Under the pieces are notes generated by a model. That model was not told the origin of the DNA and searched no databases. It was given only the letters and a program-made list of their open reading frames with translations. A DNA stretch of 42,654 bases from a bacterium (lineage in GTDB: Bacteria > Patescibacteriota > Doudnabacteria > UBA920 > 2-01-FULL-46-14): the NCBI GenBank assembly GCA_030700065.1, contig JAUYKH010000015.1, positions 1 through 42,654 on the forward strand, read 5' to 3'. Shown here one piece after another: positions 1-42,654 of this stretch. Every line of letters starts with the position of its first letter. Positions within the stretch are counted from its first letter, which is position 1. A program made the translations under genes and the position numbers.

Positions 1-470
1 CTGGTGCTTTGATAATGCCGCGCCAGCCGCGCCATGTTGCGGGGGTTTTCCGCCGCGATGATTGGCCAATCACATGATTCAAGCTTGGGAAAGGCCGATG
101 TCTCAAGCATTGCGCCGGGATAAAATCCGGCAATCTGATTATCTTGCTGGTCTGTCATGATATATCCAGTTGCCGTCCCCAAACGCTGGGATACTCGAAG
201 ATGCCTCACCCCGATACCCATAGACTGATACGTATTGCGCAAATTTCTCCCGTCCGATCCCACCCAGCCGATAATTTCCGCATCAAGCCCCAGCATCGCC
301 AAATTATAAACAATGTTTCCGGCGGTCCCGCCGACAGAGCGCTTCACTTTATTAACCAAAAAACTCAAACTCAATACGTGGGCCTTTCGCGGATTCATAT
401 GGTCCGAAAATCGGTCGGGATAGTCGAGAATAATATCAAAAGCAATGCTTCCGGAAACCCAGATAGTCAT
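1..470 (-). CDS. PfkB-family carbohydrate/nucleoside kinase, C-terminus cut off by the window edge
   Basis: Reverse-strand reading from ATG at 470: MTIWVSGSIAFDIILDYPDRFSDHM...VNKVKRSVGGTAGNIVYNLAMLGLDAEIIGWVGSDG..., a PfkB N-terminal pattern. Open to base 1. ATGA overlap with the HIT gene. Confidence 0.85.
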   Translation of the reverse strand, partial: MTIWVSGSIAFDIILDYPDRFSDHMNPRKAHVLSLSFLVNKVKRSVGGTAGNIVYNLAMLGLDAEIIGWVGSDGRNLRNTYQSMGIGVRHLRVSQRLGTATGYIMTDQQDNQIAGFYPGAMLETSAFPKLESCDWPIIAAENPRNMARLARHYQST

Positions 471-880
471 TTGATCGCATCCTTGATCTTTTTCGCTGTC
501 GCGCCCATTTCGCCATCGGCGTAGCGGGAGCGACTAGGCCAGGATTTTAGATTGTCATTTTCGTGACGCGGAATGATATGAATGTGCACATGGTCCACCA
601 GTTGTCCGGAGGCGCGGCCATTGTTGATGCCGATATTAAAGCCGTCGGCCTTCATGGCCCCGACCACGGCCGGAGCAACTTTCTTCGCAATCTTAATCAT
701 GCCGGCCAGAACTTCTTCGGGGACATCCAAAACATTTTCATAATGATCGCGCGGAATTACCAGAGTATGCCCGGGGTTTATCGGATTAATATCCAAAAAA
801 GCGATGTATTGGTCGTCCTCGTAAACCCGCTGGGACGGAGTCTCCCATTTTACAATTTTGCAGAATACACAATCACTCAT
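467..880 (-). CDS. HIT family hydrolase (histidine triad)
   Basis: MSDCVFCKIVKWETPSQRVYEDD...GQLVDHVHIHIIPR contains the HxHxH triad; internal start chosen at MSDC. Confidence 0.95.
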   Translation of the reverse strand: MSDCVFCKIVKWETPSQRVYEDDQYIAFLDINPINPGHTLVIPRDHYENVLDVPEEVLAGMIKIAKKVAPAVVGAMKADGFNIGINNGRASGQLVDHVHIHIIPRHENDNLKSWPSRSRYADGEMGATAKKIKDAIK

Positions 881-1379
881 ATTCCGCCCAATCAAAATTA
901 ATCTTCGGGTCATCATATGGTATGACTTTTTCATCCGGCTGTTTCGGATTATACACTTCCGTGGTGTGATAAAAAAGAAGGACTGGCTCGTCTGACAAAA
1001 CTTTATACCCATGCGCCACTCCGGTCGGGATCATCACCAATTTATAATCATCCCTTCCCGCATACAGGGTGTCGGTTCGCCTGAAAGTGGACGAATCGTG
1101 ACGCAAATCGTGCAAAACGATAACTACCTTGCCGGTAGCCACAAACCATAAATCATTCTGCCTTTCGTGAAAGTGAAAACCCTTAATCATGCCTTTATGA
1201 GCCACGCTCATAGTGGACTGGCCAAATTTTGTGAATATCTCATCGTCCTCGCGCAGAATTTCCATCAAATAGCCAGGCGGAACTCCCGGCTGATCCACGT
1301 CAGGAATATCCTGATGAACGGTCAAATTTTTTATCTTAACCCCGTCAATCATCCCAGTAACAACAACTTGACTTGCCAA
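873..1379 (-). CDS. dTDP-4-dehydrorhamnose 3,5-epimerase-like cupin (RmlC family)
   Basis: MIKGFHFHERQNDLWFVATGKVVIVLHDLR...IPTGVAHGYKVLSDEPVLLFYHTTEVYNP. Confidence 0.85.
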   Translation of the reverse strand: MASQVVVTGMIDGVKIKNLTVHQDIPDVDQPGVPPGYLMEILREDDEIFTKFGQSTMSVAHKGMIKGFHFHERQNDLWFVATGKVVIVLHDLRHDSSTFRRTDTLYAGRDDYKLVMIPTGVAHGYKVLSDEPVLLFYHTTEVYNPKQPDEKVIPYDDPKINFDWAEYE

Positions 1380-1503
1380 AATTTAGCAAGCAGAGTCAAC
1401 CTTAAAATTAATACTTGGACCGTTGGAATCATACCACGCCTTAAATTTGTTAACGAAATTTTGCCAGAAGCTTGCTCATGTCAAGTTTTGTTACTGGGTC
1501 ATA

Positions 1504-2580
1504 TCACAAGCTCAATTCCACTTCTCTTTCCTGACCGCCTCTAATAATAGACAAATTCACTTTGGTCCCCGGCTTTTTCCCCAGGATCACGCTTTGGAAA
1601 TCATCATCCAGATCAAGTACTGTCCCATCGACCGCATAGACGAAATCCCCTTCCCGCAGCCCGGCCGACGCGGATTTGATCAATATTCCGTATTCCTTCG
1701 GAAATTTTAGAAGATTTGTCTGCTCTCGCCCCAAAATCTGATAAACCAATTCGATATTCGGCCAGCTGATTTTTTTGTCATCGAGAAAATTATCAAGCGC
1801 CGATTTCAAATCCTCGGAGCGGAGCACTGTGGTATCTTCTCCGATTTTTGTTACCAATCCAACCAATACCCCATCCTTGTTCACCAAAACCGCGCCCAAT
1901 CCTTCGGAAAACCCCCGGTCCAGGGATAGAAATGCATTAGGCTCGCTTTCGTCATAAATCGTTTCAAAACTCGGCAAAGCGAGGGCTCGGCTGGTCGCGC
2001 TGACCTGGATTGCCGAAACATTGGCCGGTCCTTCATTTGTCCAAACCGCCAAAAGTTTCTCTCCCACGTTTACGTCTCGGCTGAAGCCTTGCCTTATCAC
2101 CGACAAACCCCCGGCATCGACCTGAATGAACGCGACCCCGGTGAATTGGTCTAGCGCCAATACCGATGCCCGGTAAGGCTTGCCGTCCGACAAAATGGCG
2201 GTAACCAAAAATCCGGGTCGGATGCCTGTCGCGGGAACTATTATCAAGCCGTCGCTTGCGGCCACGACGCCCGTCGCAACCTGCGACAGGCTGAATCTCG
2301 GAGTGCCGAATTCTCCCTGATGGATAAAAATAGACGCGAGCGAACCCTTGGTCTGGTTCACGACATCAGTGTTGTTTATGCCTTCATTAATTCGTACTTC
2401 TTCCCTTCTTGTGATGACAATCGGGGCCTGCGGCTCAAAAAAAGGAATGTTCCTCAAAATCGAAATGGCTGAAAGATAAGGGAATACGATCCGATTCAAA
2501 AGCGCGTTCCCCAATCCCCCCAGAAGCATTACCAGAAGAATGGCGAGAAAAATTTTTCTATAATTTACAGGGGTTTCCAT
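1504..2580 (-). CDS. HtrA/DegP-like trypsin-fold protein with PDZ domain, N-terminal TM anchor; catalytic motifs degenerate
   Basis: N-terminal TM helix; SDGKPYRASVLALDQFTGVAFIQVD and LGAVLVNKDGVLVGLVTKI align with HtrA architecture; C-terminal PDZ-like GILIKSASAGLREGDFVYAVDGTVL. Confidence 0.75.
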   Translation of the reverse strand: METPVNYRKIFLAILLVMLLGGLGNALLNRIVFPYLSAISILRNIPFFEPQAPIVITRREEVRINEGINNTDVVNQTKGSLASIFIHQGEFGTPRFSLSQVATGVVAASDGLIIVPATGIRPGFLVTAILSDGKPYRASVLALDQFTGVAFIQVDAGGLSVIRQGFSRDVNVGEKLLAVWTNEGPANVSAIQVSATSRALALPSFETIYDESEPNAFLSLDRGFSEGLGAVLVNKDGVLVGLVTKIGEDTTVLRSEDLKSALDNFLDDKKISWPNIELVYQILGREQTNLLKFPKEYGILIKSASAGLREGDFVYAVDGTVLDLDDDFQSVILGKKPGTKVNLSIIRGGQEREVELSL

Positions 2581-3317
2581 GGACTAGAGATGAAGCTTAT
2601 TAATAAAAAAAGCAAAATCAGCCCTGTCTGAAAATATACTTTTTTGGCGGTCAGGCGGCCCGCGAAATACATCCCGCTCAATACATAAATAAGATAAAAA
2701 GCGGAAAAATTGACTACCGCGGCGGTCAAGAAATAAACGGGCATAAACAGAATCGCCCAGGCCGTTTCCACCATAATCAAACTTGCGATCAATGACAGGA
2801 GTATACAATCCAGTCCCGCTCGGCCCATCTTGTAGAACGCCTGAAAGAACATCGGAAAAAACACAATTAAGGTCAGGCTGCTTAGGAGCCACCACGCCGG
2901 AGTAAAAAAGAAATTAACAGACCAGACGGTAAGGAGCGCCATAAAACCCGCCGCCAGTGACACCGTTTCTTCCACAAGCAACGGCGGAACGGTCGGAAAA
3001 TAAATCTGATAAACGTAAAATAAAAAAACCGCGCCCAAGGCCAGGAACAACCTCATTCCCAAAGATGAAAGGGAGGCAACTGTCCCGAAAAAACCCACGA
3101 GGTAGATGGTTGGTAAAATAAGGGGCAGATAATCGGTCTCCGTCCGCGCTGTTTTTCTAATCAGTACGAGGTTGACGAATATAAAAAGAAACGTGACGCC
3201 GGCCCCCGCCCAAATAAATTGATTGAGGTTTTCGTACAAAGGGAGGCTAGCAACAAAAACAATCGCCGCCAAAATTATCCTAATTGATTTGCGCAATTTG
3301 CTTTGATTTTTGGGCAT
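2565..3317 (-). CDS. polytopic membrane protein of unknown function
   Basis: 250 aa, very hydrophobic, several predicted TM segments; overlaps the HtrA-like gene by 16 bp. Confidence 0.65.
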   Translation of the reverse strand: MPKNQSKLRKSIRIILAAIVFVASLPLYENLNQFIWAGAGVTFLFIFVNLVLIRKTARTETDYLPLILPTIYLVGFFGTVASLSSLGMRLFLALGAVFLFYVYQIYFPTVPPLLVEETVSLAAGFMALLTVWSVNFFFTPAWWLLSSLTLIVFFPMFFQAFYKMGRAGLDCILLSLIASLIMVETAWAILFMPVYFLTAAVVNFSAFYLIYVLSGMYFAGRLTAKKVYFQTGLILLFLLISFISSPWKPL

Positions 3318-4164
3318 GATATGAAATAAACAAAATTATGGCGCCGGCGAGCATCATTACCAGGGAGGTAATCTGATCAACACGGAAGGAATTGATAAAG
3401 AAGCTGTCCAGGCGCAGTGATTCGATAAAATACCGGCCGATAGGGTACAAAATAAGATATGTGCCGGCCAGCCTTCCTGCTGACATTGAAATTCCAGTTC
3501 GAACCAGATAAACCAACAAGAAAAAAATGAAGAGGTTCAAGACTGATTCATAAAGAAACGCTGGATGAAACGATTGAGCAAAGAGATATTCAAAAGGACG
3601 AAACTGCGGCTCAATGTATATACCCCAAGGAAGAGTCGTCGGAGCGCCAAATGCCTCCTGGTTGAAAAAATTTCCCCACCGACCGATGCTTTGCGCCAGC
3701 GGCAAACCCAAGGCAAAGACGTCGAGAAAGGGAAGTACCGGCATACGCGAGCGGATGGCATACATAATAATACCTGCCGCTGCGCCGATTATCCCGCCGT
3801 AAATAGACAATCCCCCTTTCCAGACGATTAGAATATCAAGCGGATCATTCTGAAACTCTGCCCAAGAAAAAATCACGTAATAAAGCCTGGCGCCAATAAA
3901 CCCCAAAACCGCGATCCATAGAAGCGCGCCTTCGATATGTTTTTTCTCGATACCAAATCTCGGGGCGTAACGGGAAGCGACAAAAAAACCGACGAGGACG
4001 GCCGCCGCCATCAGCAGACCGTAAAAACGGATGTAGACAGGGCCCGCTTGGAATCCGGGAAGAAGGTCGATTTCGCCGCCAAAAGCGGGAATAACGTAAA
4101 AGACGATAAAGACCGGCAAAAAGATAACCAATGCGGCGATTATCACGATCCGAACGGGATTCAT
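3280..4164 (-). CDS. lgt: prolipoprotein diacylglyceryl transferase
   Basis: Start at MNPVRIVIIAALV; FYGLLMAAAVLVGFFVASRYAPRFGI, GARLYYVIF, GGLSIYGGIIGA, GRWGNFFNQEAFG are Lgt signatures. The longer 532-aa ORF extension is antisense to aspS. Confidence 0.95.
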   Translation of the reverse strand: MNPVRIVIIAALVIFLPVFIVFYVIPAFGGEIDLLPGFQAGPVYIRFYGLLMAAAVLVGFFVASRYAPRFGIEKKHIEGALLWIAVLGFIGARLYYVIFSWAEFQNDPLDILIVWKGGLSIYGGIIGAAAGIIMYAIRSRMPVLPFLDVFALGLPLAQSIGRWGNFFNQEAFGAPTTLPWGIYIEPQFRPFEYLFAQSFHPAFLYESVLNLFIFFLLVYLVRTGISMSAGRLAGTYLILYPIGRYFIESLRLDSFFINSFRVDQITSLVMMLAGAIILFISYHAQKSKQIAQIN

Positions 4165-4187
4165 GGCATAAGCATAGCATAATTTTT

Positions 4188-4217
4188 CTTGGCCAAAAAG
4201 CTGATTTTTGGTATGAT
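4188..4217 (+). promoter_or_regulatory. putative sigma70 promoter of aspS (TTGGCC-N18-TATGAT, extended -10 TGG)
   Basis: -35-like TTGGCC 4188-4193, TATGAT 4212-4217; ATG begins 7 nt after the -10. Confidence 0.55.
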
Positions 4218-4224
4218 TTAAAAC

Positions 4225-5568
4225 ATGGAACGAACATGCGCGATTGATACCGCGAACAAAATTGGACAGGAAGTGACAATCAGCGGGTGGGTCGACGGCA
4301 GGCGCGACCACGGCAAGCTCATCTTTTTGGATATTCGGGATATGACCGGGATTGTCCAGGCGGTCGTGAATCCAAGGGTGTCGGCCGGAGCGCACAAAGC
4401 CGCGGAAGAACTGCGAAACGAGTTTGTTGTCGAGGCCAAGGGCAGAGTCAATCGGCGGCCGGAAAATTTGATCAATCCCAAAATGGCGACAGGAACTGTT
4501 GAAATCGAAATCACTGATCTTGAAATTCTGGCCCGCGCGGAGCCGTTGCCGTTTGAACTGGATACCAATCTGAATATCGACACTTACCTTGATAATCAGC
4601 CACTCACGCTCCGCTCGCGCAAAAACCAGGCGATTTTTCGCCTGCAAGCGGCCATTGCGCAAAGCTTCCGCGATTATTTGAAAGGTATGAAGTTTACCGA
4701 ATTCCAGGCGCCAAAAATTGTCGCGCAGGCGGCCGAAGGGGGCGCGGAAGTTTTTCGGATAAAATATTTTGATCATAATGCCTATCTGGCCCAGAGCCCT
4801 CAACTTTACAAACAAATAATGGTCGGGGTGTTTGAAAGAGTTTTTACCGTTACCAGTGTTTATCGCGCCGAACCCCACTCAACCACAAGACATCTAAACG
4901 AGTATGTTAGCCTCGACATGGAAATGGGCTTTATCAAGGACCACACTGATGTGATGAAAGTGCTGAACGGCTGGATGGCTTATCTCATTGAGCAGCTGCA
5001 AAAAAATAATGCGGCGGATGTGAAACTTCTGGAGATCAAGCTTCCGGCAGTGCCAAAAGAGATTCCTTCTCTCAAACTCAAAGACGCTCAAGAAATTCTG
5101 GAAAAGGAATGTGGGGCGAAAAACGCGATCGGTCAGAGCGACCTTGATCCTGAACACGAAAGGCTGATTTGCAAATACGCTCAAGAAAAACTCAATTCGG
5201 AATTTATTTTTATCACCCACTACCCGACCAAAAAACGGCCGTTCTATACATACCCTGATGAACAGGACCCCGAAACTACCAAAAGTTTTGATTTGCTGTT
5301 CAGAGGCGTCGAAATAACGACCGGCGGGCAGAGAATCAATGATTATAATCAATTGCTGGCCAATATCGACAAATGGGGCTACAAACGCGAAAATTTCTCT
5401 TTCTACCTTGAAGCTTTTAAATACGGCATGCCGCCCGAAGGCGGATGCGCAACGGGCCTCGAACGGCTCACCCAAAAATTGGTGGGCGTGGACAACGTCA
5501 AGCTGGCAACCCTGTTCCCGCGGGATATGAACAGGATAGATTTATCTTTGGGAAAATTAAAATTATGA
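4225..5568 (+). CDS. aspS: aspartyl-tRNA synthetase, short archaeal/non-discriminating type
   Basis: MERTCAIDTANKIGQEVTISGWVDGRRDHGKLIFLDIRD; VYRAEPHSTTRHLNEYVSLDMEMG; 447 aa without the bacterial GAD insertion; C-terminal GLERLTQKLVG. Confidence 0.93.
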   Translation: MERTCAIDTANKIGQEVTISGWVDGRRDHGKLIFLDIRDMTGIVQAVVNPRVSAGAHKAAEELRNEFVVEAKGRVNRRPENLINPKMATGTVEIEITDLEILARAEPLPFELDTNLNIDTYLDNQPLTLRSRKNQAIFRLQAAIAQSFRDYLKGMKFTEFQAPKIVAQAAEGGAEVFRIKYFDHNAYLAQSPQLYKQIMVGVFERVFTVTSVYRAEPHSTTRHLNEYVSLDMEMGFIKDHTDVMKVLNGWMAYLIEQLQKNNAADVKLLEIKLPAVPKEIPSLKLKDAQEILEKECGAKNAIGQSDLDPEHERLICKYAQEKLNSEFIFITHYPTKKRPFYTYPDEQDPETTKSFDLLFRGVEITTGGQRINDYNQLLANIDKWGYKRENFSFYLEAFKYGMPPEGGCATGLERLTQKLVGVDNVKLATLFPRDMNRIDLSLGKLKL

Positions 5569-5577
5569 CATTATTAA

Positions 5578-5662
5578 TGTCATCCCCGACCTAGGTCTTG
5601 GGGATCCATCCAGGCTTGGATTCCCGCCTACGCCTGCCTACCGCAGGCAGGCGGGAATGACA
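5578..5662. repeat. MITE-like palindromic repeat with TGTCATYCCCG terminal inverted repeats
   Basis: Begins TGTCATCCCCG and ends CGGGAATGACA (10/11 complementary); internal GCCTGCCTACCGCAGGCAGGC palindrome. Confidence 0.6.
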
Positions 5663-5673
5663 AAGGAGAACAT

Positions 5674-6129
5674 ATGGATACAAAATTAAAAAAGTTCTTG
5701 GACAGCAACAAAATCAAATACAAAGTAGTCGAGCATAAAAAAGTGTACACTGCGCTAAATGAAGCAGAAACACAACATTTGAATGAAAAGACGGTGGCAA
5801 AGACAGTGCTGATTAAAGCGGACAAGGGCTATGCCCTGGTGATTGTCCCTGCGGCGAAGCATGTTGATTTCAGCAAAGTAAAAAAAACGCTCAAGGCCAA
5901 GAAAGTCAGCATGGCCAAGGAATCGGACATGGCCAAGGTTTTGAAAACTAAAATCGGCTTAGTGCATCCCTTTGGCAATTTGTATAAGCTAGCCGCTCTG
6001 ATTGATAATTCTCTCTTGAAACAGAAAACATTGATCGCAAGTGCCGGAAGCTACACGGAATCCATTGAAATCAAACCAAAAGATTACGAAAAGCTGGTAC
6101 AGTCAACAAAAGGCAGTTTCAGCAAATAA
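5674..6129 (+). CDS. YbaK/EbsC-type aminoacyl-tRNA deacylase
   Basis: MDTKLKKFLDSNKIKYKVVEHKKVYTALNEAE...TVAKTVLIKADKGYALVIVPAAKHVDFSKVKK; RBS AAAGGAG upstream. Confidence 0.88.
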   Translation: MDTKLKKFLDSNKIKYKVVEHKKVYTALNEAETQHLNEKTVAKTVLIKADKGYALVIVPAAKHVDFSKVKKTLKAKKVSMAKESDMAKVLKTKIGLVHPFGNLYKLAALIDNSLLKQKTLIASAGSYTESIEIKPKDYEKLVQSTKGSFSK

Positions 6130-6828
6130 ATGAAGGTCAAGGTCCATCAATTCGAAGGCCCATTGGATCTGCTTTTGCGACTAATCGAAGAGGAAAAACT
6201 GGATATTACCGAGATCTCGCTTGCTTCGGTTACGGAACAATTCCTGCAGTATATGCGTTCTCAAACCAATATCGCGCCCGGGGAACTCGCGGACTGGCTT
6301 GTGATTGCCGCGAAACTTCTGGTTATCAAATCACGAATATTAGTGCCGTCTCTTAAGCTTGACGAAGGGGAGGAACAGGACGCCGTTGGTCTGGCGTGGC
6401 AGCTGTATCAATACAAAAAATATAAAGAGACGGCAAAATATCTTCACTCGCTGGATGCGAAGAGAAGGCAAGGTTGGTCGCGACATCTGACGTTTGTAGA
6501 AAAGATAACCTTTTTCCCGGATCCCAATGCTTCACCAAGCGTTTTGCGGGACGCCATGCGCAGCTTAGCCAAGACTTTGGAGGAAATAATCAGGCTGCCG
6601 GAGAAGGTGCTCGAGGAGGTCGTGACCATCTCGGAAAAAATTGACGCCCTGCAAAAATTGATTTATGAAAAGGTTGAGCTCAAACTCCGCGACCTTCTCA
6701 AATCCGCCAAATCCAAAACTGAAGTGATAGTAACTTTTCTCGCGCTTCTTGAACTCGTCAAACAAAAAATCCTGTCTGTGGAACAAGAAACAATCTTTTC
6801 AGAAATATTTATAAAGAAAAAAACTTGA
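6130..6828 (+). CDS. scpA: segregation and condensation protein A
   Basis: VHQFEGPLDLLLRLIEEEKLDITEISLASVTEQFLQY; followed by scpB. Confidence 0.95.
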   Translation: MKVKVHQFEGPLDLLLRLIEEEKLDITEISLASVTEQFLQYMRSQTNIAPGELADWLVIAAKLLVIKSRILVPSLKLDEGEEQDAVGLAWQLYQYKKYKETAKYLHSLDAKRRQGWSRHLTFVEKITFFPDPNASPSVLRDAMRSLAKTLEEIIRLPEKVLEEVVTISEKIDALQKLIYEKVELKLRDLLKSAKSKTEVIVTFLALLELVKQKILSVEQETIFSEIFIKKKT

Positions 6829-6831
6829 ATA

Positions 6832-7389
6832 ATGACTGATTTAAAAAGCATGATTGAATCAATTCTCCTCGTCGCCGGCCGGCCGGTGTCTTTGAAAGAA
6901 TTGGAAAAGATTACTAGCCAATCAAAGAGCGAAATTCTGCAGTCGATTGAAGAATTAAAATCAGAACACGAAAATTCGGGAATCGTCTTGCTTGAACAAA
7001 ATCAAAGCTATCTCCTCTCCACCAATCCGGCCAATTCTTCGCAAGTGAAAGATTTCCTTAATGCCGAACTTCGGGAAAAACTCACTGACGCGGCGATTGA
7101 AACCCTCGCCATTATTGCCTATAAACAGCCGGCATCGCGCGCCGAGATAGAAGCGATCAGGGGGGTCAATTCGCAATACACGATAAGACTCCTGATGATG
7201 CGGGGGCTCGTTGAAAAAACAACCGGAAGCGATGCGAGGATCAACCTTTACCGAACTACTCATGAATTCATGCAGCACCTGGGAATCAAAGATATGAAAG
7301 AACTGCCCGATTTTGAAACACTGACGGCAAGCGTAAAACCGCCTCAAGGATTTGCGGATGTAACAAAACCAGAACCCGCCACGTCTTAA
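6832..7389 (+). CDS. scpB: segregation and condensation protein B
   Basis: MIESILLVAGRPVSLKELEKI...EKLTDAAIETLAIIAYKQPASRAEIEAIRGV. Confidence 0.95.
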   Translation: MTDLKSMIESILLVAGRPVSLKELEKITSQSKSEILQSIEELKSEHENSGIVLLEQNQSYLLSTNPANSSQVKDFLNAELREKLTDAAIETLAIIAYKQPASRAEIEAIRGVNSQYTIRLLMMRGLVEKTTGSDARINLYRTTHEFMQHLGIKDMKELPDFETLTASVKPPQGFADVTKPEPATS

Positions 7390-7418
7390 TATACGCAGCA
7401 GAGATCGTAAAGATCACA

Positions 7419-7451
7419 AACAGCCCCGACTTAAAAATCGGGGTTGTTGTT
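7419..7451 (+). terminator. intrinsic terminator after scpB
   Basis: AGCCCCGAC TTAAAAA TCGGGGTTGTTGTT hairpin plus T-rich tail. Confidence 0.75.
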
Positions 7452-7454
7452 ATT

Positions 7455-8297
7455 TCATAGCAATGTTGTTGCGCCCAAAGCGCCCGCGTGCTTTAACTTT
7501 GATACTCTCACTGGCGGCAAAAAACGCAATGATGAAAGAGTATGTTTCTTCATTTCCGCCAAGGCGGAGGGTAAAAACAATTTATAGCCACGAGATATTC
7601 CCCCGCCTAAAATGATAAGTTCCGGATCGAAGATATTTACGACATTGGCCATAGCTACACCCAAATAGCGTCCCATCGCCGCGTAAATAGCCTTGGCTTT
7701 TTTATTGCCTGCCTCGGCCGCGCGTTGAATATCGAGAGCGCCGCCCAGTTTGAATTTTTCAAAAAAATGACTGCTGGCCAAACTCTCTACCGTTCCCACG
7801 CTCGCAGGGTAAGCTATAGTCATGTGTCCTAACTCTCCGGCGGATGCGCGGGTTCCATGCAAAAGTTTATTCTCGATCATTATCGCTCCACCAACCCCGG
7901 TGCCGAGAGTAAACGCAACTACATTCTTCTTGCCTCGCGCCGCCCCAAACGCATGCTCCCCGCGCAAAAAACAATTCGCGTCGTTTTCCAACGCGGCGTG
8001 CACCCGGAACTTTTCTCTGATAATTTTTACGAGTTCCATTCCATGCAAAAATTTGATGTTCGGACTGCTCAAAATTATGCCCTCCTTTCGGTCAATCCAG
8101 CCGGCACAGGATAATCCAATGCCGTGAAACTTCTCTCCGTGCGAAACTTTTTCGACGAGACGAAACAAGCCTTTTGCAAATGCCTGTTTGTTTCTCGGGG
8201 TTCTCACCTCCTCGCTTCGCAATACTCTGTTGGCGCGCGCCAAAACTGCCTCAATTTTTGTGCCCCCAATATCCAGCCCGATATAAGCCTTTCTCAT
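7455..8297 (-). CDS. ROK family sugar kinase
   Basis: MRKAYIGLDIGGTKIEAVLA...LENDANCFLRGEHAFGAARGKKNVVAFTLGTGVGGAI; internal start at MRKAY. Confidence 0.9.
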   Translation of the reverse strand: MRKAYIGLDIGGTKIEAVLARANRVLRSEEVRTPRNKQAFAKGLFRLVEKVSHGEKFHGIGLSCAGWIDRKEGIILSSPNIKFLHGMELVKIIREKFRVHAALENDANCFLRGEHAFGAARGKKNVVAFTLGTGVGGAIMIENKLLHGTRASAGELGHMTIAYPASVGTVESLASSHFFEKFKLGGALDIQRAAEAGNKKAKAIYAAMGRYLGVAMANVVNIFDPELIILGGGISRGYKLFLPSALAEMKKHTLSSLRFLPPVRVSKLKHAGALGATTLL

Positions 8298-9292
8298 TGT
8301 TCGCTCATTAATTTTTTTGCCGCCTCCCACATTTCCGGGTGCCCATGCTCCCTTGCCCAATACCACCATTCTACTCCCCAAAAGTAATTTTCTTCAAATC
8401 CAACGCTTTTCGCATACTCAACATTCGCGGCAAAAATTTCAGGATTCATGAGCTCCGTCTGCCGCTCCCAAGGCGTTTCGTGAACGTCGCTTTCAAACCA
8501 CGGCTCGGCCTGCAGTTCCACTCCCCAGACTTTGTCGATCCCGGAAAGCGTCTCAACCATACCCGCCTTGATCCGGTAGACAAACGCAGGAATCGGATAC
8601 TTGATGTATTTTTGTTTGGCGTCATGATACACCTCGCGATACATGGTTGAGCCGAAGATATCTCCCCCAGCCCACGTCGCCGGCAACCACGCGCCTTTCT
8701 CGCCGCTATCGGTAACCAGAATGGGCCGGCTATCCAGTGTTTTGACTACTGATAGTTCTTTTCGAAATACTCCCCATTTTACCACGCCGCAATCGAATCC
8801 GTAGGGAAACAGGGTCTCATTTTCAATCTGCCACGCGGAAATAGAATCATATTCTCTGAAATGTTCAACCGACGCGGAAAGCATCGCCAGAAGCGCTTCG
8901 TCCTTTTCTTCGTCTGACAGACTGTTATACCAGTCAGGATGGTGGCACTCCGGCCACCGCGGCTGTTTGTGTCCCAAAACAAGAACGGTTTTTGCACCCC
9001 TCTTCCCGGCTTCGGCCAAGAGAAAATCAATATCGTCGAATTCGTACTTTCCGCGTTCCGGTTCCAGTATTTCCCAGTAAGCCATTACCCGCAATCGCTC
9101 GGGTTTTAAATCATCGAGAACGTCAAGATACATTTTCTTCCAGTCGAATCCCATGTAGCTGGCCTGCGGAATCGAAAAATTCACGCCCCAAACAATGTTA
9201 TCGGCAGGCTCAAAGCGGAAATAGAAAAAACCCGCGAGCGCGGCCGCGATAATCAGTGTCCATTTTATGAATTTGTAAATGCGCCGAAACAT
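8294..9292 (-). CDS. membrane-anchored clan GH-A TIM-barrel glycoside hydrolase-like protein
   Basis: N-terminal TM; RLRVMAYWEILEPERGKYEFDDIDFLLAEAGKRGAKTVLVLG; candidate acid/base WQIENE and nucleophile GVELQAEPW. ATGA overlap with the ROK gene. Confidence 0.75.
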   Translation of the reverse strand: MFRRIYKFIKWTLIIAAALAGFFYFRFEPADNIVWGVNFSIPQASYMGFDWKKMYLDVLDDLKPERLRVMAYWEILEPERGKYEFDDIDFLLAEAGKRGAKTVLVLGHKQPRWPECHHPDWYNSLSDEEKDEALLAMLSASVEHFREYDSISAWQIENETLFPYGFDCGVVKWGVFRKELSVVKTLDSRPILVTDSGEKGAWLPATWAGGDIFGSTMYREVYHDAKQKYIKYPIPAFVYRIKAGMVETLSGIDKVWGVELQAEPWFESDVHETPWERQTELMNPEIFAANVEYAKSVGFEENYFWGVEWWYWAREHGHPEMWEAAKKLMSEQ

Positions 9293-10183
9293 TTATTGCG
9301 TCAAGAAATAAAGCCCGAGGGAAATGAGCACGATCGCCAGGATTTTTTGCGCGAGTATTAGTTTGGTGATCCGTTCTTTCAGAATGTTCGGGTAATATTC
9401 GGAGAAAAAAATCGTCAGGAGGAGCAAAAAAGCATATTGAACGCCCTGCAAAGCATTTACTATGATGACACTCCCCAACGAGATGGCGTAATTTTGCATT
9501 AGCCCGGCGAGGCCGCCGGACAAACGCGCGCCATAATAAAGAATCTTATTGCCAGGCGTGGCTTCTTTGGTCGCGTCTGCGATATGCCGCCGGCTGCTAC
9601 TCGGAATCAAAAAACTCAAGGACACTGCAAAAAAACCAAGTCTGGTCCAAATAAGTCCGGACACAAAATTTGTCTGATTAAAAATATATTTTGTGAGGAC
9701 AAAAGACAAGGCAAAAAGGGCTGCCGCGATCACGGCATATCCCAGGGCCTTCGGATGCCAATGTCCCGCATCTTTACGAAAAGCGATCAGAACCGCGCCC
9801 GTAACCAAAAAAATAAACGCCACAAACTGGGAGCTCGTAAGTCTTTCGCCCAGCACTATGTAGGCGAAAACCAGGGTGAAAAATGGCACAAAACCCCCTT
9901 CAATGGGAAGAAGTCTCGAAATACTCGTCGCTTGGGTCGCGACATAGAGAAAATACAGCGCCCAGACGAAACAAGCCCCGGCTATAATCGCGATAAATAA
10001 ATCAGAAAAGCTCACGAGTTTTAGGCCGAACGGGGCGAGTACGAAAGTCAGGGGGCCGGTAATGCCGATGTAAAAAGCGTAGGCGACTGGGTGCCTGACC
10101 GCCTTTGTCAGCAAAAATTTATCAACCACGCCGTTTAGGGCAAAAAGCAGATAGGCTACAACGGCAATCCAGATATAAAACAT
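9293..10183 (-). CDS. EamA/DMT family transporter
   Basis: About 10 TM segments, two EamA-like repeats; LLPIEGGFVPFFTLVFAYIVLGERLTSSQFVAFIFLVTGAVLIA. Confidence 0.85.
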   Translation of the reverse strand: MFYIWIAVVAYLLFALNGVVDKFLLTKAVRHPVAYAFYIGITGPLTFVLAPFGLKLVSFSDLFIAIIAGACFVWALYFLYVATQATSISRLLPIEGGFVPFFTLVFAYIVLGERLTSSQFVAFIFLVTGAVLIAFRKDAGHWHPKALGYAVIAAALFALSFVLTKYIFNQTNFVSGLIWTRLGFFAVSLSFLIPSSSRRHIADATKEATPGNKILYYGARLSGGLAGLMQNYAISLGSVIIVNALQGVQYAFLLLLTIFFSEYYPNILKERITKLILAQKILAIVLISLGLYFLTQ

Positions 10184-10186
10184 GGA

Positions 10187-11410
10187 CTAGAGAGTTAAAG
10201 CGTTATCCTTGCAAATCTTCGCGTAAACTCTCGCGCTTTTTCGCACCGCGCGCTTTTGATTTTTGAAATCAACCTTGACGAGACCAAACTGCATTTTGTA
10301 GCCGGTTTTTTCCTGCTTTAGTACCGGCCATTCGTAACTATCAAGAAGCGTCCAGTGCAGGTATCCTCTGACATCTACTCCGCGTTTAATCGCATGATAA
10401 ACCTCCTTCACGTATCCGCGAATAAATTCTGGGCGTTTCTTGTCTGTGCTGTCCGCTATGCCGTTTTCCGTGATGTAAATTGGTTTTCCAAATTTTTTCA
10501 GCTTCAAAAGCACTTCATATACTGCCCTCGGATATATTTCCCATCCCTTGTCCGAAAGCTCGGCCTCGCGGCCTCGGACCACCTGTTTTTTCCAGAACCA
10601 TAGACTGAAATGAATCCGCCTGTACATATAGTGATTAAGTCCGATAAAATCGCAAATGGTTTTACGGTAAGGATAATCGATGTTGATGAATTCCTGGACT
10701 TTCACCTCCAGATTGTCAAAAAAACTGCGCGGGTGGAAAGGTCTGAAATAAGAAACATTTTGTGCCAAACCCACTTTGGCATCATGGTAGTAAGCGTGTA
10801 TGAGCTTATAGGCGCGATTGTGACCCTCAAGCATGTTCCTGTATACCATAAAAGACTTTAATATGCTTTTTGCGAAAGGCGGCCAAAATCCCCCTTGATA
10901 GCCCATATACGCGTAAATTCCCGGCTCATTGACAGTCACCCAAAAGTCAATGAATTGTCCCAGGGTCTGGGCTATTTTCCCTACGTAGTCGGCGAAATCA
11001 TCAACAGTTTTTTTGTGCGCCCAGCCGCCCTGCTTTGCCACCCAAACCGGATTGGTAAAATGATGGAGTGTGACGAATGTGGTAAATCCCTGGTTTTTAA
11101 GATTTTCCAAAACATGGAAATAATGACGCAACGCTTCCTCATCCCACTTGCCCTTGTCCGGTTCGATGCGGCTCCATTCCAGAGAAAGCCGGTGAGCATT
11201 GTGATTGAGTTTCTTCGCGAGCTTAAAATCCGCCTCGAATCTATTGTAGTGATCACAGGCCGCTCCAGCACGGGGAAGACGAACTTGTGTTTCCCAATCA
11301 TTATTTGCAATGCCGCCTTCAACCTGGTAAGCGGACGTTGCCGCCCCCCACAAAAACCCTTTTGGAAAACGCAGGGTTCTGGATTTTTGTCTTTTTGGTT
11401 TTGGTTTCAT
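10187..11410 (-). CDS. glycoside hydrolase family 1 (beta-glucosidase-like)
   Basis: RFPKGFLWGAATSAYQVEGG; acid/base TVNEPG; nucleophile YITENGIAD; RGYLHWTLLDSYEW. Confidence 0.95.
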   Translation of the reverse strand: MKPKPKRQKSRTLRFPKGFLWGAATSAYQVEGGIANNDWETQVRLPRAGAACDHYNRFEADFKLAKKLNHNAHRLSLEWSRIEPDKGKWDEEALRHYFHVLENLKNQGFTTFVTLHHFTNPVWVAKQGGWAHKKTVDDFADYVGKIAQTLGQFIDFWVTVNEPGIYAYMGYQGGFWPPFAKSILKSFMVYRNMLEGHNRAYKLIHAYYHDAKVGLAQNVSYFRPFHPRSFFDNLEVKVQEFINIDYPYRKTICDFIGLNHYMYRRIHFSLWFWKKQVVRGREAELSDKGWEIYPRAVYEVLLKLKKFGKPIYITENGIADSTDKKRPEFIRGYVKEVYHAIKRGVDVRGYLHWTLLDSYEWPVLKQEKTGYKMQFGLVKVDFKNQKRAVRKSARVYAKICKDNALTL

Positions 11411-11416
11411 ATCAAT

Positions 11417-11460
11417 GCCATTCCCGCCATGCCTACCGGCAGGCAGGCGCAGGCGGGAAT
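11417..11460. repeat. palindromic GCCTGCC/GGCAGGC repeat related to the 5578-5662 element
   Basis: ATTCCCGCCATGCCTACCGGCAGGCAGGCGCAGGCGGGAAT. Confidence 0.55.
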
Positions 11461-11472
11461 CTATACATATGA

Positions 11473-11501
11473 TTGATTATACCATAAATTCCTATTATAA
11501 T
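11473..11501 (+). promoter_or_regulatory. sigma70-type promoter of tRNA-Glu
   Basis: TTGATT (11473-11478), 17-bp spacer, TATAAT (11496-11501). Confidence 0.8.
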
Positions 11502-11512
11502 GACTCCGACGA

Positions 11513-11587
11513 GGCCCTATCGTCTAGTGGCTAGGACGGTTGGTTCTCAGCCAACAAACCGGGGTTCGACTCCCCGTGGGGCTGCCA
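11513..11587 (+). tRNA. tRNA-Glu (CTC anticodon), CCA encoded
   Basis: Cloverleaf: acceptor GGCCCTA/TGGGGCT; anticodon arm GTTGG-TTCTCAG-CCAAC; T arm CGGGG-TTCGACT-CCCCG; GCCA end. Confidence 0.93.
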
Positions 11588-11610
11588 AATAGGAAATGTC
11601 AAAGACTCGT

Positions 11611-11740
11611 GCCGCCTTCGGCGGCGAAATGCATTCGAACTATTGTCGGTATACTCTACTAACAAATAAAAGGGTTCGACCCGCCCCGTAGTGTCCGCCC
11701 AAGGCGGACTACTACCGGGGTTCCCGGTACCGGTGCCAAC
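11611..11740. repeat. about 130-bp direct repeat, copy 1
   Basis: Aligns along its length with 13254-13384; ends GGTTCCCGGTACCGGTGCCAAC in both copies. Confidence 0.85.
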
Positions 11741-11750
11741 ATAAAATTTC

Positions 11751-11999
11751 ATGGATTATATTCTAACATCTCACGCAAAACAACGGATGGCGGAACGCCT
11801 GATTCCGGATAAATTAATCGCCGGGACCTTGCGCAATCCCACCAAAGTGTTATATGATAGTAAAGGGCGCTTGCTTTTCAAAAAATTATATCAAAAGAAA
11901 GGGCAAACGCGGCTTCTATTGATTGTTGGAATAAAAACCGACGATAATTTAAGAATTATTACCGTAATTGACACTTCAAAAATCAGAAAATATCTATGA
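11751..11999 (+). CDS. DUF4258-like small protein (putative toxin)
   Basis: MDYILTSHAKQRMAERLIPDKLIAGTLRNPTKVLYDSKGRLLFKK...LLLIVGIKTDDNLRIITVIDTSKIRKYL. Confidence 0.75.
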   Translation: MDYILTSHAKQRMAERLIPDKLIAGTLRNPTKVLYDSKGRLLFKKLYQKKGQTRLLLIVGIKTDDNLRIITVIDTSKIRKYL

Positions 12000-12235
12000 A
12001 GAAAAATTCTCCAAAAATTTCATACGATAAAGAAAGCGAAGTGCTCTCCATAGAGCTGAAAAAAGTCAAGAGCGCGGATTCTGATATCCAAGGCAACCTT
12101 GTCATTGATTACGATAAAAAAGGCGAGATTGTTCGCATTAATCTTTATAATTTTGATTTTGCCGGTTTCAGAAACGGGGTCAAGGCTTTTAAAAATTTTG
12201 CCGGCGGCTCTGCCGCTTCAGTCGTGATGAGATAA
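11996..12235 (+). CDS. DUF2283-like small protein (putative antitoxin)
   Basis: PKISYDKESEVLSIELKKVKSADSDIQGNLVIDYDKKGEIVRINLYNF; ATGA overlap with the preceding gene. Confidence 0.75.
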   Translation: MKKNSPKISYDKESEVLSIELKKVKSADSDIQGNLVIDYDKKGEIVRINLYNFDFAGFRNGVKAFKNFAGGSAASVVMR

Positions 12236-12312
12236 AAATTGCCAAAGAACCTGATAAAAATACAGACTCGATCCACATTTGGGAAAAGAAAATTTTTTAA
12301 CTTTTTTAATAT

Positions 12313-13170
12313 ATGGAACAAAAAATAAATCCAATCCAAAATCCTAGTCCAGTTAATCCCCAACCTCCTCATAAACATCTCCATCCTGGTATTTGGATTA
12401 CTGTTTTAATTGTTGCGGCGCTTTCTGTTGGATATTTAGTTTGGGCAAACGCTTCAAAAGAATGGCCTTTCGAGGAAAATTTACAGTCCAATAATTCTGT
12501 TACTCAACAGCCTACTGCAGACCAAACAAATAATACTGGAAATACTTCTAATGATTTAACCTTAAAGGATTGGGAAGTTAAAGCAATTTCCTTGGGTAAT
12601 GACGGCTCAAAGAAGTTGATTTTAACTAATAGGGTTAATGGAAGTCAGAAAACTTTGATTGACAACACTGATACTCTAAGGAAGCGAATAGTGCAAGAGT
12701 TTGATGTAGACAAGATTTTTGACAACTATGGGGTAATTAATCTAACTGGTAGTCCAAGTATAGGTACAGCGATTTATTTCGAGTTAGTTTATGAGTATGG
12801 AGGCCCAGTATTTGCCATGGACATTAATTCCATGAAACTGCGACAATCAAAGTATGGTAGTATGCGTTTACTTTTTGCGCCTACGGGTGTTAAGGCTGTC
12901 ATTGCAGGATCTGTTGGACAAGAGAGGTTTAACACAACTTTATCTTTGGTTTGTTTGAACAATGATACAGAAAGACAACTTATTGCTCTGACAAATAGCG
13001 AAGTATTTAACGAATATCCTCCTGAACTAGATCAAAATGTTCACATAAAGTGGAATGACGAAAATAAAGTTGAGTATAGTGTTTATCGCATTGCTCCAAA
13101 TCAGAAACCGGATACATATTTACAAAATACTTTTCTAAAAAGTGAAACTCTAAATGTACCCGGCTGTTAG
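12313..13170 (+). CDS. single-pass membrane protein of unknown function, AT-rich
   Basis: N-terminal Pro-rich region plus TM HPGIWITVLIVAALSVGYLVWA; visibly AT-richer than neighbours. Confidence 0.65.
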   Translation: MEQKINPIQNPSPVNPQPPHKHLHPGIWITVLIVAALSVGYLVWANASKEWPFEENLQSNNSVTQQPTADQTNNTGNTSNDLTLKDWEVKAISLGNDGSKKLILTNRVNGSQKTLIDNTDTLRKRIVQEFDVDKIFDNYGVINLTGSPSIGTAIYFELVYEYGGPVFAMDINSMKLRQSKYGSMRLLFAPTGVKAVIAGSVGQERFNTTLSLVCLNNDTERQLIALTNSEVFNEYPPELDQNVHIKWNDENKVEYSVYRIAPNQKPDTYLQNTFLKSETLNVPGC

Positions 13171-13253
13171 TTGTTAAAGAATTTGCCGCCAAAGAAAAAC
13201 TTGAAATTGTCATCGGCGCGGCTCGACCGCGCTTGCGGGCGGGGTTGGCTCCT

Positions 13254-13384
13254 TGCCGTCTTCGGCGGCAAAATGCGTTCGAACTATTTTCAGGATACTC
13301 TGCCAGCAAATAAAAGAGTTTGACCTGCCCCGTAGTGTCCACCCGAGGCGGACTACTACTAGGGTTCCCGGTACCGGTGCCAAC
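13254..13384. repeat. about 130-bp direct repeat, copy 2
   Basis: See copy 1 at 11611-11740. Confidence 0.85.
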
Positions 13385-13409
13385 TTCAGCGGTATGCTAT
13401 AATGCAATT

Positions 13410-13787
13410 ATGAAAGAATTGTTTCACAGGATTGCGCATAGGGCCTCCAACTTTTTCGGCTCCGCCTGGGCTTTTAGCGTGGCAGTTGTGGTAATATTGC
13501 TCTGGTTCACCACCGGACCCATATTCAATTTCTCCAACACATGGCAGTTGTTCATCAACACTTTCACGACCATCATGACCTTCCTGATGGTTTTTCTGAT
13601 CCAAAATACGCAAAACCGCGACGCAAAGGCCACCCACCTCAAACTGGATGAGCTCATCAAAGCGTTGAGGAGCGCGCGCGACAAATTTATTGATCTGGAG
13701 GATATGTCTGACGAGGAGCTGGACAAACTTGAGTTGGAGTTCAAGAAAGTAAGGGAAAAAGGTTGGGTAAAAAAAGTTTCGAAATAA
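13410..13787 (+). CDS. low-affinity iron permease family protein
   Basis: MKELFHRIAHRASNFFGSAWAFSVAVVVILLWFTTGPIFNFSNTWQLFINTFTTIMTFLMVFLIQNTQNRDAKATHLKLDELI is characteristic of the family. Confidence 0.88.
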   Translation: MKELFHRIAHRASNFFGSAWAFSVAVVVILLWFTTGPIFNFSNTWQLFINTFTTIMTFLMVFLIQNTQNRDAKATHLKLDELIKALRSARDKFIDLEDMSDEELDKLELEFKKVREKGWVKKVSK

Positions 13788-13801
13788 TTATTCAAACGAC
13801 G

Positions 13802-13832
13802 ATATCCCAACATACTTAAGAATGTTGGGATA
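13802..13832. terminator. bidirectional intrinsic terminator
   Basis: ATATCCCAACAT ACTTAAGA ATGTTGGGATAT, between convergent genes. Confidence 0.8.
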
Positions 13833-13850
13833 TTATTTTGGGTGGAAATT

Positions 13851-15107
13851 TTAAGTATCTAACCATGTGCCGCTCTGCCGGCACAAAAGTTTCCCTGCGC
13901 GTTCCGGCTCCGCCATGATTTCTTTGACGATTTTTTCCATGCGCGCGGCCTGGGATCCCTTGACCAGAATCATATCCCCTGGCCTGATAAGATTCTGAAC
14001 GGGAATCCTCGCCTCATCAGAGTTTTCAAATTCCAGAATTTGACCTCCCGCGTAGCCTGCGAGCCGCGCCTCGTCCCCGGAAAATTTTGATTTAGGCCCG
14101 ACGACAACAAATATATCTATCTTGCGCTCGGCAACGGCTCGGCCCACTTCCCGATGCCCCTGCTCTGTCGCTTCCCCCAACTCTGCCATGTCCCCCAAAA
14201 TTGCTATTCTGCGCTGGGCAGGAAGCAGGGAAAGTATTTCCAGGGCGGCAATCGCCGAGGCGGGCGAGGAATTATAGGTATCATCGATTATTGTTGTCGA
14301 TTTGATTCCGCTCAAAAGACGGAGCCGCCCGGGGAGAGTCCGATAAATGCCGAGTGCGCGGCCGATTTCCACAAGATTCAGTCCCAGAACAATTCCGCAC
14401 GCGGCCGCGGCAAGAGCCGCGTAAACGCTCGGTTCGCCCAAAACCCCCGTAAGCTCAATCGGGACCGTATTGCCCGAATACCGCGCTTTAAAAATAATGC
14501 CTTGCGGCTTGTAGATTATATCCGATGCGGCGATATCAGCACGGCTATCCAAACCGTAAAAGGTCGTTTTTCCCTTATGTTTGGCGGCCATCTGCCTGAC
14601 TGCAGGATCGTCGTAATTCAAAACTGCCGTTCCGCCTCGAAGTACTCGCACCAGATTGGATTTCTCCAGAATTATATGATCCATCTTACTGAAATTCTCC
14701 AAGTGAGAAGGCCCGACCGCCGTCACGACTGAAACCGCGGGTTTGACAAACGAGGTTAAATACTCGATATCGCCGGGCCGGTCGGCGCCCATTTCGACGA
14801 CCAAAATTTTCGGATATTTCGCGGGAAACAAAAAAATAAATACTCCTTTGGCGAAAATCCACAGCCATGCAAAAAATTTTCGGCCGGGGGAAATACACCC
14901 GATGATAGTAAGCGGCACCCCAATCTCGTTGTTGTAATTTCCGTAACTTTTTCTCGTCCTTGCTTTTATTGAGGCCACCGCGAAAACTGCTTCTTTCGCG
15001 GCAGTCTTGCCGACGCTACCGGTGATGGCGATAATCAAGGGCTGGTATTTCCAGAGAATAAGTATTGACAACCAACGCAAAACTGTTTTTAAAATGTTCT
15101 TTGTCAT
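13851..15107 (-). CDS. murF: UDP-N-acetylmuramoyl-tripeptide--D-alanyl-D-alanine ligase
   Basis: Start MTKNILKTVLRW; IAITGSVGKTAAKEAV, YNNEIGVPLTI, LVVEMGADRPGDI, DDTYNSSPASAIAAL, LGDMAELGE. Confidence 0.93.
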   Translation of the reverse strand: MTKNILKTVLRWLSILILWKYQPLIIAITGSVGKTAAKEAVFAVASIKARTRKSYGNYNNEIGVPLTIIGCISPGRKFFAWLWIFAKGVFIFLFPAKYPKILVVEMGADRPGDIEYLTSFVKPAVSVVTAVGPSHLENFSKMDHIILEKSNLVRVLRGGTAVLNYDDPAVRQMAAKHKGKTTFYGLDSRADIAASDIIYKPQGIIFKARYSGNTVPIELTGVLGEPSVYAALAAAACGIVLGLNLVEIGRALGIYRTLPGRLRLLSGIKSTTIIDDTYNSSPASAIAALEILSLLPAQRRIAILGDMAELGEATEQGHREVGRAVAERKIDIFVVVGPKSKFSGDEARLAGYAGGQILEFENSDEARIPVQNLIRPGDMILVKGSQAARMEKIVKEIMAEPERAGKLLCRQSGTWLDT

Positions 15108-15159
15108 TCTATATTCTCCCCCTTCGGGGGATCTCCCGTAGGGATGATAAATTCTAATT

Positions 15160-16869
15160 TCATCTGGTCGGGCGAATTTGAAAATAATCAAGCAAAAATT
15201 TGGCCAGCTCTCCAAAAGCCGGCGCGGCAGTACTCTCCGCGAATCTGACAGTCTTTGGGTTGTCTATTTTTACCACTATCACAAATTTCGGATCCTCGAT
15301 CGGCCCAAACCCGGCAAAAGTGCCGATTGAAAGATTGGGATCGTAGCCCACAGGGCCGTCAGCACGCGCGACCTGGGCAGTTCCGGTTTTCCCGCCCAGA
15401 TAGTATCCCGGCACCCGGGCTCGTTTGCCGTGCCCGTTTTCAACGACGGAAACGAGCATCGCCGCCACAATATTGGCAGTTTTGGGAGAAACGGCCTGGC
15501 CGATCTCTTCAGGCTTTGTTTGAACAATGCCGTCCTTGGTGCGAATGCTTTCCTCAATATATGGCTTCATCATCTTACCCTGATTAGCTATGGCCGCATA
15601 GGCTTGCGCCAACTGCAGGGGCGTAACTGTTATTCCCTGTCCAAACGAGGCGGTTGCATAATCAATGTCCGCATTTCTCGTCAAATTTCGCAAATCGCCT
15701 GCGGATTCACCAGGCAGGGTTATGCCAGCTCGCTTGCCAAAACCAAACCTTTTTATCGTTTCCGCAAATTTCTCTTTTCCCGCTTTTTGCTGGAGATAAA
15801 CGGCTCCCGTATTAATAGACTGCTCGAGTATTTGCGTCATAGTCTGTCTTCCGAAAGTTTTTTCATTGGCATTTTTTATTATCCGATCATTTACCTGCAC
15901 GCTCCCCGTATCCTCAAATGTATCTTCCGGAGAAATTGCCCCACCGTCAAGCGCAAGCGCCATGGTAAAAGCCTTAAAAACCGATCCGGGTTCATAGGCG
16001 TCAGTTACAGCCAAATTTCGAAACGCGCCGGGGTTCTGGACTTCATTAAAAATATTTGGGTCAAAATCAGGATAATTCGCCATCGCCAATACGGCGCCGG
16101 TCCCGGGATCGAGTACAACAATGCTTCCGGAATCCGCTTCGTTTTCCCGGACAGTTTTGGAAAGTATGCTCTCCGCCTGGAACTGGATGGCACGATTGAC
16201 GGTCAAGACAATATCACCGCCCGGCACCGCCGGCTCGAGTTTTCTGATGCCTCCGGTGATCCACCCTCCGCTCGCGTCTTTTTCCTGCAGGAGCGAGCCG
16301 GGTTTGCCCGCCAAAATGTCTTCGAAATACCTTTCAACGCCGTACTGCCCCATGCGCTTATCTCCTTCATACGCCAAAAAACCCAAAACTTGAGAGGCCA
16401 AACTTTTTTCCGGGTAAAACCGATAGTCTTCGGGCTGGAGATAAATCCCGGGAAGATCCAATTTTTTTACGCCCAAAGAGACGTTTTCTGGAAGCTGTTT
16501 TTTGAGGGCAACCCATTTTCGCTCGTCTTCAGAAATTTTCGCCAAAATCTCTGCCTTTGGAATCTCCAAAATCTGGCCCAAAAGTTTGGCGGTCTTTTCT
16601 TTATCAGTTATTTCAGGCGGAACCGCGTAAATCAAATCTTTTTGAATGTTCCCGACCGCTTCAATAAGCTCCTCTCCGTTTTTGCCGGTATGAATGAATA
16701 TCTTTCCCCTCGCGGGAATTAGATCTTTGTACAACTGGTGCTGGTTTTCGGCCAAGCTTTGAAAATATGAATGGCCCAATACCTGGAGCGCAAAAAGCCG
16801 CACGATGACGGCGGCTGTAAAAATAACAAAAATAAAGCTTAAAAAAACCAATCTACGGCGAGTAGGCAT
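15160..16869 (-). CDS. ftsI: penicillin-binding protein, FtsI/PBP2-type transpeptidase
   Basis: PARGKIF; YEPGSVFKAF (SxxK); SINTGAV (SxN); GGKTGTAQVA (KTG). Confidence 0.93.
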   Translation of the reverse strand: MPTRRRLVFLSFIFVIFTAAVIVRLFALQVLGHSYFQSLAENQHQLYKDLIPARGKIFIHTGKNGEELIEAVGNIQKDLIYAVPPEITDKEKTAKLLGQILEIPKAEILAKISEDERKWVALKKQLPENVSLGVKKLDLPGIYLQPEDYRFYPEKSLASQVLGFLAYEGDKRMGQYGVERYFEDILAGKPGSLLQEKDASGGWITGGIRKLEPAVPGGDIVLTVNRAIQFQAESILSKTVRENEADSGSIVVLDPGTGAVLAMANYPDFDPNIFNEVQNPGAFRNLAVTDAYEPGSVFKAFTMALALDGGAISPEDTFEDTGSVQVNDRIIKNANEKTFGRQTMTQILEQSINTGAVYLQQKAGKEKFAETIKRFGFGKRAGITLPGESAGDLRNLTRNADIDYATASFGQGITVTPLQLAQAYAAIANQGKMMKPYIEESIRTKDGIVQTKPEEIGQAVSPKTANIVAAMLVSVVENGHGKRARVPGYYLGGKTGTAQVARADGPVGYDPNLSIGTFAGFGPIEDPKFVIVVKIDNPKTVRFAESTAAPAFGELAKFLLDYFQIRPTR

Positions 16870-17203
16870 AACCGTTTTGGCTCAAATAGTCTACCGAAGT
16901 CATGGGTACAAGGTTGAGCGTACGGATTTGGGATTCGATACTCTGTATGGATTTAAGCGACGCGGTCTCGAGCTCCAATCTCTTGTTTGATTCCTGAAGC
17001 TCAATAAGCCTTTTGTCCAGCTTCTTGATTTCATACCCTTTGGTCGAAAGATTGTTAGTTTCAAGCAAATACAACACGCCCGCCACAATCAAAAGTCCGG
17101 CCAACACAAATCCTAAACTGGACGAAAGTTTTTTCGGAGTTTTTGGTTTCATTTTTATTTTGGCTTGGGGAATTTCAAGCGTTAACGCAAAATATCTTCC
17201 CAT
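16853..17203 (-). CDS. FtsL-like septal protein
   Basis: One TM helix followed by a coiled-coil-like stretch; located between mraZ and ftsI. Confidence 0.65.
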   Translation of the reverse strand: MGRYFALTLEIPQAKIKMKPKTPKKLSSSLGFVLAGLLIVAGVLYLLETNNLSTKGYEIKKLDKRLIELQESNKRLELETASLKSIQSIESQIRTLNLVPMTSVDYLSQNGYAYSP

Positions 17204-17223
17204 ACGCAGCAGAGTCCTATATT

Positions 17224-17652
17224 CTAAATTATTTGTTCTAAGGCTTCGGCGATGTTGGTCGAAGTTTTTTCAGTATCTTTCTTATATTTTTCCCATCGTT
17301 CCTGATCCCAAACTTCCAATCGATTGTACAATCCGGCAATTACAACTTTTTTCTTTATTCCGGCAAAATTTCGCAGATAATCGGGTAGGATCACTCGCCC
17401 CTGTTTGTCCATTTCCAAATCCATAGCTCCAGCAAGCATCAAACGGGAAAATGCCCTGGTATTGGACCTGCTAATGGGCAAATTTGCCAATTTACCCGCT
17501 AAATTTTGCCACTCCTTCGCAGTGTATAAGAAAAGGGCGCTGTCCAGGCCGCGTGTGACTACGGCTCCACGGCTAAGCGAGGCGCGAAATTTGACGGGTA
17601 TGGACAGCCTTCCTTTCTCATCCACCGTAAGCGAGTATTCGCCGATAAACAT
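17224..17652 (-). CDS. mraZ: transcriptional regulator MraZ
   Basis: MFIGEYSLTVDEKGRLSIPVKFRASL...KQGRVILPDYLRNFAGIKKKVVIAG, two SpoVT/AbrB-like MraZ repeats. Confidence 0.95.
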   Translation of the reverse strand: MFIGEYSLTVDEKGRLSIPVKFRASLSRGAVVTRGLDSALFLYTAKEWQNLAGKLANLPISRSNTRAFSRLMLAGAMDLEMDKQGRVILPDYLRNFAGIKKKVVIAGLYNRLEVWDQERWEKYKKDTEKTSTNIAEALEQII

Positions 17653-17653
17653 C

Positions 17654-17695
17654 GGGTGGTAGAACCTTCGGTACACCACCCGACAAGTCGGGCGG
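17654..17695. repeat. inverted repeat flanking the GIY-YIG ORF (left arm)
   Basis: GGGTGGTAGAACCTTCGGTACACCACCCGACAAGTCGGGCGG; matches the reverse complement of the 17990-18029 region. Confidence 0.65.
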
Positions 17696-17702
17696 TAATT
17701 AA

Positions 17703-17966
17703 TTATTTAGTTTGAAAATACTCCTTGAGCATCAGTTTTAACACCCGCGCACCCTTGTTCGATTTCAAATACTGCTCTCTTCTAGCCGCATCAGATTTAT
17801 TCAAATATCCCTCAAAGTGAATCAGTTGCCAAGGTTTGTATTTCTTTGTGTAGGAGCTTAGACCTGAATTATGCTCTTGGACCCTGCTTTTTAAACTCTT
17901 GGCAGTTAAACCTATATAGACGCCACCGTTCTTCTTACTTTCAAGCACGTAAACCGTAAAAAACAC
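17703..17966 (-). CDS. GIY-YIG nuclease family protein (URI-like)
   Basis: FTVYVLESKKNGGVYIGLTAKSLKSRVQEHNSGLSSYTKKYKPWQLIHFEGYLNKSDAARREQYLKSNKG. Confidence 0.93.
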   Translation of the reverse strand: MFFTVYVLESKKNGGVYIGLTAKSLKSRVQEHNSGLSSYTKKYKPWQLIHFEGYLNKSDAARREQYLKSNKGARVLKLMLKEYFQTK

Positions 17967-17989
17967 CGTATTTTCTATTAATCCTCAAC

Positions 17990-18029
17990 TTGTAAGGTGG
18001 TGTGCGACCAACGGGAGTTCTACCACCTT
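17990..18029. repeat. inverted repeat flanking the GIY-YIG ORF (right arm)
   Basis: Reverse complement AAGGTGGTAGAACTCCCGTTGGTCGCACACCACCTTACAAGT. Confidence 0.65.
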
Positions 18030-18055
18030 ATCCACTTTTCCCCACTCTTTTCCAC
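18023..18055 (-). promoter_or_regulatory. putative MraZ operator: four GTGG boxes with about 10-nt period
   Basis: Reverse strand GTGGAAAAGAGTGGGGAAAAGTGGATAAGGTGG, immediately downstream of the promoter. Confidence 0.75.
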
Positions 18056-18074
18056 AAATTAGTGTTGTATATCC

Positions 18075-18103
18075 ATTATATCCCACCTGGAAATTTTCGT
18101 CAA
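18075..18103 (-). promoter_or_regulatory. sigma70 promoter of the mraZ/dcw locus
   Basis: TTGACG (18098-18103), 17-bp spacer, TATAAT (18075-18080). Confidence 0.85.
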
Positions 18104-18116
18104 CCCCCAATAATAA

Positions 18117-18143
18117 ACAAAAAATCGCCAGATTGGGCGATTA
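18117..18143 (-). terminator. intrinsic terminator after the cupin gene
   Basis: Reverse strand AATCGCC CAATCT GGCGATT TTTTG. Confidence 0.7.
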
Positions 18144-18172
18144 TTGTCAAATATTACTCCAACTAACTAAAC

Positions 18173-18610
18173 CTAAAATTCGCTTGGGGCGTATATATCG
18201 GGTTTGAGGGGATTAAATTTTCTAGGCCTATACTCAAGATACCAACAATCCTTAATCGCTCGCATCGAATGCAGAACCAAGGGTTGTATGGTTAATTCTA
18301 CTGGACCTTTGTCCGCGTCCACACTTACTTCTTTTTTAGGCCCGCCTTTGGTTTGAAAATTGATATGTATTTTACCTTTCAACAACAGAAAGTATTCGGG
18401 ATTTTTAGAGGGGTCGTCGCCTTTATGAAAATGCTCCGCGAATCGCTCGCCCTTTTTGCGGTAATACGCGGTCACGTGGTGATCGGAACGCAACATCAGC
18501 TTTTTAAGCGGCCACTCCCAAGTCCGCCTGCCTTTTACATTTGCTGAATTGGCCGGAGGTAAGCCTTCAATAATAATACCCCCCAATGTTCCTTTTCTTC
18601 TTGTCTTCAT
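18173..18610 (-). CDS. cupin-fold protein of unknown function
   Basis: KGERFAEHFHKGDDPSKNPEYFLLLKGKIHINFQTK...VELTIQPLVLHSMRAI. Confidence 0.6.
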   Translation of the reverse strand: MKTRRKGTLGGIIIEGLPPANSANVKGRRTWEWPLKKLMLRSDHHVTAYYRKKGERFAEHFHKGDDPSKNPEYFLLLKGKIHINFQTKGGPKKEVSVDADKGPVELTIQPLVLHSMRAIKDCWYLEYRPRKFNPLKPDIYAPSEF

Positions 18611-18619
18611 GCCCTATCA

Positions 18620-19891
18620 TTATATCAAAAATTCTTTCATCCTTCCAAAGCCGACGGTGTCCTTGCCCCACTCGTCGTCAACCCCTATCATGCGGCCGCG
18701 AATAATCGTAAACTCTCCGTACTTATCATTTATTTTATCCATCGCCTGCACAACTAGCCTTGGTTTTTTATATTCAGCAAAAAGAGGCTGGTCTTGGACA
18801 TCAAATTTCAATCCAGACACAGAAATACCCATTATTTTTATTTGGCCCCCCTTCTTAAATTCCTCCCCGCCTGTGGGGGGGAAAAGGTGGGGGGTAAATT
18901 GCTTGAATATTGAAAACGCATAGTGATAAATGTCTTTGCCATCATTGATCAGCTCATTTACTTTGTGTTGCTTACTAAATCCGCTGTAGCGGTTATCGGA
19001 GTGGAAATAATGAATAATGTTTCCCCACGCCTTCCGGTGGCGCATTCTGCGGCCGATTTTTTCCGACAGTTTCAGCATCAATCTTTTTATGTCCGTTAAA
19101 TTACTAATTGCCCGAGGCAACGTATAAGAATGACCGATTGATTTAACAGGCTCGTCGGCTGGAATTGCAAAAAATCCGGCATCACGGAAATTGGCCATGC
19201 AATGCAGGGTGTAGCCCCATAGACCAAATTGATTGAGTAAATTTGATAACGGGTATTTGGCCAATTGCCGCAGTGTAAAAATTCCAAGCTTGTTTAATGC
19301 TTTTTCTGTCCGATTGGCAATGCCTGGAATATCAGTCAGTTTTAAGCGATTATAAAGCGAACTGATCTCATCGGGGCGGACCACAAAAATTCTGTTTATA
19401 TCCCCTTCTCCCAGGTCGGCAGCTATTTTAGAAACTAATTTATTTGGTCCAATCCCGACCGAGCAAGAGACCCACTCTCCAATCTCTTTTCTTAGCCGTT
19501 GTTTTATCTCCAGCCCCAAAAGCAAGGCATCATCATAATCCCGCGCAATGCCGGTCAAGTCCGCAAACGCTTCATCGATGCTCGATTTTTCAACATTGTC
19601 CGTATAGTCCGACAATATGCGCAGAAAAGCGGCGGTTACATGCCGGTATTTATCCGGGTCAACCGGCAATAAAACAATTTTGGGATATATCTTTTTGGCA
19701 TCCCAGACTGTTGTGCCGAGTTTGATTCCCAGACGTTTGGCCTCAACCGATGGAGCAATGATAATCCCGCCCAGATGCTCGCAGACTCCTACCGGCTTTC
19801 CGCGAAGGTGCGGGTTGGCCTGCTGTTCCACACTTGCGAAGTAGGAATTCATATCGAGATGAAGTATAATGCTATTATTCATAAAATTCAT
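18620..19891 (-). CDS. dinB: Y-family DNA polymerase IV
   Basis: IILHLDMNSYFASVEQQANPHLRGKPVGV; SSIDEAFADLTG; SVGIGPNKLVSKIAADLGEGD. Confidence 0.93.
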   Translation of the reverse strand: MNFMNNSIILHLDMNSYFASVEQQANPHLRGKPVGVCEHLGGIIIAPSVEAKRLGIKLGTTVWDAKKIYPKIVLLPVDPDKYRHVTAAFLRILSDYTDNVEKSSIDEAFADLTGIARDYDDALLLGLEIKQRLRKEIGEWVSCSVGIGPNKLVSKIAADLGEGDINRIFVVRPDEISSLYNRLKLTDIPGIANRTEKALNKLGIFTLRQLAKYPLSNLLNQFGLWGYTLHCMANFRDAGFFAIPADEPVKSIGHSYTLPRAISNLTDIKRLMLKLSEKIGRRMRHRKAWGNIIHYFHSDNRYSGFSKQHKVNELINDGKDIYHYAFSIFKQFTPHLFPPTGGEEFKKGGQIKIMGISVSGLKFDVQDQPLFAEYKKPRLVVQAMDKINDKYGEFTIIRGRMIGVDDEWGKDTVGFGRMKEFLI

Positions 19892-19895
19892 GCTT

Positions 19896-19933
19896 GCCCC
19901 GTAGTGTCCGCCATAGGCGGTCTACTATCGGGG
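19896..19933. repeat. short palindrome, third copy of the CCCCGTAGTGTCCGCC...GGCGG..TACTA.CGGGG family
   Basis: GCCCCGTAGTGTCCGCCATAGGCGGTCTACTATCGGGG. Confidence 0.7.
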
Positions 19934-19957
19934 TCAATATGTAGTATAATTCTAGAC

Positions 19958-20677
19958 ATGGTTAAATTAGTTCTGTCCAATACCACGACCTTTTTTTCCG
20001 GCCGTATTGAATCGGTTTTTAAAAAAGCAAAAAAAAACGGCTTTAAATACGTAGAAATCATCCCCTATCGCTGGACTACGGCGCAGGAAGTCTCAAACTT
20101 GGAAAAAAAATACGGTGTCCAAGTTGCCGGAATTCATATGCCACAGTATTGGCTTAGAAACCCCAAATCCTCTATATTCAACCTTGTCTTTGGGTTTTAT
20201 TTGGGCGGCGCGGCAAATAGTCCCGGCTTCGCGATAACCAAGAGCTTATCCAATCGCCGACCTTATTTGCTTTTCCATGCCAATGTCGCCGATGAAATGG
20301 GTGATAAATCTAGAGAGATATCGCACCAATTTCATACCCTTGTAGAGAATATTCCTTACCGCACAAATTACCCGGAAAATTATTGGAATCCTGTTGTCTC
20401 AAAAGAATCAGGTTTTGTCTTCGATCCAGGACATTACAAAGAAACTCCGACGGATATCCCTCATCCTGATATGTTAGAAGTCTATGAAAAAACCCTCCCC
20501 GAGGTTGTACATATATCCTACAATACTTGGTTTCAGCATGTCCTGCCCGATAAAAAAGAGCAGGATGAACTGCGGCGCTGCTTCTCAATTCACCGCCCCC
20601 GCTACCTCGTCCTAGAAACAAACCCTTTGGTGAGCGTGAAAAAAGGGAAAGCAATGCTTGAAAAGTTAATCCGTTAA
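19958..20677 (+). CDS. TIM-barrel (xylose isomerase/AP endonuclease 2-like) protein
   Basis: MVKLVLSNTTTFFSGRIESVFKKAKKNGFKYVEIIPYRW...VAGIHMPQYW...VFDPGHYKET...VVHISYNTW; TATAAT lies just upstream of the ATG. Confidence 0.65.
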   Translation: MVKLVLSNTTTFFSGRIESVFKKAKKNGFKYVEIIPYRWTTAQEVSNLEKKYGVQVAGIHMPQYWLRNPKSSIFNLVFGFYLGGAANSPGFAITKSLSNRRPYLLFHANVADEMGDKSREISHQFHTLVENIPYRTNYPENYWNPVVSKESGFVFDPGHYKETPTDIPHPDMLEVYEKTLPEVVHISYNTWFQHVLPDKKEQDELRRCFSIHRPRYLVLETNPLVSVKKGKAMLEKLIR

Positions 20678-20929
20678 ACTATAACTATCCTCTATCCACC
20701 ATTTCAAATTCTCGGTATTGAATCCGAGTTTGAACGCGTTAGCGCCGTCTGAAACCGAAAAAAAATAAATCCGTACAGCTCCTTCCTTGATCGTATGGAC
20801 GAGGTTTACTTTGAGAATTTTGTAGCGACATTGTCCCCATTTGATAATATGCGGAAACACGCCGTTATCTTTAAAAGACACAATCACTTCAATTGTTTCC
20901 ATGAGGATTAGTTGAATACCACATGACAC
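20666..20929 (-). CDS. hypothetical protein (start uncertain, possibly METIEVIV)
   Basis: ORF between convergent and adjacent genes; no family recognised. Confidence 0.45.
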   Translation of the reverse strand: MSCGIQLILMETIEVIVSFKDNGVFPHIIKWGQCRYKILKVNLVHTIKEGAVRIYFFSVSDGANAFKLGFNTENLKWWIEDSYSLTD

Positions 20930-21087
20930 AACTTACTGTTAATCATGACAGGGATGCCTTTGATTGCCTCTATTTCTTGTGTGACCTGTTTGACGGGACA
21001 AGCATGTTCTAAATTATTCATACACCGCGTGCAAAGGTTTTTGAGGGCCGCAATCGCCTCATATTTGGTTTTATCTAATTCAGACAT
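20908..21087 (-). CDS. 59-aa Cys-containing small protein
   Basis: MSELDKTKYEAIAALKNLCTRCMNNLEHACPVKQVTQEIEAIKGIPVMINSKLCHVVFN, directly downstream of lexA; below the supplied ORF cutoff. Confidence 0.55.
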   Translation of the reverse strand: MSELDKTKYEAIAALKNLCTRCMNNLEHACPVKQVTQEIEAIKGIPVMINSKLCHVVFN

Positions 21088-21092
21088 ATTTT

Positions 21093-21701
21093 TTATTCCA
21101 ACTGTCTAATTACCCCCACCACCTTCCCCTGCACGCTCCACTCGTCGTTCGGATATATATTCTGATACTTTGGGTTTTCCGGTTTCAGGTACCTCCGCCC
21201 GTTTATTTCAACAAATCTTTTGACTGTTGCCTCGTCATGCAAAAGCGCTACCACTATATCTCCCGTCCGCACTTCGCGGGTTGGCTTAACAATTACCAGA
21301 TCCCCTTCCAAAATCCCCGCGCCAATCATGCTGTCCCCCCTCACCTGGAGCAAAAATACGTCTTTGCGTCCGCGCAAAAACGAGTTCGGCAAATTAACCC
21401 ATTCCTCGACATGTTGTTCTACAATTATGGGTCCGCCGGCCGGAACCGTTCCCAAAAGGGGCACACTTTGAATACCTGCCCTAACCTCATTTCCAAATTC
21501 GTCCAAGACTTGAATACCGCGGGCGGTGCCATCGCGTTTCACATAACCCTCCTCTTCCAAAGCGTACAATAGCTTGGCCACCGCGTTTTTGGACCGGACC
21601 TTGAGCGCCTTAGCCATTTCGGACACGGTAGGTGGAATTCCCTTTGCCTGAACCGCGGCAATAATATAGCCTAGCAATTCTTTCTGACGTCTTGTTATCA
21701 T
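21093..21701 (-). CDS. lexA: LexA repressor
   Basis: N-terminal wHTH MITRRQKELLGYIIAAVQAKGIPPTVSEMAKAL; GDSMIGAGILEGDLVIVKP; EATVKRF; AGG cleavage region. Confidence 0.95.
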   Translation of the reverse strand: MITRRQKELLGYIIAAVQAKGIPPTVSEMAKALKVRSKNAVAKLLYALEEEGYVKRDGTARGIQVLDEFGNEVRAGIQSVPLLGTVPAGGPIIVEQHVEEWVNLPNSFLRGRKDVFLLQVRGDSMIGAGILEGDLVIVKPTREVRTGDIVVALLHDEATVKRFVEINGRRYLKPENPKYQNIYPNDEWSVQGKVVGVIRQLE

Positions 21702-21729
21702 ATTCTAGATTCTAAATTCTATATTCTAA
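21702..21729. repeat. 7-nt tandem array (ATTCTAN)x4
   Basis: ATTCTAG ATTCTAA ATTCTAT ATTCTAA. Confidence 0.75.
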
Positions 21730-21736
21730 TCTTATG

Positions 21737-21763
21737 GTAAACAATCGTTCACCTATATGTCAA
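21737..21763 (-). promoter_or_regulatory. lexA promoter -35 with putative LexA box
   Basis: TTGACA (21758-21763) followed by the imperfect palindrome GTGAAC-GATT-GTTTAC (21737-21752). Confidence 0.65.
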
Positions 21764-21787
21764 GGCCTAAATTTGTGGATAACTAAA

Positions 21788-21815
21788 AACCCAAGCCCTT
21801 GTTAGGGCTTGGGTT
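21788..21815 (-). terminator. intrinsic terminator after the acidic microprotein ORF
   Basis: AACCCAAGCCCT TGTT AGGGCTTGGGTTT; near-perfect stem. Confidence 0.8.
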
Positions 21816-21833
21816 TAAAATTTCAAATTTTCT

Positions 21834-21953
21834 TTAAGCTTCGCCAGAACCTTCTTCGGTTGGCGCAACCTCCCCTTCTGTCTTCTCCTCTTCAGTGCCC
21901 GGCGTTGTTTCGTCACCTTTATCCGGCATATCTTGCATGAAGATATCGCTCAT
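21834..21953 (-). CDS. 39-aa acidic microprotein
   Basis: MSDIFMQDMPDKGDETTPGTEEEKTEGEVAPTEEGSGEA; strong SD AAGGAG; own promoter and terminator. Confidence 0.7.
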   Translation of the reverse strand: MSDIFMQDMPDKGDETTPGTEEEKTEGEVAPTEEGSGEA

Positions 21954-22009
21954 TATGTTTTCTCCTTAACTCCCCCGCAAAACGAAGGAGGATTAATAAA
22001 ACTGTCCTA

Positions 22010-22038
22010 AATATAAAGGTATGCGTTAATGCTGTCAA
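22010..22038 (-). promoter_or_regulatory. promoter of the 39-aa ORF
   Basis: TTGACA (22033-22038), 17-bp spacer, TATATT (22010-22015). Confidence 0.75.
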
Positions 22039-22049
22039 GTCAATAAAGC

Positions 22050-22811
22050 CTACTCTGTCAAAATTGAATGCCCGTTTTCGATAACCGCCACTGTGTGTTC
22101 GAAATGCGCGGCGAGACTGCCGTCGGCTGTGAGCACTGTCCACCCATCGGGCATAAATTTCACTCTCCAATCACCCAACGTAAACATCGGCTCTATCGCC
22201 AAAACCATGCCAGACCTCAACTCTTCAAGCGTTCCCCGCTTACCGTAATTGGGCACTGAAGGGGGCTCATGAATGCTGTGCCCCACACCATGCCCGATGA
22301 GATCGCGGATCACACCCAAACCGAATTTCTTTCCCACTGCCTGGACCGCGTGAGCAACATCGCCGATGGTGTTGCCGGGTTTTATCTCTTCAATTCCCGC
22401 ATGGAGGGCTTCTCTTGTCCCGGCTAATAAATTTTCAACTTCGCGGCTTATTTTTCCCACTGGAACAGTAATCGCCGCGTCAGTATATAAATTTTTGTAT
22501 TTGATTCCCAGATCCAAACTGATGATCTCGCCCTGTTTGAGAATTCTTTTGCTGGGAATGCAATGCACGACTTCATTATTTATTGACGCGCAAAGAGCCG
22601 CCGGAAACGATTTCTTGTTCCACGATGGCGTGTATCCCAAAAAGGCCGCTTCCGCTCCCGCCTTGCCAATCTTGTCTCGAGCTAATTCTTCCAAATCCCA
22701 GGTGGAAATGCCAGCCGCGACTTTCGCGGCGACATCCTCAAGCACCTGCCCGAGAATCTTTCCGCCCTCGCGCAAAACTTTTATTTCGTCCGGGGTTTTA
22801 ATGAGGCTCAT
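22050..22811 (-). CDS. map: methionine aminopeptidase, type I
   Basis: ISLDLGIKYKNLYTDAAITVPVG; GHGVGHSIHEPPSVPNYG; GMVLAIEPMF; HFEHTVAVIENG. Confidence 0.95.
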   Translation of the reverse strand: MSLIKTPDEIKVLREGGKILGQVLEDVAAKVAAGISTWDLEELARDKIGKAGAEAAFLGYTPSWNKKSFPAALCASINNEVVHCIPSKRILKQGEIISLDLGIKYKNLYTDAAITVPVGKISREVENLLAGTREALHAGIEEIKPGNTIGDVAHAVQAVGKKFGLGVIRDLIGHGVGHSIHEPPSVPNYGKRGTLEELRSGMVLAIEPMFTLGDWRVKFMPDGWTVLTADGSLAAHFEHTVAVIENGHSILTE

Positions 22812-23367
22812 TTAGCCATTTGTGATAAAACTTTATTACAACATTAATCACGCCATCGAGATTTTCCGTTCCAGTGTCCACAACCAGATCAAATCTTGTT
22901 TTGTCGGTAATATCCACTTTATACAAATTTAAATACCGTTTGCGTTCGCTTTCTACTCTCTTAAACGTGTTCTCGCGTACTTCATCAACCGACGATCCTT
23001 TTTGGCTTAGCCTTCCCGTTTTTTGGATATGAGTAAATGTTCGTTCCGCTGCCATTTGAGGATCGAGGTCAAGAAACACCTTAAAAGAATCTGGCATCCA
23101 GTGAAACGCCATTCGCGAATCAATCACCAAGTTATCCTTTTCTTCGTGCATTTTTTTGAGTAATTCATCCACTTCCAAGTCAATTTCTCGTTGCTTTTCT
23201 GCAGTAATATTTATTTCTTCAATCGAGTAACCGCGCTCCGACGCCATTTTCCTAAATAGATCGCCCGAAGAAAAATGTTCGTACCCGAGCATTCTCGCGA
23301 CCCCCTTTGCGGTACTAGACTTTCCACTCCCCGGATATCCGGCTATGGTAATAATATGCTTCCTCAT
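22798..23367 (-). CDS. cytidylate kinase-like P-loop kinase
   Basis: MRKHIITIAGYPGSGKSSTAKGVARMLGYEHFSSGDLFRKMA; between map and adk. Confidence 0.8.
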   Translation of the reverse strand: MRKHIITIAGYPGSGKSSTAKGVARMLGYEHFSSGDLFRKMASERGYSIEEINITAEKQREIDLEVDELLKKMHEEKDNLVIDSRMAFHWMPDSFKVFLDLDPQMAAERTFTHIQKTGRLSQKGSSVDEVRENTFKRVESERKRYLNLYKVDITDKTRFDLVVDTGTENLDGVINVVIKFYHKWLNEPH

Positions 23368-23930
23368 TTTAAGCCCAGCCTGTTAACGATTTCCTCCTGG
23401 ACTTTCTCAATCGACGGCGACCCGTCGATACTAATAAGTTTTTTCTCATTTTCCAATTGCCTGACAACAGGCATTGTTTCCGAATTGAATAATTCAAAAC
23501 GCTTCTTGAGAGCTTCGGGATGATCATCGACCCTACCCCGGCCGCCAATCCTTTTCAAGGCTTCTTCTTCCGGGAGCTCAATAAAAATAACCTTGTAATT
23601 CCGACGCCCGAGCCTCACCCAAGAGGCCTTCATCAATTCGTACTGCCGCAGAGAACGCGGAAAACCGTGGACAACAATACTTTGATCAGGCGGAATTTTC
23701 GACAAACGGTCTTCAATCACCGCAACAATTAATTCCGGCTCGACCAATCGCCCTTCCACATTTATGGTTTGATTTACTTTTTTCCCAAGTTGGGTATCTG
23801 TTTTGGCAATCTCCCGAAGCTCATTGCCCGCGCCGATCACGACAAAACCGAACTCTTTGGCGAGCAAGTCCGCCTGCGTGTCCTTGCCCGACCCCTGGGG
23901 CCCCAGAATAACTAAATTAGAAACCTTCAT
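23364..23930 (-). CDS. adk: adenylate kinase
   Basis: VILGPQGSGKDTQADLLAKEFG; VVHGFPRSLRQYE; GRVDDHPEALKKR. Confidence 0.9.
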   Translation of the reverse strand: MKVSNLVILGPQGSGKDTQADLLAKEFGFVVIGAGNELREIAKTDTQLGKKVNQTINVEGRLVEPELIVAVIEDRLSKIPPDQSIVVHGFPRSLRQYELMKASWVRLGRRNYKVIFIELPEEEALKRIGGRGRVDDHPEALKKRFELFNSETMPVVRQLENEKKLISIDGSPSIEKVQEEIVNRLGLK

Positions 23931-25200
23931 AATCGCGCATCACGAGCTGCGATTCAATTTGTTTCACGCTCTCAATGACAACAGCGACCACGATCAAAAG
24001 GCTCGTGCCGCCGATGGTCAGCGCCTGCGTTTTGGTAACAATCTGCATCAGAAACGGCAGGACGGCGATGAGGCCCAAAAATACGGCTCCGGCCAGCGTA
24101 ATCCGATTCAAAACGCGGTATAGAAATTCCGCGGTCTGGTGCCCGGGACGCAATCCCGGCACGAATCCGCCTTGTTTTTGCAGATTGTCCGCGATGTCCT
24201 CCGGGTTAAACACGACTGCCGTGTAGAAATAAGTAAAAGCAATTACGAGTATAAAATACGCAATGCCGTAAAAAGTGGTATTGGCAAAAAGCTCGCTTAT
24301 GGACCGGGCGAAATCGGCAATGGCCGGCGTTTTCGCCTGCGTCAAAAAGTTCGCGATTATTCCGGGAAATAACAGTATGGAAATGGCGAAGATGATCGGA
24401 ATCACGCCCGCGGTATTTACCCGAATCGGCAAGTGAGTATTGACTCCGCCGTACAATTTGTCTCCTCTGACGCGCTTGGCATAGGATACGGGTATATTCC
24501 GGGTCGCTTCGGTCATAATCACTACGCCAAGAACCACGGCCAGCGCGATCAGCACGAAACCGATAATGGTCGGCAATCCCAATGTTTCATAAATCGAACC
24601 GATCCGCGCGGTACCGCCGGGCAATTGCGACACAATCCCGGCAAAGATGATGAGTGATATGCCGTTACCGATACCGTATTCGGTAATCAGTTCCCCGAGC
24701 CACATCAAAATCAGAGTACCAGCCGTAATCGACAAAATGATAATAAACCACTGCGAGGAAGTAAGTCCGGCCAGGATGTTCACCGCTCCGCCGCCCCCTC
24801 GCGAAAACAAGGTAATGGTTCCAAAACCCTGCAGGGCCGCCAATGGCACAGTCAAATAGCGCATGTACTGGTTTACCTTTGCTCTCCCCGCTTCTCCTTC
24901 CTTCTGTAGCTGCCCGAGTTTCGGAATAATGATCGCCAGAAGCTGCATGATGATGGAGGCCGTGATGTAGGGGCCGACCCCCAGCATCGCGATTGAAAAA
25001 TTTGACAAGCCGCCGCCCGAGAAAATATCAAGCAGTCCAAAGAGCTGATTTTGGCTGAAAAATTGGCGAAGCGCGGCGGCATTTACGCCCGGTATCGGTA
25101 TCGCGGCCAAAACCCTGGTCACCGCCAAAATCAGCAAAACCATGAGGATTTTGTGGCGCAAATCCCGAAGCCGCCAGATTTGAATCAGTTTATTGATCAT
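23917..25200 (-). CDS. secY: protein translocase subunit SecY
   Basis: MINKLIQIWRLRDLRHKILMVLLILAVTRVLAAIPIPGVN; about 10 TM; follows rplO. Confidence 0.97.
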   Translation of the reverse strand: MINKLIQIWRLRDLRHKILMVLLILAVTRVLAAIPIPGVNAAALRQFFSQNQLFGLLDIFSGGGLSNFSIAMLGVGPYITASIIMQLLAIIIPKLGQLQKEGEAGRAKVNQYMRYLTVPLAALQGFGTITLFSRGGGGAVNILAGLTSSQWFIIILSITAGTLILMWLGELITEYGIGNGISLIIFAGIVSQLPGGTARIGSIYETLGLPTIIGFVLIALAVVLGVVIMTEATRNIPVSYAKRVRGDKLYGGVNTHLPIRVNTAGVIPIIFAISILLFPGIIANFLTQAKTPAIADFARSISELFANTTFYGIAYFILVIAFTYFYTAVVFNPEDIADNLQKQGGFVPGLRPGHQTAEFLYRVLNRITLAGAVFLGLIAVLPFLMQIVTKTQALTIGGTSLLIVVAVVIESVKQIESQLVMRDYEGF

Positions 25201-25627
25201 TTTTTCCCCCAGCGGCCTCAATGGCCTTTTGAGCCGGTTTCGAAAGCTTTACCCCTTTGAAATCCATTTTTTTTGTTACCGCCCCGCCCCCCAATATTTT
25301 TACCGGCAGTTTCGAGTTTGCAATCAGGCCAGCCTGTTTTAAGACCTCCGGCGTCACGGGAAATTTCGAGACGCGCTTTTCGACTTCAGAGAGATCAACG
25401 ACCTGGTTTTTCGGATAAAATGACTTAAAGCCGCGAATTTTGGGGATTTGACGGATAAAAGGCATGCGCCCTCCCTCGAAGCCCGGCTTGATATTCCCTC
25501 CGGAGCGGCTCTTTTGCCCCTTCATGCCCCGGCCTGAATAAGTCCCGTGGCCGGAGCCGGATCCTCGCCCGACTCTCTTTCGGTCCTTTCTTCCTATCTT
25601 CGGTTTTAGGTTTGATAAATTAAGCAT
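25190..25627 (-). CDS. rplO: ribosomal protein uL15
   Basis: RVGRGSGSGHGTYSGRGMKGQKSRSG. Confidence 0.96.
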   Translation of the reverse strand: MLNLSNLKPKIGRKDRKRVGRGSGSGHGTYSGRGMKGQKSRSGGNIKPGFEGGRMPFIRQIPKIRGFKSFYPKNQVVDLSEVEKRVSKFPVTPEVLKQAGLIANSKLPVKILGGGAVTKKMDFKGVKLSKPAQKAIEAAGGKNDQ

Positions 25628-26108
25628 TTTCCTTATTTTCTCGCTGCGGCTTCATTTTCAACTTCTTAAGCGCTTCATAGGTCGCCCGGACATTGCTTAT
25701 CTTGTTCGCACTGCCCAGCATTTTGCTTGAGATATTTTTTATGCCCGCCAAATCAACAACCGCCCGGACCGGACCCCCTGCCACGATTCCGGTTCCCCGC
25801 GGGACTGGTTTTAGAATAATTTGCGCCGCCTTGAATTTGATTCTTATCTGGTGCGGGATGGTATCGTTCACAATAGGCACTTCAATCATATTTTTTTTGG
25901 CTTCCGCCGTAGCTTTGCCGATTGCCTCGGCAACATCCGTCCCCTTCTTTACGCCTATGCCGACTTTGCCTTTCCGGTCTCCCGCAACAACCAGGGCGCG
26001 AAACCTCATGCGCTTCCCGCCCGCCACTACACGGGTCACCCGTTTTATCTCGACGACCTTTGTCTGAAATTCTTTTTTGATTGCTTCCCTGCGTGAATAT
26101 GCCATCAT
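25620..26108 (-). CDS. rpsE: ribosomal protein uS5
   Basis: RVTRVVAGGKRMRFRALVVAGDRKGKVGIGVKKG. Confidence 0.97.
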   Translation of the reverse strand: MMAYSRREAIKKEFQTKVVEIKRVTRVVAGGKRMRFRALVVAGDRKGKVGIGVKKGTDVAEAIGKATAEAKKNMIEVPIVNDTIPHQIRIKFKAAQIILKPVPRGTGIVAGGPVRAVVDLAGIKNISSKMLGSANKISNVRATYEALKKLKMKPQRENKENA

Positions 26109-26109
26109 G

Positions 26110-26439
26110 TTAAATCTTTAATCCCGCCTCGCGCAAGGCCTTGCCCACTGCTTCAACCCGCCCATGATAAATATTCCCGCCACGGTCGAATACAGCCTCC
26201 TTTATCCCCGCCTTCGCCGCGCTTTTGGCCAAAAGCTTGGCGGCATCCACAACCCGATCTTTCCCTTTCGATTTTTCGGTTGAGGCGGAGGCCACCGTCA
26301 CGCTCTTCTCATCATCAATGAGCTGAAGGTGGATATGCTTGTGGCTCTTGAACAAACTTAACCGCGGACGAGACGCAGTACCGCTTATTTTTGCTCTTAT
26401 TCTTCTATGTCGATTAATTCTATTTTCTTGCCTTGTCAT
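26110..26439 (-). CDS. rplR: ribosomal protein uL18
   Basis: RIRAKISGTASRPRLSLFKSHKHIHLQLIDDEK. Confidence 0.96.
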   Translation of the reverse strand: MTRQENRINRHRRIRAKISGTASRPRLSLFKSHKHIHLQLIDDEKSVTVASASTEKSKGKDRVVDAAKLLAKSAAKAGIKEAVFDRGGNIYHGRVEAVGKALREAGLKI

Positions 26440-26491
26440 AAATTCCTACGAATTACGAATTTTTACCAATCTACGAATGATTTAGTAGGGT

Positions 26492-27043
26492 TTATCCCGC
26501 CCCTACTGATTTAACTACTTTGCCGGCTTTGCGACGAATAACTTCTTCCGCGTATTTTATTCCCTTGCCTTTGTACGGCTCGGGTTTTTTTCTGCTTCTT
26601 ACGAGCGCCGCAAATTGGCCGACCTCCTGCTTATCGATGCCACTGACTGTAATTATACTTTTTTCCACCTTAACTTCCAAGCCGGGAAAAATCGGCAGTT
26701 CGACCGGATGAGAGAAGCCAATATTCAAAACCAGCTTTCCGTCGGCAACCGAAGCCCGGTATCCGACTCCGGATATTTCAAGTTTCCGTTCAAATCCGGC
26801 TGACACGCCGGTTATCGCGTTTTGAACGAGCGAACGGAATGTGCCCCAAAGCGCTCTCTGCTTGCGATTGTCCGGATTGGGAACGCTTACCGCAAGCTGG
26901 CCTTCTGCCGATTTAACCGCGACGCTAGGATGCAATTCAACAGTCAAATGACCTTTGGGTCCTTTGACGTTCAATGTCTGCCCGGCGATATTGACTTCCA
27001 CGCCTTCGGGTATTGTTATGGGTTTTTTTCCAATCTTGCTCAT
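26492..27043 (-). CDS. rplF: ribosomal protein uL6
   Basis: MSKIGKKPITIPEGVEVNIAGQTLNVKGPKG; KGKGIKYAEEVIRRKAGK. Confidence 0.97.
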   Translation of the reverse strand: MSKIGKKPITIPEGVEVNIAGQTLNVKGPKGHLTVELHPSVAVKSAEGQLAVSVPNPDNRKQRALWGTFRSLVQNAITGVSAGFERKLEISGVGYRASVADGKLVLNIGFSHPVELPIFPGLEVKVEKSIITVSGIDKQEVGQFAALVRSRKKPEPYKGKGIKYAEEVIRRKAGKVVKSVGAG

Positions 27044-27047
27044 ATTT

Positions 27048-27449
27048 TTACCATATCTGGCAAATTACTTCGCCCCCGACTTTTTCCTTGCGCGCCTGTC
27101 GGTCAGTCATCAATCCCTTTGAAGTTGAAACAATTGTCGCGCCGAAACCAGATTTCACTTTTGGAATCTCCTGACTTCGGGCATAAATCCGCTGACCGGG
27201 TTTGCTTATGCGATTGAGTCCGGAAATTATCGGCGATCCGGCCTCATCGTACTTTAATTTAAGCTTCAAATGCTTTAATGATTTTTCTTCCGTCCCGCCG
27301 TCTATTTCCACTTGATCAATCCAACCTTGATTATGAAGCAATTCGGCCAAGTTCTGTTTCAGCTTCGAATACGGCAAAACCACCTCGGCCTTTTTTACGG
27401 CCAAGGCATTTCTGATTCGTGTTAGCATGTCTGATATTGGATCAGTCAT
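27048..27449 (-). CDS. rpsH: ribosomal protein uS8
   Basis: MTDPISDMLTRIRNALAVKK; GFGATIVSTSKGLMTDRQARKEKVGGEVICQIW. Confidence 0.97.
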   Translation of the reverse strand: MTDPISDMLTRIRNALAVKKAEVVLPYSKLKQNLAELLHNQGWIDQVEIDGGTEEKSLKHLKLKLKYDEAGSPIISGLNRISKPGQRIYARSQEIPKVKSGFGATIVSTSKGLMTDRQARKEKVGGEVICQIW

Positions 27450-27459
27450 ACGTTTGATC

Positions 27460-27645
27460 TTACCAACTGGATTTAATAATACCTGGAATTTCCCCTTTGG
27501 AAGCCATCTCGCGAAAACAAATCCGGCACAAATCGAAATCTCTCATGTAGCCGCGCTTTCTTCCGCAACGCCAACAGCGTCTCACCAGTCGCGTGGAATA
27601 TTTCAGCTTTTTCTTTGATTTGGCAATCTGACTCTTTTTAGCCAT
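27460..27645 (-). CDS. rpsN: ribosomal protein uS14, zinc-binding type
   Basis: [40 protein letters not shown]; CxxC...CxxC. Confidence 0.95.
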
Positions 27646-27660
27646 ATAAATTTAATGTGT

Positions 27661-27698
27661 CTTTTCCGCCGGAGGCGGATCCGCCTTAGGCGGAAAAC
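27661..27698. repeat. palindromic CCGCC/GGCGG repeat overlapping the rplE stop codon
   Basis: TTTTCCGCCGGAGGCGGATCCGCCTTAGGCGGAAAA. Confidence 0.7.
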
Positions 27699-28231
27699 GG
27701 CATTCCTAACTTTTTCAAAAGCAGATAGGCCTGCTCATTGTTCTTTGCTGTGGTGACAATAGTGATCTCGAGACCAAAAGTCAATCCGACCTCTTCCTGC
27801 GCCATCTCCGGAAAAACAAAATGTTCAGATACGCCACAACTGTAATTTCCCTTTCCGTCAAGAGCGGTTTTTGAAAGACCGCGGAAGTCGCGGGTGCGCG
27901 GCAAGGCGGCATTGATAAATTTATCCAAAAATTCGTACATCCGTCTGCCTCGAAGCGTGACCCGCAAACCGACTATTTGTCCTTCGCGGATTTTGAACGC
28001 GGAAATTGCCTTCCTCGCGCGGGTCAAAAGCGGTTTCTGCCCGGTAATCCTGGCCATCGCCAGGGTAATTTCATCAAGGCTTTTAGGATTTTGCTGGAGC
28101 ACCCTCCCGATTCCCGCGTTTACTATAACTTTTTCGATCCTGGGAACTGCAAAAACATTGTCCAAATGAAGCTCTGCTTTGAGCTCTGGACGGATTCGCG
28201 TTTTATATAATTCCTGCAATCTGGTAGCCAT
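27686..28231 (-). CDS. rplE: ribosomal protein uL5
   Basis: VIVNAGIGRVLQQNPKSLDEITLAMARITGQKPLLTRARKAISAFKIREG. Confidence 0.97.
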   Translation of the reverse strand: MATRLQELYKTRIRPELKAELHLDNVFAVPRIEKVIVNAGIGRVLQQNPKSLDEITLAMARITGQKPLLTRARKAISAFKIREGQIVGLRVTLRGRRMYEFLDKFINAALPRTRDFRGLSKTALDGKGNYSCGVSEHFVFPEMAQEEVGLTFGLEITIVTTAKNNEQAYLLLKKLGMPFSA

Positions 28232-28240
28232 AATATAAGA

Positions 28241-28552
28241 TCAAATATTCTTGCCGCATCGCTTGCATACGCGTCTTTTCATCCCTTTTTCATCCGTGAC
28301 ATGGCCAATCCGGGCGGGTTTTTTGCAGTGGGGGCATACAACCATCAGGCGAGACGCTCGCATGGGCATTGGAATCCGAAGTTTCTGTCCTTTTTCTCCG
28401 CCTTTTTTGGGCTTTCGGTGCCGGAATACGATATTGCGCCCCTCAACGGTCGCCATATTGAGTTTCGTATTCACCTTCAAGACTTTCCCCGTCTCGGATC
28501 GATCCTTGCCGGATAAAATTTTTACCAAATCGCCTTTTTTGATATTGGTCAT
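28241..28552 (-). CDS. rplX: ribosomal protein uL24 with C-terminal Cys4 zinc-ribbon-like tail
   Basis: [23 protein letters not shown]; tail [32 protein letters not shown]. Confidence 0.95.
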
Positions 28553-28920
28553 ATTACTTCGGGCGCCAAGCTAATAATCTTCGTGAAACCCAAATCCCTT
28601 AATTCTCGGGGGATGGGTCCAAAAATGCGGGTTCCGCGCGGCTCTTGGGAATCCTTATTGACCAACACAGCCGCATTCTCGTCAAAACGGATGTATGAGC
28701 CGTCCGCGCGCCTCGTTTCCTTCCGGGTCCGGACAATAACCGCGTATACTTTATCACCCTTTTTCACGCTTCCGGTCGGACTCGATGCCTTGACGGACGC
28801 CGCCACGACATCGCCTATCCTGGCCGCTTTGCGTTTATTTTTGCCAGATACGCTGAAAACCGCGATTTCCTTCGCGCCCGTGTTGTCCGCAACTTTCAAT
28901 CTTGAACGTAATTGAATCAT
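28549..28920 (-). CDS. rplN: ribosomal protein uL14
   Basis: [39 protein letters not shown]. Confidence 0.97.
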
Positions 28921-28921
28921 A

Positions 28922-29176
28922 TTACTTAATCTTTTTTACAATTTTCCATCGTTTCTCGCGCGAAATCGGCCGTGAACTTTCGATCTCCACCGTGTCTCCA
29001 ACTTGATATTCATTCTTCTCGTCATGAGCTTTATATTTTTTCGTAACCGTAAAATGCTTCCTGTATTTCGGATGACTTTTGCGGGTTACAACTTTGACAA
29101 CCGCTGTCTTGTTCATTTTATGAGCCACGATCTCCCCTTGTGCGCTAGATTTTTGCTTCCCTGCGGTCTGGCTCAT
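28922..29176 (-). CDS. rpsQ: ribosomal protein uS17
   Basis: [67 protein letters not shown]. Confidence 0.95.
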
Positions 29177-29364
29177 GTCTTTTTCCTTTCTTCAAGTATT
29201 GTTAAAATCCGGGCCAAATCCTTTTTGGTTTGCCGCAGCTGCTGGTGATTTTTAATCTCGCGGTTGGCGACTTTAAATCTCAAAGCGCGAATATGCTCCT
29301 TCATTTCTTCAAGCTGTTTCAATAAATCTTCCGTCGGTTTTTTTCGAATATCTTGAGCTTTCAT
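29173..29364 (-). CDS. rpmC: ribosomal protein uL29
   Basis: [57 protein letters not shown]. Confidence 0.95.
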
Positions 29365-29777
29365 CCCTCGCCCTTCCTTGCCTCAAAACGGGTTTTAACC
29401 GGCAATTTTCTAGCGGCCAGGCGCATCGCCTCGCGCGCTTGTTGGGGTGTAACGCCGTCCATTTCAAAAAGCATCCGTCCCTTTTTCACGACCGCGACAA
29501 AGTAATCCACCGCGCCCTTCCCCCCGCCCATCGGTATTTCGTTGCCTTTCGCCGTAATGGGCTTGTCCGGAAATATTCTCACCCATATTTTTCCGCCGCG
29601 TTGGACATATCTCGTCATTGCCCGGCGCGCCGCCTCAATTTGTCTGCTGGTTACCCAAGAATTGCTCAAAGCCCGCAACCCGTAGTTCCCGAAACTCAAA
29701 ACATTCCCGACCATGGCCTTGCCCTTGGTATGACCGCGGTGATGCTTTTTATGTTTAAGTTTTTTGGGAATCAACAT
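29361..29777 (-). CDS. rplP: ribosomal protein uL16
   Basis: [43 protein letters not shown]. Confidence 0.97.
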
Positions 29778-29780
29778 ATT

Positions 29781-30443
29781 CTAAATTCTTTCTTTCTTAA
29801 GCTCTTGAGCGGCAAAGACTTCGCCTTTATTGACCCAAACTTTTATTCCGACTGTTCCATAAGTGGTGAAAGCTGTCGCCCGCGCAAAGTCGATATTTGC
29901 CCGCAGGGTATGCAAGGGAAGCTTCCCTTTGTAAAGCCATTCTGTCCGCGCAATTTCCGCTCCGCCCAAGCGGCCGGAAATCGCGATTTTGACCCCGGTT
30001 GCCCCCGCGTCCATAATCTGCTCGATCGCTGTTTTCATGGCCCGCCGGTAGGACATCCGCTTTTCGATTTGCTCCGCCAAAGTCTGCGCCCAAACCTGGG
30101 CCTCGAGATTGATATTCCTTGATTCTTCGATGGTCACCTTGAGATCCACTTTCCCGATGATATGTTTCTTGAGCTGTTTCTTGAGCTCTTCGACTCCCCC
30201 GCCGCCCTTTCCGATAATCATGCCGGGGCGGGTAGAGTGGACGATTACATTGATTTCTTCGTTCAATCTCTCAATATCTATTCTGATAATGCCTGCTTTG
30301 GCATACTTTTCCGCCACAATTGTCCGAATTGTGCTGTCTTCCTTGAGCGTATCCGAGAATTTTTTTCCACGGGCAAACCACCTGGATTTCCAGGTGTCAG
30401 TGATATTCATTCTAAAACTGCGCGGATCAACCTTGTGGCCCAT
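29781..30443 (-). CDS. rpsC: ribosomal protein uS3
   Basis: MGHKVDPRSFRMNITDTWKSRWFA; KH domain GMIIGKGGGGVEELKK; ISGRLGGAEIARTEW. Confidence 0.97.
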   Translation of the reverse strand: MGHKVDPRSFRMNITDTWKSRWFARGKKFSDTLKEDSTIRTIVAEKYAKAGIIRIDIERLNEEINVIVHSTRPGMIIGKGGGGVEELKKQLKKHIIGKVDLKVTIEESRNINLEAQVWAQTLAEQIEKRMSYRRAMKTAIEQIMDAGATGVKIAISGRLGGAEIARTEWLYKGKLPLHTLRANIDFARATAFTTYGTVGIKVWVNKGEVFAAQELKKERI

Positions 30444-30448
30444 AATAG

Positions 30449-31024
30449 TTAGCTTCCCATATTACCTCGTCTGTCAAAACCTGTATAGTGCTTGCCTTTT
30501 GGATCCTGTTTGGGCGGCAGCTGCGGGCCGCTTCCCTCTTTCCTCTTTCTCCGCAAAAAGCTGAACCGGGACGGCTTGGTTTCTTCCGGCTCTGGAGCTT
30601 TGACCGCCTGCAATGCTTCTTCCGGTTTTGGTTCCGGCTTTTTGCCTGCAGGCCTTGCAATCGATTTCTTACCCACGCCCAAAATCAAATTCATATGGCT
30701 GGTTCTCTTTCGCACTGGTAATGCCCGACCTTGGGCGCGGGGCATATATCGCATGTAAACAGGGCCGCCGTCTATCGTGAGATTTTTGATGAACAGCCGT
30801 TCTTTTTCAATCTGGTGATTGTGAGAAGCGTTCGCCACTGCGGAGTCAATCAATTTCGAAATCGGCCGCGCCGCCTTTTTCACCAAAAATTTGAGCTGCG
30901 AAAGCGCGGTTTCCACCGGCATATCCTTCAATAACCGGGCCACGAGTCTGGCCTTCCTGGGGGAAATATGAATTCCACCTGCCCGGGCTTTGACTTCTGT
31001 AATTATTTTCTTTAAGTCTTCCAT
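30449..31024 (-). CDS. rplV: ribosomal protein uL22 with long C-terminal extension
   Basis: ISPRKARLVARLLKDMPVETALSQLKF; RAQGRALPVRKRTSHMNLILG; roughly 70-aa extra tail. Confidence 0.95.
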   Translation of the reverse strand: MEDLKKIITEVKARAGGIHISPRKARLVARLLKDMPVETALSQLKFLVKKAARPISKLIDSAVANASHNHQIEKERLFIKNLTIDGGPVYMRYMPRAQGRALPVRKRTSHMNLILGVGKKSIARPAGKKPEPKPEEALQAVKAPEPEETKPSRFSFLRRKRKEGSGPQLPPKQDPKGKHYTGFDRRGNMGS

Positions 31025-31049
31025 TATTCTATATTCTCTATTCTAAATT

Positions 31050-31394
31050 CTATTTCTTCTCTCCTCCCGGTTCCTCTTGCGCGGCGGCAACCTTCGCCCG
31101 TTCCGCGTCAGCCGCCGCGGCCGCTTCTTCTTTGGCCATGCGGCCTCCGTGGCGGGTAAACTTTCTCGTCAGAGAAAACTCGCCCAGTTTATGCCCGACC
31201 ATGTCTTCAGTAATAAAAACTTCGTTGAAAATCTTTCCGTTATGCACGGCAAAAGTGAAGCCGACCATCTCCGGAGTGACTGTGGAATCCCGCGACCACG
31301 TCTTGATGACAGTCTTGGCGCCCGCCTTGAGGTTCTGCATTTTCTTGATGAGATTCGGATCCACAAACGGCCCCTTTTTTAAACTTCTGGACAT
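31050..31394 (-). CDS. rpsS: ribosomal protein uS19 with Ala/Glu-rich C-terminal tail
   Basis: [39 protein letters not shown]. Confidence 0.96.
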
Positions 31395-31395
31395 A

Positions 31396-32130
31396 CTATT
31401 TAGTCAACTTAAAGGTAGTAAGCACTTCAGCAACATTAAAGTTGTCAGGCCCTGATGTTGCATTTCTGGTTAGGTAAATATCGGTCGCGGTCTGACCCAA
31501 AACCTTCCAACCGCTTTTCTGACCATCCGGCATCATATCCCAAATTTCCTTTGGGTAGATTGTTATAGTCAAGGGTGCAAAGTACCCATACATCTCATCG
31601 GTTACATTTATAACGGTACTTGATTTATCAGATGTCGGCAATGAAAATTGTATATAAGTTGGGCGTCCCACCCCTTGGCTTCCCTCAGATGAAAACACTT
31701 TATATCCTTGCCACGCGTCGGTGAAAGTTAACTGAAATCCGAATCGACTATTTGTGTAAATTTTCCAGCTTGCGGTTTCCATACTCGCCCGATATTCGTT
31801 GAGGGGCTGCCCTTCAATTAAAATTGTATAACCAACCTCCCTACCAAGGTCCCCTTCTATAACATCTGTAATTGCATTAGAAACACGTTGGAAAGTATCT
31901 TCAAAAATGGCCCAACCTTCTGAGGTGATTTCTTTGGTAAAGTTAAGGGTAATTAGGTTGCCTTCAACTTTGACAGCAATTAATTTGCTCCCAACGGGGG
32001 TACCGGGCTTACCCAATGCCGTTTCAACTGCGGTTTTAACACGCGAATCCAAACTTGGTTGAACTGGAACCGTATTGCAAGCTGCGGCAAAGAAGATAAC
32101 TGCGGCGGCGATTAAAAACGTCTTTTTCAT
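31396..32130 (-). CDS. putative lipoprotein with GerMN-like N-terminal half, inserted in the S10 operon
   Basis: Lipobox-like signal [51 protein letters not shown] resembles GerMN; lies between rpsS and rplB. Confidence 0.7.
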
Positions 32131-32131
32131 A

Positions 32132-32965
32132 TTATTTCCTGCGTCTGATTATAAATTTATTCGACAATCGATTCTTTTTTCGCGTCTTCACACCCAGCGC
32201 GTGTTTGCCCCACGGGGTTTTCGGATATTTCAAGCCAATCGGATTTTTGCCCTCCCCACCGCCATGCGGATGGTCAACCGGATTCATCGCCTTACCCCGC
32301 ACCGTCGGCCTGATTCCCATCAATCGCTTGCGGCCGGCTTTGCCGATGCGGACATTCATGTGGTCAACATTCGAAACCTGCCCGATCGTGGCCATGCAAT
32401 TTTCGTCAATCTTCCTGATTTCTCCAGATGGCAATTTCAAAATCGCGTACCCGCCTTCGACGGCTGTGATTGTCGCGTAACTGCCGGCCCCTCGGACGAT
32501 TTGCCCGCCGCGGCCCGCCGCCAATTCAACATCATGCACAATCGTGCCGACCGGCATATTCTTGATGACTGTTCGAAAGCCTGGTTTGATCTCCACTTTC
32601 CCTTTGGAACTGATAACCTGATCCCCTACTTGAACGCCAGCTGGAGCGATAATATAGTCTTTCGCGCCGTTCTTGTAAAACAGCAATGCTATAAACGCGG
32701 AACGGTTCGGATCATATTCGATGGACGCGACCTTTGCCGGAATATCAAATTTCGTCCGCTTGTAATCCAGCAGGCGGATCCTCTTCTTCGCTCCGCCGCC
32801 GATATGCCGGACGGTGATGTGTCCATGCTGATTTCTGCCGCCGCTTTTGGCCTTGGATAAAAATTTCGAACGCGGGCCTTGCGGTTTTTTTGACAGATCT
32901 GAATAAACTACTACGGAAGTTTTCCGAAGCCCGGGAGTCGTTGGTTTGTAATATTTAATGGCCAT
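32132..32965 (-). CDS. rplB: ribosomal protein uL2
   Basis: [47 protein letters not shown]. Confidence 0.97.
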
Positions 32966-32968
32966 ATA

Positions 32969-33373
32969 TTATCCGACTGATTCAATAATTCCTGGGATTT
33001 TTTCGCCTTTGCGAACTTCAACAATTGCTTTCTTCCAGGGGGAGGTCCGCCCTGTGGTTTTGCCATAGCGCCGCGATTTGGACGGCATACTGATTATCCG
33101 CACGGAGGCGACATGAACATTGTAAACTCGCTCGATACTCTTTCTTATCTCGCTTTTGTTTGCCGAATCCGCGACCGCGAAAACATACCGTCCCATTCCC
33201 GCCAGATGAGTGCCTTTCTCGGATGTGACCGGCCGCAGCAAAATCTGGTAAGCCCGGCCAGTGTTTCCTTTTGGCGTCGGCTTCTCCGGCTGTTTTTCGG
33301 CTTCCGGCTTTTCGGCCTTCTGCGGCTCTTCAGTCCGCTTTTTCTTGAATTTTAGCTTGTCGAGTATTCCCAT
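32969..33373 (-). CDS. rplW: ribosomal protein uL23 with charged N-terminal extension
   Basis: ILLRPVTSEKGTHLAGMGRYVFAVADSANKSEIRKSIERVYNVHVASVRI; start probably MGILDKLKFKKK. Confidence 0.93.
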   Translation of the reverse strand: MGILDKLKFKKKRTEEPQKAEKPEAEKQPEKPTPKGNTGRAYQILLRPVTSEKGTHLAGMGRYVFAVADSANKSEIRKSIERVYNVHVASVRIISMPSKSRRYGKTTGRTSPWKKAIVEVRKGEKIPGIIESVG

Positions 33374-33377
33374 ACCT

Positions 33378-34025
33378 TTATAAATACGTCTTTTCAATCT
33401 CCGGCAACGCGTCTTTCAGCACAATTATTGAATTTGCCTGAAGAAGGTCCAGGATATTCAGATTCGCAGCGGTAATAACCTTGACATCCGGCAGATTAGC
33501 GCTTGCGCGGGCTAGTTTTTCCGCCTTCGCGGGAGTGATAATTAAAACATTTTTTCCCGTTGGCTTCATTTTTTTCGCAAAAATGTCAATTTTTTGCAAA
33601 AGCTCTCTGGTCTTGGCCTCTTGCAGCTCAATATTATCCACGACCAAAAGCTGATTTGACTTTATCCGGTCAGTCAGGGCGGCAAAAAGGGCCAGCCGGT
33701 TTGTTTTTTTGTTCACCTTCTTGTAAAAATTTCTGCCCGCGACCGGACCAAAAATTATTCCGCCGCCGCGCCAAAGAGGAGAACGGATGGAACCGGCCCG
33801 GGCGCGACCCGTGCCTTTCTGCTTCCAAGGTTTCTTCCCGCCCCCCCGCACTTCCCCTTTGGTCTTGGTTCTGGCCGTGGCCCGCCGCAGGTTGGAAAGT
33901 CTGGCGGTAACTACCTGATGCAGAACACCGGGCTTTAATTCCTTGATCTCAAAAATCTTTGGGTTCAGCTCGATCTTGGAACCCGTATCTTCTCCGGACT
34001 GGCTGTAAACGGAAACTTTGAGCAT
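33378..34025 (-). CDS. rplD: ribosomal protein uL4
   Basis: KGEVRGGGKKPWKQKGTGRARAGSIRSPLWRGGGIIFGP. Confidence 0.97.
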   Translation of the reverse strand: MLKVSVYSQSGEDTGSKIELNPKIFEIKELKPGVLHQVVTARLSNLRRATARTKTKGEVRGGGKKPWKQKGTGRARAGSIRSPLWRGGGIIFGPVAGRNFYKKVNKKTNRLALFAALTDRIKSNQLLVVDNIELQEAKTRELLQKIDIFAKKMKPTGKNVLIITPAKAEKLARASANLPDVKVITAANLNILDLLQANSIIVLKDALPEIEKTYL

Positions 34026-34030
34026 ATAAA

Positions 34031-34627
34031 TTAGGCCTTTGCCTGATATTCAAAAACGTCCGCGATTGCCTTCTTTTTGCCGGTGGCGACAATTTTGACG
34101 ATACTTCCAAAATGTCCCGGCACCCCGCCTTTTGCGAACAACAGATTTTTCGCGGGATCAACGGCCACGACAACCGAATGTTTGACTGTCGCGTTTTGGG
34201 CCCCCATGTGTCCGGCCATCCGCAGTCCCGGCCGCACATGCTGGGGAAACCGCTGTCCGATCGAGCCGACCGCGCGGGGATGGTCATGGCCATGGCTGGC
34301 CGGCGCTCCGTGAAAACCGTGCCGTTTCATGGCTCCGGCGAAACCCCGCCCTTTCGAAATTCCGGAAATATCAATTACCTGGCCTGGCGTAAAATCGGAA
34401 ACCTTGATTTCCCGCCCTTTTTCGATTTTCAATTCTGAATTCTCCATTCTAAATTCTGCTCTCTTCTTGTTGCCGAAACTAATCTGCACGGCGGAATACT
34501 GATCTTTTTCAGGCGTCTTCACCTGAATTACCTTGCACGGGCCCGCCTGAAGCACTGTCACCGGAACAACTCGCCCCTCTTCCGTAAACAACTGGGTCAT
34601 ATTCAATTTTTTGGCAAGTATAAACAT
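34031..34627 (-). CDS. rplC: ribosomal protein uL3
   Basis: MFILAKKLNMTQLFTEEGRVVPVTVLQAGP; GKGRGFAGAMKRHGFHG-like segment; HVRPGLRMAGHMG. Confidence 0.95.
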   Translation of the reverse strand: MFILAKKLNMTQLFTEEGRVVPVTVLQAGPCKVIQVKTPEKDQYSAVQISFGNKKRAEFRMENSELKIEKGREIKVSDFTPGQVIDISGISKGRGFAGAMKRHGFHGAPASHGHDHPRAVGSIGQRFPQHVRPGLRMAGHMGAQNATVKHSVVVAVDPAKNLLFAKGGVPGHFGSIVKIVATGKKKAIADVFEYQAKA

Positions 34628-34630
34628 AAT

Positions 34631-34711
34631 TTTTAAAAAAATACCAGGAAGATCCATTCCTGGTTAGAATCGGATCTTCGGTGATATCCCGCCTGCGGCG
34701 GGATCAGAACC
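34631..34711 (-). promoter_or_regulatory. putative terminator/antiterminator element between rpsJ and rplC
   Basis: Terminator CCAGGAA-N6-TTCCTGG + TATTTTTTT; GAAGATCC upstream is complementary to GGATCTTC in the terminator; preceded by a CTTCGG...ATCCCGCC/GGCGGGAT...CCGAAG hairpin. Confidence 0.65.
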
Positions 34712-34719
34712 CGAAGTAT

Positions 34720-35049
34720 TTACATCTTGATCTCTATTTCCACGCCGGCGGGGAGGTTCAGTTTATCAAACGCGTCTTTGGTTTTCTGCGTTGGATTCAG
34801 AATATCAATCAATCGTTTGTGCATGCGCATCTCGTACTGATCGCGGGAATCTTTGTGCACAAAGGTCGATTTATTAACCGTATATTTTTTCTTCTCTGTG
34901 GGAAGAGGCACCGGTCCGGCGACCATCGCCCCGCTTCGCTTGGCAGTATCCACAATTTGCTTCGCGCTCTGATCTATCAATTTGTGATCATACGCGCGTA
35001 TTTTGATCCGGATGCGCTGTTGTGCTGGTTCTTCCGCCTTTCCTTTCAT
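34720..35049 (-). CDS. rpsJ: ribosomal protein uS10
   Basis: [47 protein letters not shown]. Confidence 0.97.
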
Positions 35050-35058
35050 TGCTTGATA

Positions 35059-36243
35059 TTACTTGATTATCTTCGTCACAACCCCGGCGCCGACCGTGTG
35101 GCCGCCTTCGCGGATCGCGAATCTTTGCTGCTCTTCCAGAGCCACAGGTGCGATCAGTTTGATAATCAATTTGATAGTATCGCCCGGCATGACCATTTCC
35201 TTGCCCGCGGGCAGGGCGGCCTCTCCAGTCACGTCAGTGGTTCGGATGTAAAACTGCGGTTTATAACCCGTGAAGAACGCGGTATGACGTCCGCCTTCCT
35301 CTTTCGTCAGAACGTAAACTTCGGCTTCAAATTCAGTATGAGGAGTGATCGATCCCGGCTTGGCCAAAACTTGTCCGCGCTCGACTTCTTCCTTTTTGGT
35401 GCCGCGCAAAAGAATCCCGGCATTGTCTCCGGCTCGCCCTTCGTCCAGGGATTTGTTGAACATTTCAATGCCGGTAACGACTGTCTTTGAAGTCGGACGG
35501 ATACCAATAATTTCGATCTCATCGCTTAACTTCACAATGCCCCTCTCGATTCTTCCCGTTACAACAGTGCCTCGCCCTTCGATAGAAAAGATGTCTTCAA
35601 TCGGCATCAAAAAGGGTTTGTCCGTGTTGCGCACCGGCTCGGGGAAGTATGTGTCCATGGTATTGACGAGCTGTTCGATGCTCTTGAGCGCTTCGGGGTC
35701 ATTTTCCATGGCCTTGAGCGCGGACCCGCGAATGATCGGGGTTTCCTTTCCGGGATATTCGTATTTGTTCAAAAGTTCGCGAACTTCCTCTTCAACCAGA
35801 TCTATGAGCTCGGGGTCGTCCACCATGTCCACTTTATTCAAGAAGACGATAATATGCGGCACACCGACTTGTCTGGCCAGCAAAATGTGTTCTCGGGTCT
35901 GCGGCATCGGGCCGTCAGCCGCGGATATGACCAAAACCGCGCCATCCATCTGGGCCGCGCCCGTGATCATGTTTTTGATGTAATCCGCGTGTCCCGGCGC
36001 GTCAACGTGGGCGTAATGGCGCTTCTCTGTTTCGTACTCGACATGCGAAGTGTTTATGGTGATTCCGCGCTCCTTTTCCTCCGGAGCGTTGTCAATGGAA
36101 TCATAGCTTCGTTCCTTCGCCAGTCCTTTGGAAGCCAAATAATGGGTGATGGCCGCGGTCAGAGTGGTTTTGCCGTGGTCAACATGCCCGATTGTTCCGA
36201 CGTTAATATGGGGTTTTGTGCGTTCAAATTTCCCGACTGCCAT
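35059..36243 (-). CDS. tuf: elongation factor Tu
   Basis: [59 protein letters not shown]. Confidence 0.98.
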
Positions 36244-36282
36244 ACTTTTTTATAAATCTTTTAATAATAAATTGACAAAAAA

Positions 36283-36311
36283 ATTATAATTGACTTTTTC
36301 GATAAAGTCAA
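36283..36311 (-). promoter_or_regulatory. sigma70 promoter of tuf
   Basis: Reverse strand TTGACT-N17-TATAAT. Confidence 0.75.
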
Positions 36312-36326
36312 ACTTTATACAATATA

Positions 36327-36623
36327 TCAAATCCCCAGATGGGCGTCAAGGGGCTCTATCCTGACTTCGTCCACGGTATTCTCGGCCAACAGTCCCTCGT
36401 CGGCGGTGAGCTGGGCTTTGGTGATTTGCTTGTTGATGTCCTCGATTTCCGAAATCCGTTCGGCCAGCTTGCCGGCAATGCTCGGAACCGCGAGATTCTG
36501 AAATTCCTGGTAATCCATGAGCACCACTTTGGGCTCGCCCTCTTCGACAATAATAAATTTGCCCCCGATGAGCTTAAGTATCCGCAAAATGTCCGCAAGC
36601 TTATCTTGATCCATATTACCCAT
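36327..36623 (-). CDS. small conserved-looking protein of unknown function
   Basis: 98 aa, MDQDKLADILRILKLIGGKFIIVEEGEPKVVLMDYQEFQNL; antitoxin-like (Phd/YefM-type) N-terminal flavour, not assignable. Confidence 0.55.
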   Translation of the reverse strand: MGNMDQDKLADILRILKLIGGKFIIVEEGEPKVVLMDYQEFQNLAVPSIAGKLAERISEIEDINKQITKAQLTADEGLLAENTVDEVRIEPLDAHLGI

Positions 36624-36632
36624 ATTCTAGCC

Positions 36633-37250
36633 TTATTTCACAAAAGGCACAAATGCGAAACCGGGGAAACTTTCTTCTTCAAAGCTATCCTTACCGGTTT
36701 TCGTCAAATGTTTGATCGAGCAATCGTACGCTGTTCCAACCGGGATCACTATTTTCCCACCGACGACGAGTTGTTGTTTGAGGGATTTTGGAATTGCCGG
36801 CGCGGCGGCGCTGGCGATTATCCGGTCAAAGGGTGCGGCTTCTGGCAGACCCTCCCAGCCGGACTGATTGCGAAGCTCAATATTTTTATATTCCAATTTT
36901 TTTAAATTGCTTTTGCCAAACTCAAAAACTTCCGGAACAACTTCCAATCCCCATACTTTTCCCTGCTCGCCAGCTATGTGAGCCAAAATTCCGGCCGTCC
37001 AGCCTGAACCAAAACCAATGTCTAATATCTTTTGCCCGGGCTGGGGATCCAAAAGCTCCATCATAAAAGCCACGGTGTAGGGCTGGGAAATCGTCTGCCC
37101 TTCGCCAATCGGCAGGGGGGCATCAACATAAGCGTCCGCCTCAAACCCAGCCGGCACAAATTTCTTCCGGTCATTTGCCAGGAAAGCGAAAATAATTCGC
37201 GGGGTCTTCAAAACCCCGGCTTGTTTTAAACTCTCCACCAATTCACGCAT
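36633..37250 (-). CDS. pcm: protein-L-isoaspartate O-methyltransferase
   Basis: GQTISQPYTVAFMMELLDPQPGQKILDIGFGSGWTAGILAHI. Confidence 0.9.
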   Translation of the reverse strand: MRELVESLKQAGVLKTPRIIFAFLANDRKKFVPAGFEADAYVDAPLPIGEGQTISQPYTVAFMMELLDPQPGQKILDIGFGSGWTAGILAHIAGEQGKVWGLEVVPEVFEFGKSNLKKLEYKNIELRNQSGWEGLPEAAPFDRIIASAAAPAIPKSLKQQLVVGGKIVIPVGTAYDCSIKHLTKTGKDSFEEESFPGFAFVPFVK

Positions 37251-37449
37251 CTTTTTTCCTTTTCGAATATACTGGACTTGGCACGAACCTTTTTTGAAAA
37301 AAATTTTTGACTCTGTGATGATTTCCGGCGGCAAACGCTACGGAATTCCCCCACACCCCCTTCCGCGGCGTTTGCAGGGGATAAATGGCGGGCAGCGGCG
37401 GAAAAATCAAGATTAAGGTCAGTATATCAGAAATTTGATAGTCCTTTAA

Positions 37450-37498
37450 AAATAAAAAAGGCGGACAGATTTGCAAGATTAGCAAAAATGTCCGCCCG
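37450..37498 (-). terminator. intrinsic terminator after tyrA
   Basis: Reverse strand GGGCGGACATTTTTGC...GTCCGCC TTTTTTA. Confidence 0.7.
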
Positions 37499-37502
37499 AT
37501 AA

Positions 37503-38243
37503 CTATTGTTCTGCCAGCCTCCTTTCAAGATTTTCCAGTTCCTGCATGAATCTCTGCCGAACTTCGGCGGCAAATGGATTGCCCAACTCGATTGTTTTGA
37601 ACAATTCCCACGAATCCGCGCCCAGCAACTCGGCAACTTTACAGAGATGACCAAAGGCAGTTGTGGCAAGTTCGGAATTACTCACCTCGCATCCGGTCAA
37701 ACCCCGGGCGATGAAATGCGTGAGTGCCTGCACATTAGCCATTTGCCGATCGTGTTGCTCGGCGGTCATTTCAAACAAACGCAGCCCCTGGTCCCGAAGA
37801 AACTGCAACATGAATTCCGACTTGGGAGACGAAGCGGCAATTGGGCAGATGACCAGCCGATGGCCGTGCCAGCCGTCCTTAGCGCTTTGTGGACCGAACA
37901 ACGGATGTGTGCCCAAGAGCTCTATCTGCGGTAAATATTTCCGCATCAGACGAAGAGGTTCTTGTTTGACCGAGCACACATCCATCAACAGCGCGTTGGG
38001 ATTAACACACAAGGTTAACCGGCCAAGCAGTAATTCCATTGATTGTAACGGCACGGCCAACACGACCAGTTCCCTATTGGCCACTTCCTCGAGCGTAGAC
38101 CACCTCACGCTCATTTCAGCCGCTTCATCGTTAAAATTTCGGCAGTCCCAGACGGAGACATCAAAGGTCGTGGCCAGTTTTCGAGCGAAAAACTTGCCAA
38201 AGTTGCCAAAACCAACTATACCCACTCTTTCAATTCTTTTCAT
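37503..38243 (-). CDS. tyrA: prephenate/arogenate dehydrogenase family protein
   Basis: RVGIVGFGNFGKFFARKL; GTHPLFGPQSAKDGWHGHRLVICP; QALTHFIARGL. Confidence 0.9.
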   Translation of the reverse strand: MKRIERVGIVGFGNFGKFFARKLATTFDVSVWDCRNFNDEAAEMSVRWSTLEEVANRELVVLAVPLQSMELLLGRLTLCVNPNALLMDVCSVKQEPLRLMRKYLPQIELLGTHPLFGPQSAKDGWHGHRLVICPIAASSPKSEFMLQFLRDQGLRLFEMTAEQHDRQMANVQALTHFIARGLTGCEVSNSELATTAFGHLCKVAELLGADSWELFKTIELGNPFAAEVRQRFMQELENLERRLAEQ

Positions 38244-38434
38244 ACACTCCTTTCATCGTCCCCATCGGAACGTTCTTTAAACCCGAACTTCAGTTTGAGA
38301 GCCAGTACAGTTACCCTGCTGTCTAAACCCTCGGGCAGACTATCCCTGTCGACATGCAGTATCACCCACAACTTTGAAAACCCACCTCCTAGAGCGGCTG
38401 CAACCGAACCAAAGAGTTCATCAAGTTCACTCAT
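38240..38434 (-). CDS. 64-aa protein upstream of and translationally coupled to tyrA
   Basis: Strong SD GGAGG 5 nt upstream; ATGA overlap with tyrA; no family recognised. Confidence 0.6.
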   Translation of the reverse strand: MSELDELFGSVAAALGGGFSKLWVILHVDRDSLPEGLDSRVTVLALKLKFGFKERSDGDDERSV

Positions 38435-38524
38435 GTTTCCTCCTCATCGGAAGCATATGGCCTCCGGGCTTCTCTCTGCGCACCAAAGGCTGGTGTAGCC
38501 TCTCCACGAAATTGTGAAAGAACT

Positions 38525-38550
38525 AAAAACTGGCCCCGCAAGAGGCCAGT
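38525..38550 (-). terminator. attenuator terminator 2 (upstream of the tyrA operon)
   Basis: Reverse strand ACTGGCC TCTTGCGG GGCCAGT TTTTA. Confidence 0.85.
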
Positions 38551-38574
38551 TGGAGGAGTCGAAATTTTAAAAAA

Positions 38575-38655
38575 TTACTTCGGCACCTTGAAACAAGCCT
38601 CTTGCAAAGAGCCGTAGTAATAAACATTATTTTTTGGGAACATTACGGTAGTCAT
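38575..38655 (-). CDS. Tyr leader peptide 2 (26 aa)
   Basis: MTTVMFPKNNVYYYGSLQEACFKVPK, YYY encoded by TAT TAC TAC. Confidence 0.75.
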   Translation of the reverse strand: MTTVMFPKNNVYYYGSLQEACFKVPK

Positions 38656-38665
38656 AAATTTAAAC

Positions 38666-38690
38666 AAAAAACCGCCCCTGCAGAAGGCGG
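38666..38690 (-). terminator. attenuator terminator 1
   Basis: Reverse strand CCGCC TTCTGCAGG GGCGG TTTTTT. Confidence 0.8.
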
Positions 38691-38719
38691 ATATCATCAA
38701 GATTTAGTAAAAATGAAAA

Positions 38720-38788
38720 TTACCGCAACTTCTGCACAATTGAAGTCGGGTAGTAATAGTTGTTCATTTGTTGCTTAATTAAATTCAT
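38720..38788 (-). CDS. Tyr leader peptide 1 (22 aa)
   Basis: MNLIKQQMNNYYYPTSIVQKLR, YYY encoded by TAT TAC TAC. Confidence 0.75.
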   Translation of the reverse strand: MNLIKQQMNNYYYPTSIVQKLR

Positions 38789-38799
38789 AACTTAAGGCA

Positions 38800-38827
38800 A
38801 GTATAGCAAAAATGGGGATTATATCAA
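38800..38827 (-). promoter_or_regulatory. promoter of the tyrA attenuator/operon
   Basis: Reverse strand TTGATA-N16-TATACT upstream of leader peptide 1. Confidence 0.65.
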
Positions 38828-38928
38828 TAGCGATTTTGGGAGTCAGAGAATTAGCCATTTGCTCGTGGGGTGGGTGGGACGAGCGTAGCGAGGAGGTAGT
38901 GCCTCATCAAAATTCAAAAAGTTTCAAC

Positions 38929-39002
38929 TGGTCGGGCTGCTGGGAATCGAACCCAGACTACATCCACCCCATGGACGCGTACTACCACTATACTACAGCC
39001 CG
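38929..39002 (-). tRNA. tRNA-Pro (GGG anticodon), CCA encoded
   Basis: Acceptor CGGGCTG/CAGCCCG; anticodon arm CGTCC-ATGGGGT-GGATG; T arm CTGGG-TTCGATT-CCCAG; A73 CCA. Confidence 0.92.
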
Positions 39003-39262
39003 TTAGTCTTCTCGAGATAGACCTTTAATTTTTGTTTGATTACTTCCCTTCCATAACCGCTTTTGAAAAATTTTTCCGCCGCTGCTGCATCTGACTTTTC
39101 GATGTAAGCTTCATAGAATATGAGTTTAAATGGCCCGTTCTTGGAAGTATAACTACCACCTTGCTTGCGATTGTGTTCAATTACTCTACGACGCAAATCG
39201 CTCGTCAGTCCTGTATACAAACGTTTATTCTTGTCGCTAATTAATACATAAACATACCACAT
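38993..39262 (-). CDS. GIY-YIG nuclease family protein; stop codon inside the tRNA-Pro 5' end
   Basis: MWYVYVLISDKNKRLYTGLTSDLRRRVIEHNRKQGGSYTSKNGPFKLIFYEAYIEKSDAAAAEKFFKSGYGREVIKQKL. Confidence 0.93.
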   Translation of the reverse strand: MWYVYVLISDKNKRLYTGLTSDLRRRVIEHNRKQGGSYTSKNGPFKLIFYEAYIEKSDAAAAEKFFKSGYGREVIKQKLKVYLEKTNGL

Positions 39263-39313
39263 ATCAATCCCTTTACACAGTACCCGCCTCTTCGGCGGGT
39301 CGCCGTGGAGGCG

Positions 39314-39335
39314 ACTACCACTATACTACAGCCCG
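39314..39335 (-). repeat. duplicated 5' portion of tRNA-Pro (tRNA fragment)
   Basis: ACTACCACTATACTACAGCCCG is identical to 38981-39002 at a spacing of 333 bp. Confidence 0.9.
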
Positions 39336-39404
39336 ATTCAGGCAAGGATATTAAAATATTACCATTTTCAAAAAATTCGGACAAAACTAATGAAACAAAC
39401 AATT

Positions 39405-39435
39405 CAAAAGGGCTGGACGAATCCAACCCCTTTGT
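39405..39435 (-). terminator. intrinsic terminator
   Basis: Reverse strand AAAGGG-G-TTGGA TTCG TCCAG-CCCTTTTG. Confidence 0.6.
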
Positions 39436-39505
39436 TTAATCCTCCGTATGTGAAGCTTACAATTACAATCACATCCTGCGCATCACCTCCTTCAATTTCC
39501 CAGTT

Positions 39506-39718
39506 TTATCGCGCCGCCGCAACCCCTCGTCCCGCTGCTTCGCGCGAAGCTCCGTTCGCTCCGAGGCACTCCGTCTGGTTGGAAAATTGGTGCAGATATT
39601 GGTGCGACTCCCCGCAGTTGTCGCAGATATACGAAAGGTTCGGCCAGCCATCGCGACTTTTCAAAACCGCGCGAATCTGCCCGTCCCGATGAACATCACT
39701 CGCACTTACCACAATCAT
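39506..39718 (-). CDS. small CxxC protein of unknown function
   Basis: MIVVSASDVHRDGQIRAVLKSRDGWPNLSYICDNCGESHQYLHQFSNQTECLG...; strong SD AGGAGG upstream. Confidence 0.5.
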   Translation of the reverse strand: MIVVSASDVHRDGQIRAVLKSRDGWPNLSYICDNCGESHQYLHQFSNQTECLGANGASREAAGRGVAAAR

Positions 39719-39741
39719 TAATCTTTCCTCCTTTTCTACTA

Positions 39742-39943
39742 AAACCGAAATTCCGCAAGCTTTTGCGGAATTAAGGTCGTTTGCTGCGAATTTTGACTAA
39801 ACTTTTTACTTTCCCTAGAATTCCGCCCCGGCTTAGTTAGCGATGGTAATTCCCGCAAAACCGATGATCATGTCGGTTGGAACCTCACTTATTCCATCCC
39901 CTAACCCTGGCTTGGTTCATGGATTAGCAAATAATTTAATCTG
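39742..39943 (-). ncRNA. candidate structured RNA / cis-regulatory leader (family not identified)
   Basis: Promoter TTGACT-N16-TAGGAT upstream; nested helices GTTAG/CTAAC, GATGG/CCATC, AACCGA/TCGGTT; terminal hairpin AATTCCGCAA-AAGC-TTGCGGAATT with a competing upstream GCGGAATT. Confidence 0.55.
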
Positions 39944-39948
39944 AATTC

Positions 39949-39976
39949 ATCCTACCACAGACTGTCGAAAAGTCAA
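39949..39976 (-). promoter_or_regulatory. promoter of the structured RNA / CxxC ORF unit
   Basis: TTGACT (39971-39976), 16-bp spacer, TAGGAT (39949-39954). Confidence 0.6.
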
Positions 39977-39993
39977 GGATTTATCCACAACGG

Positions 39994-40971
39994 CTACGGA
40001 CCCGCCATTCTGTTAACGATGTCATTCAGCTCCTCGTCCGAAAAAAACTCTATGGTAATTTTGCCGCCCTTTGCCCCTTTGTTGACCGCGACCCGCGTGC
40101 CGAATTTATTGCGTAGCAAGTTCTCGAGCGATTCCAGGAAGGGATCGGGCACAAACATCTCATGGACTTTGATTTTGCGGTTCCTGATCTCCCTGACCTT
40201 GCTCTCGATGTCTCTGACCCTCATCTTGTCCTTCAGAACGATCTTGAACATGACCAGCATCTCTTCCCGATCCCGCAGGGACAGCAATGGCCGCGCCTGT
40301 CCCTCGGCAATCGCCCCTTCGATCAAAGCGCGCTGAACTTCCACCGGTAAATTCAAAAGCCGGATCAGATTTGAGATCGTGGAATCGTCTTTGCCCACGC
40401 GCTTGGCAATCTCGGTAATCTGCAGACCAAATTCCTGCTGGAGCTGCTGATAAGCCTTGGCCTCTTCAATCGGATTCAGATCCGCGCGCTGAACATTTTC
40501 AATGAGCGCCAGCTCAAGCTTGGTTTGCGAGGACATGCCGCGGCTCACAAAAACCGGCACCTTGGAAAGGCCCGCGATCTTCGCGGCGCGAAACCGCCGC
40601 TCGCCAACCACTATTTCATACATTCCATCCGGTCTGGCGATGACCACGAGCGGCTGGATGATCCCGTGCATTTTGATTGACTGCGCCAGCTCTTCAAGCT
40701 TTTCCGTGTTGAAAATTCTGCGGGGCTGAAATTCGTTCGGGATGATCTTTCCGAGCTCAACTTCAAAAAGCGCCTGCCCGTCGAGCGGCGAACGAAATCT
40801 CGCCTGCGGGTCGGACTTCGCCGTCGGATGCTTGATTACGTTTAATTCTCCCCCATGCGAAGGGGGAGATGAAGTGGGGGTAGAAGACGCTGTGGCCGCC
40901 TCATCCAAATCATCCAATTCCTCATCCTTCAGCCCCTCAAAATTACCTAATTTGAATACATCATCGCTCAT
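39994..40971 (-). CDS. parB: ParB/Spo0J family chromosome partitioning protein
   Basis: ELGKIIPNEFQPRRIFNTEKLEELAQSIKMHGIIQPLVV; YEIVVGERRFRAAKIAGL; IENVQRADLNPIEEAKAYQQL. Confidence 0.95.
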   Translation of the reverse strand: MSDDVFKLGNFEGLKDEELDDLDEAATASSTPTSSPPSHGGELNVIKHPTAKSDPQARFRSPLDGQALFEVELGKIIPNEFQPRRIFNTEKLEELAQSIKMHGIIQPLVVIARPDGMYEIVVGERRFRAAKIAGLSKVPVFVSRGMSSQTKLELALIENVQRADLNPIEEAKAYQQLQQEFGLQITEIAKRVGKDDSTISNLIRLLNLPVEVQRALIEGAIAEGQARPLLSLRDREEMLVMFKIVLKDKMRVRDIESKVREIRNRKIKVHEMFVPDPFLESLENLLRNKFGTRVAVNKGAKGGKITIEFFSDEELNDIVNRMAGP

Positions 40972-41588
40972 ATTGATCTAATATCCGCAAGAGCCGTGCT
41001 CTTGGGCAGTTCCTTTACCCATTTCTCAAAAAATTTCCCCAATTCCTCGCGAGCGACAGGATCCTTGATCTTCTTGATATAGGCGCGCCCTTTTTCCAAC
41101 GCCAATTCCAAATCCTGTTTCACGAGCTTGTTTTGGTGAAACTTATAGTGAGTGCATTCAATGTAATCCGCGATTTTCGCGATAATCCCCTCGTCAGTTT
41201 TGGCGCTCAATATTTCTTTTGATATCTTTTTAAAATGACTTCTCTCCGTGCCAAAAAATTTGCTTAAAAATTTCTGGTTTTCCTCTTCGAAGGCCTTGGC
41301 CTTGCGATAGGCCGCGCGATTTGCCTTGGCATACGGCATGGAGATGTCACCGCCGAAAAGTTCGCCCAAATCGTGAATAAGCGTAAATTCCAAAACTTTC
41401 GTGATATCTATTTTGGCGCCTCTTTGATTCAAACTGCGTGCCAGTTGCCAAGCGATGAAGGTAACCAAATAATGGTGTTCCGCCAAATTGCTTAATTCAT
41501 TCGTCGGGATGCCGGCCAGCACATAGCCGGTCTGCGGCTGATTGCGGGTCAGCTCCATTAGTCTGAAAAGCCTGGTGAGATGTTCCAT
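40968..41588 (-). CDS. HD-domain hydrolase (YfbR/5'-deoxynucleotidase-like)
   Basis: LAEHHYLVTFIAWQLA...TKVLEFTLIHDLGELFGGDI; ATGA overlap with parB. Confidence 0.85.
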   Translation of the reverse strand: MEHLTRLFRLMELTRNQPQTGYVLAGIPTNELSNLAEHHYLVTFIAWQLARSLNQRGAKIDITKVLEFTLIHDLGELFGGDISMPYAKANRAAYRKAKAFEEENQKFLSKFFGTERSHFKKISKEILSAKTDEGIIAKIADYIECTHYKFHQNKLVKQDLELALEKGRAYIKKIKDPVAREELGKFFEKWVKELPKSTALADIRSI

Positions 41589-41630
41589 ATATACAAAATC
41601 TATCAAAATTCAGCCCTTTGAGCAAACGAA

Positions 41631-41665
41631 AAAGGCGGGTCACAATACTATTGCGACCCGCCTTT
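41631..41665 (-). terminator. intrinsic terminator after the matrixin-like gene
   Basis: AAAGGCGGGTC-N13-GACCCGCCTTT. Confidence 0.8.
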
Positions 41666-41694
41666 GAGCCGTTTTATGTCAAAGAGTCTTTTGT

Positions 41695-42558
41695 TCAGTA
41701 GAGTTTGTTTGCGCCCGCGATGTCGCCCGCGTTCAGATCGCGCTTTTTGGTTTCGCCATAATCCGCGTAGCGATACATGGTCTCTTCAACGCAGGAGTCG
41801 CTGGGATGGCCAAAGCCAACGGCGTGCCCCAGCTCGTGCGTGGCAATATTTTCAAAATCCATCTTGCCGGCCTCCCCGCTTGCCGACCAATCATAATCAG
41901 TGTCGTCAAATACCATATCCCATTCCACCAATTGTCTTCCCGAAGGAGGGCCGCTGAAAATTCCCCAAACAATGGTCACGGCAATCGCGCCAGCGCTCGA
42001 AACGTCGGCAAAATAAACTTCGTTCTGGCCGTCCGGCGCGGCAGTGTCAGCCGATAAAGTCGTTGTTGCCGTAAATCCGCTTCCTAAAATATTAGCTCCT
42101 GTGCCGTTTCCCAACAGTCCATCCGCCGCGTCTTCCCATTTCTCGATGTCGGCCGTCAAATTATCGAAAACAAAATCACTGCCCAAGCCACGGGTGTTAT
42201 CAGGATTCACTAGCCAAGGTTCCACCGCTTTCCATTTTGCATCCTTGGCAAGATAACTAAAACATGAGGTCCTTGTCGCGCCGGCATTTTGCCCGCCTGG
42301 TTTGGCTGAATTATTTTTGCGGTGAATAAAAGCGATCCCCTCAACACGCAATCCGGTTTGCGGATCCACCGCGCTCCCCAGCGAAATCACTGGTGAATTA
42401 TCAGCCGCCGCGGGAAGCAGAAGCGTCCTCTGCGTTTCCGGGGTTGCAAGGCTGGCGTTTGACAGATTAGGCACCGCACCCGCAGACGAGGCGGTTAGAA
42501 GCAGAACCAAGGCGGTCGGGGTCAAAAATTTAACGAAAAACTTTCTATTTTTTAACAT
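41695..42558 (-). CDS. secreted matrixin/M10-like zinc metalloprotease
   Basis: Signal peptide; zinc motif HELGHAVGFGH with downstream Met (EETMYRYADYGE). Confidence 0.88.
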   Translation of the reverse strand: MLKNRKFFVKFLTPTALVLLLTASSAGAVPNLSNASLATPETQRTLLLPAAADNSPVISLGSAVDPQTGLRVEGIAFIHRKNNSAKPGGQNAGATRTSCFSYLAKDAKWKAVEPWLVNPDNTRGLGSDFVFDNLTADIEKWEDAADGLLGNGTGANILGSGFTATTTLSADTAAPDGQNEVYFADVSSAGAIAVTIVWGIFSGPPSGRQLVEWDMVFDDTDYDWSASGEAGKMDFENIATHELGHAVGFGHPSDSCVEETMYRYADYGETKKRDLNAGDIAGANKLY

Positions 42559-42586
42559 TTTTGTCGATCATTAATTGGTTAATTAT

Positions 42587-42615
42587 TCGTATAGGTTAAA
42601 TTTACAACGAATAGC
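42587..42615 (-). promoter_or_regulatory. promoter of the matrixin-like gene
   Basis: Reverse strand TTGACA-N17-TAAATT (coordinates approximate to a few nt). Confidence 0.5.
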
Positions 42616-42654
42616 TTTGGTTGTCAACTTTTCCAGTCCGAAATGACCAATTTC

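Follow-up and report, generated by a model that had tools for sequence, protein, structure and literature searches.

Two short open reading frames, each with a run of tyrosine codons and each followed by a terminator, lie ahead of a gene for prephenate dehydrogenase (tyrA) in the stretch of 42,654 nucleotides analysed here (the window, from genome G000). This raises the question of whether the two frames form a regulatory device and what that device would sense. We consider it very probable that the region works by ribosome-mediated attenuation sensing Tyr-tRNA, with two units in series. Two complete attenuators would respond to the charging of Tyr-tRNA and control the transcript of a 64-aa ORF and tyrA. 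When Tyr-tRNA is plentiful, the ribosome would pass the Tyr codons and cover segment 2 of the leader RNA, and the 3:4 terminator would form. When Tyr-tRNA is scarce, the ribosome would stall at the Tyr codons, segment 2 would pair with segment 3, and RNA polymerase would read through. Since both terminators must be passed, the amount of full-length transcript would scale roughly with the two read-through probabilities multiplied together, which may give a low leak and a steep response.

The leader region upstream of tyrA

The elements lie on the minus strand in the order promoter, leader 1, terminator 1, leader 2, terminator 2, 64-aa ORF and tyrA, and each was found where an initial annotation of the window had placed it. 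The -10 box of the promoter (TTGATA-16-TATACT, 38800..38827) ends 11 nt from the ATG of leader 1, and the corresponding spacing was 8 to 12 nt in six Tyr loci (G000, G044, G003, G018, G296 and G125). With this spacing the mRNA should start near the ATG, and its 5' end is predicted to lie within a few nucleotides of it, making leader 1 near-leaderless. Such a start would put the ribosome close behind RNA polymerase. A second promoter-like site (CTGACT-17-TATAAT) overlaps the first in the window and ends 29 nt from the leader-1 ATG.

Leader peptide 1, MNLIKQQMNNYYYPTSIVQKLR (38720..38788), has homologues in L013, L014 and L067, and its Tyr codons TAT TAC TAC are located at 38758-38750. Translation confirmed that both leader peptides carry this run of three consecutive Tyr codons, as had been noted initially. 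The 1:2 helix of unit 1 (38721..38752) begins in the third Tyr codon and pairs 38752-38742 with 38732-38721, forming 11 pairs with an energy of -12.2 kcal/mol. The competing 2:3 antiterminator (38680..38735) joins GCAGAAG-TT-GCGG (38735-38723) to CCGC-CTTCTGC (38690-38680), and this previously proposed complementarity is exact. Terminator 1 (3:4) with its U-tract (38666..38690, hairpin 38690-38672) was also detected by an independent terminator scan. Taken alone it is modest, at about -10 kcal/mol.

Leader peptide 2, MTTVMFPKNNVYYYGSLQEACFKVPK (38575..38655), has its Tyr codons TAT TAC TAC at 38622-38614 and homologues in L013, L014 and L057. A Shine-Dalgarno-like stretch precedes leader 2 in G003 and perhaps in G044, and none is visible in G000 and G296. 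The complementarity of GCAAGAGGC to GCCTCTTGC, on which the 2:3 pairing of this unit had been based, also proved exact. The long antiterminator of unit 2 (2:3, 38538..38605) pairs 38605-38578 with 38564-38538 and comprises 21 pairs in the window, with recurring internal mismatches. Terminator 2 (3:4) with its U-tract (38523..38551, hairpin 38551-38528), recovered both by the independent terminator scan and by folding, is strong at -16.8 kcal/mol. The initial annotation had assigned a 1:2 helix to each unit. The assignment held for unit 1, but the helix of unit 2 is weak and variable, with -5.3 kcal/mol in the window, -2.5 kcal/mol in G044 and a range of -2.5 to -11.1 kcal/mol where a Tyr-rich leader exists.

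The 64-aa ORF (38240..38434) has a good Shine-Dalgarno sequence and overlaps tyrA by 4 nt. Family searches returned no match for it, and it was not seen in the other tyrA operons that we read. The product of tyrA (37503..38243) matched PF02153 in Pfam (1e-15) and the prephenate-dehydrogenase models of NCBIfam, the latter with scores under the curated cut-offs. The structure predicted for it (pLDDT 76) lay nearest to prephenate dehydrogenase from soybean (TM 0.84) and to further TyrA structures. A domain search matched no ACT domain in this protein. Both sequence and fold identify TyrA, and the gene under the proposed control thus belongs to the metabolism of the amino acid that would be sensed.

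Competing helices and the position of the switch

For comparison with the leader:terminator duplex, the sequence from the last Tyr codon to the terminator was dinucleotide-shuffled 300 times. None of the shuffles reached the native duplex in either window unit (0/300 each). The duplex between the leader and the terminator arm had an energy of -17.6 kcal/mol in unit 1 and -19.3 kcal/mol in unit 2, against shuffled means of -5.9 and -9.0 kcal/mol. The modelled Tyr-dependent switch described below was matched by 1/300 shuffles for unit 1 and 0/300 for unit 2. A loose scan for a Tyr pair, a terminator and a duplex gave chance matches in about 1.06 Mb (both strands, with many overlapping loci), two of them inside the window. 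For this reason, the weight of the argument rests on the YYY run, the promoter and position, the tandem arrangement and the recurrence. The same scan is what speaks for chance ORFs beside tandem terminators, since some Tyr-pair ORFs do precede hairpins by chance. However, recurrence in several genera, covariation and the shuffle tests contradict this explanation, and we give it practically no credence.

The position of the switch was modelled by partition-function folding with a sliding ribosome footprint, assumed to reach from -15 to +12 around the A-site codon. In unit 1, the probability of the terminator was 0.00 whichever Tyr codon occupied the A site and 0.81 once the ribosome stood two codons beyond the last one. 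The corresponding values in unit 2 were 0.00 for the first and second Tyr codons, 0.66 for the third and 0.97 for the codon that follows. The modelled change from antiterminator to terminator therefore coincides with the Tyr codons or follows them immediately, in the two window units and in most relatives. This folding check had been suggested with the initial annotation, and its outcome for both window units supports the trp/phe-type logic proposed there, by which a ribosome stalled at Tyr would free segment 2 for segment 3. In footprint folding of the relatives, G018 and unit 2 of G003 switched like the window units, and unit 1 of G044 switched inside the Tyr run. The switch was less clean in unit 2 of G044 and unit 1 of G003, with terminator probabilities of 0.89 and 0.48, respectively, already at the first Tyr codon; G296 and unit 1 of G003 were intermediate.

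A ribosome at the stop codon had been thought to mask segment 2 in both units. This was borne out for unit 1 but not for unit 2, in which segment 2 ends 19 nt upstream of the leader-2 stop codon and equilibrium folding favours the antiterminator with the ribosome there. A ribosome at this stop codon would leave segment 2 free, so masking and termination would have to be decided while the ribosome passes. The naked unit-2 RNA folds as the antiterminator, which implies that the device would rely on translation keeping pace with RNA polymerase.

Recurrence and covariation in relatives

The tandem arrangement was found in three further genera, represented by G003, G044 and G296, the last of which belongs to a distant family. 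Single or partial copies occurred in G018 (unit 1 only) and G001 (unit-2 RNA only). A tyrA profile searched against 50 genomes of the order gave strong matches in G000, G001, G003 and G044, which are themselves the rows of the profile, and weaker ones in G043 and G015. Both units lie upstream of a racemase-tyrA operon in G003 and G044, where the leaders are MNFKLVHQANSYTYRTSILQKLR and MFTLSIQLNISYYPGLSQEVSFQAPN (G003) and MKISSSQINSYYYATSLQRLR and MTLNFTQLNPYYYNPFHKVSFKAPKSYWL (G044). Covariance models of the units matched G018 (E 1.5e-6) and, among 384 genomes of the phylum, G296 (E 1.5e-9); these values came from models built without sequence from the genome concerned. In G296, the tandem leaders MHNFQLQIVSYYRA and MTNQFIFATSYYAYYYTPPRG (SYYRA; SYYAYYYTPPRG) precede a 352-aa ORF that matched no family (L084:2535-3593), after which comes a racemase. 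In G018, the leader MNISFAQINAYNYRTS is followed by a racemase fragment.

The partial copies had features of their own. At the G018 locus (L086:2566-3014), the Tyr leader and terminator precede only the C-terminal part of the racemase, a 110-aa ORF, and no convincing copy of tyrA was found in this genome; the locus is a decayed operon with an intact-looking leader. In G001, the unit-2 antiterminator and terminator are kept upstream of tyrA (L003:2262-2400, minus strand), the Tyr-containing frame MRNE*YSPLYLIVRG is broken by a stop codon, and no Tyr-run leader was seen. Most of the racemase homologues found in the phylum had no Tyr leader, so the leader is not a general feature of racemase genes. 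The Planctomycete and proteobacterial tyrA loci L018-L026 had no Tyr-run leader. Weak R1/R2 matches at L059-L061, L068, L070-L072, L074, L096 and L098 turned out, on reading or scanning, to be coding, ribosomal or ordinary terminators.

The single copies bear on whether both window units work. Only one might be a working Tyr attenuator, the other being a degraded copy or mainly a constitutive terminator that insulates tyrA from tRNA-Pro and upstream transcription. The occurrence of unit 1 alone in G018 and of unit 2 alone in G001 fits this explanation, as do the weakness of terminator 1 in the window and the lack of a Shine-Dalgarno sequence before leader 2 in the window and G296. However, the Tyr codons and the competing helices are kept in both units of G000, G003, G044 and G296, and we regard a single working unit as unlikely. 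Two working units in series remain our preferred interpretation.

Because MAFFT misaligned the unit-1 terminators, the helices of unit 1 were assessed sequence by sequence. The 1:2, 2:3 and 3:4 helices could each be drawn in G000, G044, G003, G018 and G296 despite the sequence differences, and the energy of the 1:2 helix ranged from -7.6 to -12.2 kcal/mol across the five genomes. The unit-1 leaders are clearly homologous, with a mean column identity of 77%. In the unit-2 antiterminator, 6 of the 22 alignment pairs showed compensatory change on both sides among five genomes; for this count, one base was dropped from the 3' strand in each of G001 and G296, which kept the alignment ungapped. The fraction of paired cells was 91.8% in register and 30-53% when the partner was slid, and sliding left only 0-2 pairs changed on both sides. 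The covariation score, which rests on five genomes, was 0.318 against 0.02-0.11 for slid partners. The 5' strand of the unit-2 antiterminator falls mostly downstream of the leader stop codon in G296 yet remains conserved, which argues that the RNA structure, not the peptide, was selected there. The initial annotation had pointed to Tyr-rich ORFs and compensatory changes in orthologous leaders as the decisive observations. Both were found, with tandem units kept in G003, G044 and G296 and helices kept through compensatory changes, and the idea survived.

The Tyr motifs drift among the leaders (YYY, YTY, YNY, YY and YYAYYY), while the Tyr codons and helices stay. Judged from the sequences, the leaders share their Tyr codons, spacing and helices but not the other residues of the peptide. 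This bears on a second explanation, in which the nascent chain itself stalls the ribosome in a TnaC- or Erm-like manner, the Tyr residues being part of an arrest motif and uncharged tRNA playing no role. Similar residues do follow Tyr in unit 1 of G000, G003 and G044 (TS..Q.LR), and FK(V/A)PK or FQAPN occurs near the end of leader 2 in the same three genomes. However, the shared residues are encoded where the RNA segments pair, most of the equivalent RNA in unit 2 of G296 is noncoding, and the G018 frame ends before reaching it. Since the peptides also differ outside Tyr, we consider nascent-chain stalling improbable. Still less probable is a tRNA- or ligand-binding RNA, such as a T-box or riboswitch, with only incidental short ORFs. 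Such an RNA would also be compatible with the terminator/antiterminator pairs and with the length, conservation and recurring internal mismatches of the unit-2 antiterminator. Nonetheless, no Rfam family, T-box included, reached threshold upstream of tyrA, and a cmscan of the window with Rfam matched only two tRNAs. Wherever a leader ORF can be recognised, it retains the Tyr codons while its remaining sequence changes, and the interval from promoter to terminator leaves little space for a large aptamer. Attenuation through Tyr-tRNA thus remains the reading that we favour.

Other leader peptides were seen in the phylum. Ile-rich leaders follow a promoter in G348 (MDIILQIRQAIIGIITIISPTKRGSFLQQL, L058:1451-1543, then a 60-aa ORF) and in G012 (MNNIFFQIISIIITIIRHIRGRLLIT, L073:1503-1583, then a 46-aa ORF), each with a terminator whose 5' arm complements the leader. 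These are likely Ile attenuators; the sliding-ribosome model showed a switch for the G348 leader but not for that of G012. A Leu-rich leader in G030 (MNTFVSNNTLSLSLLLPRRCY, L069:1503-1568), with a terminator and a complementary segment, precedes a 125-aa ORF that matched no Pfam family. In G125, the leader MNTKSSLVYWYYKTN (L118, minus strand, 1325-1372), again with a terminator and a complementary segment, stands directly before an Asp/Glu racemase gene and is apparently an independent Tyr (or Tyr/Trp) attenuator.

Metabolic context and comparison with known systems

Neither chorismate synthase nor the CM_2 chorismate mutase was detected in G000, G001, G003, G044, G018 or G296, the controls being positive. 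A search for class I/II aminotransferases had matches in the other five genomes and none in G000 (93.5% complete). With the two chorismate enzymes not found, TyrA appears to be an orphan enzyme, probably engaged in salvage, and the simplest account of Tyr control over an operon in genomes lacking a chorismate pathway would be an imported precursor. These results fall short of establishing the initial proposal that the end product of the encoded enzyme is what the device senses.

Identity of the window TyrA was 43-45% with Planctomycete TyrA but fell to 26-28% with the TyrA of G003 and G044, whose enzymes form a long branch of their own. The leaders, by contrast, are plainly homologous. Two histories would account for this: the enzyme was replaced under a regulator that persisted, or the TyrA of G003 and G044 evolved very rapidly. 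Taken together, these observations allow a broader reading, which we put forward tentatively. An ultra-reduced lineage unable to make chorismate may have kept a double Tyr-starvation attenuator as an independent cassette, above a Planctomycete-like TyrA here, a racemase and a very divergent TyrA in G003 and G044, and a gene of unknown function and a racemase in G296. This cassette would have outlived enzyme replacement and would control salvage of an imported aromatic precursor; the related Ile- and Leu-type leaders would suggest that leader-peptide attenuation is general but overlooked in the phylum.

In the literature that we consulted, leader-peptide attenuation is known mainly from Proteobacteria and Actinobacteria; Firmicutes add His leaders, and tyrosine control operates via TyrR or T-boxes. 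A tandem Tyr attenuator at a genome size of ~1 Mb would show that genome reduction need not abolish tight transcription-translation coupling or regulation specific to one amino acid, and the attenuator would offer a handle on what uncultured bacteria sense and salvage.

The E. coli leaders trpL, pheL (pheA) and pheM (pheST) combine a leader ORF containing regulatory codons with 1:2, 2:3 and 3:4 helices and an intrinsic terminator. The tyrA units share with them the leader ORF, the alternative helices and the terminator before the controlled gene. Unlike them, the tyrA units would use Tyr, occur two in series and have a leader 1 predicted to be near-leaderless, and in unit 2 the antiterminator is long and the leader stop codon lies beyond segment 2. 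Attenuation by Trp and Phe has been described, and the aroR leader upstream of aroF in C. glutamicum contains Phe-Tyr-Phe (Neshat 2014, reviewed in PMC11802643). That leader responds to Phe, and Tyr availability is without effect (PMC11802643). It likewise has a Tyr codon in a leader before an aromatic gene, whereas Tyr is the only repeated codon in the tyrA leaders. Tyr genes are also under T-box control (PMC1262725). The Tyr T-boxes of Firmicutes and the enterobacterial TyrR similarly regulate Tyr genes by tyrosine or its tRNA, but T-boxes act by direct binding of the tRNA and TyrR acts as a DNA-binding protein, and neither uses a translated leader as the tyrA units would.

The consulted portion of a study of Firmicutes describes a His leader upstream of hisS/hisZ and states that leader-peptide systems had not previously been described outside Proteobacteria and Actinobacteria (Naville and Gautheret 2010, PMC2965389). 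Like that leader, the tyrA units lie outside these two groups and are argued from comparative sequence; the His leader differs in amino acid, gene and phylum, and the same portion describes no tandem units. In the mostly open-access literature that we searched, we found neither leader-peptide attenuation in Patescibacteria/CPR nor tandem attenuators with tyrosine codons. Such switches seem not to have been described before for tyrosine or for this kind of bacterium, whose genome size, together with the many families of small genomes in its phylum, places it probably in Patescibacteria. Overall, the mechanism is classical, and what seems new is the predicted Tyr specificity, the tandem arrangement, the predicted near-leaderless start, the host group and the survival of the leader in front of TyrA proteins that differ widely in sequence.
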